Source: Lacimicrobium alkaliphilum
Lineage (GTDB): Bacteria; Pseudomonadota; Gammaproteobacteria; Enterobacterales; Alteromonadaceae
Reading direction: 5' to 3'
Assembly: GCF_001466725.1 (NCBI RefSeq)
Contig: NZ_CP013650.1
Location: 62,001 to 126,000 of the forward strand
Length of the DNA: 64,000 nucleotides
Made by a program: the position numbers and the translations under genes. Below, piece by piece: positions 1-64,000 of this stretch; the first letter of the stretch is position 1; each line of letters begins with the position of its first letter. The notes under the pieces were generated by a model. The model made no database searches. It worked only from the letters and a program-made list of their open reading frames with translations, and was not told the origin of the DNA.

Positions 1-1
1 C

Positions 2-1138
2 GATCCGCTCTCGTTCTGGATTGAACAGGCTCACAACCGCGGCATGGAGCTGCATGCCTGGATCAATCCTTACCGTGCCCATCACTTCGAAGGGGGTGAG
101 ATTTCTGAGCAGTCTCTGGTCAAAACCAACCCTGAGCTGGTCAAAGCGCTTAACAACGGTATGTACTGGATGAATCCGACCCGTGAGGAAACGGTTAACC
201 ACTCTCTGGCTGTGATTGAAGATATCGTCTCCCGCTATGATATCGATGGCATCCACTATGACGATTACTTCTACCCTTACCCCGCATATAACGATGGCGA
301 AGACTTTCCGGATCGGGCCGAGTACGCGCAATACCTCGCTGAGGGCGGCAGCTTAACCCTGAATGACTGGCGCAGAGACGCAGTCAATCGCTTCGTAAAA
401 ACCCTGTATCAGCAGGTTAAGGCCATCAAGCCCCATGTGAAAGTCGGCATCAGCCCTTTTGGCATCTGGCGGCCGCAATCGCCCGAGACCATAGCCGGTT
501 TAGATCAGTATGACACGCTGTTTGCCGATGCCAGGTTGTGGCTTAATCAGGGCTGGCTGGACTATTTTACCCCGCAGCTTTACTGGGATACCAACAGGGT
601 TGCCCAGAGTTTTCCGGTATTGCTGGCCTGGTGGCAGCAACAGAATTTTCAGGACCGGCACCTGTGGCCGGGGTTAAACAGCAACAAAGTGGCCACGGTG
701 CAGGGCATTGATGAGGTGGTGAATCAGATTATGTTCAGCCGGGCGTTGCTGCAGGAGCAAGCGGGGCAGGTGTTCTGGAATGTGCGCACGGTCACCGACA
801 ATCCCCGTTTTCATCAGGTGCTGACACAGAACATTTACGCAAACCAGGCACTGGTGCCGCCCTCACCCTGGCTGGACAGCACCCCGCCTGAACCACCGGC
901 TGTTGAAATTCAGAGCGGTGATGAAGTGGTGGTTAAGTGGCAAAAAACCGGCAGCGAGCCGGTATTTCGTTGGGTGCTTTACTATAAAGACAGTGATCGC
1001 TGGCGCTATCGGATATTCAATAAAAATACTCATGAGTTTGGTTTTCCGGCTGACAGCCGGATCACTGATATCGCGGTTGTGGCGGTCGACCGCACCGGGC
1101 TGAAGAGTGAGCGTACAGACTTGCCGGTAAAACTCTAA
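2..1138 (+). CDS. GHL10/DUF187-type family 10 glycoside hydrolase, 5' partial
   Basis: The reading frame is open from the left edge, so the true start is outside the window; the first ATG at 44 is internal. The visible part has the TIM-barrel features of the GHL10 (DUF187, YngK-like) family: HAWINPYRAHH, DIDGIHYDDYFYPYP and a GISPFGIWRP segment. The last ~90 residues, after a PPEPP linker, look like a small beta-sandwich (fibronectin III-like) domain. These proteins are usually exported and are thought to act on cell-surface or peptidoglycan-linked sugars, but the substrate cannot be read from the sequence. It converges on the minus-strand genes that follow. Confidence 0.85.
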   Translation, partial: DPLSFWIEQAHNRGMELHAWINPYRAHHFEGGEISEQSLVKTNPELVKALNNGMYWMNPTREETVNHSLAVIEDIVSRYDIDGIHYDDYFYPYPAYNDGEDFPDRAEYAQYLAEGGSLTLNDWRRDAVNRFVKTLYQQVKAIKPHVKVGISPFGIWRPQSPETIAGLDQYDTLFADARLWLNQGWLDYFTPQLYWDTNRVAQSFPVLLAWWQQQNFQDRHLWPGLNSNKVATVQGIDEVVNQIMFSRALLQEQAGQVFWNVRTVTDNPRFHQVLTQNIYANQALVPPSPWLDSTPPEPPAVEIQSGDEVVVKWQKTGSEPVFRWVLYYKDSDRWRYRIFNKNTHEFGFPADSRITDIAVVAVDRTGLKSERTDLPVKL

Positions 1139-1175
1139 GCCCTTAGAGTTGGCTGAACGTTGTTGCTGGAGGGGC

Positions 1176-1353
1176 GACAGATTCCACATACATAAGGGGC
1201 AGTGGCCCTGCCCGACTGCCCATACAACTAAAGCAAACCCGCGCAAAACAGATTCAGCCGGTTAATATCGACTCCTCGCATGCCAGGAGTCGGCCCCTTA
1301 ATAGATTCCGTGACTCAGAGCCGCCTCTGAAACGCCGTGTCGATGCCCCGGCA
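1176..1353 (-). pseudogene. Remnant of a guanidine-II riboswitch and SMR exporter gene (decayed copy)
   Basis: This stretch aligns with the intact exporter locus at 6780-7290. Bases 1176-1222 match the region downstream of the exporter (6779-6825). Bases 1235-1260 match the exporter's first codons, but nearly all of the coding sequence (about 340 bp) is missing and the ATG is changed to ATT. The two riboswitch hairpins survive at 1315-1330 and 1285-1298. Their loops read GCGG and CCGA instead of ACGA, so guanidinium binding should be lost. Nothing here looks functional. Confidence 0.75.
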
Positions 1354-1552
1354 TTACTTTGTTTGAACCTTAAATACTTTATCAAAAGCATCATAGGCCG
1401 CCAGATGAAGGGTGTCACCATGATTGAGCTGTTCAAAAAAGCCGAAGTAGGCAGAAGTGCTCTCAGGCTTTGCGTTCTCTAATTTATCAAACAGCGCTTT
1501 TGCCACTCGCTCCATTACCGGCCCTTCCTTGCCCACGCCCACATAAACCGAT
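1235..1552. repeat. Left copy of a ~320-bp duplicated segment
   Basis: Direct repeat of 7165-7489, closely similar by eye. It spans the esterase 3' end, the riboswitch and the exporter 5' end. Within the esterase part, 61 of 66 encoded residues are identical between copies. The noncoding part has diverged more, with small indels. Confidence 0.85.
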
Positions 1553-2190
1553 TTGGCCGGGTTGAGTGGTGCCGGCTCGAGGCTCAATAAGGATTCATCA
1601 TCCCACCATAAACTCGGGCTGATAATAATGTAGTTATCAAATAACGTCGGGCTTTTTAATAAGATTTCAGTGGCCAGCAAGCCACCTAAGGATTGGCCTA
1701 TGATGGTTTTTTCTGCGCTGGTGCGATATTTACTTTCTACCAGTGGCTGAATTTCTTCACCAATCACCTTAATAAAGTTTGCCGATCCGCCATGGGTCGG
1801 AAACTCTTCTATATCCTGTTTATTATCAGAGGGGTAGGTAAAGTCGCGCTTTCGGTCGACATTGGCGATCCCCACAACAATGGTTTCCGGCAGCAGATGT
1901 ATCCATGACAATGAGCCAAACTGAACCAGCCCGGATAGGTGTACAAAATCCTCATCCGCCGAGCCATCCAGCAGATAAATCACCGGATAATTTTTGTCAG
2001 TGTTTTCGGCATAGCTGCCTGGCAGGTAAATGTTCAGCACCCGGTTTTCATTTAATATGGCGGAGTGAAACGTGACTTTTTCGCCGATAGTAAACGGGCT
2101 GACCTGTGTCACTTCAGGTTTAGCTTTAGCCAGCAGTGGTGAGCTACAAAACACCAACGCGATAACAGCCAGATAGATTAGTTTTTTCAT
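1354..2190 (-). CDS. Secreted alpha/beta-hydrolase, putative esterase (esterase D/enterochelin esterase-like)
   Basis: 278 residues from the ATG at 2190. I chose it over an upstream in-frame ATG because AGGACG precedes it and a signal peptide follows at once (MKKLIYLAVIALVFC...LLA). The nucleophile elbow is GQSLGG; FHSAILNENRVLNIYLPGSY and YPVIYLLDGS are typical of the putative-esterase family (PF00756), and a C-terminal HGDT segment supplies the likely catalytic histidine. It probably hydrolyses an ester in the periplasm; the substrate is unknown. Its last 66 codons are duplicated at 7291-7489, followed in both places by riboswitch sequence. The ancestral order on this strand was therefore esterase, then SMR exporter. 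Confidence 0.85.
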   Translation of the reverse strand: MKKLIYLAVIALVFCSSPLLAKAKPEVTQVSPFTIGEKVTFHSAILNENRVLNIYLPGSYAENTDKNYPVIYLLDGSADEDFVHLSGLVQFGSLSWIHLLPETIVVGIANVDRKRDFTYPSDNKQDIEEFPTHGGSANFIKVIGEEIQPLVESKYRTSAEKTIIGQSLGGLLATEILLKSPTLFDNYIIISPSLWWDDESLLSLEPAPLNPAKSVYVGVGKEGPVMERVAKALFDKLENAKPESTSAYFGFFEQLNHGDTLHLAAYDAFDKVFKVQTK

Positions 2191-2332
2191 ATTCGTCCTG
2201 TCTGAATTGAAGATGGAATTATTATTCTTAAAAATCTGCTGCAACCACAAAGCGTCTGTTTGCTGGCAACAACCCCTGCACTAATGCGATTCAGAAAAGG
2301 GCACTACTGCTGTGCGATTAACGCTCTATACG

Positions 2333-2704
2333 TTATGCCAGCCAGCACAATACGGCAACCCCCAAAAGCCCTGCCCAGCCGGGGTGTCTGCCGTTAGTTG
2401 CATAGCATACCAGCGCGCCAGCCATCGCCATTGAAAAGGCAATGGGCTGGACGACAAACGCCGGGGGAACAGACATTTCTGCCAGTTGAATGAGTATTGC
2501 TCCCATTGCGAAACCTAAAATACTTGCAAGATGCCAGGTGGCCCACAATATCCGGATATTCCTCTCCCGTATTGGCGGAACAGCAACATTAGGTACCACT
2601 GAGTTATTTCTCAGTTTCTTAAAAATAAGAAATTCACCGAGAGCAGAGTGAACCAGACCAACAACAATTGACAAAAGACCTGCAGATACCAGTAAAGAAT
2701 GCAT
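2333..2704 (-). CDS. Small four-helix integral membrane protein, unknown function
   Basis: 123 residues with about four hydrophobic segments (residues 5-25, 52-72, 80-100 and 106-122) and a short basic cytoplasmic loop (KKLRNN). No catalytic motif is visible. It resembles small inner-membrane proteins annotated only as hypothetical in Alteromonadales. The start at 2704 follows a purine-rich GGAGCGGG stretch. It stands alone, on the same strand as its neighbours but with gaps on both sides. Confidence 0.65.
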   Translation of the reverse strand: MHSLLVSAGLLSIVVGLVHSALGEFLIFKKLRNNSVVPNVAVPPIRERNIRILWATWHLASILGFAMGAILIQLAEMSVPPAFVVQPIAFSMAMAGALVCYATNGRHPGWAGLLGVAVLCWLA

Positions 2705-2753
2705 TTTATTCCCGCTCCTTTAATAGGCCCCCAGTTTTCTAGACATCGCTAAA

Positions 2754-3104
2754 CTACTGATTATTCTGCCAGGGCCACTTGCCGCTCATCTCTACTTCCA
2801 GGGTCAGGCTGAGGAAGGTGCGTATCAGTACCACGATGCCCAGCACCCCGATGGTCTCAAAGGTCAGCTCCACGGCCACCGTATAGATAATGTCTGAGGC
2901 AATCAGAAATTCCAGACCAAGCAAAATGCCGCGGCCCAGTGACTGGCGCAGCTCCTGGAAGATGGAGTCGCTATCTTCTTTCCTTATCATCCTGATTATG
3001 GCGTTAAATAACGCATACAGCGCAAACAGGGTAATAGTGCCGATACCAATGGCCTCAATAATGGTGGCGCACCAGAGTGCTGTTGGTGCTATTAAGTCAT
3101 TCAT
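2754..3104 (-). CDS. DUF1622 family membrane protein
   Basis: 116 residues. The central LGRGILLGLEFLIASDII block is the signature of DUF1622 (PF07784). Three hydrophobic segments are present: an N-terminal helix around residues 10-35, the signature helix and a C-terminal helix. The family has no established biochemical role. AAGGGG lies just upstream of the ATG at 3104. Confidence 0.85.
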   Translation of the reverse strand: MNDLIAPTALWCATIIEAIGIGTITLFALYALFNAIIRMIRKEDSDSIFQELRQSLGRGILLGLEFLIASDIIYTVAVELTFETIGVLGIVVLIRTFLSLTLEVEMSGKWPWQNNQ

Positions 3105-3169
3105 ATTTACCCCTTAGTTGCCTGCGCTCGTTATACCTTAGTTGTTCCCCGCAGCTTTGCCGTCAATCT

Positions 3170-3721
3170 TTACATTCTGCTATCAGTAGCCTCTTGCGGG
3201 ATAAGTGCCAATAAATCTGTCACGCCAATATCCAGACCTGATTGTGACAGCAAAACAGAGATCTGGCCCCGATGATGAGTCTGGTGATTAAAAAAGTGAA
3301 GAATCAGGTTTGAGAATCGTTTGTTGGCAGCAATCCCCTGGGTATTGTGGTAGCTGAGAACATCATCCAGATCGCCCTCGCGGAGCCCGGCGATCCAGTT
3401 GATAATTTGTTGGTCCAGCCAGCTGCGGTGCTGGTGCAGCTCAGTGAAATCATCAAAAACAATCTGATTCAGGCGGGTGGGGGATGGCATCTCTGCGACC
3501 TCCTGTAAAGATGCTGTGCACGACGGGTGTGTGGCAAAGCGCTGTAGCCAGATGGTGTCACCAACAACGATGTGATTTAAGGTGCCCAGAACAGACCCGA
3601 AGAAGGCGCCGCGCTCTTCAGCGAGTTCTGAGCCATTGAGCTGACCCGCAGCCCGATAAATTTTTTCATTCATCCACTGGTTATAAGAGGCCATTAATTC
3701 AAAATGGTGTTTCCGGCTCAT
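3170..3721 (-). CDS. DinB-like (DUF664/YfiT) metal-binding four-helix protein
   Basis: 183 residues from the ATG at 3721, which has a GGGGG ribosome site; the frame is open further upstream. The histidine pattern (TLNHIVVGD near residue 45, HFFNHQTHHRGQ in the C-terminal half) and the start MSRKHHFELMASYNQWMN are typical of the DinB fold. These bind a divalent metal through three histidines. Family members include thiol-dependent transferases and damage-induced proteins; the substrate here is unknown. It follows the YcaQ-like gene closely (51 bp) on the same strand. Confidence 0.85.
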   Translation of the reverse strand: MSRKHHFELMASYNQWMNEKIYRAAGQLNGSELAEERGAFFGSVLGTLNHIVVGDTIWLQRFATHPSCTASLQEVAEMPSPTRLNQIVFDDFTELHQHRSWLDQQIINWIAGLREGDLDDVLSYHNTQGIAANKRFSNLILHFFNHQTHHRGQISVLLSQSGLDIGVTDLLALIPQEATDSRM

Positions 3722-3771
3722 TACGCCCCCTTTGTTATTTATAGCGCTGCCAGTATTGTCTGACTCCAATA

Positions 3772-4986
3772 TCACCCTGCTGCTTCAAGCGCGCGGCGTA
3801 ATTCCCGGGTCAGATGTTCCGGACTGGCACTGGTTAACGACACAGAGTCACAATTCTGAAACTGCCTGAATGCTGCGACGGCTTGCGCAAACGCGCTCAT
3901 AACAGCATCCTGATCAAAGTGATGTTGGTGCAAATACAGCGCCTTGATCTCTAAATGGCTGTTTTTCCGATGGGCTTTGCAATCCATCCGGCCAATAAAT
4001 TTATCCCGATACAGCAGCGGCAGACAAAAGTAACCATATTGCCTTTTGGCTGCCGGTACATAACACTCTATCTGATAGTCATATTCAAACAGCGCCCTGA
4101 GCCTGTCCCGTTGTATAACGCTATTGTCGAAGGGCGACAGAATCAGCATGCGGTTGTTTAAGCGTGGCAGAGGGCGCTCGAGCGCCCCTGTTTCCAGCAC
4201 AAATACTTCGCCATTTTCTAACTGTACCTGTTCCAACGAGTCCTGCGCGAGCCTGTCGTTTACCAGCGTTTTCATGGCATTACGCAGTTCAGTACTGCGA
4301 CGCTGGTAAGTCAGTCCTTTAAGTGAAGCCAGCCCGTGGCAGCCTAGCTGCTGGTTCAGCAGATAGGCGGCAAATTCATGCATGTCAGGCATCTGTGTAT
4401 TGACGTCAGAGGGCAGTACCCGCTCGGTCAGATCATAGGTTTTCTGGAAACCTTCGCGGTCACTGACCATCAGATCGCCCTGCATATAGAGTTGTTCGAG
4501 TGCCTTTTTGGCGGGCTTCCAGTCCCACCAGCCGGCGCCTTTACTGGTGCTGCTTTCGATATCGCGGGAGCGTATCGGCCCCTCTGAACTTATGCGGGCC
4601 AGCAGTTCACCCATAAGCTTCTTATCAGGGTTTTTGTTCCAATGGGTCTGGCCACTCTTGATGGCATGTTTATAGGGTAACGAGAAGCGAAAATCTGCGA
4701 TGGGTAAAAAAGCCGCGGCATGTGACCAATACTCGAAAATGTCTCTGTCGAGCAGCATTTTATGGGTCATGGCGGGCCTGAATCCTGGCACCCTGGAGTA
4801 AAAAACATGGTGGTGCGCTCGCTCTACCACCGATATGGTATCGATCTGCACATAGCCTATATGGTTGATTGCTTGACGTGCCCCGGCCAGACCACGCCCA
4901 TATGGCTGTGCCTGCAACAAACCCTGTGCAGACAAGGCCAGGCGGCGCAAACGCGCGAGCTGCTGTGGACGTTTAATTTCAATCAT
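3772..4986 (-). CDS. YcaQ-type winged-helix DNA glycosylase (HTH_42)
   Basis: 404 residues from the ATG at 4986. The start was chosen because MIEIKRPQQLARLRRLAL matches the family's N-terminus. It belongs to the HTH_42 superfamily of tandem winged-helix glycosylases, whose studied members (E. coli YcaQ, Streptomyces AlkZ) remove bulky or cross-linked alkylated bases. The catalytic Q-hydrophobic-D motif is visible as YVQIDTISVVERAHH (residues ~47-61). The LSPFDNSVIQRDRL and DCKAHRKNSHLEIKALYLH blocks of the C-terminal domain are also present. It starts 20 bp after the beta-lactamase stop, so the two may share a transcript. Likely role: repair of interstrand cross-links or bulky alkyl adducts. 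Confidence 0.85.
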   Translation of the reverse strand: MIEIKRPQQLARLRRLALSAQGLLQAQPYGRGLAGARQAINHIGYVQIDTISVVERAHHHVFYSRVPGFRPAMTHKMLLDRDIFEYWSHAAAFLPIADFRFSLPYKHAIKSGQTHWNKNPDKKLMGELLARISSEGPIRSRDIESSTSKGAGWWDWKPAKKALEQLYMQGDLMVSDREGFQKTYDLTERVLPSDVNTQMPDMHEFAAYLLNQQLGCHGLASLKGLTYQRRSTELRNAMKTLVNDRLAQDSLEQVQLENGEVFVLETGALERPLPRLNNRMLILSPFDNSVIQRDRLRALFEYDYQIECYVPAAKRQYGYFCLPLLYRDKFIGRMDCKAHRKNSHLEIKALYLHQHHFDQDAVMSAFAQAVAAFRQFQNCDSVSLTSASPEHLTRELRRALEAAG

Positions 4987-5005
4987 GCCTGCTCTGCCTT
5001 TGCTC

Positions 5006-5788
5006 TCACAGTACTCCCAGGGTTTCAAGGCTGGCCTTACCGATCTCAATGCGCTTGCTGACGTCGGCCCGCTGCTGAATATCGATATTCAATGCAAAGG
5101 TATACAGGCGCTCCCCTTTTTGCACCCAGCCAACCCACCAGCCGATATCCGGATCAGTGACCACTCCCCAACCTGTTTTGCCGTAAAGTTGCCAGTTACC
5201 ACCCTGTTCCAGCAGAACAATTTCGCGCACGCTGTGCTGGATATCCGGGGCTATTGGCAGTTTGCCCTGGGCCAGCCTTGCCAGAAACCTGGCCTGCTCG
5301 ACGGCGCTGATCATCAGCGGGCCCTCCAGCCAGAACTTATCCACTGTGTCACCGATCTCTTTGTTTCCAAAACCAAGCTCCGAAACCTTTTTGCCCATTC
5401 GCTCCAGGCCAATTCGGCGAGCCAGCTCCTGATAGATCGGCACATTCGACACCTTGATAGCCTCGCGCAGTGCCATGTCTTTTTCCCACACATCGAAGGG
5501 TTGAGGTTGACCACCATAAGGCAAAACCTCATCAACGCTCCTGACGGCTTTTACAGAAAGGCCAATCAGGCTGTTTGCTATTTTAAAGGTAGAGGCAGGA
5601 ATAAAGCGCATTTCAGAACGGGCCTGATTGTGGCCTGTAAACTTACCGGCATCCACATCATAGAGCACAAAAGTGCCTGTCACACCGGCCTGTTTGAATA
5701 GCGCTCCGACTTCAGCGCTTTCTGTCCAGTCTGCCGGGTAAACTTGTAGTGAGAAAAATGCGATCAATGCAACGAGCACTGGCTTCAT
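5006..5788 (-). CDS. Class D beta-lactamase (OXA-like serine hydrolase)
   Basis: 260 residues with a signal peptide (MKPVLVALIAFFSLQVYPA). All class D motifs are present: STFK at residues 66-69 (nucleophile Ser66, carbamylatable Lys69), SNV at 114-116, FGN at 140-142, the omega-loop WLEGPL from Trp153, and KTG at 204-206 within YGKTGWG. The FGN variant of the usual YGN is seen in several chromosomal OXA enzymes. No regulator, integron site or insertion sequence adjoins it, so it looks like a resident gene. The spectrum cannot be predicted from sequence alone. Confidence 0.92.
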   Translation of the reverse strand: MKPVLVALIAFFSLQVYPADWTESAEVGALFKQAGVTGTFVLYDVDAGKFTGHNQARSEMRFIPASTFKIANSLIGLSVKAVRSVDEVLPYGGQPQPFDVWEKDMALREAIKVSNVPIYQELARRIGLERMGKKVSELGFGNKEIGDTVDKFWLEGPLMISAVEQARFLARLAQGKLPIAPDIQHSVREIVLLEQGGNWQLYGKTGWGVVTDPDIGWWVGWVQKGERLYTFALNIDIQQRADVSKRIEIGKASLETLGVL

Positions 5789-5889
5789 GGGTATTCCTTG
5801 TGTTTTTGGGTAGCAATGGGGTTGATTGCGGTTTTGTTACTGCCAGGGGCACTGTTTATGGAAACAAAACCGGCTGGTGGCAACAGCGC

Positions 5890-6291
5890 TCATTCCGGCA
5901 AACCCCCGAATTCCGGAACCTGATTCAGCTCTCTATCCCAGGCGGCTTTACTGGATGAGAAAATGTGCGCAGTGGGGGCCATTGCAAGGTTGGTGTCCAG
6001 ACATCCTGCGGGAACAACCAGCAATCCTGCTGCCTGAGTGTCTGGCAAGGCCGAACCACACAACTTACAAAAGCTTTTGTTATGACGGGTACCGGCAAGG
6101 GTGAAGGACGTTACCGCCTCAGCACCAGCATGCCAGATCAATTTAGCCGACTGTGAGAAAAGGTTTGCCGCATGAGCAGACCCGGTATCTTTCTGGCAAT
6201 GCTGACAATGACACAGGTAAAAGTGCTCAAAGTCCCCCTGTACTTCAAATTTCACCGTGCCACACAGGCACGAACCCAAGTAATGACTCAT
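5890..6291 (-). CDS. GFA (CENP-V/Gfa-fold) zinc protein 1
   Basis: 133 residues from the ATG at 6291, preceded by GGAGATTTT. Zinc-ligand cysteines lie in GSCLCGTVKFE, CHCQHCQK and SFCKLCGSALP, the standard GFA pattern. Founding members were proposed to aid S-hydroxymethylglutathione formation, but most are uncharacterised. It lies 43 bp after a second, divergent GFA gene on the same strand. The frame is open upstream of the chosen start. Confidence 0.85.
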   Translation of the reverse strand: MSHYLGSCLCGTVKFEVQGDFEHFYLCHCQHCQKDTGSAHAANLFSQSAKLIWHAGAEAVTSFTLAGTRHNKSFCKLCGSALPDTQAAGLLVVPAGCLDTNLAMAPTAHIFSSSKAAWDRELNQVPEFGGLPE

Positions 6292-6334
6292 AAAATCTCC
6301 GTATTTTTTCCTGCCGCTGAGGTACACATACCGC

Positions 6335-6724
6335 CTACTCCACACCTTGCGCAAAGTTGGGCAAAGATGCCACCTGAGTAACCCAGCTAAGCTGTGACTC
6401 GCAATAGATATTTATTGCTGGCTCAAGGTTTGACGGGGTGTCGATTGAACCAAAATACAAAATCTTCAGGCCTGCTAACTTAGGGTTTTGGTTGAATATC
6501 GGTGTACCGCAGCTTTCACAAAAACTTTTAGTGGCGTTCTCTGAGACCTGCACCGTTTTCAAACAGCCTTTGGTTAAAACAAAACCCTCATCCGCAACCA
6601 CAACGTAGGTTGAAAACGCGCCTCCGTTCATTTTACGACACAAATTACAGTGGCAGTTTACGATAGCTCTGATGTCTGCCGAAGCGCTAAAGTGAACGCT
6701 ATTACAGTTACAACTTCCTTGCAT
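6335..6724 (-). CDS. GFA (CENP-V/Gfa-fold) zinc protein 2
   Basis: 129 residues from the ATG at 6724 (AAGGTGG upstream). The cysteine sets GSCNCNSVHF, CHCNLCRKMNGG and SFCESCGTPIF mark the GFA fold. It is only distantly similar to the adjacent GFA gene, so the pair is an old duplication or independent recruitment. It follows the guanidinium exporter gene by about 150 bp on the same strand, so co-regulation by the upstream riboswitch is possible but not shown. Confidence 0.85.
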   Translation of the reverse strand: MQGSCNCNSVHFSASADIRAIVNCHCNLCRKMNGGAFSTYVVVADEGFVLTKGCLKTVQVSENATKSFCESCGTPIFNQNPKLAGLKILYFGSIDTPSNLEPAINIYCESQLSWVTQVASLPNFAQGVE

Positions 6725-6875
6725 GAAACCACCTTTTTGATCAACAAACGGTATACACACGATACGCGATGTGAAAGAGCCACAGATTCCCAATATCTAA
6801 GGGGTAGTGGCCCTGCCCGGCGTTTGTGCCCGAAAACGTATCCGCGTTTGAATAACGCCGGTATCAGCCCTGGCG

Positions 6876-7196
6876 CTATGTTGTTGCTGAAAACCGCAGC
6901 CCGATAATACCCAGTATCACCAACAGTAAGCTGAGCATTTTGATCAGGCTGACCGACTCCTGAAACAACAGGATGCCGGCAAGGGCTGCACCCACAGTGC
7001 CAATACCCACCCAAACAGCATAAGCCGTTCCCAGCGGCAGGGCGCGCATGGCCAGGCTGAGCAGATAAAAACTGCCCATCATGGCCAGCAGTGTAATAAA
7101 AGAGGCAATGGGTCTGGTAAAACCGTCGGTATATTTGAGCCCGACCGCCCAAACCACTTCCAGTAAACCCGCGCAAAACAGAATCAGCCAGTTCAT
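6876..7196 (-). CDS. gdx: SMR family guanidinium exporter (Gdx/SugE type)
   Basis: 106 residues, four transmembrane helices. The start [26 protein letters not shown] contains the essential SMR glutamate (Glu13) and the W-A-x-GLKY pattern of the SugE/Gdx branch rather than Emr[19 protein letters not shown] is the conserved TM3 block. Studied Gdx proteins exchange guanidinium for protons. The ATG at 7196 is set by the strong GAGGAG ribosome site at 7203-7208, directly below a guanidine-II riboswitch, which supports guanidinium as substrate. Confidence 0.93.
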
Positions 7197-7202
7197 ATTG
7201 AC

Positions 7203-7260
7203 TCCTCGCATGCCAGGGGTCGTCCCCTTAAGGTATCTGGTGATTCAGAGTCGTCCCTGA
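7203..7260 (-). promoter_or_regulatory. Guanidine-II (mini-ykkC) riboswitch
   Basis: On the minus strand there are two hairpins. The upstream one (7245-7260) has a six-pair stem, TCAGGG with CTCTGA, closing the loop ACGA. The downstream one (7215-7228) has the stem AGGGG/CCCCT, also closing ACGA. They are 16 nt apart, and the second lies just above the GAGGAG ribosome site (7203-7208). Two stems with ACGR loops immediately before the start codon is the defining architecture of guanidine-II riboswitches, which favour translation when guanidinium is bound. Confidence 0.92.
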
Positions 7261-7290
7261 AGCACTGTGTTGATGCCGTGGATAAGACTA

Positions 7291-7489
7291 TTACTTTGTC
7301 TGAACCCTGAATACTTTGTCAAAAGCATCATAGGCCGCCAGATGAAGGGTGTCACCATGATCCAGCTGTTCAAAAAAGCCGAAGTAGGCAGATGTGCTTG
7401 CAGGCTTTGCTTTTTCTAATTTATCAAACAGCGCTTTTGCCACACGCTCCATAACCGGCCCTTCTTTGCCCACGCCCACATAAACCGAT
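7291..7489 (-). pseudogene. 3' fragment of the esterase gene
   Basis: 66 codons identical at 61 positions to the C-terminus of the esterase at 1354-2190 (SVYVGVGKEGPVMERVAKAL onwards, ending VQTK). The upstream three quarters, including the GQSLGG nucleophile, are missing. There is no plausible start, so it is a truncated copy left by the duplication. Confidence 0.85.
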
Positions 7490-7918
7490 CTCTTGAGCAT
7501 ATCTATAGGAAGTCTTAGTAAAGCCAATATTTTCATAATATTGTTGTGTGGCTTGACGGGCTAAGGATGTTGTCACTTCTAGTTTTGAACAGAGTCGCTG
7601 CTTGCTCAAACTTTTCGCAAAATCAATTAACTGGCTTCCAACACCAGTGCCACGAGCATTCTGATCAACAACGATTGCGGTAATTCTGCAGATTCTTTCT
7701 TGAGATGGAAAGTAATCGAAGTATATTACGCTCATTAGCCCGACAACCTTGTCGTTTATTTGGGCAATGTAAATTTCATCACTTCTGTCAGTTTGAGCTA
7801 AGACGTCTTTCAAGTTATCCAATGTACTTTCATAACCAAGTTGCAAAAGTAGTGTGAAGACTTCTTTAGCATGGCTGGGGTCTGCTTTCTTAATTTCTGT
7901 TTTACTCATATTTTTCAT
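7424..7918 (-). CDS. GNAT family N-acetyltransferase with a replaced C-terminus
   Basis: About 164 residues. The acetyl-CoA site is clear (ITAIVVDQNARGTGVGSQLIDFA), as are the usual beta4 and C-terminal segments (KLEVTTSLARQATQQYYENIGF). The final ~20 residues, after SYRYAQE, are encoded by the esterase fragment read in another frame, so the native C-terminus was lost at the duplication junction near 7489. It may still fold, because GNAT domains end close to this point. A GTG at 7930 is an alternative start. Confidence 0.75.
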   Translation of the reverse strand: MKNMSKTEIKKADPSHAKEVFTLLLQLGYESTLDNLKDVLAQTDRSDEIYIAQINDKVVGLMSVIYFDYFPSQERICRITAIVVDQNARGTGVGSQLIDFAKSLSKQRLCSKLEVTTSLARQATQQYYENIGFTKTSYRYAQEIGLCGRGQRRAGYGACGKSAV

Positions 7919-7936
7919 GAGGTAATTCACACCGTG

Positions 7937-8443
7937 CTAAGTGCCGTCGTTTTGCAGCGTCCCGGAAGCGGAAGGCTGAGCCTTGAGCGCCCGGTTACTG
8001 GTAAAATTGAATTGTACAGTAACTGCACCTGAGCCACTAACACCCCTAACTGAAGCAGATGACCAGCTGGTGTTGATAAATTCTGGAAGGGTGATGTGTA
8101 ACACTGTTGGTGAAAGCCAGCTAAGCTCCGGGCTGATATTGCAGTCGCCAATATACACGTCACTGTATGGCTGTGCATTTTGATTTTCGGGCGAAAATGG
8201 CGAAGAAGCCGGATTTATTGCAACCTTTATTGAACACCAACCCGCCGCACCACCGCCCATCTGAGAGTATGTTGTTGCAATATTTTCATTATTTGGCGAG
8301 AGAAGAGATGAAATGATTCTTGTATCACCACCAGTGTCCATAAAGGTGAATAGTAGTGCTGCTGCTATAAGGGCTAACGCAGCAATCGCTCCAATAATTG
8401 CAAATATATCGACGATGGTACGCGGCATAGTGATTTTACGCAT
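7937..8443 (-). CDS. Secreted or membrane-anchored protein of unknown function
   Basis: 168 residues with one N-terminal transmembrane segment (IVDIFAIIGAIAALALIAAALLF shortened here; about residues 9-31) and a serine- and asparagine-rich periplasmic part with two cysteines (GWCSIKV, IGDCNIS). The ATG at 8443 follows GGAAAG; an alternative ATG lies 15 bases downstream. The product is probably exported. No family is recognised. It is packed between the GNAT gene and the next membrane protein on the same strand. Confidence 0.6.
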   Translation of the reverse strand: MRKITMPRTIVDIFAIIGAIAALALIAAALLFTFMDTGGDTRIISSLLSPNNENIATTYSQMGGGAAGWCSIKVAINPASSPFSPENQNAQPYSDVYIGDCNISPELSWLSPTVLHITLPEFINTSWSSASVRGVSGSGAVTVQFNFTSNRALKAQPSASGTLQNDGT

Positions 8444-8473
8444 TACCAACTTTCCAGTAACGGGCCCAGGCAC

Positions 8474-8506
8474 GCGGGGCATAATGGCAGCCTGCGATGG
8501 TTAGGC
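8474..8506 (-). other. Possible decayed attC remnant
   Basis: On the minus strand a GCCTAAC (perfect R'' consensus) at the end of the upstream gene is followed about 20 nt later by ATTATGC, one base from an R' site. The interval is much shorter than any functional attC. It may be a remnant or chance. Confidence 0.25.
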
Positions 8507-8992
8507 ATCCTCGCCCCCTTTGTAAGAGAACATCTCATTCTCATACAGTGATTTGAATTTAATCCTAAAGTTTATTGCCTGATCAATCGTCTCAATCACG
8601 TTGGGGTCAGTTGAAATATTGGCAAAGGTAACGCTTAGCAGCTGCCTTGAAGTATTGGGTGCGTGGGTAGATCCAACCGCCGGGATATGAAAATCATAAT
8701 TGATCCCGTGTACCCCAAGAGCTTTGAATATGTCGGGCCATGGATCTTCTGTTGGGTCGGTAATTTCCTGCTCATTCACAAGAATGGCAAATTCTCTCAC
8801 TACTCCCGGACCCAGCCCCTGGCTTTCCAGCCGATAGTGAAGGCCTTCGATATAGCTTTTATCAATGTGAAAGCGCGGCCTGACTGACAAAATATTGTGC
8901 TGTCGGCTTATATGTCCTTGCCATATGGCGACTCCAAAAGCAGCCAAAGCAATTACAGCCGATCCAAGTGCGATGTAGTCAGAATTATCCAT
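8501..8992 (-). CDS. Single-pass membrane protein of unknown function
   Basis: 163 residues with an N-terminal helix (YIALGSAVIALAAFGVAIW) and a soluble domain starting RQHNILSVRPRFHID. That layout is common in small accessory proteins of unknown role. GAGGGGG precedes the ATG at 8992. The stop codon lies inside GCCTAAC, the form of an attC R'' site, which raises the possibility of an old integron cassette. Confidence 0.65.
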   Translation of the reverse strand: MDNSDYIALGSAVIALAAFGVAIWQGHISRQHNILSVRPRFHIDKSYIEGLHYRLESQGLGPGVVREFAILVNEQEITDPTEDPWPDIFKALGVHGINYDFHIPAVGSTHAPNTSRQLLSVTFANISTDPNVIETIDQAINFRIKFKSLYENEMFSYKGGEDA

Positions 8993-9080
8993 AACCCCCT
9001 CATGCCTGACAGTAGGTTAAACGGAATTTTCTGTTTAAACAATTAAACGGATCCGGTTTAGATATTTTAATGACTATATT

Positions 9081-9947
9081 TCATGGCTCAGCAATTCGTG
9101 CTTTCAGCACTTGAATAGCTTTGGAATAGCGTTTGTTGAGTGACCGGGCTTGCTCTTTGGATAAGGCGCTGAGGCGGTTGGGGTCATTGTTATCCAGCAG
9201 GTCACAGAGTTTGACCTGGATTGCTGCCAAAGGCCCTTTGTCTGCGAGTTGATCTATGCGCTGTGCGTAAGTCAGCCCGTCATTCTTGTTTTTGGTGACG
9301 GCGGCAACGGTCTGGATGGTTTGTTCTGAATAGCCCCGTTGGCGTAACTCTTCTGCGGTAATACCACAATCTTCCATCACGTCATGCAAAAGTGCTGCAT
9401 GACGAGTATCTTCGTCAACACCTGGGAACAGTTCCAGTAGCCGCATTAGAACCCTTAATGGGTGTTGGGCATAAGGGTGGCCGGCTTTGTCGGTTTGTTT
9501 GGCGTGCAGGGCAATTATCCATGACTTGGTGGCATGTATGCGGCGCTCGCAATTCCATAAATCCCACTGCGCAGGCGTGACATGGCCATCGTCAAAAAGA
9601 TGGTACACGTCGATATCATGGAGCTGCTGGGCGAGGGCCTCCTGCAGCTTGGGATTCACCTTAGGGAGGTCTTTCCCTTCGGTGTGGGTTATACAGTTGG
9701 CGATCAGAAATACGTCGTCTCGGTACATGTCTTCGATCGGTGGGTTACCCCAGACCGTATTCATAGCCTCACATAATGACTCGATCTTGCCGTGTTGCTG
9801 CTCTTCGGGGAAAGGTAGGGAATAGCGCAATTCTGTGTGGTTAAAGTGACTGGCACAGTAGCCCACGATGGCCTTTATAGCTTCCCATTCATCTGGGGAA
9901 GCATCCAGGCTCGCGAAGGCATATTCTGTGCGTTCGATCTTAATCAT
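9081..9947 (-). CDS. HD-domain phosphohydrolase of the RelA/SpoT hydrolase type
   Basis: 288 residues. The C-terminal half is an HD_4 domain: HPLRVLMRL, then HAALLHDVMEDCG with the HD pair, then KLCDLLDNN. These match the metal-binding site of SpoT-type (p)ppGpp hydrolases and small Mesh1-like enzymes. The N-terminal ~120 residues are unfamiliar and carry no synthetase motif. It may hydrolyse a nucleotide alarmone, but this is inference. It ends a pair with the secreted protein gene 22 bp upstream. Confidence 0.75.
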   Translation of the reverse strand: MIKIERTEYAFASLDASPDEWEAIKAIVGYCASHFNHTELRYSLPFPEEQQHGKIESLCEAMNTVWGNPPIEDMYRDDVFLIANCITHTEGKDLPKVNPKLQEALAQQLHDIDVYHLFDDGHVTPAQWDLWNCERRIHATKSWIIALHAKQTDKAGHPYAQHPLRVLMRLLELFPGVDEDTRHAALLHDVMEDCGITAEELRQRGYSEQTIQTVAAVTKNKNDGLTYAQRIDQLADKGPLAAIQVKLCDLLDNNDPNRLSALSKEQARSLNKRYSKAIQVLKARIAEP

Positions 9948-9969
9948 CTATTGTCAGTTCGGGTTGTCG

Positions 9970-11322
9970 TCACTCTTTGATGATCAGGCTCTCTGCTCTG
10001 TTAAGTTTACCTTGTGCAGCATCAAAGACCTGGTCTCCGCTTTTGGTATGCTGCTGGTAGACAGCAATGAGTTGATCGACTTTATCGATGGTAGCATAGG
10101 TCAATCGGCTGTTCTGTTGTTTGGCTTGTTTTGCGGCTTCCTCCGCTTTCTGGAACTCATTTCGAGCTGTATCGAAGTCATTCAGCGCATCTCGTCTTAG
10201 CTGTTTAATCTTTTCAAAATGTCTTTTCAGCGACTTGAACCCCTTCAACTCAAACAGTGATTCGTTGATTTCTATGAGACGAGCGGCAATCTCGGCCTTC
10301 GTTTGTGCAGATTGAATACCATTCGACAATAGCCAGTCGTTATCCAACTTGACCATTTGCGTTACTGCATCCCGGACTGAGGCATTTTGCTTAATGCCCA
10401 ACCAACGCTCGTAAGTCTTATCACGCAGGAGTTTGACGCCGCCATTGTCGAATACCTGGAAGTTCAGCTTATCAGGATTGATCCGCTCATCGGCGATACG
10501 CCCGACCTTTGGCCTGAACTTCAACACCAAAAGCTGTTTGGCACCCTCTATAACTTGAGGGTAATGGGGAAATTGGGGGCAGATTTGACGGATGGAGGGG
10601 ATGATTTTTTCTTGCAGATAAACGGCGGGATGTGAGTTGAGAATCGCCTTTTTGACCGCCTCGTTATCATATTCCGCGATGACGCTGACGTAGGAATGCT
10701 GACACCATTTGGGTCCAGGCTGACTAAACCATGAAATAAACTTTAGGCCTTCGCTCTGATGCAACACGTAGTCATTGATCTCGCTGCGAATAAACTGTTC
10801 TTCCACTTCGGCGGTGCTCCGCGGGTCCAGGGCGGCCAATTGTTTAGGATTAAGGTGATATTGCGCATCAAGGGGGCGGTGATCGGTTACTTCAGCCCCT
10901 GCTTCACTGACTTTTACCGTGATGCTGTCCCAGGGTGGGGGCTTGTTGCTTTTGAGGGCGGAGACAAGTTCACTCGGGGCCATACTGCCCGGCTTGCGGT
11001 ACATGGCCAGCGTGATGAAATCGATCTCGGCTTCGGCACCACAAACGCTCTGAATTGCGGGAAGAATGGCATCATGTACCCACTGATGAAGAGGCTTCCC
11101 AAGCTCTGCCATTCGTTGTTCGTGAGAAGCGGAATAAAAAATACTGACCGGGATGGCACGACCGGGAAGATTGTGATCTTCACACCAGCGCTGGTTTGAT
11201 GACCAGGGTGACGAGAGTGCCCAAAGCCCGTCTTGCTGATAAATCACTTTGTCGTCGTTTTGGGCGAATGTTGGCAGAGCAATCAGGAAACCCAGGCCGA
11301 CAGTTATCGCTTTTAAAATCAT
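9970..11322 (-). CDS. Large secreted protein of unknown function with a coiled-coil C-terminus
   Basis: 450 residues with a signal peptide (MILKAITVGLGFLIALPTFAQ). The two halves look like a repeated module: each has a W-C-H segment (SNQRWCEDHNLP; GPKWCQHSYVSV), then an EKIIPSIRQIC or DAILPAIQSVC helix with a cysteine, then a strand block. A helical region (~330-430) rich in K, E and Q is probably coiled coil. GAGGG precedes the ATG at 11322. I recognise no family. Confidence 0.7.
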   Translation of the reverse strand: MILKAITVGLGFLIALPTFAQNDDKVIYQQDGLWALSSPWSSNQRWCEDHNLPGRAIPVSIFYSASHEQRMAELGKPLHQWVHDAILPAIQSVCGAEAEIDFITLAMYRKPGSMAPSELVSALKSNKPPPWDSITVKVSEAGAEVTDHRPLDAQYHLNPKQLAALDPRSTAEVEEQFIRSEINDYVLHQSEGLKFISWFSQPGPKWCQHSYVSVIAEYDNEAVKKAILNSHPAVYLQEKIIPSIRQICPQFPHYPQVIEGAKQLLVLKFRPKVGRIADERINPDKLNFQVFDNGGVKLLRDKTYERWLGIKQNASVRDAVTQMVKLDNDWLLSNGIQSAQTKAEIAARLIEINESLFELKGFKSLKRHFEKIKQLRRDALNDFDTARNEFQKAEEAAKQAKQQNSRLTYATIDKVDQLIAVYQQHTKSGDQVFDAAQGKLNRAESLIIKE

Positions 11323-11347
11323 ATTATCCCTCGATAGTATAAATTAA

Positions 11348-11385
11348 GCATAATGCTTGCTGGTGACATAAATGCTTTGTTATGC
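11348..11385 (-). other. Possible degenerate short attC
   Basis: On the minus strand GCATAACAAAGC at the right and GCATTATGC at the left form an imperfect inverted repeat just below the XRE gene, like the ends of an attC with GTT changed to ATT. It is shorter than normal attC sites. If real, the XRE gene is a sixteenth cassette. Confidence 0.35.
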
Positions 11386-11413
11386 GGTTACCAACAGAAA
11401 CTTCATAACTCTG

Positions 11414-11803
11414 TTATTGAGGGACTATTCTCTTAATGTGATTGATATTTAAATAGAGTGGTTTATTTTTCTGCAAAACCTTTATCCATGGTGAATCGAT
11501 TTCAACTACTTTCCCTTTTATATCGTCACTCAATTCATTAAATTTTCCCGCTCCAAGCCCCATCACAATCAAAACGTCTTTATCTAGTAGTTCATTAATC
11601 ATTTCTGCATCCTCATATTCGAGGTCACGAATATTCATATCAAAGGTTGATGCAAGAGCCTTTATAGATTGCAGAGATGCGGTTGCTTCTTTTTCGATCC
11701 GCTGAATCGTTCTCAGATTCAAGCCAGAAGCAATTGCCAATTCATCCTGAGACCAAGCCCGGTCTTTTCTCATCTTTAGAACTAGACCAACATTAACCTT
11801 CAT
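11414..11803 (-). CDS. XRE family helix-turn-helix regulator
   Basis: 129 residues. The N-terminal HTH (residues ~5-58) reads LVLKMRKDRAWSQDELAIASGLNLRTIQRIEKE, a clear XRE/Cro fold. The C-terminal ~65 residues are an unfamiliar beta-rich domain (LLDKDVLIVMGLGAGKFNELS...), possibly a ligand or partner domain. No toxin gene adjoins it. It lies just beyond the last good attC site of the array and may itself be a cassette. Confidence 0.8.
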   Translation of the reverse strand: MKVNVGLVLKMRKDRAWSQDELAIASGLNLRTIQRIEKEATASLQSIKALASTFDMNIRDLEYEDAEMINELLDKDVLIVMGLGAGKFNELSDDIKGKVVEIDSPWIKVLQKNKPLYLNINHIKRIVPQ

Positions 11804-11968
11804 CGAGTATCCATGCCTATTAGCTATAGTGGAGGTAACAGAATACGAGGACTGTCTGGATTCCTTTACGAATTCATTATGTTACTAATGCGAATACTAT
11901 ACGACAGTTTTACGACACCATCCATAGATCCATGAATATATGGGCTTTCGCATCGCTCTCCAAACCGC

Positions 11969-12045
11969 ATAACGCTTTAAACCGCGGAAAACGCGAGCGG
12001 TTTGGCGCAGCCAGCGAGTGGTTTTCCGATGATTAACTTGTATGG
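11969..12045 (-). other. attC site 15 (degenerate R'')
   Basis: It runs from TAACGCTTT (plus strand) to AACTTGTAT. It is similar to attC 11, sharing the GTGGTTTTCCGATGAT block. The R'' end reads TTGTAT instead of TTGTTAT, so it may recombine poorly. It closes the ExbD-like cassette. Confidence 0.7.
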
Positions 12046-12363
12046 TTACTGGCTTGCAACTTTATACCCCAACACCTTAATACGTTTGATCGTTTCATAT
12101 ACAGATTTCTGTGATGCCCCAGCGTCTGAAGCAATGTTTACTGTTACAGTTTCGCAGCTCTTACTTAGGTTTGAGACAATATCTTGCAGTAGATCGTCAG
12201 AATATCGCTCTGAGCCAAGCATCACATCATTATTTTTAGTTATGGAAATCCAGACATGACCTTCCTTGACTGAGCTTGAGCAAGACGAATACACGAGCGC
12301 CTGTGAACATGCGCTTACAAATAGCATGAATGAGATTAAGCAGAGATATCTAAAATTAAACAC
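12046..12363 (-). CDS. Integron cassette gene: ExbD/TolR-like lipoprotein
   Basis: 105 residues from a GTG at 12363, chosen because it directly follows the attC end with AAGGA upstream; the longer frame would read through attC. A lipoprotein signal (FMLFVSACSQ) is followed by VWISITKNNDVMLGSERYSDDLL and VTVNIASDAGASQKSVYETI. This matches the periplasmic domain of ExbD/TolR (beta strand, NG-like turn, v-x-i-x-a-D-x-x-A-x-Y-x-x-V helix). The transmembrane helix of true ExbD is replaced by a lipid anchor. Function unknown. Confidence 0.65.
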   Translation of the reverse strand: MFNFRYLCLISFMLFVSACSQALVYSSCSSSVKEGHVWISITKNNDVMLGSERYSDDLLQDIVSNLSKSCETVTVNIASDAGASQKSVYETIKRIKVLGYKVASQ

Positions 12364-12379
12364 TATCTTCCTTGTAACC

Positions 12380-12483
12380 CTAAACGCCGCCACCAGCGGC
12401 AAAAAGTTGATGGCGCTTTTGTTGCGCCGTTTGCAAAAAATTGACAGCGAGTTTTTGTCCGGTTTGAGTGGCCTTGTTATGTT
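12380..12483 (-). other. attC site 14
   Basis: Plus-strand ends AAACGCCGCC and GGCCTTGTTAT, with an imperfect palindrome between. It is almost identical to attC 10, although the two cassettes carry unrelated genes. Confidence 0.9.
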
Positions 12484-12491
12484 TTGACCAA

Positions 12492-12863
12492 CTATTGGCC
12501 ACAATACCCCTCACTCTTTAATTGTTCAATTAACTGAGTTCCTTTTTCAATTGTTTCTTGGAGCTGGATCTTAAATGGGTATGGAGCTTCGTAGCTATTT
12601 TGGGTAATCAAACCTATAGACATATCTATGAATTCACAGTTTTCGTTGATGATCGTTGTCACATCACCTGCTTTTGCCGCCTCGATATTTTCTATAGAAG
12701 TTTCAATAATGATTGAGTAACTCATCCTTTGCATTGCAGTTCCCTTGGAATAATCATCTAGGTAGAGCTCAATAGCTTTAACAAGAACCTTGTCACTAAC
12801 AAAAATGGCGCTGATTGTTGCAGCGATGAATACAATAAAATAAAAAAGTACAAGCTTCTTCAT
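12492..12863 (-). CDS. Integron cassette gene: exported protein of unknown function
   Basis: 123 residues from the ATG at 12863 (AAGGA upstream; an ATG two codons earlier is possible). There is one N-terminal hydrophobic segment (LVLFYFIVFIAATISAIFV) and then a helical soluble part with two cysteines (ENCEFIDMS, EGYCGQ at the C-terminus) that could form a disulfide. No family is recognised. Base composition is more AT-rich than the flanking core genes, as in most cassettes here. Confidence 0.65.
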   Translation of the reverse strand: MKKLVLFYFIVFIAATISAIFVSDKVLVKAIELYLDDYSKGTAMQRMSYSIIIETSIENIEAAKAGDVTTIINENCEFIDMSIGLITQNSYEAPYPFKIQLQETIEKGTQLIEQLKSEGYCGQ

Positions 12864-12881
12864 AAACATCCTTGAGAAACA

Positions 12882-12955
12882 TAACGCTTAACATATGGGG
12901 GTTTTAGGAGCGCTTTACCAGCGAGTAAAATTCCCGAAATGATGTTTTTGTTAGG
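12882..12955 (-). other. attC site 13
   Basis: Plus-strand ends ATAACGCTTAA and TTTTTGTTAGG, with an inner GGGGGTTTTAGGAGCGC / CAGCGAG palindromic region. It closes the DUF-like lipoprotein cassette. Confidence 0.75.
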
Positions 12956-12982
12956 TTCCGGTGTTGGGGAAGTTACATTTGA

Positions 12983-13474
12983 TTATAAACCAATTTTTTC
13001 ACTTTCGTTAAGCATAGCGAACCCCATATTTTCTTCGCCGAAATGACAAATTCTTGTTTTTGATGGATTACCAAAAGAATAGTAGCCTTCTCGACTATTT
13101 CCGCTGCCTTCATACGAAAATGCCTTCATGATAAACCAAACATCATCAAAGTACTGAAGCCAAATTGATTTGATTCCTTTGCTTTTAGCGAATGAAATAA
13201 ATTCATCAAGTCGACCATCAGAAATTTCTACCTTCTTTTTAGTCCCTTTCATAGAAACGACATTTACCGGCAGGTTTTTACCACCATTTTCATCTATCCA
13301 CTGGACAAGCTCAAAGTTTCCTTTCTCAGCCAACTTAATCAAATGCTCCAAGTTACTATGATGTTCAGACAAAAAGCCTTCTGCTATTTTTTCTGAGTTA
13401 TTTTTGAGAGGATTATACTCGTCAGAACAACCCAGCATTAAAAATCCAACAATAAAAATCGTGAGAAATTCCAT
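12983..13474 (-). CDS. Integron cassette gene: lipoprotein of unknown function
   Basis: 163 residues. A short lipoprotein signal (MEFLTIFIVGFLMLGCSDE) is followed by a mixed alpha/beta domain with FDDVWFIMKAFSYEG. The first ~25 residues after the cysteine are charged and probably flexible. No homologous family is recognised. It lies between attC 12 and attC 13. Confidence 0.65.
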   Translation of the reverse strand: MEFLTIFIVGFLMLGCSDEYNPLKNNSEKIAEGFLSEHHSNLEHLIKLAEKGNFELVQWIDENGGKNLPVNVVSMKGTKKKVEISDGRLDEFISFAKSKGIKSIWLQYFDDVWFIMKAFSYEGSGNSREGYYSFGNPSKTRICHFGEENMGFAMLNESEKIGL

Positions 13475-13490
13475 AGGAACCTAACTTTCA

Positions 13491-13585
13491 CTTAAAGGGC
13501 AGTAACACAGCGGCGAGAATATCGAGCACGCCGCTGTGTTACTGTCCCAGCGCGCCCCTGCCGCGTTTTAAAGTGCTTGTTATAA
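13491..13585 (-). other. attC site 12
   Basis: Plus-strand ends CCTAACTTT and GTGCTTGTTAT. The core holds a perfect 15-bp inverted repeat (AGTAACACAGCGGCG and its complement at 13500-13545), so the folded bottom strand would be a long stable hairpin. Confidence 0.85.
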
Positions 13586-14413
13586 GTCACTTTTTAGGTC
13601 TTCCTCGTAACTATTTCGAAAACTTGAAAGCTTATCGAATAACTTTTGGAAATCATCTTTTTTATAGATGCTAAATAAAACTTGAACCAAATTTAAGTAC
13701 ACTAACGAAAGCATAATAATTGTGCCTCCACTTTCTCTGCTGTTTTGATGGCTACGGCGAACAACGCTAACCTGCTCGTTATGGAATTTTTCATACTGCT
13801 TGACGATGAAAGGGTCTAGGTGAGCCCATTTATTAATCCGTCCATAAAATGTTCCGGACTCAGGGAAAAACTCTTTAAATTTAGTAATGCATTTGTTGGG
13901 TTTTAATTTAAGTAGATCTTCTTCATTTAGCCCTTTGGCTGAGTAAGCCCAAGCAAGTTGTTCCAATATTACTTTTGCGACTGCGTCAGTTTCGAAAATG
14001 TATTCTTTTCGTACAAGACCATAAGCAGCTTTGAAACTTGCTTCTAGCCTGCAAAGAGCAGCTTTAGCACAAATACTGCTGAGTGAGTTTTCTACTTCAG
14101 TTTTTTCTAAATCTGAAGATACCTTGTTTATTATTTTAAACATTCCTCTCAAACTGAGAATCAGGGGATCTCTTTCGTATGCTCCTTTTTTCCACTCTTG
14201 CCACGCATAATCATAGCGCTTCATTACATTGTCGATTGACTTGTTACCGAAAGCGTAAGTTGCCATTGCGGCCCAGATGAATTTCCTAAATTCAAGATCT
14301 GAATTACTGGGGACTGCTGCAGACATATTTATAATCGATAGAATATCGTAATCATCTAAGTCGCTTGATTTTGAAGTGGTTCTTATTGATTCATCCTCTG
14401 AAAAATCACTCAT
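13580..14413 (-). CDS. Integron cassette gene: 277-residue soluble protein, unknown
   Basis: One of the largest cassette genes here. It has a mainly helical domain after an acidic serine-rich N-terminus (MSDFSEDESIRTTSKSSDLDDYD). Features include FRKFIWAAMATYAF and a hydrophobic stretch near residue 230 (IIMLSLVYLNLVQVLFSIY) that may be membrane-inserted. No catalytic motif is evident. The upstream ribosome site is weak. Function unknown. Confidence 0.65.
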   Translation of the reverse strand: MSDFSEDESIRTTSKSSDLDDYDILSIINMSAAVPSNSDLEFRKFIWAAMATYAFGNKSIDNVMKRYDYAWQEWKKGAYERDPLILSLRGMFKIINKVSSDLEKTEVENSLSSICAKAALCRLEASFKAAYGLVRKEYIFETDAVAKVILEQLAWAYSAKGLNEEDLLKLKPNKCITKFKEFFPESGTFYGRINKWAHLDPFIVKQYEKFHNEQVSVVRRSHQNSRESGGTIIMLSLVYLNLVQVLFSIYKKDDFQKLFDKLSSFRNSYEEDLKSDL

Positions 14414-14436
14414 CTAAAAAAAACCTATGTGACTTA

Positions 14437-14517
14437 TAACGCTTTAAACAGCGGAGGACACACGCGCCTTGGCCGTTTTTTGGCCAGAGGGTGGTTTTCC
14501 GATGATTTAACTTGTTA
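14437..14517 (-). other. attC site 11
   Basis: Plus-strand ends TAACGCTTTAA and AACTTGTTAT, with an inner TTGGCCGTTTTTTGGCCA palindrome. Similar to attC 15. It closes the TonB-like cassette. Confidence 0.85.
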
Positions 14518-14521
14518 TCTA

Positions 14522-14926
14522 TCACTTTAATCTGTACTCAATAACTGTTTTCAGATCCTGCTGAGGCTGATACTCGCCATTTTTCTTTGGGGGGAGATAT
14601 CTCCACTTTCTAAGCGCACTGGTAGCAGACTCTTCAAACATACCTTTAGGGCTTGAGTCTTGAACTTCAATATCAACTGGCGCTCCTGTGGCATCGACGT
14701 TGTAGGTCAGCAAGACCCAACCTTCTTTCCCACTACCAAGAGCGAGTTGTGGGTATGCAGGGGCTATCCGTATAACGGGTTCAGGGTACGCCTCAGCACC
14801 GACGATTGGTGCTTCCTTTGGAGGTTCAATAACTGTCTCTGAAGTTGATTGACACGCCGCCAACAGACAGGACAGGAAAAGAAATATTATTAGTCTCACT
14901 GACTTATCCTTTAGATAGATAGACAT
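14522..14926 (-). CDS. Integron cassette gene: TonB C-terminal domain lipoprotein
   Basis: 134 residues from the ATG at 14926. A lipoprotein signal (LSCLLAACQST) and a short proline-rich linker precede a TonB_C domain: APAYPQLALGSGKEGWVLLT, then ATSALRKWRYLPP. True TonB needs an N-terminal transmembrane helix to contact ExbB/ExbD; here that is replaced by a lipid anchor, as in several standalone TonB-C proteins. The insertion sequence ends 1 bp upstream of the start, so the native leader is gone. GGGAG in its terminal repeat now sits at ribosome-site distance. Confidence 0.8.
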   Translation of the reverse strand: MSIYLKDKSVRLIIFLFLSCLLAACQSTSETVIEPPKEAPIVGAEAYPEPVIRIAPAYPQLALGSGKEGWVLLTYNVDATGAPVDIEVQDSSPKGMFEESATSALRKWRYLPPKKNGEYQPQQDLKTVIEYRLK

Positions 14927-15027
14927 TATGACTCCCAGTGAAGGTGCTAGCCTCCGCATCATCGTGGGTTAGCAAAATACCAGAGCCATCATTAGTTTGT
15001 TCAAGACTAAATCATTTGGAGGCTAGC

Positions 15028-16182
15028 ATGAACAAACATAGCATGACTTTTATTGGTTTAGATACGCACAAAGACTTCCACGAAGTTGCGTATTGTGAGG
15101 ATGGTTTTGGCGTGGAGCCGATGCATTACGGGCAGATCCCCTCGAGTAAAGCCAGCCTCACCAAACTGCTTAAACAATTGCAGTCCAGGTACCCAAATGC
15201 CACTTTGCATGTGGTCTATGAGGCCGGTCCTTGTGGCTACTGGATTTACCGTCATATCACCAGCTTGGGTCATTGCTGTTATGTGGTGGCGCCATCACTT
15301 ATCCCCAAAAAGCCCGGAGAGCGGGTCAAGACGGACCGCCGGGACGCGTTGAAGCTGGTGAAGCTGCTCAAGTCACAGGATCTTACCCCGATTTATGTTC
15401 CCGAGCCGGAAGATGAAGCCATACGGGATTTATCCAGAGCACGGGAGTGTGCCATGAAGGATTTAAAGGACGCCAAGTACCAGCTTAAAGCCCTGTTACT
15501 GCGCAACAATATTCACTATGCAGGCACGGCCAATTGGTCACTCAAGCATCTTCGCTGGCTGACCGAGCTGGTGTTACCTCACCCCGCCCAGCAGATTGCC
15601 TTGCAGGAATACATCCAGACCATTAATGAACGCATTGCCCGTCTGGAGCGTCTTGATAATGAATTGACTCACCATGTTCACCGCTGGCGCTACTATCCGG
15701 TAGTGAAGGCCATTCAGGCGATGCGAGGAGTAAGATTACTGGTCGCGGTAGGCGTGGTGGCAGAGCTGGGTGATCTGACCCGCTTTGCCCACCCCAGACA
15801 ACTGATGGCGTATCTGGGACTGGTGCTCAGCGAACACTCATCGGGTGGTAAGCGCCATCTGGGTGCTATCACCAAATGCGGTAATAGCAGAGCCAGGCGA
15901 TTACTGATTGAGGGCGCTCACAGCTACCGTTATCCGGCCAACATCGGCACAGATATGCAGCTTCGTCAGGAGGGGTTACCCAAAGCCATTGTGGATATCG
16001 CCTGGAAAGCCCAGTTACGGCTATGTCGTCGCTATCAGCGCATGAGCAAGAAAGGCAAACATTACAACCTGATAGTGACAGCAATTGCACGGGAGATGGC
16101 CGCCTATATCTGGGCAATTGCCAAACAAGTGGTCCTGACCCCGGTCAATCCTAAACTGAGACTCAGTCGGGTACCGGCATGA
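15028..16182 (+). CDS. IS110-family DEDD transposase/recombinase (IS1111 group)
   Basis: 384 residues. The ATG at 15028 follows GGAGG; the frame is open back to 14938. The N-terminal RuvC-like domain shows FIGLDTHKDFHEVAY (first Asp), YEAGPCGYW (Glu) and KTDRRDALKL (Asp pair). The C-terminal Transposase_20 domain holds the conserved serine block (SEHSSGGKRHLGAITKCGNS). These enzymes use an RNA guide made from their own noncoding end to bring donor and target together. The frame is intact, so the element may be active. Confidence 0.93.
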   Translation: MNKHSMTFIGLDTHKDFHEVAYCEDGFGVEPMHYGQIPSSKASLTKLLKQLQSRYPNATLHVVYEAGPCGYWIYRHITSLGHCCYVVAPSLIPKKPGERVKTDRRDALKLVKLLKSQDLTPIYVPEPEDEAIRDLSRARECAMKDLKDAKYQLKALLLRNNIHYAGTANWSLKHLRWLTELVLPHPAQQIALQEYIQTINERIARLERLDNELTHHVHRWRYYPVVKAIQAMRGVRLLVAVGVVAELGDLTRFAHPRQLMAYLGLVLSEHSSGGKRHLGAITKCGNSRARRLLIEGAHSYRYPANIGTDMQLRQEGLPKAIVDIAWKAQLRLCRRYQRMSKKGKHYNLIVTAIAREMAAYIWAIAKQVVLTPVNPKLRLSRVPA

Positions 16183-16482
16183 CACACCCTGTTTTGAGCT
16201 ATTGCACTGTGAAGAGGCCGCGGAAGTGGCGCAACCTACGACGGCGTTAGGATGGCAATAAGACAAGCGCTTATTGACCCACGAACATAGAGTGATGAGA
16301 AGGTGCCACGGCGGAAAAAGTAAGGTCAGCTCTGCTTATTCATCGAATAAGTAACCTACGGATACCAGCATGACAACCGACGACATTACTGCCTCATCCG
16401 GTGTGATAGCTCAATTTAATTGAGAGAAACAGAACAAACTACGGGCCGAGAGAATGCCAGGGAGGAGTTCGTTTAAACTTGA
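16183..16482 (+). ncRNA. Probable bridge (seek) RNA region of the IS1111 element
   Basis: IS1111-group elements carry their guide RNA downstream of the transposase gene, and this 300-nt noncoding stretch fits. It contains small hairpins at 16335-16351 (CTTATTC-ATC-GAATAAG) and 16420-16434 (CTCAATT/AATTGAG). At 16243-16251 it reads GGCGTTAGG, the attC R' core, preceded by AACCTACG; a second AACCTACG occurs at ~16353. An attC-like guide agrees with the insertion point. RNA ends and loop pairing are inference. Confidence 0.6.
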
Positions 16483-16497
16483 CACTGGGAGTCATAC

Positions 16498-16600
16498 CAA
16501 CGCCGCCACCAGCGGCAAAAAATTGATGGCGCTTTTGTTGCGCCGTTTGCAAAAAAAGTGACAGCGAGTTTTTGTCCGATTTGAGTGGCCTTGTTATATG
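16498..16600 (-). other. attC site 10 (flanked by the IS)
   Basis: Plus-strand ends CCAACGCCGCC and GGCCTTGTTAT. It is nearly identical to attC 14. The insertion sequence adjoins its R' end, so the crossover point is displaced from the next cassette. Confidence 0.9.
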
Positions 16601-16849
16601 TCAAAACCATAATCCAATGCAGAAGGCCAGCATCCCGGCGGTGAACAGTACAAAATAAATGATATGAGGCCAGTTCTTTCTTCTGTTCGCTTTGTAATAT
16701 CGAATCATCTCGTCAACATCTGACGGAGAAAACCAGCTATCACATCTGTAGCACTTTCTGGTGCCTCCTTTGACATAGGCTCCGCAAGTTAAGCACTTGT
16801 ATTTGTACCGTAGCCTATCCTCGCACCAATAAGGGTAACTTTCCTTCAT
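16601..16849 (-). CDS. Integron cassette gene: zinc-ribbon membrane protein
   Basis: 82 residues from the ATG at 16849; the open frame upstream reads through attC 9 and is discarded. The N-terminal part holds CLTCGAYVKGGTRKCYRCD, a CxxC...CxxC zinc ribbon. The C-terminal part is one transmembrane helix (IIYFVLFTAGMLAFCIGLWF). Such small tail-anchored zinc-ribbon proteins are common but have no assigned role. Confidence 0.7.
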   Translation of the reverse strand: MKESYPYWCEDRLRYKYKCLTCGAYVKGGTRKCYRCDSWFSPSDVDEMIRYYKANRRKNWPHIIYFVLFTAGMLAFCIGLWF

Positions 16850-16864
16850 GATGTCCCTGACATA

Positions 16865-16946
16865 TAACGTTTCGCCTTTACGGCATTTGCGAGCGATCTG
16901 GCCGAAGGCCAGCGAGGTAATGTCCGAAAACAGGCGCTTGTTAGAA
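16865..16946 (-). other. attC site 9
   Basis: Plus-strand ends TAACGTTTCGCC and GCGCTTGTTAGA, with an inner TCTGGCCGAAGGCCAGCGA palindrome. It closes the secreted 138-residue cassette. Confidence 0.85.
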
Positions 16947-17357
16947 GCCGCACGGACTATTCTTCTCGCCACCATTTAAAACCGTTAGAGGATGGCGCGA
17001 CAAGTGACTGATTATCTTTATATTAAATTGCTCAGCATACAACTCCAATAGCTTATTATGTCTCATATGCGGGTACATCGAACCGTGCTCATCCAAATTT
17101 ACACCATCAGAAACAACGATTTTCTTTATATCTAAACTCTCAGCACAACTCTTGAATTTGTCCTTTATACCAGGAAGCTTAGAACCAACCATGTAACTGA
17201 GTCTAATGAGATATGGCGAGCGCTTTTTTAATGTGGCTTCAGCGTCTAGATGAGCATCTGCAACCAACATCTCGCCAAATGTAAAATGCAACCGTTCACT
17301 GGCATCAGAACTCAGAGAGATGAATATGCTAACTAAGGTTATGATAAAAAGTTTCAT
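16941..17357 (-). CDS. Integron cassette gene: secreted protein of unknown function
   Basis: 138 residues with a signal peptide (MKLFIITLVSIFISLSSDA). The mature part has two cysteines (KSCAESLD; NSPCGF at the end). No family is recognised. The C-terminal residues are encoded at the edge of attC 9, a common outcome of cassette gene structure. Confidence 0.6.
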   Translation of the reverse strand: MKLFIITLVSIFISLSSDASERLHFTFGEMLVADAHLDAEATLKKRSPYLIRLSYMVGSKLPGIKDKFKSCAESLDIKKIVVSDGVNLDEHGSMYPHMRHNKLLELYAEQFNIKIISHLSRHPLTVLNGGEKNSPCGF

Positions 17358-17364
17358 ATGGCTT

Positions 17365-17460
17365 CTAACGCATTGCTAATTGGCTGCCGCAGCGCAGCGT
17401 AGGCAGTCCAGTGGAGGCCACGCTGTTTGTGGCCGGAACGAAATTAAGCAACTTGTTATA
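17365..17460 (-). other. attC site 8
   Basis: Plus-strand ends CTAACGCATTGC and CAACTTGTTAT, with internal palindromes (GGAGGCCACGC...GTGGCCGG). It closes the four-helix membrane protein cassette. Confidence 0.85.
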
Positions 17461-17465
17461 AATCA

Positions 17466-17969
17466 TTATGTACCTGAGTACTTTAAGGTTGCCCATAATT
17501 TTTTGCCGGTTAAAGAGCTGAGCAGAAACACACCCGAAAAAATTAAAACGAGAGGCTCAGCTGTAACCTGAATGTAGTCTGCAATTCCCGCTTGCAAAGC
17601 TAAACTTAATCGCCAAATTTGAATAGCTGAAGTTGGTAAATACGACAAACCAGTTACTAAAAAATAAATGCCTAAAAGTTTATATCCATGTTGAATATTA
17701 AAACCAGAGTAACCTTCCTCTGCATTTGACTTAACGTTGTTTGAAAGTGAAGTGCTTACCTTCCACAGTATAAAAGTAATTGTGAGACCTATAACCAGCG
17801 TTATCAGGGACATTAATACTGGGAACATTAGCCCTGGCTCCGTTCCTGGCATAACATCAGATACACTGAAAAATAACCCCCAAGCTGCGGGAATAGAAAT
17901 AATGACAGTGATCAATACATAAATAGCTAATAGCTTAAAACAGATAGCTGAAACGTCCTTTGCACTCAT
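17466..17969 (-). CDS. Integron cassette gene: four-helix membrane protein, unknown
   Basis: 167 residues; AGGAAAG upstream of the ATG at 17969. Predicted helices lie near residues 8-33, 46-68, 95-115 and 138-155. There are no obvious charged or catalytic residues inside the membrane. Many cassette arrays carry such membrane proteins of unknown role. Confidence 0.65.
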   Translation of the reverse strand: MSAKDVSAICFKLLAIYVLITVIISIPAAWGLFFSVSDVMPGTEPGLMFPVLMSLITLVIGLTITFILWKVSTSLSNNVKSNAEEGYSGFNIQHGYKLLGIYFLVTGLSYLPTSAIQIWRLSLALQAGIADYIQVTAEPLVLIFSGVFLLSSLTGKKLWATLKYSGT

Positions 17970-17987
17970 AACTTTCCTAATGATTTA

Positions 17988-18094
17988 TAACGCCCGTAGC
18001 AGGCGCATTTATGTAGGTGGGTTTTGTATGCCAGCGTAGCGCCCGGCATACAAAAACGCCGGAATAAATGTCGCACTGACTACGTTTGTTATGT
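17988..18094 (-). other. attC site 7
   Basis: Plus-strand ends TAACGCCCGTAG and CGTTTGTTATG, with a long imperfect hairpin around TTTTGTATGCC...GGCATACAAAA (about 18020-18055). It overlaps the stop of the 126-residue cassette gene. Confidence 0.88.
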
Positions 18095-18469
18095 GAATTG
18101 ATACTCGGCAAAAACACCACCCCGCCAGTTGTCGTACTTGTACTTAACCCTATTGTTTAATAGCGCGTTTATGTTGACTTGCCAAGCTTTGATAGCGCCA
18201 TGATTTACACCTAAACCTTTTTCAGCGTAGGAGCGAATGCGTGCTATTTTATCGGTTTTGTTTGGCTCGCTATAGGTAACACCAACGATGTAATAAAGCA
18301 TATGTAGAAAGAAACTTTGTTTTGGGCATTTATGGTCTGTTGCTAATTCAATGAACAGATCCACTTCTCTAGTCCACGAAAGAAAAAGATCCCATTCGTC
18401 ATGAGGCCATTCATCTTCTGAATAGGCCCAAAGCCTTATCTCTTCTACGGTCGGATTCGTTACTTCCAT
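18089..18469 (-). CDS. Integron cassette gene: small soluble protein, unknown
   Basis: 126 residues, rich in tryptophan and acidic residues at the N-terminus (LWAYSEDEWPHDEWDLFLSW) and probably all-helical. It has no signal, membrane segment or known motif. The ATG at 18469 lies 12 bp from attC 6. Confidence 0.6.
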   Translation of the reverse strand: MEVTNPTVEEIRLWAYSEDEWPHDEWDLFLSWTREVDLFIELATDHKCPKQSFFLHMLYYIVGVTYSEPNKTDKIARIRSYAEKGLGVNHGAIKAWQVNINALLNNRVKYKYDNWRGGVFAEYQFT

Positions 18470-18481
18470 GCTCGACTCACA

Positions 18482-18534
18482 TAACGCCTCAATCAGCCGA
18501 CGCGTTAGCGGTCGGCTGCATTGATTTGTTAGCT
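18482..18534 (-). other. attC site 6 (short form)
   Basis: Plus strand TAACGCCTCAATCAGCCGAC, GCGTTAGC, GTCGGCTGCATTGATTTGTT: a near-perfect 53-bp hairpin, close to the minimum for attC. The upstream gene's stop lies inside it. Confidence 0.88.
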
Positions 18535-19202
18535 GCGTACCTACCTGCCCATAGTGATGCGTAAAAGTATAACCATACTAAACCTGGAAGGACCATCCAA
18601 AAGTATGCTTCCGCTGCACATAGCGCGACAATTAACGCGGTAACGACAAATAGGAACACATAGAAATAATTTGAACCTTTTATTTGGCGGATAGATATAG
18701 GTGCGCCAGCTTTAAATTTTCCATTCATGGCCAGAAGGTTGAGCGCTGCCCAACCTATAAATATAAAAGCGAAAACGGGCACTCCCATGAGAGGTATTCC
18801 CATTGAATCCGCCCACCATGGATAAGATCCACGGAAAAACTCAAGGAAAAGGTCGCCAACATACCCGCTAACAGTGAGTAACGCTGCTCCAAACCCAACC
18901 AATGCCACTTTAACATTTGAAGTCGGTGCGTTTACAGATAATCCATTACCGAACAAGATTAACGTTGCGCAGCCAAATATTAAAAGCGTAAAGCCATAAT
19001 CTTGGAATTTATATTTATTTGAAAGATATTCATCGCGAAGCTCATAGAACCTGTTCGAGGCATTTCGACTTCCGAGTTCTTGCCAATCTAAAGCCATATA
19101 TTTCTCCATATACTCTTCTTCATTTGTATATGCCGAGATGCTAAATGAGTACGCAATACTCAATAACGAAATAATAATGATACCAATGGATATTCGCTTC
19201 AT
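18489..19202 (-). CDS. Integron cassette gene: multi-pass membrane protein ending in attC-encoded residues
   Basis: 237 residues with about six hydrophobic segments: a signal-like first helix (IGIIIISLLSIAYSFSISA), then segments near residues 70-87, 93-112, 140-160, 180-200 and 205-220. The C-terminal SMQPTANASAD is translated from attC 6. This tail is familiar from many cassette proteins whose frames run into a short attC. No function is assigned. Confidence 0.65.
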   Translation of the reverse strand: MKRISIGIIIISLLSIAYSFSISAYTNEEEYMEKYMALDWQELGSRNASNRFYELRDEYLSNKYKFQDYGFTLLIFGCATLILFGNGLSVNAPTSNVKVALVGFGAALLTVSGYVGDLFLEFFRGSYPWWADSMGIPLMGVPVFAFIFIGWAALNLLAMNGKFKAGAPISIRQIKGSNYFYVFLFVVTALIVALCAAEAYFWMVLPGLVWLYFYASLWAGRYAANKSMQPTANASAD

Positions 19203-19214
19203 AGTGATTTACAG

Positions 19215-19324
19215 CTAACGCCGCAAGCAGCTGCGGCTTTGTAGTGGATTGTTTTGCGATAGCGTAGCGTTAAATCGCAAAACAAGGAACGCAAAAGCCG
19301 TCAGACTGCCTTGCTTTGTTACAT
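19215..19324 (-). other. attC site 5
   Basis: Plus-strand ends CTAACGCCGCAAGCAG and CTTGCTTTGTTAC, with a GTTTTGCGAT...ATCGCAAAAC arm pair at about 19250-19283. It closes the COQ7-like cassette. Confidence 0.88.
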
Positions 19325-19327
19325 GAT

Positions 19328-19837
19328 TTAAAGCTTGGTGGACAACCATATAGCAAACTCCGTTGAGCGCTGGACGAGCCAAAATATTGGCTTATACAAA
19401 AATGATTCCTTCCCATTACTGCGCCCCATCTCTCGATGTTCTTCTTCATCTGATTTGATGCTTAGTACAGCGGCATACGCTTCGGCATCATGTTTATTAA
19501 GGAAAACCAATTGCCATTCAAGGTGATGCAGAACAGTAGTCTCTATGGAATTAGTGCAAACCCAGATGGCATTGCGCCCCAAAAGCGCGGTCAAGGTGCC
19601 CAGAACAGCCCCACCAAATGCCCACAACCCTAGACCATAGCAATGCCGAATTCTACGACTATTAAGGAGTCGGTTAAATGTGGCGTAGTGCTCTCGCTCG
19701 TGAAGAAGCATAGCCTCTAGAACAGGAACCAAGTCTTTATATAAAACGCGGGCCACGATCAGCTGAGCACTGTAAATACCTATAGCACCTCGCTCTCCTG
19801 CATGATCCACTCTGATTATTCTTTCGATTTCTTTCAT
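19328..19837 (-). CDS. Integron cassette gene: COQ7/UbiF-like di-iron protein
   Basis: 169 residues from the ATG at 19837 (AGGA upstream); the longer frame reads through attC 4. The COQ7 pattern is clear: IIRVDHAGERGAIGIYSAQ supplies the first Glu, MLLHEREHYATFN an E-x-x-H, and later LHHLEWQ and SDEEEHREMG complete two E-x-x-H-type ligand sets. COQ7 hydroxylates demethoxyubiquinone in ubiquinone synthesis. As a cassette gene it is probably an accessory paralogue; the middle GLWAFGGAVLGTLTALLG segment suggests membrane association. Confidence 0.82.
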   Translation of the reverse strand: MKEIERIIRVDHAGERGAIGIYSAQLIVARVLYKDLVPVLEAMLLHEREHYATFNRLLNSRRIRHCYGLGLWAFGGAVLGTLTALLGRNAIWVCTNSIETTVLHHLEWQLVFLNKHDAEAYAAVLSIKSDEEEHREMGRSNGKESFLYKPIFWLVQRSTEFAIWLSTKL

Positions 19838-19864
19838 GCATCCTATTTGCGGCGAATGGCCATG

Positions 19865-19961
19865 TAACGCCTCAAACACCGGCTTGGTGAAGTTGGCGGC
19901 TTTTTTGCGTACGCAAAAAAAGGTGACAGCTTTACCAAGTCCGCGTGCTTTGACTTGTTAA
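19865..19961 (-). other. attC site 4
   Basis: Plus-strand ends TAACGCCTCAAAC and TTTGACTTGTTAA, with the inner arm TTTTTTGCGTACGCAAAAAA. It overlaps the stop codon of the 174-residue cassette gene. Confidence 0.9.
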
Positions 19962-20482
19962 CCCCAGTTTTCGGCAAACACCCATGCCGCATTAAACTCA
20001 CGGGTACTTGCATTAAATGTAAACTCACAACCTTCATCAGTAAGGTCATTTAGAACCCCTTTTATTACCGGACCGGACTGGTCGGTAAAGCTAATGCCGT
20101 CAGCAGATACTCTTTTACCTGACCATTCTAAATGAGGCCCATCGAATAAGGCCAAACAAAGACCATCTGTTGCAACTAGAAACCCAGTTGCCTTGTTGTA
20201 GATAATATTGTCGATACCGTCCCATTCAGTTGTTGAAACTATTTCTCTTTTATTTGGATCAACAAAATATCCCTGACCACCTGCAACAACCAAAAATAGC
20301 TTCTCATTGGGAACACGAAGGACGGTATTATAGGAACTCCAACCACTTTGACTAAATACGCCCACCCACTCGATATATTCTTCGTCAAAGAACTTTACCC
20401 ACAGAGTGTTTCCAGACTTTGAAAAATTGTGTTCTTCAAAATCTCCTGATAATGGTGGCCTATCAAGTATCTCTGCTTCCAT
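19958..20482 (-). CDS. Integron cassette gene: beta-rich soluble protein, unknown
   Basis: 174 residues with repeated beta-strand and turn segments (KFFDEEYIEWVGVFSQSGWS; LFLVVAGGQGYFVDPNKRE; LCLALFDGPHLEWSGK). These suggest a small beta-propeller-like or sandwich fold. No catalytic motif or signal peptide. Function unknown. Confidence 0.65.
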   Translation of the reverse strand: MEAEILDRPPLSGDFEEHNFSKSGNTLWVKFFDEEYIEWVGVFSQSGWSSYNTVLRVPNEKLFLVVAGGQGYFVDPNKREIVSTTEWDGIDNIIYNKATGFLVATDGLCLALFDGPHLEWSGKRVSADGISFTDQSGPVIKGVLNDLTDEGCEFTFNASTREFNAAWVFAENWG

Positions 20483-20508
20483 GATATTGCTCAGTGCTCA
20501 ATTAGGGT

Positions 20509-20606
20509 TAACGCCCAGCTAAGGGGCAAAATTTGATGGCAGTTTTTTTGCGTGTTTTTGCAAAAAAGGTGACAGCATATTTTGTCCGTTTGAGCTGTTT
20601 GTTAAG
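20509..20606 (-). other. attC site 3
   Basis: Plus-strand ends TTAACGCCCAGCTAA and TGAGCTGTTTGTTAAG. It has the same TTTTGC-rich core and GACAGC...TTTTGTCCG segments as attC 10 and 14. Confidence 0.88.
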
Positions 20607-20976
20607 CCATGCAGACGATAAAGAAACGCTTATCATCAATATTCTCTCCAAACCCTATTACCGGATTATCTATTCGTACTGATGAGTCATTGAATGTTTT
20701 CGAAAAAGCAGATACCAATGAAAACCCAGAGTCTATCGTTTCTATTTCTGAATATGCTTCAGAAACCTTTAATGCCTCTTTGCCAGGCAATATCTGAAAA
20801 AGGCACTCTTCATGTTCTATATCAACACCAATTTTAGCGATTGGCTCTATAGATTCCGTTCCATATATTTCACCGGAATCATCAATTTTTACGGAAAGCA
20901 CGAACATGTCAAAATCGTCATCGATGACTTCTGACTTTTCAAGTTCATTGATAATACAACCAACATACTTACTCAA
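20602..20976 (-). CDS. Integron cassette gene: small acidic protein, unknown
   Basis: 124 residues, strongly acidic (SEVIDDDFDMF; IGVDIEHEECLF), with no membrane segment. The predicted secondary structure is mixed alpha/beta. No homologous family is recognised. Confidence 0.6.
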   Translation of the reverse strand: MSKYVGCIINELEKSEVIDDDFDMFVLSVKIDDSGEIYGTESIEPIAKIGVDIEHEECLFQILPGKEALKVSEAYSEIETIDSGFSLVSAFSKTFNDSSVRIDNPVIGFGENIDDKRFFIVCMA

Positions 20977-20998
20977 TGTGCATATTCCTTTGTAGGCT

Positions 20999-21072
20999 TA
21001 ACGCCCGCCATCACCGGTGGCAAAACCGGCGCGAAGCAGAGGTTTTGGCATCCGGTGCATGGCTTGGTTATG
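20999..21072 (-). other. attC site 2
   Basis: Plus-strand ends TTAACGCCCGCCATCACC and GCATGGCTTGGTTATG, with inner CCGGTGGCAAAACC / GGTTTTGGCATCCGG arms. It overlaps the end of the nucleotidyltransferase-like gene. Confidence 0.88.
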
Positions 21073-21535
21073 CGCTCTCTCGGATGGCACGGATATCCTC
21101 GATATCCACCGACCGTGAGAGCGCAGATTTATACCGAACCAGATCCTCTTTCATCATAAGGGGAAGCTCCAAGCCCAGCATATTGACTATTTTATAGCGA
21201 GAGAAGTCTATATTGAGCGGTACCCACGTCTCGCCGCCTGCATCAAAGATTCGCGGACCGTCAGCGCTACCTACCTCCACTTTGATGCCTTCACATTTGA
21301 ATTGGACGTAGGTTAGGTCCCAGCCTTCCTCCTGTCGGTGAGCGGCAGCTTTGGATACAAATTCTTGACCAGCCTGAACTACAGACGAAAAGTGCTCACC
21401 GGGGACGAAAAGATCGATGTCATTCAGGTCGCGCTCAGAGCCATATCCCTTAGCAGCGAGTCCCCCACAGATCAGAAAGGGAATATTCCTATCTCTCAGT
21501 AACCCCACAATCCATTGGGCTGCTAAATGATGCAC
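21068..21535 (-). CDS. Integron cassette gene: nucleotidyltransferase-like protein
   Basis: 155 residues from a GTG at 21535. I chose it because AAGGAGGAGG lies just upstream, right after attC 1; the longer frame is read-through of attC. The start HHLAAQWIVGLLRDRNIPFLICGGLAAKGYGSERDLNDIDLFV has the nucleotidyltransferase-fold GG...GS...D-x-D pattern seen in AbiEii/MNT-like and aminoglycoside adenylyltransferase-like proteins. The D-I-D pair would bind metal. The substrate is unknown; no antitoxin partner is visible in the cassette. Confidence 0.72.
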   Translation of the reverse strand: MHHLAAQWIVGLLRDRNIPFLICGGLAAKGYGSERDLNDIDLFVPGEHFSSVVQAGQEFVSKAAAHRQEEGWDLTYVQFKCEGIKVEVGSADGPRIFDAGGETWVPLNIDFSRYKIVNMLGLELPLMMKEDLVRYKSALSRSVDIEDIRAIRESA

Positions 21536-21553
21536 GCCTCCTCCTTTTGCGCA

Positions 21554-21639
21554 TAACGCTGAGGTAACCGGCGCCGGAGCGCCAGCGGAGGGAACCAAAA
21601 GCGCCACGCTTTTGGCGTCCGGTTGACCGTTTGGTTAGG
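21554..21639 (-). other. attC site 1 (nearest attI)
   Basis: Plus-strand ends ATAACGCTGAGGTAACCGG and TTGACCGTTTGGTTAGGC, with inner GAACCAAAAGCGCC / GCTTTTGGCGTCCGG arms. It ends the first cassette. Confidence 0.9.
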
Positions 21640-22015
21640 CCGTTGCATTGGACTCGCTCAGCGCCTTGCCCCAAATTGCTACTCTGTACGTAAAGGAGCC
21701 GGGGTCGCTAGCCTCGATGTTGATTGCCGCAGGGATAAAGCTTTTTCCCTCATACTCTGGAGCTGCGTTGTAACGAGTTACCTTACCCTCCTGGGCAAGA
21801 GGTAAAATGACGTTTTGATCGGTACTCGCTTTAAGTTCAACTGCGAAAGCTGGCACATACACGACGTTCGGTGGGACATCTTCGCCACCGAATTCGGAAG
21901 GTAGAAGCAGTAGCTTTTGAAGCTCTCCCTTCTGGACTAGCGCCTCAGCTTTCTCTCTTGAATCGACGCCAGAGTAGTCTGGACCCGTATTGTTTTTCTT
22001 CAACCACCCAAACAT
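21635..22015 (-). CDS. First integron cassette gene: small soluble protein, unknown
   Basis: 126 residues (MFGWLKKNNTGPDYSGVDSR...). It contains a conserved-looking LPSEFGGEDVPPNVVYVPAFAVELK segment and a beta-rich C-terminus. No family is recognised. AAGGAGATAGCG is an excellent ribosome site between the attI junction and the ATG. As the most recent and attI-proximal cassette it should be the best expressed in the array. Confidence 0.7.
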   Translation of the reverse strand: MFGWLKKNNTGPDYSGVDSREKAEALVQKGELQKLLLLPSEFGGEDVPPNVVYVPAFAVELKASTDQNVILPLAQEGKVTRYNAAPEYEGKSFIPAAINIEASDPGSFTYRVAIWGKALSESNATA

Positions 22016-22030
22016 CGCTATCTCCTTGTG

Positions 22031-22221
22031 GGCCTAACAGTTTAATAGCGGGAAGAGTTCCTTGTTTAAACACGGAAGACTTCCTCTTTTTTGTTTTTGT
22101 AGCATGTTTAGTCCATCTGCACCACCCGCCATGTCGGCTCTCTGGCGTTGTGGGCAATTTTCTGCTGATGAAAAGCGGAAAAGTTCCTCTTTTTTGCTGT
22201 TATCAGGAAGTTAGTCTATAA
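22031..22221 (-). other. attI recombination site and leader between integrase and first cassette
   Basis: The first cassette joins attI at GTTAGGCC on the minus strand (about 22028-22035), a G-TTRRRY crossover core. The 190 bp to its right contain two GAAGAGGAA-type blocks (AAAAAAGAGGAACTTTT and AAAAAAGAGGAAGTCTT on the minus strand) that resemble repeated integrase-binding sites. The cassette promoter Pc should lie here; I cannot identify it with confidence. Confidence 0.7.
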
Positions 22222-22237
22222 CTGTATTAATATACAG
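22222..22237 (+). promoter_or_regulatory. LexA (SOS) box in the intI promoter
   Basis: CTGTATTAATATACAG matches the CTG-N10-CAG gammaproteobacterial LexA site, with perfect CTGT/ACAG arms. It ends 18 bp before the intI ATG, so it should cover the promoter. LexA control of integrase genes is established for Vibrio and class 1 integrons, so cassette shuffling here is probably induced by DNA damage. Confidence 0.88.
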
Positions 22238-22255
22238 TATTATGGAAGTGCTGAT

Positions 22256-23221
22256 ATGGCAAAGTCTCTTTTTCTTAAGTCCGTTGCCGAGCAGATGTAC
22301 GCCCGCCGTTATGCCAAGCGGACTATCGAAACCTATATCAAATGGATCAGCAGTTTTATTCATTTTCATCAGATGCGTCACCCCGTGCAGATGGGCGATA
22401 CAGAGGTGGAGCTGTATCTGAATCATCTGGTCAATGAGCTGGATGTGGCAGCAGGTACGCAGGCCGCTGCGCTCAATGCGCTGGTGTTTCTGTATAAGGA
22501 GGTGGTGAAGCAACCGCTGAGCCTGAAGCTGAATTTTGTGAAAAGTCAGCGTCAGCAAAAATTGCCCGTGGTAATAACACAACCGGAAATGCGCCAATTG
22601 CTGGCGCATATCCCGGCGCAACAGAAATTACCGGTGTCGTTGTTATATGCCAGTGGTCTGCGACTGATGGAGTCGGTGCGCCTGCGGGTGCAGGATATTG
22701 ATTTCGATTATAAGTCGGTGCGGGTCTGGAACGGCAAGGGCGGCAAGCACCGGGTAGTGACGTTGGCCAGTGAATTAATTGCGGATTTACGCCGCCAGAT
22801 CATGCTGGTGGAGCAGTATCTGCATGCGGATTTGGCTAACCCTCATTATGCCGGGGTATGGATGCCGCACCGGTTAAGGGTTAAGTATCCCCAGTCTAAA
22901 AACCAACTGGGCTGGCAGTATCTGTTCCCCAGTCGCCAGGTGTCGGTAGATCCCGAAACCGCCACAGTGCGTCGCCATCATATTGATGAAACCTCAGTCC
23001 GAAAGGCGGTTGTCAGGGCGGCCCGCCAGGCGGGTATTAAAAAACATGTTACACCGCACACCCTGCGGCACTCTTTTGCGACCCATTTATTGCAGTCGGG
23101 GGCGGATATCCGCACAGTGCAGGATCAGCTCGGCCACGCAGATCTGCGTACCACGCAAATTTATACCCATATTCTGCAGCGTGGAGGCCACGGGGTGGTC
23201 AGCCCGTTTTCGCATTTGTAA
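22256..23221 (+). CDS. intI: Integron integrase (IntI-type tyrosine recombinase)
   Basis: 321 residues. The catalytic set is complete: Arg136 (ASGLRLME), Lys164 (GGKHRV), His268 and Arg271 (HTLRH), His294 (LGHADL) and Tyr303 (TQIYTH). Between the Lys and His motifs is the IntI-specific insertion (YAGVWMPHRLRVKYPQSKN, then LGWQYLFPS), which separates IntI from XerC/D and phage integrases. It is divergent from the cassettes, the standard integron layout. The frame is intact, so the platform may be active. Confidence 0.96.
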   Translation: MAKSLFLKSVAEQMYARRYAKRTIETYIKWISSFIHFHQMRHPVQMGDTEVELYLNHLVNELDVAAGTQAAALNALVFLYKEVVKQPLSLKLNFVKSQRQQKLPVVITQPEMRQLLAHIPAQQKLPVSLLYASGLRLMESVRLRVQDIDFDYKSVRVWNGKGGKHRVVTLASELIADLRRQIMLVEQYLHADLANPHYAGVWMPHRLRVKYPQSKNQLGWQYLFPSRQVSVDPETATVRRHHIDETSVRKAVVRAARQAGIKKHVTPHTLRHSFATHLLQSGADIRTVQDQLGHADLRTTQIYTHILQRGGHGVVSPFSHL

Positions 23222-23228
23222 GTGACTG

Positions 23229-23372
23229 CTCTTTTTTGTCACTCCCGCGCAGGCGGGAGTCCAGTGCCCTTGAGCGCCGCAGGTATAAAGGCACTGGATG
23301 CCCGATAACGGCATTCGGGCATGACCGGTAAACACGAGTGTTTAGTCGTCATTCCCGTAAGGGAGCCAATCG
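23229..23372. repeat. Dispersed double-palindrome repeat (family A) downstream of intI
   Basis: Contains CACTCCCGCGCAGGCGGGAGT, a CACTGGATGCCCGATAAC...ATTCGGGCATGAC palindrome and ATTCCCGTAAGGGA. These are the building blocks of the arrays at 31581-32270 and 34659-35200. The stems may act as transcription terminators or mRNA stabilisers between intI and the convergent amidohydrolase gene. Confidence 0.8.
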
Positions 23373-25454
23373 TCAATGGGCGCTGGCGGCGTTGACTTGT
23401 GGCTTTTCGGTAAAGGGCTTAATGCCAAGCTGTGGGTAAACCTCGCTGGGGTAATAGAATACGCCACCGCGGGAGACCAGGCTGATGGTCTTAATGGCTT
23501 TTATGTCGTCAACCGGATTACCTGGTACCACAAAGAAGTCGGCGAGTTTGCCTGGCTCTATGCTGCCCCGGTCGCTATGGCCCAGATACTGTGCCATATC
23601 ATAACTGCCGAGTTTAAGTATTTCCGCCGGGGTGAAGCCCAGTTGCTGATACAACTCCAGCTCGCGGTGCAGGTTAAACGCACCGCCAAGGTCGGTACCG
23701 GGAATAATCAGAATACCGCGCTCTTTCATCATTTTCAGGGTGGTGAGGATCTGTTCATAAGCTCCGCGATAGGCGGCATCCTGCTCCGGGCCTTCAATTT
23801 TTGCCAGCGATACTTTGGCGCTGCGCTGCACCCCCGGCGGCATATGCTCGATGTAGTCTTTTACTCCGGCCCGGGTCTCACCATTGCGTGACAGCAACAG
23901 GTATTCATGGATCGCCAGGGTGGGGTCAATGGCGACATTATTTTCTACCATCAGATCCAGCGTTGTTTGCACCGGCTCACTGTTAAGATCCAGTGCAGGC
24001 AGTCTGTCCAGGGCGGTAAGTCGTAGCAGGGTGCGGGTATCTTCGTCAGGCTCCAGCACCCAGCCAAGCATCACCTGATTAATATGGGTGAGTTCGTTGT
24101 AGCCCGCCTTAATCATTTGATTGGCATTGGAAAATGCCGGCACATGGCCGCTTACCCGCATCTCCAGGCTCTTTGCCAGTTCGGCAATGGCCGGTACCCA
24201 TTCACCCTTCATGCTGTTATAGATCTTCACACCGGGAAAGCCGTGCTCAGCGTAGGTTCTGACCGCATTCAGGGCCTCTTGCTGGGTTTCTACCAGTATG
24301 CCGTTATTGTTATTCGACGGGCTTTTACCTTCGATCATGCCGTAGCGGGTGACTCTGGGTCCGGCCAGAACACCGGCTTCAATTTTGTTTGTCAGCTCAC
24401 CCAGAACTTCCAGTGAGTTACCCATATCTCTTACCGAAGTAACGCCCGCCAGAACGTTCATCAGGCCGTCATCATCGCTGGTGTGGCTGTGCATATCGTA
24501 CAGGCCGGGCACCAGAGTGCCGCCGGCGCCATCAATTTCGGTTTCGTGTGCCAAAGTAGCAACACTCAGCGGGTCAATGGCGTGAATGCGTTCGCCCTGT
24601 ACCACCACCGACACCGGCTCAGTCAGGCTCAGGTCCTGCGGCTGAAACACCCGCACATTACGGATCCGCACCGCACCTTGGTAATCATGGGCGAACTGTG
24701 CCTGTAGGGCTTCGAAACGCTCTGTAGAGTAATTTGCTGAAAGCTGACGCAGTCTGGCTTCATTGGCTTCAAAGCCGTCACGGATAACAATAAACCGGGG
24801 GTGAATATAGGCAAAAAACTGCTTATTGTCGTCCAGCATCAGGTAATCCGGGTCCAGATCGGCACCGGCCAGAGCATAGGTGCTCACGGCTATTTCACCT
24901 TCCGGGCCCTCAACCTTCAGCGTTTCAATTTTATTCAGTGTCAGCGTGCCGGCTGGCAGAGCTGGCATGGTCTGCTCATCTTTTTGCATTAATGCCTGTG
25001 CCAGTATAAAGGCTTTATAGGGGCTGCTGTTTTGTGGCACATACAGTGCCGGTCTATCCAGGGTTGCCTCACCGGGGCCCGTTGCATCCTGCCAGGTGGC
25101 TTTGCTGTTGTAGATTTGCATCTGTTCTTCGATGGGATTACCGAAGGTGGTATTGCCGCTGATTTGCCAGTTTTGGGGAATGCCTTCGTTATTAAGGGAT
25201 ATTTCTTCCTGATACGCCGGGCCGCGACCGTTACTTTTGTAATCATAATCTACCGTAACGGTATGGCCCGGATCACTTGCAAAAAGCTGGTGGGTGGCCT
25301 GCAGGTGGCCCACTTTATTACCGTTGAGCAATACCGTGTAGCGATAGGTGTTTACCTCCGCTAAGGCCGGGGTTTGAGGCGTCTCTCTGGAAACCGGTGG
25401 CTCTGAGCAGCCAAAAAGCAGGCCAAGTAATACTCCACAGATAACAATACGCAT
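23373..25454 (-). CDS. Lipoprotein amidohydrolase with an N-terminal beta domain
   Basis: 693 residues from the ATG at 25454. A lipoprotein signal (VLLGLLFGCSEP) is followed by a ~220-residue beta-rich region that describes a periplasmic domain, then an imidazolonepropionase-like amidohydrolase domain: GLYDMHSHTSDD with the metal-binding H-x-H, VKIY(N) in place of the usual lysine strand, GHVPAF, ELTHINQ and the late GTDLGG aspartate. The C-terminal YLGHSDRGSIEPGKLADFFVV is the standard beta-sandwich return. It probably hydrolyses a cyclic amide or peptide in the periplasm. It is adjacent to hutI but a distinct branch. Confidence 0.85.
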   Translation of the reverse strand: MRIVICGVLLGLLFGCSEPPVSRETPQTPALAEVNTYRYTVLLNGNKVGHLQATHQLFASDPGHTVTVDYDYKSNGRGPAYQEEISLNNEGIPQNWQISGNTTFGNPIEEQMQIYNSKATWQDATGPGEATLDRPALYVPQNSSPYKAFILAQALMQKDEQTMPALPAGTLTLNKIETLKVEGPEGEIAVSTYALAGADLDPDYLMLDDNKQFFAYIHPRFIVIRDGFEANEARLRQLSANYSTERFEALQAQFAHDYQGAVRIRNVRVFQPQDLSLTEPVSVVVQGERIHAIDPLSVATLAHETEIDGAGGTLVPGLYDMHSHTSDDDGLMNVLAGVTSVRDMGNSLEVLGELTNKIEAGVLAGPRVTRYGMIEGKSPSNNNNGILVETQQEALNAVRTYAEHGFPGVKIYNSMKGEWVPAIAELAKSLEMRVSGHVPAFSNANQMIKAGYNELTHINQVMLGWVLEPDEDTRTLLRLTALDRLPALDLNSEPVQTTLDLMVENNVAIDPTLAIHEYLLLSRNGETRAGVKDYIEHMPPGVQRSAKVSLAKIEGPEQDAAYRGAYEQILTTLKMMKERGILIIPGTDLGGAFNLHRELELYQQLGFTPAEILKLGSYDMAQYLGHSDRGSIEPGKLADFFVVPGNPVDDIKAIKTISLVSRGGVFYYPSEVYPQLGIKPFTEKPQVNAASAH

Positions 25455-25762
25455 AGCAGCATCTCCACTGGGTAAACCCGCCAAGGGATCGGCCGCACAT
25501 TGCTGGCACAGGCAGGCGAATCAAAAAACCAGTGTATAGCGGTAACGCGCAGGAGTACAACATCCGGGCATGACGGTATGTCGAGTTAATCGTAGCCTGC
25601 AAGGAGCGAAGCGGATTGCGGGAACAAGCTCCCCGGATTCCGCTTCGCTGCATCCGGGCTACTTGGCTGATATTCATCAGGCCGACGGGATTATCATTTA
25701 TCGCACAGAGACGCAGAGATCTTGAGTTCTTCTATTTCTTTGCGTTTCTGCGAGAAAACCGC
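25455..25762. repeat. Intergenic repeats between amidohydrolase and hutI
   Basis: Holds a long imperfect palindrome at 25585-25665 (TAGCCTGCAAGGAGCGAAGC paired with GCTTCGCTGCATCCGGGCTA), repeated at ~38868-38900 and 61617-61672. It also holds a fragment of the CGCAGAG repeat family (25705-25760). No gene is seen. Confidence 0.65.
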
Positions 25763-26995
25763 TTACAGATCAACCCTTCTGCCCCGATGCCAGATGGCGG
25801 TGATGGGGTTGATACCAATTTCATAGGCGAGCTGGTTGGGGTGGCTAATATCCAGTTGCAGAATATTGGCGGCTTTGCCCGGCTCCAGGCTGCCGATTCG
25901 GTCATTCAGGCCCAGCGCTTTGGCAGCGTTGAGGGTGATCCCGCGCAACGCTTCTTCGGGGGTCAGCGTAAACAGGGTGCAGGCCATATTCAGCATCAGC
26001 GGCAGGTTGCAGATTGGCGATGAACCGGGGTTAAAATCTGTGGCAATAGCCATGGGTACCTGATATTGGCGCAACAAATCAATGGGCGGTTTTCGGGTTT
26101 CTTTTAAATAATAAAAGGCGCCGGGTAATAGGGTGGCGACCGTACCGCTTTGGGCAATAGCTTTAACCCCGGCCTCATCCAGGTATTCGATATGATCCAC
26201 CGACAGCGCCTTAAAGCCTGCTGCAAGCTCACTGCCACCTAAATTGGAAAGCTGTTCGGCATGCAGTTTTACCGGCAGGCCCAGTTCGCGGGCCTTACTG
26301 AATACCTTTTCGGTTTGTGCGCGGCTAAAGCCGATATTCTCACAAAACACATCCACTGCATCGGCCAGTTTCTGCTCTGCCACTTTTGGCAGCATCTCAT
26401 TACACACCAGTTCAATATAACCTTCGGCATCATCCTGATATTCCTCTGGCAGTGCATGGGCACCGAGAAAAGTGGTGCGTACTGTTATTGGCAGATGTTG
26501 TTCTGTGGCACGAGCCACCCGCAGCATTTTCAGTTCGGTGGCGGTATCCAGACCGTAACCGGATTTAATTTCGATGCAGCTTACGCCCTGCTTAAGCAAA
26601 GTGCGGGCGCGCTTAAGGGTAAGTTCAAGCAACTCTGCTTCACTGGCTTCTCTGGTGGCAGTGACGGTGCGGCGAATGCCGCCTCCGGCGCGGGCAATAT
26701 CGGCGTAGCTGACCCCCTGCAGGCGCTGTTCAAATTCATCGGCGCGGTTGCCGGCAAATACCAGGTGTGTATGGCAGTCAATAAAACCCGGTAACAGCCA
26801 CTGGCCCTGGCAATCGTGGATTGTGGCACCGGCGGCAAGTTCAGGCATGTCGCTGGCTTTACCTGCCCACAGGATGTTGCCCCCGGTAACAGCCACGGCG
26901 GCCTCTGTAACAATGCCATAAGGCTCAGCCTTGTCGCTCATCGTGGCGAGATTGGCATTGGTCAGAATCAGCTCGGCATGCAGCGCGTCGGCCAT
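25763..26995 (-). CDS. hutI: Imidazolonepropionase
   Basis: 410 residues, the family's usual length. It hydrolyses 4-imidazolone-5-propanoate to N-formimidoyl-L-glutamate, the third step of histidine degradation. Diagnostic blocks are [21 protein letters not shown] (metal H-x-H), [48 protein letters not shown] and [16 protein letters not shown] sits before the ATG at 26995. It is divergent from hutC-hutU-hutH, with a palindromic operator candidate 71 bp upstream. Confidence 0.95.
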
Positions 26996-27065
26996 GGTGT
27001 TCTCCTGTTTTATTCCTGAATGGCTTTACCTGATAGTCAGATTAGTCTATTTTTTAATTAAGCAT

Positions 27066-27079
27066 CTTGTATAGACAAG
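27066..27079. promoter_or_regulatory. Candidate HutC (GntR-type) operator
   Basis: CTTGTATAGACAAG has perfect CTTGT/ACAAG arms and the GTATA-GACAA look of HutC-type operators. It lies upstream of hutI and on the hutC side of it. HutC normally represses hut promoters until urocanate binds. It may control hutI and, through the interrupted spacer, hutCUH. Confidence 0.65.
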
Positions 27080-27123
27080 TTGATTCTGGCATTTTATTCA
27101 GACATTCGCGAGTAAAAATTTGC

Positions 27124-27648
27124 AGATTGAATTCACCACGAAGAGCACGAAGGAACACGAAGAATGGAATTTGACGAACTGTCGAATCGAGTGATTGGCT
27201 GTGCGATCGAGGTTCACCGGGAACTCGGTCCGGGGTTGCTGGAATCCACCTATGAGCAATGCCTGGCGCACGAACTGAAACAGAACGGCATCAGGTTCCG
27301 CCTGCAACATCCACAGCCTGTTGATTACAAAGGCTTCCGTCTGGACTGCGGATACCGCGTGGACGTTTTCGTAGAGAGCACACTTATCCTTGAGTTGAAA
27401 AGTGTTGATGAGATTAAGGGCATTCACGAGGCGCAACTGTTGACATATATGAAGTTGGCTGGTGCCAGCACTGGCTTGTTGATCAATTTCAATGTCACGA
27501 GACTTAAGAATGGGATCAAGCGTTTTGTTCTGTAATGCTTCGTGCTCTTCGAGTCCTTCGTGGTGAAAAATGAATGTGTATTGCAAGACCGAATTCACCA
27601 CCTAGGGACGCGAAGAATGAAATTGGCTGGTGCCAGACTAAAACACAG
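27124..27648. repeat. Repeat-flanked insertion carrying a GxxExxY gene in the hutI-hutC spacer
   Basis: The left flank reads GAATTCACCACGAAGAGCAC, the right flank CTTCGTGCTCTTCGAGTCC then GTGGTGAAAAATG: inverted copies of one repeat family. Further right, GAATTCACCACCTAGGGACG and ATGAAATTGGCTGGTGCCAG repeat the left flank and an internal piece of the gene (27449-27470), as if a second, deleted copy lies there. Confidence 0.7.
27164..27535 (+). CDS. GxxExxY family protein (PD-(D/E)XK nuclease-like)
   Basis: 123 residues. The family-naming motif GLLESTY and the core LDCGYRVDVFVESTLILELKS (D...E-x-K) fit the PD-(D/E)XK nuclease superfamily. The start VIGCAIEVHRELGPGLLESTYE is the highly conserved family opening. 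No cellular role is established. In many genomes these genes lie inside palindromic CACGAAG repeats, as here. It separates hutI from hutC. Confidence 0.85.
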   Translation: MEFDELSNRVIGCAIEVHRELGPGLLESTYEQCLAHELKQNGIRFRLQHPQPVDYKGFRLDCGYRVDVFVESTLILELKSVDEIKGIHEAQLLTYMKLAGASTGLLINFNVTRLKNGIKRFVL

Positions 27649-27663
27649 CGTTAGGCGTAACAG

Positions 27664-28365
27664 ATGAGTAAATATCAGCAGATTAAAGCGCATATCCTGG
27701 AGCAGATCGAGTGTGGCCACTGGGCCGAGGGCGATACGGTGCCCTCAGAGAACCAGCTGGCACAGCATTTTGCTGTCAGCCGTATGACGGCGCGCCGCGC
27801 TTTACAGGAGCTGGCCGAGCAGGGCGTGCTGAAGCGTACTCAGGGGGCTGCAACCTGTGTGGCGAGTCTGAAAAATCAGTCCTCTATGCTGCAGATTCGC
27901 AATATCGCCGATGAAATCCGCGCCCGTGATCATCAGTACCGGGCTGAGGTGATCGAGCTGTGCAGCCGTGAGGCCAGCACAGGTATCGCCAGGCATCTGC
28001 ACATTGAAGTGGGTAAAGCTGTGTTTTACAGCCTGATTTGCCACTGGCAGGACGAGACCCCGCTGCAACTGGAGCAACGTTTTATTAACCCGGCGCTGGC
28101 CCCGGCTTATCTGGCCCAGGATTTTACCGCGATTACGCCCCACGAATATCTGTGCACCGTCGCACCGCTGACCGAAGCGGAGCACAAAGTCGAGGCGGTG
28201 CTGGCCGATAATCTGGCCCAACAACATTTACGCATTGGCGCGGGCAGTGCCTGCCTGCGCCTGCACCGAACTACATGGAGCCGGGAGGGTATTGTCAGCC
28301 ATGCGCTGTTGACCCATCCGGGCGACAAATATCAGCTGGGCGGTCATCTGACCTTCCAGCCCTGA
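27664..28365 (+). CDS. hutC: GntR family histidine utilisation repressor
   Basis: 233 residues. The N-terminal winged helix ([22 protein letters not shown], then [20 protein letters not shown]) and the C-terminal UTRA effector domain ([55 protein letters not shown]) match HutC. It binds urocanate and represses the hut genes. It heads a plus-strand operon with hutU, 14 bp away. Its promoter is not obvious because the GxxExxY insertion lies directly upstream. Confidence 0.93.
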
Positions 28366-28379
28366 ACAGGAGAGTAACC

Positions 28380-30044
28380 ATGAACAACAGACATGATCCT
28401 TCGCGCACTATTCGCGCCCCTCATGGCAGCCAGTTAAGCTGCAAAAGCTGGCAGAGCGAAGCCGCCCTGCGCATGCTGATGAATAATCTTGATCCGGATG
28501 TGGCCGAGCGCCCTGAAGACCTGGTGGTGTACGGCGGTATTGGCCGGGCTGCCAGAGACTGGCAGTGTTTCGATAAAATCGTCGAGGTGCTCAAACGCCT
28601 GGAAGATGACGAAACCTTGCTGGTACAGTCCGGCAAGCCGGTGGGCGTGTTCAAAACCCATAGCGATTCACCGCGGGTACTGATCGCCAATTCCAATCTG
28701 GTGCCACACTGGGCTAACTGGGAGCATTTTAACGAACTGGATAAAAAAGGCCTGATGATGTACGGCCAGATGACCGCCGGAAGCTGGATCTATATCGGCA
28801 GTCAGGGCATTGTTCAGGGTACCTACGAAACCTTTGGTGCGGTGGCGCAGAAGCACTTCAGTGGTGAAGCTAAAGGAAAGTGGGTACTTACTGGGGGGCT
28901 TGGTGGCATGGGTGGTGCCCAGCCGCTGGCGGCGACCATGGCCGGTTTTTCGATGCTGGCGGTGGAATGTGACGAGACCCGCATCGATTTTCGTCTGCGT
29001 ACCCGCTATCTGGATAAAAAAGCCACCTCGCTGGATGACGCCCTGCAGATGATTGAGCAAAGCGATACGCCGGTTTCTGTGGGCCTGCTGGGTAATGCCG
29101 CAGATGTCTACGCCGAGCTGGTACAGCGCAATATCACTCCCGATGTGGTCACCGATCAGACCTCGGCACACGATCCCTTAAACGGCTATCTGCCGCAGGG
29201 CTGGAGCATGGAGTACGCGGCACAAATGCGTACAAAAGATGAAGCGGCGGTGGTGAAAGCCGCTAAGCAGTCTATGGCGGTGCAGGTTAAGGCCATGCTC
29301 ACCTTGCAGGAGCGCGGTGCGGCCACGCTGGATTATGGCAATAATATCCGCCAGATGGCGTTTGAAGAGGGCGTTGCAAACGCCTTTGATTTCCCCGGTT
29401 TTGTGCCTGCCTATATCCGACCGCTGTTCTGCGAAGGGATCGGGCCGTTCCGCTGGGCTGCACTGTCTGGCGATCCTGAAGATATTTACAAAACCGATCA
29501 GAAGGTAAAAGAGCTGATCCCCGATAACGCCCACTTGCATAACTGGCTGGATATGGCTCGCGAGCGTATTCAGTTCCAGGGCCTGCCGGCCCGTATCTGC
29601 TGGATTGGTCTCAAAGACCGGGCGCGGGTCGCTCTGGCCTTCAATGAGATGGTTAAAAACGGCGAGCTTAAAGCGCCGGTGGTGATTGGCCGTGACCATC
29701 TGGATTCCGGCTCAGTGGCCAGTCCCAATCGTGAAACCGAATCGATGCTGGATGGCTCCGATGCCGTATCTGACTGGCCACTACTCAATGCGCTGCTCAG
29801 CACCGCCGGTGGCGCCACCTGGGTGAGCCTGCACCATGGTGGTGGTGTGGGTATGGGCTTTTCCCAGCACGCCGGGGTGGTGATCCTCTGTGACGGCACC
29901 GAAGCGGCCGCTAAACGGGTGGGCCGGGTGTTATGGAATGACCCCGCCACCGGCGTGATGCGCCATGCCGATGCTGGCTACGATATTGCTAAAAAATGCG
30001 CCAGAGAAAATGGCCTGGATCTGCCCATGTTGGAGGACGAATAA
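28380..30044 (+). CDS. hutU: Urocanate hydratase
   Basis: 554 residues from the ATG at 28380 (CAGGAGAG upstream; the frame is open further back). It converts urocanate to imidazolonepropionate using tightly bound NAD+. Markers: [33 protein letters not shown] (nucleotide binding), [17 protein letters not shown], and the near-terminal [15 protein letters not shown]. Standard length. Its TAA overlaps the hutH ATG by one base, so the two are translationally coupled. Confidence 0.96.
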
Positions 30045-31567
30045 TGCATACCATTAACTTACAGCCGGGCAAAGTAGACCTTGCCACCCTGCGTCAGGCA
30101 GATCGTAACCCTGTCAGTGTCACCCTGGCCGAAAGCGCCAAAGCCGGTATTAATGAATCGGCGGCCACCGTACAAAAAGTGCTGGATGAAGGCCGGGTCG
30201 TCTATGGCATCAATACCGGTTTCGGACTTTTAGCCAATACCCGTATTAAACCTGAAGAGCTGGAATTGTTGCAGCGTTCCATCGTTCTTTCTCACGCTGC
30301 CGGTACCGGTAATCTGATGGATGACAGTAGCGTGCGCTTAATGATGCTGCTGAAAATTAACAGCCTGGCACGGGGCTATTCGGGGATCCGTTTGCAGGTG
30401 ATAGAGAACCTGATTGCACTGTTAAACGCCGAAGTGTATCCCTGTGTACCGAAAAAAGGTTCGGTGGGTGCCAGTGGTGACCTCGCGCCACTGGCCCATA
30501 TGAGCATGCCGCTGATGGGCGAAGGCCATGTACGTTATCGCGGCGAAATTATCACGGGTCAGCAGGGGCTGGATGTGGCAGGTTTGCAAGCCCTTACTTT
30601 TGCTCCCAAAGAAGGGCTGGCGCTGCTCAATGGCACTCAGGCCTCCACTGCTTTTGCCTTACAGGGTTTATTTGCTGCCGAAGATCTGCTTGCCAGTGCT
30701 ACTGTTGCCGGTGCCATGTGTGTGGAAGCGGCCATGGGCAGCCGTGCGCCTTTTGATGCGCGTATTCATGAGGCGCGCGGTCAGCAGGGTCAGATTGACA
30801 TGGCTGCAGCCTACCGTGATTTATTAGGTAACAGCTCCGAAATCGGTCAGTCTCATGAAGATTGTGAAAAAGTGCAGGATCCCTATTCACTGCGCTGCCA
30901 GCCCCAGGTAATGGGTGCCTGTTTAACCCAGATGCGCAATGCGGCCGATACATTGTTGGCAGAGGCTAACGGCGTTACGGACAACCCGCTGGTGTTTGGT
31001 GAAGATATTATTTCCGGGGGTAACTTTCATGCCGAGCCGGTGGCCTTTGCGGCCGACAACCTGGCCCTTGCGATTGCCGAAATCGGAGCCTTGTCGGAGC
31101 GGCGTACCGCGCTTCTGATCGACAGTAACCTGAGTAAGTTGCCCCCATTCCTGGTGGAAAACGGCGGGGTGAATTCCGGCTTTATGCTGGCTCAGGTGAC
31201 GGCTGCGGCGCTGGCCTCAGAGAACAAGAGCCTGGCGCATCCGGCGTCGGTCGACAGCCTGCCCACTTCGGCCAATCAGGAAGATCATGTCTCTATGGCC
31301 ACGTTTGCCGGGCGCAGGCTGGCTGATATGGCAGAAAATACCCGTGGCATTCTGGCCGTGGAGTTACTGGCCGTGGCTCAGGGCATTGATTTTCGCCGGC
31401 CCCATAAAACCAGCACAAAACTGGAGCAGGCCTATGCGCTGGTCAGAGAAAAAGTGGGCTTTTACGATCACGACCGCTATTTCTCGCCGGATATTGAGAC
31501 CATTGCCAGCCAGATAGCCGCCGCGGCCTATAACCCGCTGGTGTCCAATCTGGCGCTGTCGAAATAA
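30044..31567 (+). CDS. hutH: Histidine ammonia-lyase
   Basis: 507 residues from the ATG at 30044. It deaminates L-histidine to urocanate. The MIO prosthetic group forms from Ala-Ser-Gly in [14 protein letters not shown] (residues ~142-155). [11 protein letters not shown] near residue 54, GTQAS and QEDHVSM are further active-site blocks. Third gene of hutC-hutU-hutH. It is followed at once by the family A repeat array, which may end transcription. Confidence 0.96.
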
Positions 31568-31574
31568 TACCGTA

Positions 31575-32267
31575 GCTCTGTCATGCCCGAATGTAGTTAT
31601 CGGGCATCCAGTGCCTTTAAAGCTCCTGAGCTCAAGGTCGCTGGGTTCCCGTCAACAGCACGCAGGAACGACAGATGGTCATGCCCGAATGTAGTAATCG
31701 GGCATCCAGTGCCTTTGAATCTCCTAGCTAAAAGTCGCTGGGTTCCCGCCAACAGCCGCGGGAACGACAGATGGTCATGCCCGAATGTAGTTATCGGGCA
31801 TCCAGTGCCTTTGAATCTCCTAGCTAAAAGTCGCTGGGTTCCCGCCAACAGCCGCGGGAACGACAGATGGTCATGCCCGAATGTAGTAATCGGGCATCCA
31901 GTGCCTTTGAATCTCCTAGCTAAAAGTCGCTGGGTTCCCGCCAACAGCCGCGGGAACGACAGATGGTCATGCCCGAATGTAGTAATCGGGCATCCAGTGC
32001 CTTTGAATCTCCTAGCTAAAAGTCGCTGGGTTCCCGCCAACAGCCGCGGGAACGACAGATGGTCATGCCCGAATGTAGTAATCGGGCATCCAGTGCCTTT
32101 GAATCTCCTAGCTAAAAGTCGCTGGGTTCCCGTCAACAGCACGCGGGAACGACATACGGTCATGCCCGAGTGCAGTTATCGGGCATCCAGTGCCTTTAAA
32201 TCTCCTGAGCTCAAGGTCGCTGGGTTCCCGTCAACAGCACGCAGGAACGACATACGGTCATGCCCTG
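31575..32267. repeat. Tandem array of seven ~96-bp double-palindrome units (family A)
   Basis: Units start at about 31581, 31679, 31775, 31871, 31967, 32063 and 32160 (spacing 96-98). Each holds two palindromes: TGCCCGA...TCGGGCA and GTTCCCG...CGGGAAC. The middle units are nearly identical, implying recent expansion. Both strands stay open by chance because of the unit length, so long repetitive frames here are not genes. The structure is BIME/REP-like, not CRISPR: no unique spacers. Confidence 0.92.
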
Positions 32268-33166
32268 TTGTGAAAAATTATTCGTGCCAACAGCACACAG
32301 CTCAGTACCAGCACGATGGTTGTGATCACGCTGTTTTCCGGCCCTGCACTACCACCAGTAAGCCAGTTTGGTGCGTTATCGGTCATTATCAGGTCAACCC
32401 ATAGCGGGGTGATATCAAGGACAATACCGGTAGTGGGTAAACCGAACCAGGTGATAAAAGACCAGTTCCAGGCCGCATGCCAGGCGCAGGCTCCCCAGAT
32501 GGATTGCTGGCGAATCACCAGAAAACTGAGAAAGATAGAAAACGCCATGGTCATGGTCACGAAAATAGCGAAGTCACCTAAATGAAACGCTTCCTCGCCG
32601 GCAATATCCAGATGCATCAACATAAAAAGCGTGCTGTTTCCGAGAACACCGACCCAAAGGCTGTAACGCTCTGTCAGACGCGATAGCATCCAGCCACGGA
32701 ACAGAATTTCCTCAACACCGGACTGAACGATAAAGCCCAGTGCCAGCAGCAGGATTGGCAGATAGCTGACGGCCGCAAAGTCCTGAGTGGTTTCAATCTC
32801 ATATCCGCCCGCGAGACCGATACCAAGAACCGATACCGACGCCATACCAGCGCCCAGACCTAAGCCACAGGCAAACAATTTTGCTGCCGAAGACCGAAGC
32901 ATGCCGATGCTTGCAAGGACACGTTTCTCGCCAAAACGCAGCCACAGAGCAAGAATTAGCAGGGGTGCGCCGAAACCGGCAATCAGCATATACAGAATAG
33001 TGGGATAGGTTTCGATCTCTTCTTCTGTAAAAAAACCCATTTCTATGGGTGGCACCATCGACAGAACCTGCCCCATAAAGAAGAACACCAGCAACAGGAT
33101 GGGTACGGCCCAGGCCTTTTGCTTGCGGTAGCCTTCACCACTGTCGAAAAACACTTTGTTACTCAT
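32258..33166 (-). CDS. CPBP family intramembrane glutamic protease
   Basis: 302 residues with about eight hydrophobic segments. The CPBP (Abi, CAAX prenyl endopeptidase-like) motifs are EEILFRGWMLSRL (E-E-x-x-x-R) and FMLMHLDIAG, then GACAWHAAWNW (H-x-x-x-N). The substrate is unknown; relatives act on prenylated or bacteriocin-like peptides. The stop codon and last bases fall inside the final family A repeat unit, so the native 3' end may have been altered by repeat expansion. Confidence 0.87.
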   Translation of the reverse strand: MSNKVFFDSGEGYRKQKAWAVPILLLVFFFMGQVLSMVPPIEMGFFTEEEIETYPTILYMLIAGFGAPLLILALWLRFGEKRVLASIGMLRSSAAKLFACGLGLGAGMASVSVLGIGLAGGYEIETTQDFAAVSYLPILLLALGFIVQSGVEEILFRGWMLSRLTERYSLWVGVLGNSTLFMLMHLDIAGEEAFHLGDFAIFVTMTMAFSIFLSFLVIRQQSIWGACAWHAAWNWSFITWFGLPTTGIVLDITPLWVDLIMTDNAPNWLTGGSAGPENSVITTIVLVLSCVLLARIIFHNRA

Positions 33167-33307
33167 TCCTTTTCCTTACTGTTGCGTCAGTCCCGGCGTG
33201 GACTGCAAGCATGATCATTACGCAAACCCGGGGCGGGCAGATATCAATATCTTGCTATTTTATTTAGCCGCCTTTATCGTCAGAAAAGACCGCAAGAGGA
33301 GCCCAGC

Positions 33308-34204
33308 ATGGACCGCGAAGACAACAGGATAGACAGCGCGCTGCTTCTGCAAGCTAATGCCAATATTGAAGCACAGTACGATATCCACAAGGATGTTGCG
33401 GTGTCTGAGTGGTCCATCGATCGCAACAGGGTGACTTACGAAAAGGGTGACAGCCATACCCTGAGCCTTTACCTGAAAGGGGGGAACACCAGTTACCGTG
33501 CAGACCAGCGAGGCCATTGGGGAGAACCCGGAACCCTGTGTCTGATGCCTCAGGGGCATACCTCTGACTGGCATATTGGCGGGCCGATTCATTTTGTTCA
33601 CCTGTATTTCTCGGATCGCATTCTCAAACGTTTCGCCAGCGATCATTATGAACAGGATGTAAGGCTGATTGAGCTGACAGACCTGACCTATCAGGCTGAC
33701 CAGCAGCTAGTGGGTTTGATGCTTGATTACGCTGCGAGTTGCAGCCGCTATGCAGACAGTGCGGGTTTATTTGGCGAGCATCTGCTTTATGAGATCTTTG
33801 CCCATATCATAGGGCACTATAATAGCTTTCCTCTTACCGGCTGTCGGCTGAAGGGTGGCCTGACATCGCGTCAGATGAAACGGGTAATCGTATTTATCGA
33901 CGAACACCTTGATAGCCGCATTTGTATGGCAAACCTGGCGACAGAAGCTGATCTCAGTCCCTTTCATTTTGCCCGACAATTCAAGCAAAGCTTTGGTGAA
34001 ACGCCCGGTCAATATGTTATACGTCGACGTGTTGAAGGCGTGAAGCGCCAACTGGCGACCCAGATCCCGCTGGCGCAGATCGCCGCAAACAATGGCTTTG
34101 CACAGCAAAGCCATATGACAACCAATTTTAAAAAACAGGTGGGTGTGACACCGAATGCCTATCGTGTCGCTCTGGCCGGTGAGGCGGGCCGCTTCTGCCT
34201 GTAA
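33308..34204 (+). CDS. AraC family transcription regulator
   Basis: 298 residues. The C-terminal ~100 residues have both HTH motifs: MANLATEADLSPFHFARQFKQ and IPLAQIAANNGFAQQSHMTTNFKKQ. The N-terminal part is a cupin-like effector domain (SLYLKGGNTSYRADQRGH, LCLMPQGHTSDWHI). Agents and targets are unknown. It is divergent from the CPBP gene, which is a plausible target. GAGGAGCCC lies before the ATG. Confidence 0.88.
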   Translation: MDREDNRIDSALLLQANANIEAQYDIHKDVAVSEWSIDRNRVTYEKGDSHTLSLYLKGGNTSYRADQRGHWGEPGTLCLMPQGHTSDWHIGGPIHFVHLYFSDRILKRFASDHYEQDVRLIELTDLTYQADQQLVGLMLDYAASCSRYADSAGLFGEHLLYEIFAHIIGHYNSFPLTGCRLKGGLTSRQMKRVIVFIDEHLDSRICMANLATEADLSPFHFARQFKQSFGETPGQYVIRRRVEGVKRQLATQIPLAQIAANNGFAQQSHMTTNFKKQVGVTPNAYRVALAGEAGRFCL

Positions 34205-34312
34205 CCCAGCGTACCCTGAAGGTCGCTGGGTTCCCGTCAGCAGCATGCGGGAACGACATATGGTCATGCCCGAATGTAGTTATCGGGTATCCAGTGCCTT
34301 TAAATCTCTCTG
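34205..34312. repeat. Family A repeat unit, interrupted on its right side
   Basis: Carries CTGGGTTCCCGTCAGCAGCA, then TCATGCCCGAATGTAGTTATC. Similarity stops after CCTTTAAATCTC at about 34306; the second half of the unit reappears at 34659 after the GIY-YIG gene. Confidence 0.8.
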
Positions 34313-34360
34313 GCCGAAAGTTACAAACAATAATAGAGGGCCTAAGAGGGAGGTATAAGG

Positions 34361-34657
34361 ATGAAACAACCCTGTGTTTATATACTTGGAAGTCAACGGA
34401 ATGGGACACTGTATATTGGGGTAACCTCAAATCTGGTGCAACGAGTCTGGCAACATAAAACTGAACAGAGCGAAGGATTCACCAGCCAATATCATGTGCA
34501 CAAACTCATTTACTATGAAGTATTTGAGGACATGTACCATGCCATTACCCGGGAAAAACAACTGAAAAAATGGAACAGAGCCTGGAAGATCAGGCTTATT
34601 GAGTCCATAAATCCATACTGGCGTGATTTGTGGGAAGAAGTTCAGACCAGTAATTAG
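34361..34657 (+). CDS. GIY-YIG nuclease-domain protein embedded in a repeat unit
   Basis: 98 residues, a single GIY-YIG domain: VYILGSQRNGTLYIGVTSNL supplies the Y-I-L / Y-I-G pair, RVWQHK the Arg-His segment, and ITREKQLKKWNRAWK the catalytic-Glu helix. Proteins of this COG2827 (UPF0213/YhbQ-like) type are small and mostly uncharacterised. GGGAGG precedes the ATG. It stands exactly within one family A unit, with palindrome 1 on its left and palindrome 2 on its right. Confidence 0.9.
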   Translation: MKQPCVYILGSQRNGTLYIGVTSNLVQRVWQHKTEQSEGFTSQYHVHKLIYYEVFEDMYHAITREKQLKKWNRAWKIRLIESINPYWRDLWEEVQTSN

Positions 34658-34658
34658 C

Positions 34659-35205
34659 TAAAAGTCGCTGGGTTCCCGCCAACAGCATGCGGGAACGACA
34701 GATGGTCATGCCCGAATGTAGTTATCGGGCATCCAGTGCCTTTAAAGCTCCTGAGCTCAAGGTCTCTGGGTTCCCGTCAGCAGCATGCGGGAACGACAGA
34801 TGGTCATGCCCGAATGTAGTTATCGGGCATCCAGTGCCTTTGAATCTCCTAGCTAAAAGTCGCTGGGTTCCCGCCAACAGCCGCGGGAACGACAGATGGT
34901 CATGCCCGAATGTAGTAATCGGGCATCCAGTGCCTTTGAATCTCCTAGCTAAAAGTCGCTGGGTTCCCGTCAACAGCACGCGGGAACGACAGATGGTCAT
35001 GCCCGAGTGCAGTTATCGGGCATCCAGTGCCTTTAAACCTCCTAGCTTAAAATCGCTGGGTTCCCGTCAACAGCACGCGGGAACGACAGATGGTCATGCC
35101 CGAGTGTAGTTATCGGGCATCCAGTGCCTTTAAACCTCCTAGCTTAAAATCGCTGGGTTCCCGCCAACAGCATGCGGGAACGACAGATGGTCATACCCGG
35201 ATGTC
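34659..35205. repeat. Second family A repeat array (about five and a half units)
   Basis: Continues from the GIY-YIG stop with AGCTAAAAGTCGCTGGGTTC, the second half of a unit. Unit starts follow at about 34706, 34804, 34900, 34997, 35093 and 35191. The right end runs into GTCGGAATAAATTCCGAC, another dispersed palindrome, just before the hslU stop. Confidence 0.88.
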
Positions 35206-35238
35206 GACATCAGCACCGCTGTCGGAATAAATTCCGAC

Positions 35239-36573
35239 CTACAAAATAAAGCGGCTAAGGTCTTCGTCATCCACCAGCGAATCGAGGTGGGCGTTAACGT
35301 ATTCGGCGTTGATCTCAATGTTATCGCCCTGCTTATCGGTGGCATTGAAAGAGATCTCCTCCATCAGCTTTTCCATTACCGTATGCAGGCGCCGTGCACC
35401 GATATTTTCGGTGCGCTCATTGACCTTCCAGGCGGCTTCGGCGATACGCTTGATGCCGTCTTCGGCAAAGCTCACGTCTACCCCTTCGGTTTTCATCAGT
35501 GCGATATATTGCTCGGTCAGTGACGCATTGGGCTCGGTGAGAATACGCACAAAATCTTCTGTATTCAGGGCACTCAATTCAACTCTGATTGGCAGGCGGC
35601 CCTGTAATTCCGGGATCAGATCCGAAGGCTTGGACATCTGAAAGGCACCGGAGGCAATAAACAGGATATGGTCGGTTTTAACCATGCCGTGCTTGGTGTT
35701 AACCGTAGAGCCTTCCACCAGCGGCAGCAGATCCCGCTGCACCCCTTCGCGGGACACATCACCACCACTGTTGCTATCGCCCCGTTTACAGATCTTGTCG
35801 ATCTCATCCACAAACACAATGCCATTTTGCTCAACGTTGTAGATGGCCTTTTCTTTGAGCTCTTCGTGATTCACCATGCGCGCCGCTTCTTCTTCTGTCA
35901 GCAGCTTCATGGCATCTTTGATTTTAAGCTTTTTCTTCTTCGAACTGGTACCCGATGACAGATTCTGAAACATGCTCTGCAACTGGCTGGTCATTTCTTC
36001 CATGCCCGGCGGTGCCATAATCTCCACACCCATCTGCGGCAGACTGACATCGACTTCTATTTCCTTATCGTCCAGTTGCCCTTCTCTGAGCTTCTTGCGA
36101 AAGGCCTGGCGGGTACCGCTGTCTTTGACTTCTTCCTTGTCACCCCAGTTGTTCTGCGGCGGTGGCAACAGGGCATCAAGAACCCGCTCTTCGGCCGCTT
36201 CTTCGGCGCGATGGCGGACCTTTTTCATCTCCTGCTCTTTGGTCATTTTCACGGCAATATCGGCCAGGTCACGGATAATGGTTTCTACTTCCTTGCCCAC
36301 ATAACCCACTTCGGTGAACTTAGTCGCTTCGACCTTGATAAAAGGGGCGTTGGCCAGCTTTGCCAGACGCCGGGCGATCTCGGTTTTACCTACACCTGTG
36401 GGGCCGATCATCAGAATGTTTTTTGGGGTGACTTCATGGCGCAGCTCTTCATCAAGCTGCATGCGCCGCCAGCGGTTACGTAAGGCAATGGCAACGGCGC
36501 GTTTGGCGCCCTGCTGACCGATGATATGGCGGTCCAGCTCGTGAACAATTTCTCTGGGTGTCATTTCAGACAT
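35239..36573 (-). CDS. hslU: ATP-dependent protease ATPase subunit HslU (ClpY)
   Basis: 444 residues, full length. Unfolds substrates for HslV. Walker A GPTGVGKT at 57-64, Walker [11 protein letters not shown], sensor and arginine-finger region ([13 protein letters not shown]), and the C-terminal tail ending DLSRFIL that docks into HslV to activate it. The middle I-domain is present. It lies 42 bp downstream of hslV, the usual operon. Confidence 0.97.
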
Positions 36574-36615
36574 AAGGGTACCTTTAAATAATCTGTTTAT
36601 CTGGCTTGAGATCGA

Positions 36616-37140
36616 TCAGTAATCGAGCTGCTCAACGGTCTGATTCTGGTTGGTGAATACGCAAATATCGCCAGCAATGGTCAGACTCTTTTCGGCAATT
36701 TCGCGGGCGCTGAGTTCGGTATTCTGCAACAGTGCAGTGGCAGCGGCCTGGGCATAGGGGCCGCCGGAGCCAATCGCGATCAGATCCATTTCCGGTTGCA
36801 GCACATCGCCGTTACCTGTGATGATCAGGGACGCGGTCTCGTCGGCTACCGCCAGCAGGGCTTCTAAGCGCCGCAGCATTCGGTCGGTGCGCCAGTCTTT
36901 AGCCAGCTCCACCGCAGCGCGCATCAGATGGCCCTGATGGGTTTCCAGTTTGGATTCAAATCGTTCGAACAGGGTAAAGGCGTCAGCTGTGCCACCGGCA
37001 AAACCTGCCAGCACCTTATTTTGGTAAAGGCGGCGTACTTTTCTGGCATTGCCTTTCATGACGGTATTACCCAGCGAAACCTGGCCGTCACCGGCAATTA
37101 CCACCTGATTATTACGTCTGACTGATACTATTGTGGTCAC
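36616..37140 (-). CDS. hslV: ATP-dependent protease proteolytic subunit HslV (ClpQ)
   Basis: 174 residues from a GTG at 37140. The start is fixed by biology: [19 protein letters not shown] must begin at residue 2 so that Thr becomes the N-terminal nucleophile after Met removal, and GGACAG sits just upstream. Upstream ATG at 37167 would bury it. Markers: [35 protein letters not shown]. Forms a double hexamer capped by HslU. Confidence 0.97.
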
Positions 37141-37159
37141 TATCTGTCCTTTTTTGTAT

Positions 37160-37220
37160 GGCTGCAAGGTGCAGCCTGTAGCAATGCTAGGTATTTTGGG
37201 GCAAAGGCCCGCTTTTCAAG
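37160..37220 (-). promoter_or_regulatory. Sigma-32-like heat-shock promoter and 5'-UTR hairpin of hslVU
   Basis: On the minus strand CTTGAA (37215-37220) and CCCCAAAAT (37193-37201) are separated by 13 bp, close to the sigma-32 consensus. Downstream, GGCTGCA-CCT-TGCAGCC (37160-37176) forms a perfect seven-pair hairpin in the leader. A leader stem-loop affecting mRNA stability has been described for E. coli hslVU. Confidence 0.8.
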
Positions 37221-37424
37221 TGAAGCGGCAAATGCAGTGCAGCATAAGTGCTTTTTATAAGCCTGCCAGCATAAGGGTAAAAATAATCTAAGCCGGCGAC
37301 TGGCTTCCGCGGCCCTTGCTACAGGCCTTTACGGCAGATGCCCGTGGTTTTGACAGTCCGCCGGACTTGACCCCTTAATCTGCCTTGCTTATAACTAGCG
37401 TTCGACAAAATCAGATGATGACCT

Positions 37425-38327
37425 ATGTCAGCAAAGCATCCTATTATCGCCATTACCGGTTCGTCCGGTGCTGGCACTACAACCACCACCAATGCCATCC
37501 GGCATATATTCCGCAACCTGGGCCTGGATGCGGCCTTTGTGGAAGGCGACAGTTTCCACCGCTATACCCGCCCGGAAATGGAGGTGGAGATCCGCAAGGC
37601 TCAGGAACAGGGCCGGCATATCAGCTATTTTGGCCCCAAGGCCAACGATTTTGTGCTGCTGGAGAGCCTGTTTCGGGAATACGGAGAAACAGGCCAGGGT
37701 AAATACCGCCAGTATCTGCACAGCTTTGATGACGCGGTGCCGTTTAATCAGATGCCCGGCACCTTCACCCCCTGGCAGGATCTGTCGGATAAAACCGATT
37801 TACTCTTTTATGAAGGGTTGCATGGCGCTGTAGTCACAGAAGAAGCTGACGTGGCCAAACATGTGGATTTGCTGGTGGGCATGGTGCCGATTGTGAATCT
37901 GGAGTGGATCCAGAAAATCGTTCGCGATACCACCGACCGCGGCCATTCCCGCGAGGCGGTAATGAGCAGTATCGTGCGCAGTATGGATGATTATTTTCAT
38001 TATATTACCCCGCAGTTTTCCCGCACTCATGTGAATTTCCAGCGTGTGCCCACAGTGGATACCTCGAATCCGTTCAGTGCCCGGGAAATTCCTTCTCACG
38101 ATGAAAGTTTTGTGGTGGTGCGTTTTCGCCGCGAGATGCGCACAGTGGATTATCCCTACCTGTTGCAGATGATTGACGGTGCCTTTATGTCGCGGATTAA
38201 CACCATGGTGGTGCCCGGTGGCAAGATGGGCCTGGCCATGGAGTTGATTCTGTCACCTTTGATTGAAGAACTGATGGATAAAAAGCGCCGCGCCAGCTTC
38301 CAGATGGACTGGGTGGAAGAGAAGTAA
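37425..38327 (+). CDS. prkB: Phosphoribulokinase-like P-loop kinase (PrkB)
   Basis: 300 residues. P-loop GSSGAGTTTTT (residues 12-22), EGDSFHRYTRPEME, SYFGPKANDF and LLFYEGLHGAV are those of the PrkB proteins found in heterotrophic gammaproteobacteria without a Calvin cycle. The physiological substrate in these hosts is not settled. Divergent from hslVU and well separated. Confidence 0.92.
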   Translation: MSAKHPIIAITGSSGAGTTTTTNAIRHIFRNLGLDAAFVEGDSFHRYTRPEMEVEIRKAQEQGRHISYFGPKANDFVLLESLFREYGETGQGKYRQYLHSFDDAVPFNQMPGTFTPWQDLSDKTDLLFYEGLHGAVVTEEADVAKHVDLLVGMVPIVNLEWIQKIVRDTTDRGHSREAVMSSIVRSMDDYFHYITPQFSRTHVNFQRVPTVDTSNPFSAREIPSHDESFVVVRFRREMRTVDYPYLLQMIDGAFMSRINTMVVPGGKMGLAMELILSPLIEELMDKKRRASFQMDWVEEK

Positions 38328-38902
38328 CGCCGGTATTCCCCTGATTTAGCTCCGTCGCTCCCGCATTTTTCTCTCCGTCATTCCTGCATGTTGTTGGCGG
38401 GAGCCCAGCGTCTTTTAAAATGGCGTCTAAAGGTCACTGGATGCCCGATAACAACACTCGGGCATGACCGCACGTCGTTCCCGCGGCCGTTGGCGGGAAC
38501 CCAGCGCCCTTCCGCCCCTCAGTAAGAATATTTCACCGCAGAGTCGCAGAGGGCGCAGAGAGGTAAAGGGAGCAAACCCTTAAGACCTCTGTGCTCTGTG
38601 TGCCTCTGTGGTTTTGCCTTTTACAATGGTGTTTAAGGGTCGCTGGATGCCCGAGAACAGCACTCGGGCATGACTAAAATGCATCTCTGCGCCCTCTGCG
38701 ACTCCGCGGTGAGAAATGCTCTTTCTTGTGGTGGTAAAAAGCCTTCAACCACGAAAAGCACTAAAAGCACAAACTTATACTAATTCTCGCAGAGGCGCAG
38801 GCTAATGGCGCTGGACTCGGCTGTGCTGGTGGAATGAATTCGACCCTACATCGAAAATCAACTCCGTAGCCTGGATGCAGCGAAGCGGAATCCGGGAAAT
38901 GC
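38328..38902. repeat. Repeat-rich intergenic region
   Basis: Holds family A palindromes (38390-38500 and 38640-38672) and two inverted copies of the CGCAGAG repeat (CACCGCAGAGTCGCAGAGGG at 38533 and CTCTGCGACTCCGCGGTGAG near 38695). It also holds a GTCGAATT-type palindrome and a copy of the GCAGCGAAGCGGAATCCGGG element at 38876-38897. No gene is seen. Confidence 0.8.
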
Positions 38903-39313
38903 CTAACCAAACTCAGCCTGATGTACTTCAAAGCTATGGCTGATATCCACCGACTTGCCCAGCATAATAGACACTGAGCAATACTTTTCTGCTGAAAGGC
39001 TGACTGCCCGCTCCACATGTTTGTCGCTGACATCGAACCCGGTCACCACAAAATGCAGTTTCATTCTGGTAAATACCGCCGGCACCGCGTCGGCCCGCTC
39101 GCCGCTCAGTTGCACTTCCACGCCCGTTACCTGCTGCCGGGCTTTTTTGAGTATGCTGACCACATCTACCGAGGCGCAGCTGCCTGCGGCCATCATGACC
39201 ATTTCCATGGGGCTGGCGGCAGAGGTTTTGTCACCGTCCATTACAACCGTATGGCCACTTTCTGAGGTGCCCACAAAACGCTGGTTATCCAGCCATTTTA
39301 CACTTGCTTGCAT
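38903..39313 (-). CDS. OsmC family peroxiredoxin-like protein (YhfA type)
   Basis: 136 residues. The OsmC-fold markers are ASPMEMVMMAAGSCASVDVVSIL (first cysteine at ~45) and SAEKYCSVSIMLGKSVDIS (second cysteine). Paired cysteines of this kind reduce organic hydroperoxides in OsmC/Ohr, but the YhfA branch is uncharacterised. Standard length. Confidence 0.88.
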   Translation of the reverse strand: MQASVKWLDNQRFVGTSESGHTVVMDGDKTSAASPMEMVMMAAGSCASVDVVSILKKARQQVTGVEVQLSGERADAVPAVFTRMKLHFVVTGFDVSDKHVERAVSLSAEKYCSVSIMLGKSVDISHSFEVHQAEFG

Positions 39314-39542
39314 AAGACATTGACCTTGTTGTTATTAATAGCTAAACCGGCGGCCATTTTGCCCCAGCGCCGGTGTCGATTGCAATTAGGCTCAGCAACG
39401 CGTGTTTGAAGAATGTAAACCTGATATCGGTATTGGCGATAATTTTTTGTAACAATCCTCTTGCCTGAGTCAAAGCCTAAGCCTTTCACTTTCTTCTGCC
39501 CTTGCCTTATAGTGGCATCAGTACGTAAAACCGGGACAGGGT

Positions 39543-40271
39543 ATGGGACAGGAAACAACAAAAATTCTGGTGGTGGACGATGATATGCGTCTGCGCAGTC
39601 TGCTGGAGCGCTATCTGGTTGAACAGGGCTATCAGGTCAGAACTGCGGCCAATTCCGAACAGATGGACCGGCTGCTGGAACGGGAAAACTTCCATCTGAT
39701 GGTGCTGGATTTAATGCTGCCCGGCGAAGACGGCCTGTCCATTTGCCGGCGTATGCGCCAGAAAGAGAATGACCTGCCCATTGTGATGCTGACCGCCAAA
39801 GGCGATGAAGTGGATCGTATTATCGGTCTGGAAATGGGCGCCGATGATTACCTGCCGAAACCTTTTAACCCCAGAGAGCTGCTGGCCCGCATCAAGGCGG
39901 TGCTCAGACGCCGCACACTCGAAGCGCCGGGAGCGCCCTCTCAGGCCGAGCAGATAGTCAGCTTTGGCCGTTATCAGCTCAATCTGGCAACCCGGGAAAT
40001 GAGTGCCGATGGCCAGCCCATTGTCCTGACCAGTGGTGAATTCGCCGTGCTCAAGTCTCTGGTTACTCACCCCAGGGTGCCTCTGTCGCGGGACAAACTG
40101 ATGAATCTGGCCAGAGGGCGCGATTACAGCGCCCTGGAGCGCAGTATTGATGTACAGGTGTCGCGCCTGCGTCGTCTGCTCGAAGAAGATCCCGCCAATC
40201 CCAGATATATTCAGACCGTGTGGGGGTTGGGCTATGTGTTTGTGCCAGATGGTGAGAGTAAAGCCAGCTGA
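39543..40271 (+). CDS. ompR: Osmolarity response regulator OmpR
   Basis: 242 residues. Receiver domain: [15 protein letters not shown] acidic pocket, phosphoacceptor Asp in [12 protein letters not shown] (~Asp57), conserved Thr/Lys (MLTAKGD; YLPKPF). The C-terminal winged helix contains the recognition segment [22 protein letters not shown] and the final [10 protein letters not shown]. It is directly followed by envZ (11 bp). It normally controls porin and osmotic-response genes. Confidence 0.95.
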
Positions 40272-40282
40272 AAGCCCTGATA

Positions 40283-41587
40283 ATGCGTTTTCTGCCCCGC
40301 AGCGCCTTTGCGCAAACTGTATTATTGATTGGCATGCTGTTGCTGATCAATCAGGTAGTGTCGTATCTGTCCGTCACTTATTACTTTATCCGCCCCAGTT
40401 ATCAGCAGATTAACAGCCTGCTGGCCACGCAAATCAAGGTGATTTTTATCGAAGGCCTGGATCATGAGGATCCTGACCTGCACAAAGCATTTTTCGAGGC
40501 CACCGGCATTCGCATCATGCAGGAGCGGGAGGCCAGAAAATCCGGGCTGGATCAGGCCCGTCACTATCAGTTCCTGTCCAGACAGATGTCCGGCGAGTTA
40601 GGCGGCAGTGCCGATGTGCGTATCAGCCCCGGAAGTCCCTCATTATTCTGGGTTAATCCCCCTCAGGCGCCGGATTTATGGATAACGGTGCCTATGCAGG
40701 GACTGGGTGAGGCGGATATCTCGCCTCTGACCATTTACCTGATGGTGATCGGTGTACTCAGTGTGGCAGGTGGCTGGCTGTTTGTGCGTCGTCTTAATCG
40801 TCCGTTGAATGCGCTACAGGGTGCGGCGCTGACCGTGGCCAGAGGAGAATTCCCTGCGCCACTGAAAGAAGAGGGCTCGAGTGAAATTATCGCCGTGACC
40901 CGGGCATTCAATCAGATGTCCAAAGGGGTCAAGCAACTCGAGGATGACAGGAACCTGCTCACGGCGGGGATCTCCCACGATCTGCGCACCCCGCTGACCC
41001 GAATCCGTCTTGCCGCTGAGATGCTGCCATCAGAGCAGGACTGGATCCGGGAAGGGATCAGTAATGATATCGAGGATATGAATGACATCATCGATCAGTT
41101 TATCAACTATGTGCGTCAGGACCGTCAGGAAAAAATAGAACGGGTGAACCTTAACAGTCTGATTGATGATGTGGTCAAAGCCAGAAATATCGAAGCGCAT
41201 CACGATATTGAACTGTACCTGGGGGAGATACCAGACCTGCAACTGCGCAAGGTGGCGATCAAACGGGTGCTTGAAAACCTGATTGATAATGCCTTTCGTT
41301 ATGGCAGCGACCATATCACTGTTACTTCCGGCTATAACAACAAGAGCCGGGAAGTGTTTTTCTGTATCCGTGATTTTGGTGCCGGTATTCCCGAAGAGCA
41401 GATAGAGACTCTGTTTCAGCCCTTTACCCAGGGCGACAAGGCCCGCGGTAGTGTTGGCTCGGGGCTTGGGCTGGCCATTATTAAGCGTATTGTGGATATG
41501 CATCTGGGCCGTATCAGCCTGACTAACCACCCCGAAGGGGGGCTGCAGGCCAGCGTATATTTGCCGGTACGGTTGATACGTTCATGA
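40283..41587 (+). CDS. envZ: Osmosensor histidine kinase EnvZ
   Basis: 434 residues. Two transmembrane helices (residues ~12-35 and ~150-172) flank a periplasmic domain; then come HAMP, the H-box [18 protein letters not shown] (phosphoacceptor His), the N-box [13 protein letters not shown], and G-boxes [10 protein letters not shown] and GSGLGLAII. It phosphorylates and dephosphorylates OmpR. Second gene of ompR-envZ. Confidence 0.95.
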
Positions 41588-41653
41588 TTGCCAGCAACAG
41601 CAGTACTGGTTATATTTTCAACCAAGTATAATAAGGAACAAGGAAATAAGGTT

Positions 41654-43108
41654 ATGAGGTTATTCAAATTAGCGCTTCCCGCCGCGCTGTTGCTGATGTT
41701 CGGCTGCAGCGAGCAGCCAGCGCAGCAAAGCCAGACCGAAGCCGTGGCCGACAAGCTCGCCGACGCGTCGCAGCAGGCAGACAGCCCGGTCAGCTTTAAC
41801 GTGCCAGTTCACTACAGCACACTGGAAAACGGCCTGAAAGTGGTGATCTCCCCCGATGAGACCGCGCCGATTGCCACCGTCGGGGTGTATTACAATATCG
41901 GCTTTCGGATTGAGCCCAAGGATCGTACCGGTTTTGCCCATCTGTTTGAACATATGATGTTTCAGGGTTCAGACAATCTGGCGAAAATGGAATTTATCCA
42001 TCTGGTGCAGCAAAACGGTGGGGTATTGAACGGTTCAACCCGTTTTGACTACACCAACTACTTTGAGATTGTGCCTGCCCATAAAGTGGAAACCATGCTC
42101 TGGGCGGAAGCGGATCGCATGCGCGGTCTGGCCATTACTGAAGAGAACCTCAAAAATCAGCAGGAAGTGGTAAAAAATGAAGTGAAAGTGAATGTGCTGA
42201 ATCAGCCTTATGGTGGTTTCCCCTGGCTGGATATGCCTCAGTACGCTTTCGACAACTGGTACAACTCCCACAATTTTTATGGCGATCTGGAAGATCTCGA
42301 TGCGGCGACGCTGGAAGACGTGCAGAGCTTTTTTGATCGCTATTACTCGCCTAACAACGCCGTTGTAGTGGTGGCGGGTGATGTGGATGTTGAGCAGACC
42401 CGGGACCAGATAGAAAAGTATTTTGGCGATATTCCTTCGGCGGAGCTGGGCAAACAACCGGATCTGACCGAGTTGCGTCAGGAGACGGAACGTAAGTTTA
42501 ACCGCTACGACAAACTGGCGCCCAAGCCCGCCTATGCCTTTGCCTATCGGATGCCGCCGCGTAATTCGGCTGAGTATTACGCCATGGGCATTATTGACCA
42601 GTTACTGGTGCAGGGCGATGACAGTCTGTTACATCAGGAACTGGTCAAAGATAAACAGCTTACCGGCGATGTCAGTGGTGGTATCAACTACCTGCTTGGC
42701 AATATGTTTAATTACAACGGCCCGATGCTGTGGATGGCGTCTTTTACCCATGATGAAGAGTATGATCAGCAGACGCTGACACAGGCGGTGGACAGTGCCG
42801 TGGCTAAACTGACTGAGCAGCCGATTGAACAGGACGACATCAACCGCGCGCTGGTAAAACTGCGCTCTTCTATGTACAGCAATATCGATGGCTTTTATGG
42901 TTTCGGTAAAGTGGACCTGCTCGCCAGCTTTGCCCTTTTTGATGACGATCCGGCCCGTATCAATACGCTGGAGCAACAATTTCAGGCAGTTACTCCGGAA
43001 ATGATCAAAAGAACAGCTAAAGAGTATCTGCGCCCGGGCAATCGCACTATCCTGACGCTGACGCCCGGCGAAGATCCCCAGGCAGAATCACAAGGAGAAC
43101 AACAATGA
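41654..43108 (+). CDS. M16 family zinc metallopeptidase, active subunit (lipoprotein)
   Basis: 484 residues from the ATG at 41654. A lipoprotein signal (LPAALLLMFGCSEQ) precedes the peptidase domain. The inverted zinc motif is HLFEHMMF (H-x-x-E-H), with the distal Glu in NQQEVVKNE. The second, structural M16 half follows. Overlaps the next gene by 4 bp, so the two subunits are probably coupled and form an alpha-beta pair like other periplasmic M16 proteases. Confidence 0.92.
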   Translation: MRLFKLALPAALLLMFGCSEQPAQQSQTEAVADKLADASQQADSPVSFNVPVHYSTLENGLKVVISPDETAPIATVGVYYNIGFRIEPKDRTGFAHLFEHMMFQGSDNLAKMEFIHLVQQNGGVLNGSTRFDYTNYFEIVPAHKVETMLWAEADRMRGLAITEENLKNQQEVVKNEVKVNVLNQPYGGFPWLDMPQYAFDNWYNSHNFYGDLEDLDAATLEDVQSFFDRYYSPNNAVVVVAGDVDVEQTRDQIEKYFGDIPSAELGKQPDLTELRQETERKFNRYDKLAPKPAYAFAYRMPPRNSAEYYAMGIIDQLLVQGDDSLLHQELVKDKQLTGDVSGGINYLLGNMFNYNGPMLWMASFTHDEEYDQQTLTQAVDSAVAKLTEQPIEQDDINRALVKLRSSMYSNIDGFYGFGKVDLLASFALFDDDPARINTLEQQFQAVTPEMIKRTAKEYLRPGNRTILTLTPGEDPQAESQGEQQ

Positions 43109-44490
43109 ATAAATGGAAAATACTTGTTGCAGCATTGCTGTTGGCCGCAGTTGGCGCTCAGGCCGAAAAGCAGCAACCGCCCGCAGGCGGTGAGCCGAAA
43201 GATTTTAAGCTGACCGAAACCTATGATTTTAGTCTGGACAATGGCCTGGACGTAACCTTTGTCCAGTATGGGGATACGCCCAAAGTCACCTTGCGTATGG
43301 TGACAGCCACCGGCAATGTGGATGATGGTGAACATGATGCCGTATCGGATATGGTGTATGAGTTGCTGACCGAGGGCACTGCCACCCGTTCTGCCAGAGA
43401 AATCGCTGAACAGAGCGCGGGCATGGGTGGTCAGGTGAATACCTCAGTTTCAGCCAACTCCAGCTATGTGCAGATGGATGTGCTGAGTGAGTATGCCGCC
43501 GATGCCGCCGCTCTGATTGCCGATTTGGTGCAGAACTCGGTGTATGCAGAGGAAGATCTGCTGCGGGCTAAAAACAACTTTATCCGCGATCTGAAAGTGC
43601 AGAAATCGCAGGCTCAGGGACAGGCCGCTGAGGCCTTTTATCAGGCGGTATATTCTGATCATCCTTACGGCAAGGTGTTTGCCGATGAGTCGGTGGTCGA
43701 AACTCTGGGCACTGAACAGGTGAAGGCCTTCGCTGATGCCAATCTGGTCGCCAGCAGAAGCCATTTGTATGTTTCCGGTAAGTTTGATCAGGCACAGGTG
43801 GAAAAAGCGGTCAAAGCGGCCTTCGCGTCGATGCCAAAGGGTCAGCCGACAGATGTAACGGCACCAGCGGGTAAAGGGGCAGGGAAATTTGTCTTCGTAC
43901 CCAGGGAGGATGCGCCGCAGTCTACCTTGCGACTGGGCCTGCCGGTTGTGGATCCTTCTCACGAGGATTACGTCGGCCTGGGCGTTATGAATACCCTGCT
44001 CGGTGGATCGTTTTCCAGCCGTATTACCTCTAATATCCGCGAGGATAAGGGCTATACCTACTCACCCAGCAGTACCATCGCTACCCGGGTTAAATCAGGT
44101 ACCTGGTTTCAGACTGCCGATGTGACCGCGGAAGCCACAGGGCCTGCGCTGGCAGAGATCATTAAGGAAATCAAACGACTGCAGACAGAAGCACCTGCGG
44201 AGCAGGAGTTGCAGGGGTTTAAGAATTATATTTCCGGCATCTTTGTGCTGCAGAATTCTTCCCGTACGGCGATTATTAATCAGCTGTGGTTCCTGAAAAG
44301 CCATGACCTGCCCCTCTCCCGACTGGAGACCTATGTGCAGCAGGTCAATGATCTGAGCCCTAAACAGATTTCTGCCCTGGCCGCAAAATACCTGCCGCTG
44401 GAGAAAATGACGCTGGTAGTTGTGGGTGATGAAAGTGTGAAATCTCAGCTCACAGAAGTGCCCGAGCTGAAGGAGATTTTTAAACTCTAA
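43105..44490 (+). CDS. M16 family peptidase, non-catalytic partner
   Basis: 461 residues with a signal peptide (WKILVAALLLAAVGAQA). The M16 fold is recognisable (DNGLDVTFVQYGDTPKVTLRMV; GGSFSSRITSNIREDKGYTY, a typical R/Y substrate block), but the zinc motif H-x-x-E-H is missing: the corresponding stretch reads VSDMVYELL. It is therefore the partner subunit of the upstream active protein. Confidence 0.92.
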   Translation: MNKWKILVAALLLAAVGAQAEKQQPPAGGEPKDFKLTETYDFSLDNGLDVTFVQYGDTPKVTLRMVTATGNVDDGEHDAVSDMVYELLTEGTATRSAREIAEQSAGMGGQVNTSVSANSSYVQMDVLSEYAADAAALIADLVQNSVYAEEDLLRAKNNFIRDLKVQKSQAQGQAAEAFYQAVYSDHPYGKVFADESVVETLGTEQVKAFADANLVASRSHLYVSGKFDQAQVEKAVKAAFASMPKGQPTDVTAPAGKGAGKFVFVPREDAPQSTLRLGLPVVDPSHEDYVGLGVMNTLLGGSFSSRITSNIREDKGYTYSPSSTIATRVKSGTWFQTADVTAEATGPALAEIIKEIKRLQTEAPAEQELQGFKNYISGIFVLQNSSRTAIINQLWFLKSHDLPLSRLETYVQQVNDLSPKQISALAAKYLPLEKMTLVVVGDESVKSQLTEVPELKEIFKL

Positions 44491-44959
44491 GAACATGTTC
44501 TCGCAGAGGCGCAAAGTCGCAGAGGACTAAAAAGTTATCAGTTTTTGGTTATCTGCCTGACTACTGGTGGCTGCCTGGTAGGTCGGATTTCAATCCGACA
44601 ATCCGCAGTCGTGTCCAGCACCTTTGATAGCACCGCTGAGCCGCGAAGAACGCGGAGGTAACAGAGATTAAAAATTCAAATCTCTGCGACTCTGCGGTGC
44701 AATATTCTTGCTGAGGCACTAAAAGACACTGGGCTCCCGCCAACAACACGCGGGAGCGACGGCCGGTCATGCCCGAATGTTGTTATGGGCATCCAGTGCC
44801 CTTTGAAAAGGCAAAACCACAGAGTCACGGAGAGCACAGAGGTATCAGGGGTTTAATCTCTTTACTTCTCTGTGTCCTCCGTGGCTCTGTGGTGAACATT
44901 TCTTTATCCTTTTATTGTCAGTTTGCAGCGCGCAGGTTCCAGTCCCTGCCACTGACTGC
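44491..44959. repeat. Repeat-rich intergenic region
   Basis: Holds several short dispersed repeats: TCGCAGAGGCGCAAAGTCGC at 44502, GTCGGATTTCAATCCGAC at 44580, inverted GCGGAGG/CTCTGCG copies, a family A unit at 44725-44800, and the palindromic pair CCACAGAGTCACGGAGAGCA and TGTCCTCCGTGGCTCTGTGG at 44816-44893. No gene is seen. Confidence 0.8.
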
Positions 44960-45649
44960 TTATTTCAGAACAAAGCGCAGATTATGGATTTTCCATAGCC
45001 AGGCCACTATCAGGACATGCAGATTCAGCAGCAGTATCAGCAGCCATTCGAAAGCATCTTCCATACTCTTATAGTCCACCGCAGGTAAGGCATCGAGCAA
45101 CAGCGAAAACAGAGCGATGGCCAGCGTGGCGAAACTCAGTCTTAGCAGTACTTTGCCCTGAGTGATGTGGCGGGCCAGAGCGGCACTGAGCAATAGCTGG
45201 GCGATAAAGGTCAGGCCCAGATAGATCACCACACCGGCGCGGCGTAACAGGTAGAAGGTGTCGCCAACATGACCCAGGCTCAGGGTGTAAATCAGCAGTG
45301 CAGGACTGGCGATCAGCCCCAGCACACAGAGCTTCTGAGAGTGATGATTGCTCAGGCGGTTCAGCCACTGCTGATTTAGCCACCAATACCACGACAACAA
45401 TACCAACGCCGGGATCATACCGCCTTTGAAAATAAAATATCCCAGCCCGTATCGCCCGGTGGAACTGACACTGTGGCAGTGCAGCCAATAGGGGTTGCAC
45501 CATTCAAGATGACCCTGAATGGATGCAGCCAGCCAGCTCAGGTGCATGGTCAGCATGGGCAGTAATCCAGTCAACAGACCAAGCAGCCATATTCTGTTGC
45601 CTGATATAGCGGTGTTTTTGAAATCAGCGTTGTTTGCTTGCATAAGCAT
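44960..45649 (-). CDS. Six-helix membrane protein, resembles the Frag1/DRAM/Sfk1 group
   Basis: 229 residues with about six hydrophobic segments. The pattern HSVSSTGRYGLGYFIFKGGMIPALVLLSW in helix 2-3 resembles Frag1/DRAM-type proteins, whose bacterial members are uncharacterised. An alternative start two codons downstream exists. No clear partner: it is flanked by repeats and a diguanylate cyclase gene on the same strand. Confidence 0.65.
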   Translation of the reverse strand: MLMQANNADFKNTAISGNRIWLLGLLTGLLPMLTMHLSWLAASIQGHLEWCNPYWLHCHSVSSTGRYGLGYFIFKGGMIPALVLLSWYWWLNQQWLNRLSNHHSQKLCVLGLIASPALLIYTLSLGHVGDTFYLLRRAGVVIYLGLTFIAQLLLSAALARHITQGKVLLRLSFATLAIALFSLLLDALPAVDYKSMEDAFEWLLILLLNLHVLIVAWLWKIHNLRFVLK

Positions 45650-45719
45650 TGTCTATGCGGATCGGTATAAGGCCGCGTTCTTACGGTGAATCCTTATAAT
45701 CAGAAAAACACGCCAGCGC

Positions 45720-46988
45720 TCAGATACAGACCCTGTTGCGGCCCTGATCTTTGGCCTGATACAGCTTATTGTCGGCATCCACCAGCATACTGTGGCCCAT
45801 ATCTTTTTCCAGTTTATCACTGATGCCAAAGCTGATTGTGACGGCGAGGCCTTTACAGATTTTCTCCCAGGGCCAGCTTTCAACCTTAGTTCGGATACGA
45901 TTCAGCAGTGCTTCTGCCTGATCATTACTGGTCTGTGGCATCAGCAATACAAACTCCTCTCCGCCGTAGCGGGCCAGAACGTCTGACTCGCGCACTTCTT
46001 CCTGCATCAGCTGCGCCAGTTGTCTGAGCACGGCATCACCGATCTGATGGGAATACCGGTCATTGATCAACTTGAAGTGGTCAATATCGCCTAAGGCCAG
46101 GGTCAGAGGGTCACCGTAGCGCATGGCCTGATGATGCATCAGCCTGAATTGTTGATTGAAATAGCGCCTGTTGTGCAACCCCGTAAGCTCATCGCGCAGT
46201 GACAATTCCTGCATGGCCTCGGCCTGGGCCTTGATAGTCTCATTTGATGCGGTTAATTCCGCATAGGTGTTCTGTAACTCCTGACACATACGGTTAAATT
46301 CCCGTGCCAGAATGGCAACTTCATCGTCACCCTTGATATTTACCTGTTGATCCAGATTACCTTTGCTCATTTCCATGGCAGCCCGGGTAAGGTTGCGCAA
46401 TTGTTTAATTAACTGCCTGCCCATGGTCAGACTCAGCAACAGGGTTATCATCAGTCCGGCAGCGGCACCAATCAGCATACTCTGGCTGAGTGTCACCAGA
46501 TAAGTACTGTCATGGTTATTGAGATTAGTTGTGCCGGTTTTCAGTGCATAGCCAAGGACGTCACTATTCTGGCTCAGAGGAGTCGCCCTTTTCAGGGCCG
46601 CAGGGGGTAATTGTTCGCCAACCTGATACTCACCGGCCGCAACAAAAATATGCCCGTTTGGATCCGTAACCACATATTCAGAGTGCGACAGATCCATTGT
46701 CAGCACTAACGACCGGTTGCCTTGTTGTTCCGACGGAATTGGGGACTGGGCCTGTATCTGAGCCAATTGCGAGGCCAGAGCCGCTGAGCTTTGTGGCGAA
46801 CCCCAGTCCGGATCCTGCTTCTTAAACCTTTGAATCAGCTCAACAAACTGGTTCAGATGTTCCTTGTGGGTAAGATCCTCAAAGCGTTGTTCCAGCAACA
46901 ATGGACTGACGAGAGCCATAACACTGATTGCAGCCAGGCTGGTAATCAACATGGATAAGGTTAATTTGGTACGTAACGAGCTGAACAA
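45720..46988 (-). CDS. Membrane-bound diguanylate cyclase with HAMP and GGDEF domains
   Basis: 422 residues. N-terminal helix (~residues 9-32), an extracytoplasmic sensor of ~125 residues, a second helix (~165-187), HAMP, a short coiled coil (ELQNTYAELTASNETIKAQAE) and GGDEF. The active site is RYGGEEFVLLMP, and the inhibitory I-site RESD lies five residues before it. It should therefore make cyclic di-GMP with product feedback. The signal is unknown. Confidence 0.93.
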   Translation of the reverse strand: MFSSLRTKLTLSMLITSLAAISVMALVSPLLLEQRFEDLTHKEHLNQFVELIQRFKKQDPDWGSPQSSAALASQLAQIQAQSPIPSEQQGNRSLVLTMDLSHSEYVVTDPNGHIFVAAGEYQVGEQLPPAALKRATPLSQNSDVLGYALKTGTTNLNNHDSTYLVTLSQSMLIGAAAGLMITLLLSLTMGRQLIKQLRNLTRAAMEMSKGNLDQQVNIKGDDEVAILAREFNRMCQELQNTYAELTASNETIKAQAEAMQELSLRDELTGLHNRRYFNQQFRLMHHQAMRYGDPLTLALGDIDHFKLINDRYSHQIGDAVLRQLAQLMQEEVRESDVLARYGGEEFVLLMPQTSNDQAEALLNRIRTKVESWPWEKICKGLAVTISFGISDKLEKDMGHSMLVDADNKLYQAKDQGRNRVCI

Positions 46989-47204
46989 ATAACTCTCCCT
47001 AGGGCCCTGTTATACCGGACAAGGAACGTAGCGGCGTCCTTTTGGGGCATAATAGAACAATTTTAAATCAAGTACAGTGTCAATTATCCTATAAAGGTAT
47101 GACAGTTGGTCGAAAAACAGACTTTTCGGATCAGTTGTGTTACTGATGAAGTAAATTTCTGGCTGGTTATATCTATTCATGCTATATGCCAGTGACTAAT
47201 TAAT

Positions 47205-47642
47205 ATGGATAAACCTATGCAGACATTAGGTTGGCGGGAATGGGGTGCATTGCCCGGGCTCGGCATCGATAAAATCAAAATGAAAGTGGACACAGGAGCG
47301 AAAACATCCTGTTTGCATGCTTTTAAACTGGAACCCTTCGATAAAGAGGGTGAGAATTGGGTGCGTATATACCTGCACCCCCATCAGAATGACGACCAGA
47401 CCGAACAGGTTTGCGAGGCCCCGGTAATGGAGCAGCGCACGGTGCGGGACTCCGGTGGTCATGAAGAATTACGCTATGTGATTGAGACGGTTCTGGAAAT
47501 GGCCGGCCAACGCTTTGAGGTGGAGCTTACCCTCACCAACCGTGATTCCATGCGTTTTCGGATGTTGTTAGGCAGGCAGGCGATGGAGGGCCGATTTATG
47601 GTTGATCCACAGGAATCCTATTTGTCAGGCCAGATTGATTAA
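47205..47642 (+). CDS. rimB: RimK-associated retropepsin-like protease (RimB/PF05618)
   Basis: 145 residues. KMKVDTGAKTSCLHAFK is the family signature (D-T-G-A retropepsin-type motif) and LTNRDSMRFRMLLGRQAM the second conserved block. Called 'ATP-dependent zinc protease' in many genomes; in Pseudomonas RimB is a protease linked to RimK-dependent modification of ribosomal protein S6. It lies 97 bp upstream of rimK. An in-frame ATG four codons downstream is an alternative start. Confidence 0.9.
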   Translation: MDKPMQTLGWREWGALPGLGIDKIKMKVDTGAKTSCLHAFKLEPFDKEGENWVRIYLHPHQNDDQTEQVCEAPVMEQRTVRDSGGHEELRYVIETVLEMAGQRFEVELTLTNRDSMRFRMLLGRQAMEGRFMVDPQESYLSGQID

Positions 47643-47739
47643 TTTTTGACTGACTGCCAAACTGCAGTTTTGCTGCCCTTTTTAGCGGGCGTGGCGTTAA
47701 TGCAGATCTATTCACTACCCAGATTAAGGCTTAGTTATT

Positions 47740-48645
47740 ATGAGAATCGCTGTCTTGTCCCGTAACGCCAATCTTTACTCCACGCGCAGATTAAAGGAGG
47801 AAGGAGAAGCCCACGGGCATGAAATGCACATTATCGATCCACTGAAATGCTATATGAACATCAATATGCAGAGTTCATCGGTGCATATCAGGGGCAAGCA
47901 GTTGCCCGAGTTTGACGCTATCATTCCGCGAATAGGTGCTTCCATCACCTTTTACGGCACTGCCGCGCTGCGGCAGTTCGAGATGATGGGCGTGTATCCG
48001 GTCAATGAATCTGTCGCCATCAGCCGCAGCCGCGATAAGCTGCGTTCATTGCAACTACTTTCCCGCAAGGGGATTGGTTTGCCGGTAACAGGTTTTGCCA
48101 ATCAGGCCAGTAATATCCCCGATCTGATTGATATGGTGGGAGGCGCTCCGCTGGTGATTAAATTGCTTGAAGGCACTCAGGGCATCGGCGTGGTGCTGGC
48201 CGAAACCCGCCAGGCGGCTGAGAGTGTTATCGAGGCGTTTATGGGCATGAAAGCCGATATTATGGTGCAGGAATATATCAAAGAGGCCGGTGGAGCGGAT
48301 ATCCGCTGTCTGATCATCGGTGATAAGGTGATCGCGTCGATGAAACGCCAGGCCAAGGCCGGTGAATTTCGTTCGAATCTGCACCGTGGCGGCAGTGCAT
48401 CACTGGTACGTCTGACACCTGAGGAGCGCAGCACTGCGGTGCGGGCGGCGCGCACCATGGGACTGAATGTGGCAGGGGTGGATATTTTGCGCTCTAATCA
48501 TGGCCCCGTGGTGATGGAAGTGAATTCTTCCCCCGGTCTTGAGGGCATTGAGACCGCCACCAGTAAAAATGTGGCCGGTCGTATCATCGAATTTATCGAG
48601 AAAAATGCCAAAGCCCATAAAACACGTACCCGGGGCAAAGGTTAA
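47740..48645 (+). CDS. rimK: Ribosomal protein S6--L-glutamate ligase RimK
   Basis: 301 residues. ATP-grasp ligase: the N-terminal [50 protein letters not shown], substrate/ATP blocks [32 protein letters not shown] and the terminal metal site [14 protein letters not shown]. It adds glutamates to the C-terminus of S6. Its stop overlaps the next gene's ATG by one base. Confidence 0.95.
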
Positions 48646-49670
48646 TGCCCCGACGACCGGCCTTTGAAATTGCCGATCACCGTGTTGCTGCCGGTACCCA
48701 GGTATCGATCAAATTACCGGCCACCAGATTGTATACCGATACGCCCATGGATCTGCATGTGGAAGTGTTTCACGGGGTGCGTGATGGCCCGGTGTTGCTG
48801 GTTTGTGCGGCGATTCATGGTGATGAGCTCAATGGTATTGAGATCTGCCGTCGGCTGATTAAAAGGCTGAATCCAAAACGTCTGCACGGTACGGTGCTGG
48901 TTGTGCCGATTGTCAATGTGTTTGGCTTTATCCAGCAGACCCGTTATCTGCCGGACCGGCGTGATCTGAACCGTTGTTTCCCCGGCTCACAGCGCGGTGC
49001 GCTGGGCAGCCGTCTGGCCCATTTGTTTTATGATCAGTTGCTCAGCCGGGCCACCCATTTAATTGATTTACATACCGGTGCCATTCATCGCAGCAACCTG
49101 CCGCAGATCCGTACTGATATTAAAGATCCTATAGCCAAACAAATGGCAGAAGAGTTTCTGACACCTGTGATCCTGCATGCCAAAGAGCGGGATGGCTCAT
49201 TGCGCTCTTCGGCTACCGACCTGGGCGTGCACTGCCTGCTTTACGAAGCCGGCGAAGCCCTGCGCTTCGATGAAGCGTCAATTCGTACCGGTCTTAACGG
49301 CATTCTCAATGTCATGAAATATCTGGGCATGGGGCAGCGCCGTGGCAGCCGGCGTAAATTCGAGCCGATGATTGCCAACAGCAGTCAGTGGGTACGCAAT
49401 GAGGTGGACGGGTTGATTGTGAGCCGGGTGCGACTGGGTGAAATGGTCAGCAAAAACCAGATTCTGGCGTATTCCGCCAGCCCCCATGGTGATATGGAAG
49501 AAGCCATCCGCTCACCCATCGATGGTGTGGTTATCGGCATGTCGAATATTCCCATCGCCAATGAGGGAGAGGCATTGTTTCATATTGCCAAGTTTACCCC
49601 TGACTTGATTGATCAGGCCGGTGAAATCTTCGATGCCTTTACCGAAGATTTTGAGCCCAGAGTGCTGTGA
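48645..49670 (+). CDS. AstE/AspA-type M14 zinc carboxypeptidase linked to RimK
   Basis: 341 residues of the succinylglutamate desuccinylase/aspartoacylase family. Zinc ligands are in CAAIHGDELNGIE (H-x-x-E) and LIDLHTGA (His). The C-terminal ~90 residues carry a lipoyl/biotinyl-like barrel (EVDGLIVSRVRLGEMVSKNQIL). Genes of this type repeatedly follow rimK, so it may trim glutamyl tails or salvage N-acyl glutamate; this is inference. Confidence 0.88.
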   Translation: MPRRPAFEIADHRVAAGTQVSIKLPATRLYTDTPMDLHVEVFHGVRDGPVLLVCAAIHGDELNGIEICRRLIKRLNPKRLHGTVLVVPIVNVFGFIQQTRYLPDRRDLNRCFPGSQRGALGSRLAHLFYDQLLSRATHLIDLHTGAIHRSNLPQIRTDIKDPIAKQMAEEFLTPVILHAKERDGSLRSSATDLGVHCLLYEAGEALRFDEASIRTGLNGILNVMKYLGMGQRRGSRRKFEPMIANSSQWVRNEVDGLIVSRVRLGEMVSKNQILAYSASPHGDMEEAIRSPIDGVVIGMSNIPIANEGEALFHIAKFTPDLIDQAGEIFDAFTEDFEPRVL

Positions 49671-49687
49671 ACACGGGGTGATGTCAA

Positions 49688-50758
49688 TCAGGCCGGAGTC
49701 AGATTCTCCAGCCGCCGTTTCAGCGGCTCGGGGAAGCTTACCTGCTGCCAGAGTTGCCGGCAGATGCCGTGGGTATCCTGCCAGTTGCCGTTCAGTAACC
49801 AGTCAATCAGCAATTGTGGGTCGCCGGGGAAGCCTATAGGTTCAGCCGGCGCCATCTCCAGCCAGTTTTCCACTTCTTCACTGTCCAGCACTTTCATACT
49901 CTGGCACAGGCCGAGTTTTTCCAGCGTCAGTACATTGGAAAGTTGTTCGAACTGACCCTGCAGGGGTTTGAGTAACAATTTTTTACCCAGTTTCAGACAT
50001 TCGCTGGAAAGCTCGAAGCCACCATTGGCGATCACGCCGGCCGCCTGCTGCAATACCTGATGAAAAGCGTCCTTGCAGGGGCGGCGCCAGTGAATATGGC
50101 CCTGCTGATATTCGTTCTCTATATCAGGGTGAAAGCAGATAAAGTTCACTTCGCTGATAGGATCCAGCAACGCAGCGATATCCTGCAGGTCTTCAAAAGG
50201 CAGGTAGACCAGCACATCTTTGCCATTCTCACTGTGCCCGGGCTCATCTTCTACAAAGGGGGGCATAATGGCATGACCAAAGTGATACCAGTGTACGCCA
50301 AGATGAATGTCTGCCGGTGCGAAGTATTTCATCAGCAGGCGGTCGGCAAGGCTGTCCCCCTGTTTGGGTACATTATGGGTAAATGAAGCCTGGTGACTGA
50401 TGGAAATACAGGGGCGTTGCTGTTTTCTGGCAGCCCAGGCGCTGATGGGTTCGAAATCATTGAGTACCAGATCATAGGTGCTCAGATCCAGTTGCCTGAT
50501 ATCGCGCATTAGTTCCACCGGTCTTGCGCTGCGCAACGTGTGCCAGCGGTCAATGGCACCGTGGCGGTGCACAAAGGTCAGGCCGCGGCGGCATTGGTAG
50601 TCACCAAATACCTGCATATCAAAGTATTTACCTTCAGCGCGCCCGGAAAACAGATAATCTACCTGTACATCCTGGCGTTTCGCGAAGGCTTTGGCCATCA
50701 CTCTCGCCCGGGTAATATGACCATTACCTGTGCCCTGGACACCATAGAGAATCTTCAT
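49688..50758 (-). CDS. MJ1255/VC2487-family glycosyltransferase
   Basis: 356 residues with the N-terminal GT-B start MKILYGVQGTGNGHITRARVMAKAF and late GVIANGGFELSSECLKLGKKLLLKP, both typical of this family (related to MurG/UGT-like transferases). It presumably glycosylates a lipid or envelope acceptor. It lies 13 bp upstream of the PAP2 gene on the same strand, so they are probably one transcript and may act on a lipid intermediate together. Confidence 0.88.
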   Translation of the reverse strand: MKILYGVQGTGNGHITRARVMAKAFAKRQDVQVDYLFSGRAEGKYFDMQVFGDYQCRRGLTFVHRHGAIDRWHTLRSARPVELMRDIRQLDLSTYDLVLNDFEPISAWAARKQQRPCISISHQASFTHNVPKQGDSLADRLLMKYFAPADIHLGVHWYHFGHAIMPPFVEDEPGHSENGKDVLVYLPFEDLQDIAALLDPISEVNFICFHPDIENEYQQGHIHWRRPCKDAFHQVLQQAAGVIANGGFELSSECLKLGKKLLLKPLQGQFEQLSNVLTLEKLGLCQSMKVLDSEEVENWLEMAPAEPIGFPGDPQLLIDWLLNGNWQDTHGICRQLWQQVSFPEPLKRRLENLTPA

Positions 50759-50771
50759 CGGTTTCCCCTGT

Positions 50772-51284
50772 TTAAACCATCAGGTTCAGACTGAACATGG
50801 AAATACATAATCCGAGGCAGGCCCCGGCGAGGATATCGCTGGGATAATGGACTCCCAGCAATACTCTGGACAGCCCGATAGTGGTGGCCCACAGATAGAC
50901 CACTAAGGAAAAGGCCGGGTAGAAATGGGCGATCAGGGCGGCCATTAAAAAGGCGGCTGCCGTATGACCGGAAGGCAGACTGAATTTGTCTGAGGGGGAA
51001 ATATGAGCGCGAAAGTTGCGCAGCAGATCACAGGGGCGCTGGCGACGGAAGCTTTTCTTTAACAACAGATACACAGGTAATTCCAGGGCATAGGCGGTCA
51101 GCGCGGTGTATAAAAACAAATCACCGTATTGTGGTTCAAAAAACCACAACACCAGGCCCACAGCGAGATACAGATGACCATCGCCTGTGCGGGAAACCCA
51201 GCGCACCGGAGTGCAGTTTCTGCCACTGGTCTTGTTAAACAGCCAGTAGAATAATTGTGTGTCTGCACGGGCGAATAAGTTCAT
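50772..51284 (-). CDS. PAP2 family membrane phosphatase
   Basis: 170 residues from the ATG at 51284; the frame extends further upstream without a good site. The three PAP2 motifs are KKSFRRQRP (K-x6-RP), LPSGHTAAAF (PSGH) and SRVLLGVHYPSD (SR-x5-H-x3-D). It removes phosphate from a lipid such as phosphatidate or undecaprenyl pyrophosphate. It is the promoter-proximal gene of a pair with the glycosyltransferase. Confidence 0.9.
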   Translation of the reverse strand: MNLFARADTQLFYWLFNKTSGRNCTPVRWVSRTGDGHLYLAVGLVLWFFEPQYGDLFLYTALTAYALELPVYLLLKKSFRRQRPCDLLRNFRAHISPSDKFSLPSGHTAAAFLMAALIAHFYPAFSLVVYLWATTIGLSRVLLGVHYPSDILAGACLGLCISMFSLNLMV

Positions 51285-51496
51285 CGCGGTACTTCTCGAC
51301 CTGATAATCGATGCTGTGCAGCTTATGAAACGGATGTGAACAACCGGTGACAGAAAAAAGAAGACTTTATGACAAGGCTGCAGATCAGGTTGGTGTGTGG
51401 AGATTCCGACACAACGCAACCCGGCCAGGGGAATGGACACAGACAAATCTCAAAGTATACTGAGGGGGTATTCACCCAACAGCGCCGGATAACCTC

Positions 51497-51982
51497 ATGG
51501 ATTACAACACCTCAGAACTGTGTGACTTGTTTGCCGATAATGTTGACGTGGTTGAACCCATGTTTGTCAGTTACGGAGGGCGGCGTTCTTACGGCGGTGA
51601 AATTACCACAGTAAAATGCTTCGAAGACAAAGGCCTGCTGGAAAAGGTTCTGGCACAGCCGGGTAAAGGTAAGGTCTTGCTGGTGGACGGCGGGGGCTCC
51701 CTGCGTCGCGCCCTGATCGATGCCAATACCGCTCAACTGGCGGTGGAGAACGACTGGGAAGGCATTGTTTGCTATGGCAGCGTCAGAGATCTGGACACTC
51801 TGGAAGATCTGGATATCGGCATTCATGCGCTGGCCTCCATTCCGGTATCGGCGGATTATGAGCAAACCGGTGATGCCGATATCGCGGTGAACTTCGGTGG
51901 GGTGACCTTTTTGCCCGAAGATCACCTGTATGCCGACAGCACCGGCATTATCCTCTCTCCCGAGCCACTGGATATTGAATGA
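51497..51982 (+). CDS. rraA: Ribonuclease E activity regulator RraA
   Basis: 161 residues, standard length. [21 protein letters not shown] and [23 protein letters not shown] are the family blocks, with [13 protein letters not shown] and the [12 protein letters not shown] strand. It binds RNase E and inhibits its activity. Its stop overlaps the hutG ATG by 4 bp (ATGA), so the two are translationally coupled. Confidence 0.95.
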
Positions 51983-52992
51983 ACCCGGCGCTTATCCGCA
52001 CGCTGGATAAGCAGCGTATTCTCAGTCTGGTCAGCCAGCGCCCCGGTGAAACCAAGCTCGGGCAAAGCCTTCGTTTGCCTGCTGAATACCAGAATTGGCA
52101 AGCTGTGCGTGGCGACGGCTGTCGCTATGTGTTGCTGGGCGTGCCTGAGCAGGTTGGTCCACGTGCCAATTGCGGTAAAGGCGGGGCGCACCAGGGCTGG
52201 CAGGCATTTTTATCCGCCTTTTTAAATCTGCAGGACAATCAGCTGATGGGCGGTGGACAGCTCCTGCTGCTGGGTGAACTGATCTGCGATGATCTGCCGG
52301 ATACTGACGATCTTGTGCAGTTGCGAGAGCAGTGTGAAGAGATCGACAGGCGATTGCTGGAAGTCTTGCGACCCATCTTTGCAGCCGATCTGATCCCCGT
52401 GGTGATTGGTGGTGGCCATAACAATGCCTACGCCATAATCCGTGCCTGCAGTGAAGCCCGTGGTCAACCCCTGGCGGTGAGTAATCTCGATCCCCATGCG
52501 GATTTTCGTCAACAGGAAGGTCGCCACAGCGGCAATGCTTTTCGCTATGCACATGCACAGGGTTACCTGTCTCACTACAGTATTCTTGGCTTACATGAGC
52601 AGAAGAATTCACAGGAAGCCCTGCAGGCACTGGCGCAAAACGGTTTTCCCTGGTTCAGCATTCAGCAGATTCAGTGGCGCAGAGAGCTGACCTTTACACA
52701 GGCCCTGGAAAAGGTGTTGGCTTACCTTAAAGGCCCGAATCTGCCGGTGGGCGCAGAACTGGATCTGGATGCCATCAGCGATATGCCCACCAGTGCCATA
52801 ACCCGTGCCGGTGTGGCTCTGGATGATGCCATTTATTATCTGCATCGGCTGGCGTCCCAAACCCGGGTGCAATATCTGCATCTGGCCGAGGCCGCACCAC
52901 AGAGGCATCCTGCAGGCGAAGAGGCTGGCATGAGGGTCACTGGTCAGGCGCTGGCGGAGTTGGCCTGTACTTTTATCAGTGCGGCAGGATGA
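51979..52992 (+). CDS. hutG: Formimidoylglutamase (ureohydrolase family)
   Basis: 337 residues. Manganese-binding motifs of the arginase fold: [15 protein letters not shown] (D-x-H-x-D) and GAELDLDAI (D-x-D). The N-terminal [19 protein letters not shown] is typical of HutG. It converts formimidoylglutamate to glutamate and formamide, the last step of the hutHUIG pathway. It lies 20 kb from hutCUH and behind rraA instead of in the hut cluster. Confidence 0.88.
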
Positions 52993-53687
52993 TGAAAACC
53001 ATAGGCTTGTTGGGTGGTATGAGCTGGGAATCCAGTCTTGGCTATTACCAGAAAATTAATCAGGGTATCAGGCAGCATCTGGGCGGTTTGCATTCCGCTC
53101 AGATTGCCATGTACAGCGTGGATTTTGCGCCCATTGAGAGATTACAACATCAGGGTGACTGGCAGGGCGCCGCAGAACTGTTGATCCAGGGAGCCAGAGC
53201 GGTGGAAGCGGCCGGTGCGGATTTTTTACTGATTTGTACCAACACCATGCACAAAGTCGCGCCGGAAATTGAGGCCAGTATTTCCATCCCCCTGCTGCAT
53301 ATTGTTGATGCCCTGGCGGCCCATTTGCAGTCGCAGAATATCTCCACGGTAGGATTGCTGGGTACCCGTTTTACGATGCAGGACAGTTTTTTCAGACAGC
53401 GTCTGCAACAGCAATTTGGTATTCAGGTACTGGTGCCATCAGAACCTGACATGGAGATTGTTCACCGGGTGATCTATGAAGAGTTGTGTCAGGGCAGAAT
53501 TGATGAGCAATCCCGGGAAAAATACCTTAGTATTATCAATCAGTTGTCCGGGCAGGGTGCGCAAGGTATGGTGCTGGGTTGTACTGAGATTGGCTTGTTG
53601 TTGCAGCAACATCACTGTGCGGTGCCATTGTTTGATACTCTGGACATACATGTTGATGCGGCTGTACAAAAAGCCCTGATTGATTAA
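52989..53687 (+). CDS. Aspartate/glutamate racemase family protein
   Basis: 232 residues. Both racemase cysteines are present: LLICTNTMH (Cys ~79) and MVLGCTEIGLL (Cys ~193), with the start TIGLLGGMSWESSLGYYQKIN. It overlaps hutG by 4 bp. It belongs to the AspR/YgeA-like branch; the true substrate (Asp, Glu or another amino acid) is not determined. Confidence 0.9.
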   Translation: MMKTIGLLGGMSWESSLGYYQKINQGIRQHLGGLHSAQIAMYSVDFAPIERLQHQGDWQGAAELLIQGARAVEAAGADFLLICTNTMHKVAPEIEASISIPLLHIVDALAAHLQSQNISTVGLLGTRFTMQDSFFRQRLQQQFGIQVLVPSEPDMEIVHRVIYEELCQGRIDEQSREKYLSIINQLSGQGAQGMVLGCTEIGLLLQQHHCAVPLFDTLDIHVDAAVQKALID

Positions 53688-53711
53688 AAAGTACTGGCAG
53701 GAGAGTCCACT

Positions 53712-54524
53712 ATGGGTTTGCAAGGGCGTGTTGACCCTTCATCTTTGTCGCTGACAAGAGCAAAGGCCTGTTCAATTGAGACGGCTAAAACGGCGCTTGG
53801 TCAGTTAATCCGGCGGGCAGGGATCTTTTGTATCGCCTTATCCCTGGCTGGCTGTGAGCTTATCTCTGCCTTGCAGGTGAAACAGGATAAGCCAGTGGAG
53901 TTTTCCCGGCAGCAACATTATCAGTGCGCCTCCGGTGAAAACATTATGATCTCTTACAGCCAGGCCGGTGATTCAGCCATGCTGCTTTACAGTGGACAGA
54001 CACAAGTACTGCCCAAAGTGGAATCTGAAACCGGTATGCGTTTTCAGGGGGGCCAGTGGGCCTGGCAACTGAACGGGGATAAGGGGGAGCTGTTTTATGA
54101 TCGCCAGCAGCAACCCAAAGAGCGCTGTACCCGGGTAGATGAAAATAAAGGCAATAGTCGTACGCTGGTGACCGGCAATATCAATCTTCCTGCCTCCCTG
54201 GCATCCATAGACAGAGCGGTGCTGGATCTGCGGTTGTACAAGTACGAGCCCTTTGCTGCGGATCAGCGTGCCGAAATGGTGGATTGGGTACAGAGCCCGG
54301 CTTTTGTGCATCAGCAGGGCAGCAGTACTGAAAGACCCTTTCAGATTGGCACACAGGAGCCTTATGATCCGCAAATGGGCTACTATCTGACATTATATCT
54401 GCTTGAAGATGGCCACCGTACCCACATCGGTCAGTGCCGGCATAATAAAAAGGGGCTGTGCAAGGTGCTGACCCGGGAGCAGCCGGATGAGGTTGAGGTG
54501 GTATTTAAGAAACTTGGGCTCTGA
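53712..54524 (+). CDS. Lipoprotein with MliC-like and YbaY-like domains
   Basis: 270 residues. A basic ~35-residue N-terminus precedes a lipoprotein signal (IFCIALSLAGCELIS), an unusual arrangement that suggests a later start. A MliC-like region follows (HYQCASGENIMISYSQ, SGQTQVLPKVESETG), the fold of c-type lysozyme inhibitors. The C-terminal half resembles YbaY (VTGNINLPASLASIDRAVLDLRL...). Probable envelope role: protection against host or prey lysozyme. Confidence 0.72.
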   Translation: MGLQGRVDPSSLSLTRAKACSIETAKTALGQLIRRAGIFCIALSLAGCELISALQVKQDKPVEFSRQQHYQCASGENIMISYSQAGDSAMLLYSGQTQVLPKVESETGMRFQGGQWAWQLNGDKGELFYDRQQQPKERCTRVDENKGNSRTLVTGNINLPASLASIDRAVLDLRLYKYEPFAADQRAEMVDWVQSPAFVHQQGSSTERPFQIGTQEPYDPQMGYYLTLYLLEDGHRTHIGQCRHNKKGLCKVLTREQPDEVEVVFKKLGL

Positions 54525-54549
54525 CTCACCGGCACAAAAGATTCTGATT

Positions 54550-55401
54550 ATGTCGCAACATCCATCACCGGCCCTGGTCAGTATCAACTGGCTGAAGCAG
54601 CATCTCCAGGATAGAGAGGTACGGGTGCTGGATGCCAGCATGGCACCTCCTGGTCAGTCGCAGAATAAGACTTCTGATACCGCTGTTATCAGTGGCGCGC
54701 AGGTTTTTGATATGGACAAGGTCATCTGCGACCCGGATTCTGCCCTGCCTCATATGCTGCCCGATGCTGGCCGTTTTACCCGCCTTGTACGACAACTGGG
54801 CATTAATCACAACACTCAGGTTGTGGTCTACGACAGTCAGGGCCTGTTTTCTGCCGCCAGAGCCTGGTGGATGTTCCGTCTGATGGGCCACCAGAAGGTG
54901 GCGGTGCTTGATGGCGGCTTGCCGGCCTGGCAGTCGGCAAAGGGTTTAGTCGCCACCCGTCATAGTGTTGCAACTGAAAAGGGGGATTTTACTGCACAGT
55001 TTCATGCCGATGCTGTAGTCAGTGCCACCGAGGTATTAAAGGCCATAGATAGCAAAGATAGCCTGATTATTGATGCCCGCAGTGCCGGACGTTTTGACGG
55101 CACTGAGCCCGAACCCAGAGCGGGACTGCGGCCCGGCCATATTCCCGGCTCTGTAAACCTGCCATTTACGCGGTTGCTGGATCAGGGCCATTTATTGCCG
55201 GTGGCGGAACTGCAAAAACACTTTCAGGCACAGGCAGCGCAGCAAAACCAGCAGCTGATTTTCAGCTGTGGCTCCGGGGTCACAGCCTGTATTCCTTTAC
55301 TGGCGGCCTGGCTTTGCGGTTATCGCAATCTCGCCCTGTATGACGGCTCCTGGAGTGAATGGGGCAGCCGGGATGATTTGCCCGTTGAGCTCAGTCACTA
55401 A
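54550..55401 (+). CDS. sseA: 3-mercaptopyruvate/thiosulfate sulfurtransferase (SseA-like)
   Basis: 283 residues from the ATG at 54550; the frame is open further upstream, overlapping the previous gene. Two rhodanese domains. The catalytic cysteine lies in IFSCGSGVTACIPLLA; the CGSGVTA loop is that of mercaptopyruvate sulfurtransferases. It transfers sulfur from mercaptopyruvate or thiosulfate to thiol acceptors. Confidence 0.9.
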   Translation: MSQHPSPALVSINWLKQHLQDREVRVLDASMAPPGQSQNKTSDTAVISGAQVFDMDKVICDPDSALPHMLPDAGRFTRLVRQLGINHNTQVVVYDSQGLFSAARAWWMFRLMGHQKVAVLDGGLPAWQSAKGLVATRHSVATEKGDFTAQFHADAVVSATEVLKAIDSKDSLIIDARSAGRFDGTEPEPRAGLRPGHIPGSVNLPFTRLLDQGHLLPVAELQKHFQAQAAQQNQQLIFSCGSGVTACIPLLAAWLCGYRNLALYDGSWSEWGSRDDLPVELSH

Positions 55402-56681
55402 GAGTTAAAATAATTGCGGGTACCATGGGCCTCTACCGCTTCGCCAAGACGTTTGAGGGCCAGGATATAGGCCGCGGCCCTTAAGTTGGTCTGATGCTGC
55501 TGTGCCTGCTCCCAGATATCCTCAAAAGCTTTTTCCATGCGTTGTGACAGTTGATCCTGCACGGTGTCAGCATCCCAGCTGTAGCCCTGGCGATTCTGCA
55601 CCCATTCAAAATAGCTGACGGTAACGCCGCCTGCATTGGCCAGCACATCGGGCACTACGATACAGCCCTGCTCCTCGAGTATGACATCGGCATCCGCCTC
55701 TACCGGGCCGTTGGCAATTTCCACCAGGTGCCGGGCCTGAATTTTCTTAGCGTTGTGTTTGGTGATCACGCCCTCCAGCGCGGCAGGGATAAGAATATCC
55801 ACGTCCAGTTCCAGCAATTCTTCATTGGTAATAACATCGTGGTCCACTTGTTCGCAAACCGAGGCATTACAATACACGGCTTTGACTTTCCTGTTACGTT
55901 GCTTTTCTTCGTAAATGCTGTCGACGTCAAAGCCTTGTGGGGAGTAGATTCCTCCCTGAGAATCACTGATGGCGACAATACGAAAGCCTGCTTTTTGTAG
56001 CAGGTGGGCGGCATGATAACCGCCATTACCGAAACCCTGAATGGCGACAGTGGTGTCCTGAGGCTTCAGCTTCTGCTTGCGGGCCAGTGCCAGAGTGCAG
56101 AGATAGGCGCCACGGCCGGTGGCATCGTCGCGGCCAAGACTGCCTCCGAGTCGTACTGGTTTGCCGGTGATCACGCCGGGGGCTTTAACACGTTTGATGG
56201 CCTCGTATTCATCCATCATCCAGCCCATGATCCTGGCGTTGGTATACACATCCGGCGCCGGAATATCGGTTTGTGGACCGATAAAATCTGCCATCGCCCT
56301 TACATATGCCCGTGACAGGCGTTCCAGTTCCATCGGCGAGAGCTTCTTCGGGTCGACGATGATACCGCCTTTGCCGCCACCAAAAGGCAAATCCATCACC
56401 GCACACTTGATCGTCATCCACAAAGCCAGTGCCTGTACCTCTTCGATACTCACATCTGGGTGAAAGCGGATACCGCCCTTGGTGGGGCCAAGCTTATTAT
56501 TATAGTGGCATCGAAAGCCCGGAAAGTAACAGGTTGAGCCATTGTCCATACGCACCGGCAGACTGGCGGTCATGGTCGCCTTGGGCTGCATCAGACTGTC
56601 GATGACTTCCTGGGTGATTTTTGCCTGTTTGGCAAAACGGGTGATTCTGCTGAGTGCATCTTCGAGCAAATTCGCGGACAT
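55398..56681 (-). CDS. gdhA: Glutamate dehydrogenase (Glu/Leu/Phe/Val family)
   Basis: 427 residues, typical for the NAD-linked class. Active-site blocks: GGIRFHPDVSIEEVQALALWMTIKCAVMDLPFGGGKGG (catalytic lysines), VAIQGFGNGGYHAAHLL (dinucleotide fold) and IANGPVEADADVI. Interconverts glutamate and 2-oxoglutarate, joining histidine breakdown to the TCA cycle. It converges on the sulfurtransferase gene; the two stops overlap by 4 bp. Confidence 0.93.
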   Translation of the reverse strand: MSANLLEDALSRITRFAKQAKITQEVIDSLMQPKATMTASLPVRMDNGSTCYFPGFRCHYNNKLGPTKGGIRFHPDVSIEEVQALALWMTIKCAVMDLPFGGGKGGIIVDPKKLSPMELERLSRAYVRAMADFIGPQTDIPAPDVYTNARIMGWMMDEYEAIKRVKAPGVITGKPVRLGGSLGRDDATGRGAYLCTLALARKQKLKPQDTTVAIQGFGNGGYHAAHLLQKAGFRIVAISDSQGGIYSPQGFDVDSIYEEKQRNRKVKAVYCNASVCEQVDHDVITNEELLELDVDILIPAALEGVITKHNAKKIQARHLVEIANGPVEADADVILEEQGCIVVPDVLANAGGVTVSYFEWVQNRQGYSWDADTVQDQLSQRMEKAFEDIWEQAQQHQTNLRAAAYILALKRLGEAVEAHGTRNYFNS

Positions 56682-56767
56682 GCTTCTCCCCTGTTTATTA
56701 TTGGATTACCGTCATTACACCAATATCCGTCAGTCAGACAAAGGGATCAACTCTGTTGTCTTTACGG

Positions 56768-57295
56768 TCAATCCAGATTCCAGTTCCAGACCTGACAGGT
56801 AGTGATGCCGGTTCTCTGGATGGCATGGCGGTCACGCTCTGCGGCACGCTTCCTTTCATAGGGGCCGAGAATGACCCGGTACCATCTGCCATTGCTACCT
56901 TCACTGGGGCGGATTTGTGACTCCAGCCCCTGGAAGGCGATTTTCGCGCGCATCTGTTCTGCCTGATCGCTACTGCGAAAAGAGCCACATTGCATCAGCC
57001 AGCGTACATCCGATTCGACCTCTTCCGGCAGCTCTACTTCAACGGTTTGCTGTGGCAGAGTTTCTACAAATTGCCACTCTTCCTGGGGTAATTCCGGCAA
57101 CACTTCCTGTTGTTCAGTCTTTGGCATCTGAATAATTTCCGGCTTTTCCTCGGCGCTGTTGCGGATACTCCAAAGGAAATAGGCAAAGGCCATTATCAGT
57201 GCCAGCGTTACGATAATACGCAACCAGGGAACCGGTGCCTTAGGTGGAGGAGTTTTGGCGGAGCGACCGCGGGAAATATAATCTTTATGTGCCAT
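56768..57295 (-). CDS. SPOR domain protein, FtsN-like
   Basis: 175 residues. Short basic cytoplasmic start (MAHKDYISRGRSAKTPPPK), one transmembrane helix (IIVTLALIMAFAYFLWSI), a linker rich in P, E and Q, and a C-terminal SPOR domain (WLMQCGSFRSSDQAEQMRAKI). SPOR domains bind denuded septal peptidoglycan. Position downstream of priA matches ftsN in many gammaproteobacteria; the spacer is shorter than E. coli FtsN. Confidence 0.88.
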   Translation of the reverse strand: MAHKDYISRGRSAKTPPPKAPVPWLRIIVTLALIMAFAYFLWSIRNSAEEKPEIIQMPKTEQQEVLPELPQEEWQFVETLPQQTVEVELPEEVESDVRWLMQCGSFRSSDQAEQMRAKIAFQGLESQIRPSEGSNGRWYRVILGPYERKRAAERDRHAIQRTGITTCQVWNWNLD

Positions 57296-57388
57296 AGTAT
57301 TGTGAATACCTTATCTCTTTTTGAGAACTGCTAAGCAGGCCGATTCTACTGTATACCCGGATAACCTCAAAATCAGAATATTGGCGCT

Positions 57389-59566
57389 CTAGGTGAAATC
57401 CATCGGATCCATATCTAGCGACCATCTGACCTTGTTCGCCAGCGGCAGTTTCTCAATCCGGGTCATCATATTACTGAGCCACTGCTGAATGCCGGTACGT
57501 TTGTCAGACTGTAACAGCAATTGCATCCGATAGCGGCCCTGACGTTTTTCCATCAGCGCAGGTAACGGGCCGATAAGGCTGATATCTGTCTGGCGCAGGC
57601 AGGCTTTAACCTGTTCCAGAAAGTCATAGGCCAGATTGCCGTTAACTGCTTCTGAGCGAAACAACGCCTGATAACTGTATGGCGGTAGAGCGGCAAACTG
57701 ACGTTCTTTTAAGGCGAGTCGGGCAAAGTGCTGATAGCCATTATTGAGCAGGTCCTGCAACAACGGATGGCCCGGGTTATGGGTCTGAAGCCACAATTCG
57801 CCCTGAATCTGCGCCCGTCCGGCGCGTCCGGCTACCTGGGTAATAAGTTGTGCCAGGTGTTCGGCAGCACGGTAATCGGCGCTGAACAGGGCGCTGTCTA
57901 CATCGAGGATCACCACCAGCGATACTCTTGGGAAATGATGGCCCTTGGCCAGGATCTGGGTGCCAATGAGTAACTGACTATTGCCCTGATTAATCTCATC
58001 TAACAGCCCGTGCAATTTTTGTTTGCCACGGGCTGAGTCACTGTCGATGCGCATGGCAGTGTATTGTGGGAATAGCCGCTGTATACCATGCTCCAGCTGT
58101 TCTGTGCCCATGCCCACCGGCTGCAGATCAGGATGGCCGCAGGCGGCACAGCGCGAAGGCACAATTTTGGCGTCGCCGCAGTGGTGACACTGTAATTTGT
58201 TCAGTTGCCGGTGCAGGGTGAAGCTGCGCTCACAACGGTGGCATTCTTCCACATGGCCACATTGATGGCAGATCAGCGCGGGCGCAAAGCCTCGTCGGTT
58301 AATAAACAACATCACCTGATGGCCCTGCTGAAGATGCAGCCGGATACGTTGTTGCATACCTTTGGCCAGCCCGTAATCCAGTGCCTGGCCTTTGATATCC
58401 AGCACCTGATGCTGCACCGCTTTAGCGCCCCCGGCCCGTTGTTTCAGCGACAGGTGCTGATATTTTCCGGTAAGGGCATTGTTGAGGGTCTCCAGTGAGG
58501 GCGTGGCGCTGCCGAGTATCAGCGGGATATTTTCCAGCCGTGCTCTGACGACGGCCAGATCGCGGGCATGATAGCGCCAGCCATCCTGCTGTTTGTAGGA
58601 GCCATCATGTTCTTCATCGACGATGATCATGCCGGGGTTGGCCAGCGGCGTGAAAATCGCCGAACGGGTACCAATAATAATCCCCGTTTCACCCAGCCCG
58701 GCCTGCTGCCAGACTGTCAGCCTTTCTTTGTCGGTCAGGCCGGAATGCAGCACGGCCACATCAATACCAAAACGCTGTTCGAAGCGGGCGACAGTTTGCG
58801 GAGTCAGACCAATTTCCGGCACCAGGATCAGGATCTGTTTACCCTGTTGCAGCAAAGGCGCGATGCATTGCAGATAGACTTCTGTTTTTCCGGAACCGGT
58901 GACGCCCTCCAGCAGAAAAGAGTGAAAGCCCTGAGCCTGATTATTGATGGCGGTAATCGCCAGTGACTGCTCCAGATTGGCGTTGAGCTGGCCACTGATT
59001 TTGATGCGTGCTGGCCAGTCAGTATCCGGGATATAGGCATCATCTGTCGCTTCAATCAGCTGTTTTTCCTTAACGGCCCGGATTATGGCTGCAGAAAATT
59101 CCTGCTTCAGGATTTTGTCTTCGCAGCGTCCTGCCCGCAGCCGCTCAATAATAGCCTGCTGCTGCGGGGCTCTTTTCAGACTATCGCTATTCAGCGCCTG
59201 GCCTGTTTCGGTTAATCGCCAGAAACTTTGCTGGCTTGTGGCCGGTTCGCCTTTACGCAGGCGGGCCGGCAGCGCAGTGCTGATGACATCGCCCACAGGA
59301 TGCTGATAGTAGCGACTGGCCCAGTTCAGCCAGTCAAGCATCAGTGCGCTGAGTACCGGTTTATGATCCAGCAACGCCGTTATCCGGCGTAACTTATCTG
59401 TTGGTTGGTCGGAGTTCTGTTTGATTGCGGTAATCACACCTACCAGTTGTCTGGAGCCAAAGGGGACGCGCACCCTGGCTCCCGGCGTCGGCTGAGCATG
59501 GTCTTCGGGCAACAGATAATCAAACCCGCCGCGCATGGGTACGGGCAGGGCAACTTCTACTATCAT
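57389..59566 (-). CDS. priA: Primosomal replication restart helicase PriA
   Basis: 725 residues from the ATG at 59566 (MIVEVALPVPMRGGFDYLLP is the family start). Helicase core: Walker A GVTGSGKTEVYLQ and DEEH box IVDEEHDGSYKQQ. Cysteine-rich zinc region: CHQCGHVEECHRCERS...CHHCGD...CAACGH. C-terminal RMQLLLQSDKR block present. It reloads the replisome at collapsed forks. Followed by the SPOR protein gene on the same strand. Confidence 0.95.
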   Translation of the reverse strand: MIVEVALPVPMRGGFDYLLPEDHAQPTPGARVRVPFGSRQLVGVITAIKQNSDQPTDKLRRITALLDHKPVLSALMLDWLNWASRYYQHPVGDVISTALPARLRKGEPATSQQSFWRLTETGQALNSDSLKRAPQQQAIIERLRAGRCEDKILKQEFSAAIIRAVKEKQLIEATDDAYIPDTDWPARIKISGQLNANLEQSLAITAINNQAQGFHSFLLEGVTGSGKTEVYLQCIAPLLQQGKQILILVPEIGLTPQTVARFEQRFGIDVAVLHSGLTDKERLTVWQQAGLGETGIIIGTRSAIFTPLANPGMIIVDEEHDGSYKQQDGWRYHARDLAVVRARLENIPLILGSATPSLETLNNALTGKYQHLSLKQRAGGAKAVQHQVLDIKGQALDYGLAKGMQQRIRLHLQQGHQVMLFINRRGFAPALICHQCGHVEECHRCERSFTLHRQLNKLQCHHCGDAKIVPSRCAACGHPDLQPVGMGTEQLEHGIQRLFPQYTAMRIDSDSARGKQKLHGLLDEINQGNSQLLIGTQILAKGHHFPRVSLVVILDVDSALFSADYRAAEHLAQLITQVAGRAGRAQIQGELWLQTHNPGHPLLQDLLNNGYQHFARLALKERQFAALPPYSYQALFRSEAVNGNLAYDFLEQVKACLRQTDISLIGPLPALMEKRQGRYRMQLLLQSDKRTGIQQWLSNMMTRIEKLPLANKVRWSLDMDPMDFT

Positions 59567-59667
59567 TAAACTTCTGTTCCGTATTGCTGGTGTGTTGTGA
59601 TTGTGGTGATAATTCCAACGATTTATTCTTGAACCCCACATCAGGATACATTAATATGCGCGTCCCC

Positions 59668-59697
59668 CGGCGGCAAGCCGCCAGTTTTTAATTTTTC
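59668..59697 (+). terminator. Hairpin and T-tract upstream of rpmE (leader attenuator or terminator)
   Basis: GGCGG-CAAG-CCGCC (59669-59682) is followed by AGTTTTTAATTTTT. It lies in the rpmE leader on the rpmE strand with no plus-strand gene upstream, so it may be an attenuator of the ribosomal protein leader type. Ribosomal protein L31 leaders have been described in gammaproteobacteria. Confidence 0.5.
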
Positions 59698-59765
59698 GTA
59701 TGGTGTTTGGTCAAGCCCGTTGTGTTTGGATCAAATAGCGGTACGGCCTGATGATGAGGTAACCC

Positions 59766-59978
59766 ATGAAAGACGGTATCCACCCGGATTATCAAGAAAT
59801 GACTGCAACCTGTTCTTGTGGCAACAAGATCCAGGTTCGTTCTACCCTGAAAAAAGATATCAACCTGGACGTATGTTCTGAATGTCACCCATTCTACACT
59901 GGTAAGCAGCGTAATGTTGATACCGGCGGCCGTGTTGATCGCTTTAACAAGCGTTTCGGTGCTTTGGGTAAGAAATAA
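59766..59978 (+). CDS. rpmE: 50S ribosomal protein L31
   Basis: 70 residues, the zinc-binding C+ form: cysteines in TCSCGNK and [24 protein letters not shown] near the end is diagnostic. It has a following strong terminator. Alternative zinc-free L31 (ykgM type) would replace it under zinc limitation; none is in this window. Confidence 0.97.
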
Positions 59979-59995
59979 CACCCGGAACTATCCGT

Positions 59996-60024
59996 TAAAA
60001 AAGCGCCTCAGGGCGCTTTTTTTA
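59996..60024 (+). terminator. Rho-independent terminator of rpmE
   Basis: AAAAAAGCGCC-TCAG-GGCGCTTTTTTT: a perfect hairpin with a T-tract, 17 bp after the rpmE stop. Confidence 0.95.
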
Positions 60025-60255
60025 TTCATATCTGAAAATATTAATCCTCTCTTTATTCATAACTATTCGCTATATTCAAACTGGTTTTTAATTAGATGAA
60101 ATTGTGTGTCGCTATATAGGTTGCTGATCTGATATGTTGATATCGGATTACGTGATAGATTCGCGCGTCAACAATAAAGGCCAATAATAAAAAGCCCCAC
60201 CAACAGGGGATGCAGAACAATAAATCTCCAGTACCCAACAATATCAGAGGCAAGC

Positions 60256-61500
60256 ATGTCTGACTTTCGTCAAAAAGCCTTGGACTACCATTCCAAGCCC
60301 GTCCCCGGAAAAATCAGTGTTGAGCTGACTAAGCCAGCAGAGAGTGTCGGCGATCTGGCCCTGGCATACAGCCCGGGTGTGGCTGAGCCGGTAAAAGAAA
60401 TTGCCGCTAATCCCGATGCGGTGTACCAGTACACGGCAAAGGGCAATATGGTGGCGGTGATCTCCAACGGCACCGCGATTCTGGGGCTCGGTAACCTTGG
60501 TCCCATGGCCTCCAAGCCGGTGATGGAAGGTAAGGCATTATTGTTTAAACGCTTTGCCGGGCTGGATGCCATAGACATCGAAGTCAGGCATCGTACCACT
60601 GAAGAATTTATTACCACTGTGGCCAATATTGCCGATACCTTCGGTGGTATTAACTTAGAAGATATCAAGGCACCGGAGTGTTTTGAGATTGAACAGGAAC
60701 TGATCAAGCGCTGCCGTATTCCGGTTTTCCATGATGATCAGCATGGCACAGCCATTGTAACGGCTGCCGGCATGCTGAATGCGCTGGAGATTCAGGGCAA
60801 GAATATTCATGATGTCACCATTGTGTGCATGGGCGCCGGCGCTGCGGCTGTGGCCTGTATGGAGCTTTTGATAAAATGTGGTGCCCAGCGTGAGCGTATT
60901 TATATGCTCGACAGAAAAGGGGTGATTCACACCCGCCGTGATGATTTGACCCCTCATAAGCAGTTTTTTGCCAATAACACCGATAAGCGTACCCTTGAAG
61001 ATGTGATGGAAGATGCCGATGTGTTTGTGGGCGTATCGGGCCCTGATGTGTTGCCGCCGGAGACCCTTAAGCTGATGGCTCCAAACCCGGTGGTGTTTGC
61101 CTGCTCTAACCCGGATCCTGAAATCAGGCCGGATCTGGCTCATGCTGCCAGAGACGATTTGATTATGGCCACCGGTCGTTCTGACTATCCTAATCAGGTT
61201 AACAATGTGCTTTGTTTCCCCTTTATCTTTCGTGGAGCGCTGGATGTCAGGGCGTCGACCATTAATGATGAGATGAAAGTGGCGGCGGTTGAGGCCATTC
61301 GCAGTATCGCTAAAGAGCCGGTTTCTGAAGCGGTGCTTAAGGCCTCCGGAGTGGATTCACTGACCTTTGGTCGGGAGTATATTATTCCCAAGCCTATGGA
61401 TCCGAGGTTGTGCCAGCGGGTAGCGAAAACCGTTGCTCAGGCCGCCATCGATACCGGCGTGGCCCGTATTGAAACCCTGCCGAAAGGGTATATGGAATAA
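60256..61500 (+). CDS. maeB: NADP-dependent malic enzyme, short form
   Basis: 414 residues: only the malic enzyme domain, lacking the phosphotransacetylase-like C-terminus of E. coli MaeB (~759). SPGVAEPVKEIAANPDAVY, GNGTAILGLGNLG-like NGTAILGLGNLGPMASKPV, VFHDDQHGTAIV and GAGAAAVACMELL (cofactor fold) are typical. It makes pyruvate and NADPH from malate. The gene stands alone. AGAGGC lies before the ATG. Confidence 0.93.
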   Translation: MSDFRQKALDYHSKPVPGKISVELTKPAESVGDLALAYSPGVAEPVKEIAANPDAVYQYTAKGNMVAVISNGTAILGLGNLGPMASKPVMEGKALLFKRFAGLDAIDIEVRHRTTEEFITTVANIADTFGGINLEDIKAPECFEIEQELIKRCRIPVFHDDQHGTAIVTAAGMLNALEIQGKNIHDVTIVCMGAGAAAVACMELLIKCGAQRERIYMLDRKGVIHTRRDDLTPHKQFFANNTDKRTLEDVMEDADVFVGVSGPDVLPPETLKLMAPNPVVFACSNPDPEIRPDLAHAARDDLIMATGRSDYPNQVNNVLCFPFIFRGALDVRASTINDEMKVAAVEAIRSIAKEPVSEAVLKASGVDSLTFGREYIIPKPMDPRLCQRVAKTVAQAAIDTGVARIETLPKGYME

Positions 61501-61502
61501 GT

Positions 61503-61594
61503 AGGAAAAGTGGGGTCAGAGTAAACTTTTCCGTTTTATCGCTGGTCTGCTTATCTGGAAAGAGAGAAAAGTTTACTCTGACCCCACTTTTCCT
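61503..61594. repeat. Perfect 28-bp inverted repeat (RAYT/REP-like miniature element)
   Basis: Arms at 61504-61531 and 61566-61593 are exact complements, built around TGGGGTCAGAGTAAACTTTT, with a 34-bp loop. The TGGGGTCAGAGTAAAC arm flanks REP-associated (Y1) transposases in other marine gammaproteobacteria; here there is no transposase, so it is a miniature derivative. It may also terminate the malic enzyme transcript. Confidence 0.85.
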
Positions 61595-61609
61595 CACTCC
61601 TCACATACA

Positions 61610-61849
61610 GATTAGTAGCCCGGATTCACTCAATATTCGTCCTTCCCGCAATCCGCTGCGCTCCTTGAAGGCTACAGTTGCCTGGCGGAATAGAAAAAGG
61701 CACTGGATTCCCGCCAACAACACGCGGGAATGAAAACCGGTCATGCCCGAAAGCCGTTATCGGGCATCCAGTGCCCTTTGAGAAAAACAAAGATACAAAG
61801 AGTGCGGACAGAAGTGGGAGCTAATCCCTCACGCCTGCCCCCTCACTCA
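61610..61849. repeat. Further dispersed repeats downstream of maeB
   Basis: TAGCCCGGATTCACTC...AAGGCTAC palindrome at 61617-61672 (same family as 25585-25665), then a family A unit (61690-61780) with ATTCCCGCCAACAACACGCG and CATGCCCGAAAGCCGTTATC. No gene is seen. Confidence 0.75.
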
Positions 61850-63133
61850 TCACTCCTCACTTTTCATATAATCCAGCGTCAGGTTGGTAAGCAGTTCAAC
61901 CCCCAGCTTCATGCCGGCTTCATCGATTTTAAACTCAGGGGTATGGTGAGCCGGGGCTTGTTCCCTGGGCAGATCCAGTGGTTTGCCGCCTACAAATAAG
62001 TAAACCCCAGGCACTTCCTGCTGGAAAAATGAAAAGTCTTCGGCACCGGTGACGGCCTTCACTTCTTTAACCTTACCCTCGCCTGCTGTGCGATGCAGGG
62101 TTGGTAACATCTTGTCCATCAGTGCCGGGTCGTTATAGGTAACCGGGTAGCTGTAATCCAGCGGCAGGGTGACTTCCGCTTCAGCCCGCATACTTTCGGC
62201 GATACTGGTGGCTTTGCGGTGCACAGCCTGATGCAGCTGATCGCGCATATCCTGGTTCAGAGTGCGTATGGTACCCACCAGTTCCACTTCATTGGGGATG
62301 ATATTCGAGCGGTTACCACCGTGAATTGACCCTATTGTCACTACGGCCGCATCTTCGGTCAGGGGCAGTTCCCGACTGACGATAGTCTGCAGGCCCATCA
62401 CAATCTGGGCTGCGGTTGTAATGGGATCCACACTCAGCCAGGGGTAGGCGCCGTGAGCCTGTTTACCTCTGACCACAATTTTAAAGGGATCCACCGCCGC
62501 CATAATGCCGCCGTGGCGATACTCTACGACACCGACATCGGTATCGGAGCTGATATGCAGGCCGAAGATCACATCCACATCTTTCATCACGCCTTCTTTA
62601 ACCATCAGCTCGGCACCGCCTTCTTCACCGGCTGGCGCGCCCTCTTCGGCCGGCTGAAACACAAATTTGATTTTGCCGGTCAGCTCAGATTTCATTTCTG
62701 TCAGGATCTTCGCTGCGCCCATCAGCATCGCCATATGGGTATCATGACCACAGGCATGCATTACCGGTACTTCATTGCCGTTATATTCACCAATAGCTTC
62801 AGAGCGAAAAGGCAGTTCGTTTTGTTCCGGTACCGGTAATCCGTCCATATCCGCTCGCAGGGCAATAGTGGGACCAGGCTTGCCTGTGTCCAGCACTGCC
62901 ACCACGCCCGTTTTGGCGACGCCTGTCTGCACCGGTAAACCCAGACTACGCAGATACTTTTCAATATATTTGGCGGTTTCAAATTCGCGATTCGATAATT
63001 CAGGGTATTGATGAAAGTGTCGGCGCCACTCAATGACCTGGGGCTCGAGCTCGGCGGCTCTGTCACTGACTTTATCAGCCTGGGCAAAGGGCGCTGCACT
63101 GAGCAGTGCAATAAACAGGATGCTGGGTTTCAT
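61850..63133 (-). CDS. Secreted M20D amidohydrolase (carboxypeptidase/aminoacylase-like)
   Basis: 427 residues from the ATG at 63133. Signal peptide MKPSILFIALLSAAPFAQA. IEWRRHFHQYPELS, LRADMDGLPV, MHACGHDTHMAMLMGAAK, FVFQPAEEGAPAGEEGG and AEDFSFFQQEVPG are the metal and catalytic blocks of the hippurate hydrolase/IAA-amino acid hydrolase branch. It should hydrolyse N-acyl amino acids or peptides in the periplasm. CGGAGAA precedes the start. Confidence 0.92.
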   Translation of the reverse strand: MKPSILFIALLSAAPFAQADKVSDRAAELEPQVIEWRRHFHQYPELSNREFETAKYIEKYLRSLGLPVQTGVAKTGVVAVLDTGKPGPTIALRADMDGLPVPEQNELPFRSEAIGEYNGNEVPVMHACGHDTHMAMLMGAAKILTEMKSELTGKIKFVFQPAEEGAPAGEEGGAELMVKEGVMKDVDVIFGLHISSDTDVGVVEYRHGGIMAAVDPFKIVVRGKQAHGAYPWLSVDPITTAAQIVMGLQTIVSRELPLTEDAAVVTIGSIHGGNRSNIIPNEVELVGTIRTLNQDMRDQLHQAVHRKATSIAESMRAEAEVTLPLDYSYPVTYNDPALMDKMLPTLHRTAGEGKVKEVKAVTGAEDFSFFQQEVPGVYLFVGGKPLDLPREQAPAHHTPEFKIDEAGMKLGVELLTNLTLDYMKSEE

Positions 63134-63312
63134 TATTATTCTCCGCTGGGGTAATGCCATAGGTACAGAGCCAATGTATGGCCTGAGTGCACAGCGCGTC
63201 AATGCATTTGGTCGGCTCAGCCAGTGATTTCCCCTTGATTATCCTTGTAGCAGCCCCGAATATGATGACGTATTCAGTAAAAAAACCTCAAAGCAACAGC
63301 AATAAGGACAGT

Positions 63313-64000
63313 ATGAGCTTTACAGATGACAAGCAGGTGCCTTGCTTTGCCGTGGTGGCAGAGGGCGGCGGTCAGAAGGGAATTTTCACCGCCGGTGTGC
63401 TGGACAGTTTTCTGGACCAGCAATTCTGGCCTTTCCATCTCAAGGTAGGTGTGTCAGCGGGAGCGCAGAATCTTACTGCTTATTGTGCCAGGGCCAGACA
63501 GTATGCCAAGACCGCAATTCAGCAACTGACTACCAATCAGTCTTTTTTCCGGCCTGCCCGGTTCTTTACCGGCGGTAATGTGATCGACCTCGATTGGTAC
63601 TTTCAGCAAGTGAGGCCGCAGGGGCCGCTGCGTTTTCCCACAAACCCGGCTGCGCTCGACAAGGCCTCGAACCTGTATGTGGTAGCGGCCGATGCCGATT
63701 CTCTGGAGCCGGTGTACCTGCATACCTGGCATGAGAATATGCACGAAAATCTTAAAGCCTCCAGTGCTATTCCTTTTTTGTACCGCCAGGGCGTGGAAAT
63801 TGATGGCCGCAGACTGATCGATGGTGGTGTGGCCGATCCTATTCCGGTTCGCTGGGCCTATCAGCAGGGGGCAAGAAAGATTCTGGTGATCCGCACTGTG
63901 AGTGAAAATTTTAACGGCCAGTCACCTATGCTGGAGCGTTTGCGACCAATACTCAGGCGGGCAAAACAATCCCCCAGAATGATGGAGATGTACGTGAATT
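63313..64000 (+). CDS. Patatin-like phospholipase, 3' partial
   Basis: The frame runs off the right edge. At least 229 residues visible. The oxyanion motif GGGQKG, nucleophile elbow GVSAGAQN (G-x-S-x-G) and DGGVADPIP (D-G-G, catalytic Asp) are the patatin dyad. AAGGACAGT precedes the ATG at 63313; an in-frame ATG at 63262 is an alternative. Relatives of the YjjU type are cytoplasmic lipid hydrolases. The C-terminus is not seen. Confidence 0.85.
   Translation, partial: MSFTDDKQVPCFAVVAEGGGQKGIFTAGVLDSFLDQQFWPFHLKVGVSAGAQNLTAYCARARQYAKTAIQQLTTNQSFFRPARFFTGGNVIDLDWYFQQVRPQGPLRFPTNPAALDKASNLYVVAADADSLEPVYLHTWHENMHENLKASSAIPFLYRQGVEIDGRRLIDGGVADPIPVRWAYQQGARKILVIRTVSENFNGQSPMLERLRPILRRAKQSPRMMEMYVN

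Follow-up and report, generated by a model that had tools for sequence, protein, structure and literature searches.

An attC-targeting group of IS1111 elements was reportedly described by Tetu & Holmes in 2008 and by Post & Hall in 2009. RNA-guided targeting of attC has been shown by experiment for two IS1111 elements, ISKpn4 and ISPst6 (in the part of PMC11187229 cited here). RNA-guided attC targeting is thus already known, and the insertion sequence (IS) in our window (the whole 64,000-nucleotide stretch of Lacimicrobium alkaliphilum DNA analysed) is a further element of that kind; a first-pass annotation of the window, which proposed such targeting, was right in kind and not new, because the mechanism is published (PMC11187229, same part). 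We put at roughly 0.88 the probability that this is an element of IS1111 type and that RNA from its 3′ noncoding region guides the DEDD recombinase.

ISKpn4, ISPst6 and ISPa25, as that portion of PMC11187229 describes them, resemble the window IS in inserting at one end of attC, in a noncoding region 3′ of the transposase gene and in a top-strand match that lies 5′ of the bottom-strand match. The target lobe here (84 nt) is close in length to the seekRNAs of ISKpn4 (82 nt) and ISPst6 (86 nt; PMC11187229, in part). The likeness to these three is by description; plasmid tblastn, blastn with two RNA regions and the literature yielded none of their sequences. The same source text gives 330–350 aa as the usual range for IS1111 transposases, a range and not a definition, and the window transposase (384 aa) falls outside it. 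The bridge RNA of IS110/IS1111 elements, typified by IS621, likewise carries its target guides in an internal loop, whereas the RNA here, in contrast to that of IS621, lies in the right end and has the guide order of IS1111 (sections of PMC11208160 cited). Among elements named by annotation, ISSso6 shares ~50% transposase identity with the window IS and ISEc45 ~43%, and our RNA model matches next to one copy of ISEc45 (26 bits). Among the papers listed by literature searches, none dealt with the marine clade of the window IS. The clade offers a natural data set of 97 copies (by one count) in which changes in the RNA guide accompany changes in the DNA target and relatives occupy new sites; the comparison agrees with the experiments on two attC-targeting elements, and makes testable why an 8-nt guide lands mostly in integron recombination sites.

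Borders and insertion site

Inverted repeats and the ends of a second genomic copy define an IS1111-type element of 1578 bp at 14921–16498 (Table 1). The span of 14928–16600 first assigned to it does contain an IS, but 14928 is inside the left end and 16600 is the end of the attC. As in the IS1111 family, the 13-bp inverted repeats (14928–14940 and 16483–16495) are subterminal, with short extensions of 7 and 3 bp; the 3-bp extension outside the right repeat we take to be the right border of the IS. For the left side, a 7-bp extension outside the repeat is stated for IS1111 elements in the cited part of PMC11187229. The transposase has the two domains expected of a family DEDD enzyme, scores 276.6 bits against NCBIfam NF033542 and is followed by the long noncoding region (16183–16498) that is a further family trait. 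If the joined ends of a circle form a promoter, CATTAT at 14924–14929 would supply its −10 half and TTGACA its −35 half; the 17-base spacing recurs in 46/46, a count that is no independent evidence because the search motif already required TTGAC and the subterminal inverted repeat. Rfam at its gathering cut-offs returned no family at the IS and two elsewhere in the window, a Guanidine-II riboswitch at 7215–7262 (−) and an L31 ribosomal protein leader at 59697–59760 (+).

Table 1. Positions of the element, its parts and its neighbours within the window
Feature	Position	Strand	Basis or remark
IS1111-type insertion sequence, 1578 bp	14921..16498	+	inverted repeats; ends equal in second copy, of like type in relatives
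Left end: 7-bp extension AGACATT + 13-bp subterminal inverted repeat ATGACTCCCAGTG	14921..14940	+	
DEDD transposase, 384 aa, PF01548 + PF02371	15028..16182	+	
Predicted guide RNA, ~225 nt, closed by outer stem	16192..16416	+	z −4.46; 34/54 pairs with two-sided changes; 0/500 shuffles reach observed values
Target lobe, 84 nt	16226..16309	+	helix 3 of consensus fold
Predicted guide T, CGGCGTTA	16242..16249	+	matches both targets in genome; covariation
Predicted guide B, ACATA, opposite side of same loop, towards left flank (AT/A)	16285..16289	+	one position covaries
Putative donor guide ATACCAG, identical to the right and left IS ends when joined, ATACC/AG	16362..16368	+	alignment, consensus fold; right-end base association P = 0.006
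Right end: TTGACA (candidate −35 half) + 13-bp subterminal inverted repeat CACTGGGAGTCAT + 3-bp extension ACC	16479..16498	+	
attC of interrupted junction; R′ AACGCC at 16499, R″ core GTTA at 16593–16596	16499..16600	−	
Downstream cassette gene, TonB C-terminal domain	14522..14926	−	ATG would fall within IS left end
Integron integrase gene	22271..23218	+	TIGR02249, 454.9 bits, above cut-off

The IS abuts the R′ end of an attC (~16499–16600), as the first-pass annotation had it, in a chromosomal integron whose cassettes lie on the − strand and whose integrase gene is at 22271–23218. The + strand junction reads ...GGGAGTCATACC/AACGCCGCC (the slash marks the insertion point throughout), which places insertion in the R′ core at GTT/A; without the IS, the empty attC would read GGCGGCGTT/ATCTATC. 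GGCGTTGGT, earlier quoted as attC sequence, is in fact GGCGTT of the attC joined to GGT of the IS right end. Two other attCs of the array are empty, one at 19217 with a longer match (CGGCGTTAG) and one at 12383 (CGGCGTTTA, CGGCGTT followed by T), so the expectation that the element can enter any cassette junction with this core was too broad; relatives at non-attC sites and the abundance of CGGCGTTA across the genome (below) tell against it as well. On the far side of the IS, an ATG supplied by the left end (14924–14926) is in frame with the TonB_C cassette gene and gives a longer − strand open frame; the native start codon is probably further inside.

The genome holds one further copy (G000:C1:3648721-3650297, equivalent to L003:4722-6298; 1577 bp), with the same ends and three differences; one is the loss of a single base, which disrupts the transposase reading frame close to codon 38. 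There is no attC at its site. Its target, CCGGCGTT/ATTCG, has CGGCGTT/AT in common with the window copy; the test of whether other copies lie at unrelated sequences thus gives a mixed answer, this one being outside attC but at the same CGGCGTT/A. The gene split by the second copy resembles thioredoxin in its 3′ part (Pfam E 1e-4, under the curated cut-offs). Read by eye, its frame runs on across the joined flanks, an observation relevant to the IS1111 trait of inserting without target duplication. The target is also a perfect short palindrome, CCGGCG-TTATT-CGCCGG.

RNA fold and guide–target covariation

We aligned 26 noncoding regions (62–100% transposase identity, picked by hand from those available). 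The window RNA fold beats 200/200 shuffles (z −4.46), and the consensus contains 54 pairs, 34 of them with two-sided changes. Of all cells, 96.2% pair in the consensus, a level that 0/500 shuffles reach and that drops to 28–39% when partners are slid. The architecture comprises an outer stem, the target lobe and a donor part. GGCGTTAGG is present at 16243–16251 in the 3′ noncoding region, as originally noted, and its proposed role as target guide agrees with the fold: in the internal loop of the conserved target lobe it lies with guide T on the 5′ side, opposite guide B on the 3′ side, and among related copies the variable bases of GGCGTTAGG change in step with the target. The exact match to the window target is 8 nt, CGGCGTTA, and the GG that follows is mismatched. 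A conserved RNA with looped guides that match the target is a feature shared with bridge and seek RNA systems. In the RNAalifold consensus, three pairs span the target loop; none of them has a two-sided change. The donor match ATACCAG sits in a multiloop, a placement that the cited part of PMC11208160 describes for many IS1111 elements. The covariance model finds 10/10 more distant loci (26–63 bits) and, in a further set of distant loci, 9/10, the tenth being masked there; it has no match at three plasmid loci with other IS110 transposases (L099–L101). Inserts occur within the RNA region of three loci, in the target loop of L116 and in the donor part of L035 and L054.

A recognisable right end is present in 103 of 121 transposase hits, and in 101 of these it is followed by 10 or more bases. 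The 20 hits left out are either broken or truncated, or else they carry different inverted repeats (L132, L134–L141). These 101 junctions represent 98 loci, L133 being included although it has AAC but no attC, and guides were parsed in 97, with the two-base parses of L048 and L062 and the shifted parse of L026 kept. AAC follows the right end in 99/101 junctions with recognisable ends, and T is the last base of the left flank in 93/94. At the four bases before GTT, guide T matches its target at 304/382 positions against 277.9 (sd 4.3) when permuted (P = 5e-5, n = 97; P = 1e-4 with one row per combination, n = 72), these and the following P values being optimistic because the copies are related. 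The match is exact at all four variable bases in only 36/97 copies. At the base immediately before GTT, a guide C accompanies a target C in 86/89, and a non-C guide a non-C target in 7/8 (P = 7e-8; exact base 5/8), two of the eight non-C guides sharing a genome. Between guide B and the left flank, one position covaries (54/83 versus 45.0, P = 0.0013) and position −2 does not (P = 0.20); nor do positions 2 and 3 of guide T after GTT covary with that flank (P = 0.97 and 0.48). An earlier set of 61 junctions was found in part through a pattern containing AAC; covariation there used the 46/61 found by protein, and the guide–target signal came from the Alteromonas group alone (P = 0.001, n = 20), the remaining copies giving none (P = 0.14, n = 21). 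The right-end base is associated with the donor match in the RNA (48 C/C, 36 C/T, 2 T/C and 11 T/T; P = 0.006), and the C/T class could pair as wobble.

On sequence comparison, then, the reading of GGCGTTAGG as a guide is well supported by the RNA fold, by guide–target covariation and by relatives at matching sites. The points against it are the exact four-base match in only 36/97, the missing covariation outside the Alteromonas group in the earlier set, at guide B position −2 and at guide T positions 2 and 3 after GTT, the lack of a matching guide at L137 and the three pairs drawn across the target loop.

Preference for attC

A distal R″ core (TTGTTA, 28–160 nt past the junction) accompanies 84/101 copies and 0/47 control AACGCC sites, all from the window's own genome (P = 1e-24); several of the 17 copies without it resemble attC by eye. 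Together with the AAC, this gives the fixed place in attC that characterizes the attC-targeting IS1111 elements, though 99/101 and 84/101 hold for recognisable ends only, because examined copies with other inverted repeats are not at attC. A hairpin score for attC was too crude (it puts 59/101 flanks at or above the tenth percentile of the control, and most of the 42 that fall short resemble attC by eye), and the R″ core count was used instead. By eye, seven sites are not attC: the second copy in our genome, L040, L087, L089, L133, L150 and L152. The second copy and L040 lie in short palindromes with GTT/A in the loop (by eye). Palindromes do not serve as a rule for non-attC sites, being seen by eye in 2/6 and not at L087, L089, L150 or L152.

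The genome contains 210 instances of CGGCGTTA, 100 on the forward and 110 on the reverse strand, against 214 of a control pattern; they include the guides inside both IS copies and the attC at 19217. The guide alone cannot give the attC bias, because it is 8 nt long and has 210 genomic matches, and the idea that it defines attC by itself fails on these sites. Something further has to contribute, either survivorship or recognition of the attC structure. Survivorship, to which we give odds a little short of even, would have a guide specific to ~8 nt and insertions elsewhere lost by selection; it competes as an account of the attC bias only, leaving the guide in place. The 210 sites and the existence of non-attC copies (by eye) suit it, yet many genes tolerate insertions while the distal core is present in 84/101 copies. 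We consider it unlikely that target choice is the product of guide and DNA structure, with the RNA supplying ~8 nt and the recombinase or RNA complex also preferring extruded or single-stranded attC; the palindromes at the second copy and at L040 are a weak hint of it.

Recognition of attC by the transposase protein alone, through sequence or hairpin and with the guide-like stretch as a by-product, would account for attC-like flanks in 84/101, above what an 8-nt match would give; we hold it very improbable, since guide and target covary, the second copy occupies a non-attC site with a guide match and relatives with different guides occupy different sites. More improbable still is arrival inside a cassette moved by the integron integrase. 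An IS adjoining the crossover would travel with the next cassette, but among 88 long-flank copies no two left flanks are >70% identical, and the genome's other copy is outside the integron. Least credible is a chance resemblance of GGCGTTAGG to attC, for although an 8-mer match found 210 times in the genome is weak by itself, the covariation, the conserved covarying fold (0/500 shuffles) and the attC enrichment speak against chance.

For the RNA-guided element, the most likely course is as follows, its transcription, pairing and chemistry, like the function of the donor part, being inferred. The IS ends would join as a circle, forming a promoter at the junction, and the donor part of the resulting RNA would recognise the joined ends. 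Guides T and B would pair with opposite strands of the target (guide T with CGGCGTTA), and the recombinase would then insert the IS at GTT/A, always in one orientation and two bases away from the point at which the integrase crosses over in the attC R′ core.

Relatives, other guides and spread

More distant relatives pair other guides with other targets. By eye, L104 (Paraburkholderia, 52% transposase identity) has guide CGGACT and target CCGGACT/A, L133 (56%) ACTGTT and ACTGTT/A, and L136 (48%) ACGGGCT and ACGGGCT/A. One element present repeatedly in a single genome (44–46%) has guide TGGGTT, with target CGGGTT/A at L140, at L141 and, beyond a partial duplication, at L134, and target CGGGCT/A at L138; L139 is masked. 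By eye, guide and target agree at six of seven bases in L135, and no guide matching the target was seen in L137. Element ends were not found at L132 or L103. Relatives at 45–49% identity (L047–L050, L052–L054 and L061–L063) are again in attC, with guides of type GGGCGTTA or CGGCGTTA. A tree of 31 rows leaves one versus two origins of attC targeting unsettled, a single clade not being rejected (p-AU 0.43).

The transposase is present in 27/295 genomes of the family at E 1e-160, 21/394 of the order at 1e-100 and 7/369 of the class at 1e-90, the window's own genome being counted each time. E. coli genomes give partial matches in 48 records, none covering 80%; among the matches listed, these are ISSso6. 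A clinical NDM-1 IncC plasmid of Klebsiella pneumoniae already carries one relative (74% transposase identity; L031, NZ_CP095763.1 28578-30133) in its class 1 integron, flanked by arr-3 and qacEdelta1; a relative of this type was found by megablast in 1 of 72,556 plasmid records. In another genome (G523), two IS copies (L107 and L131) occupy adjacent cassette junctions of one array, ~2.4 kb apart.
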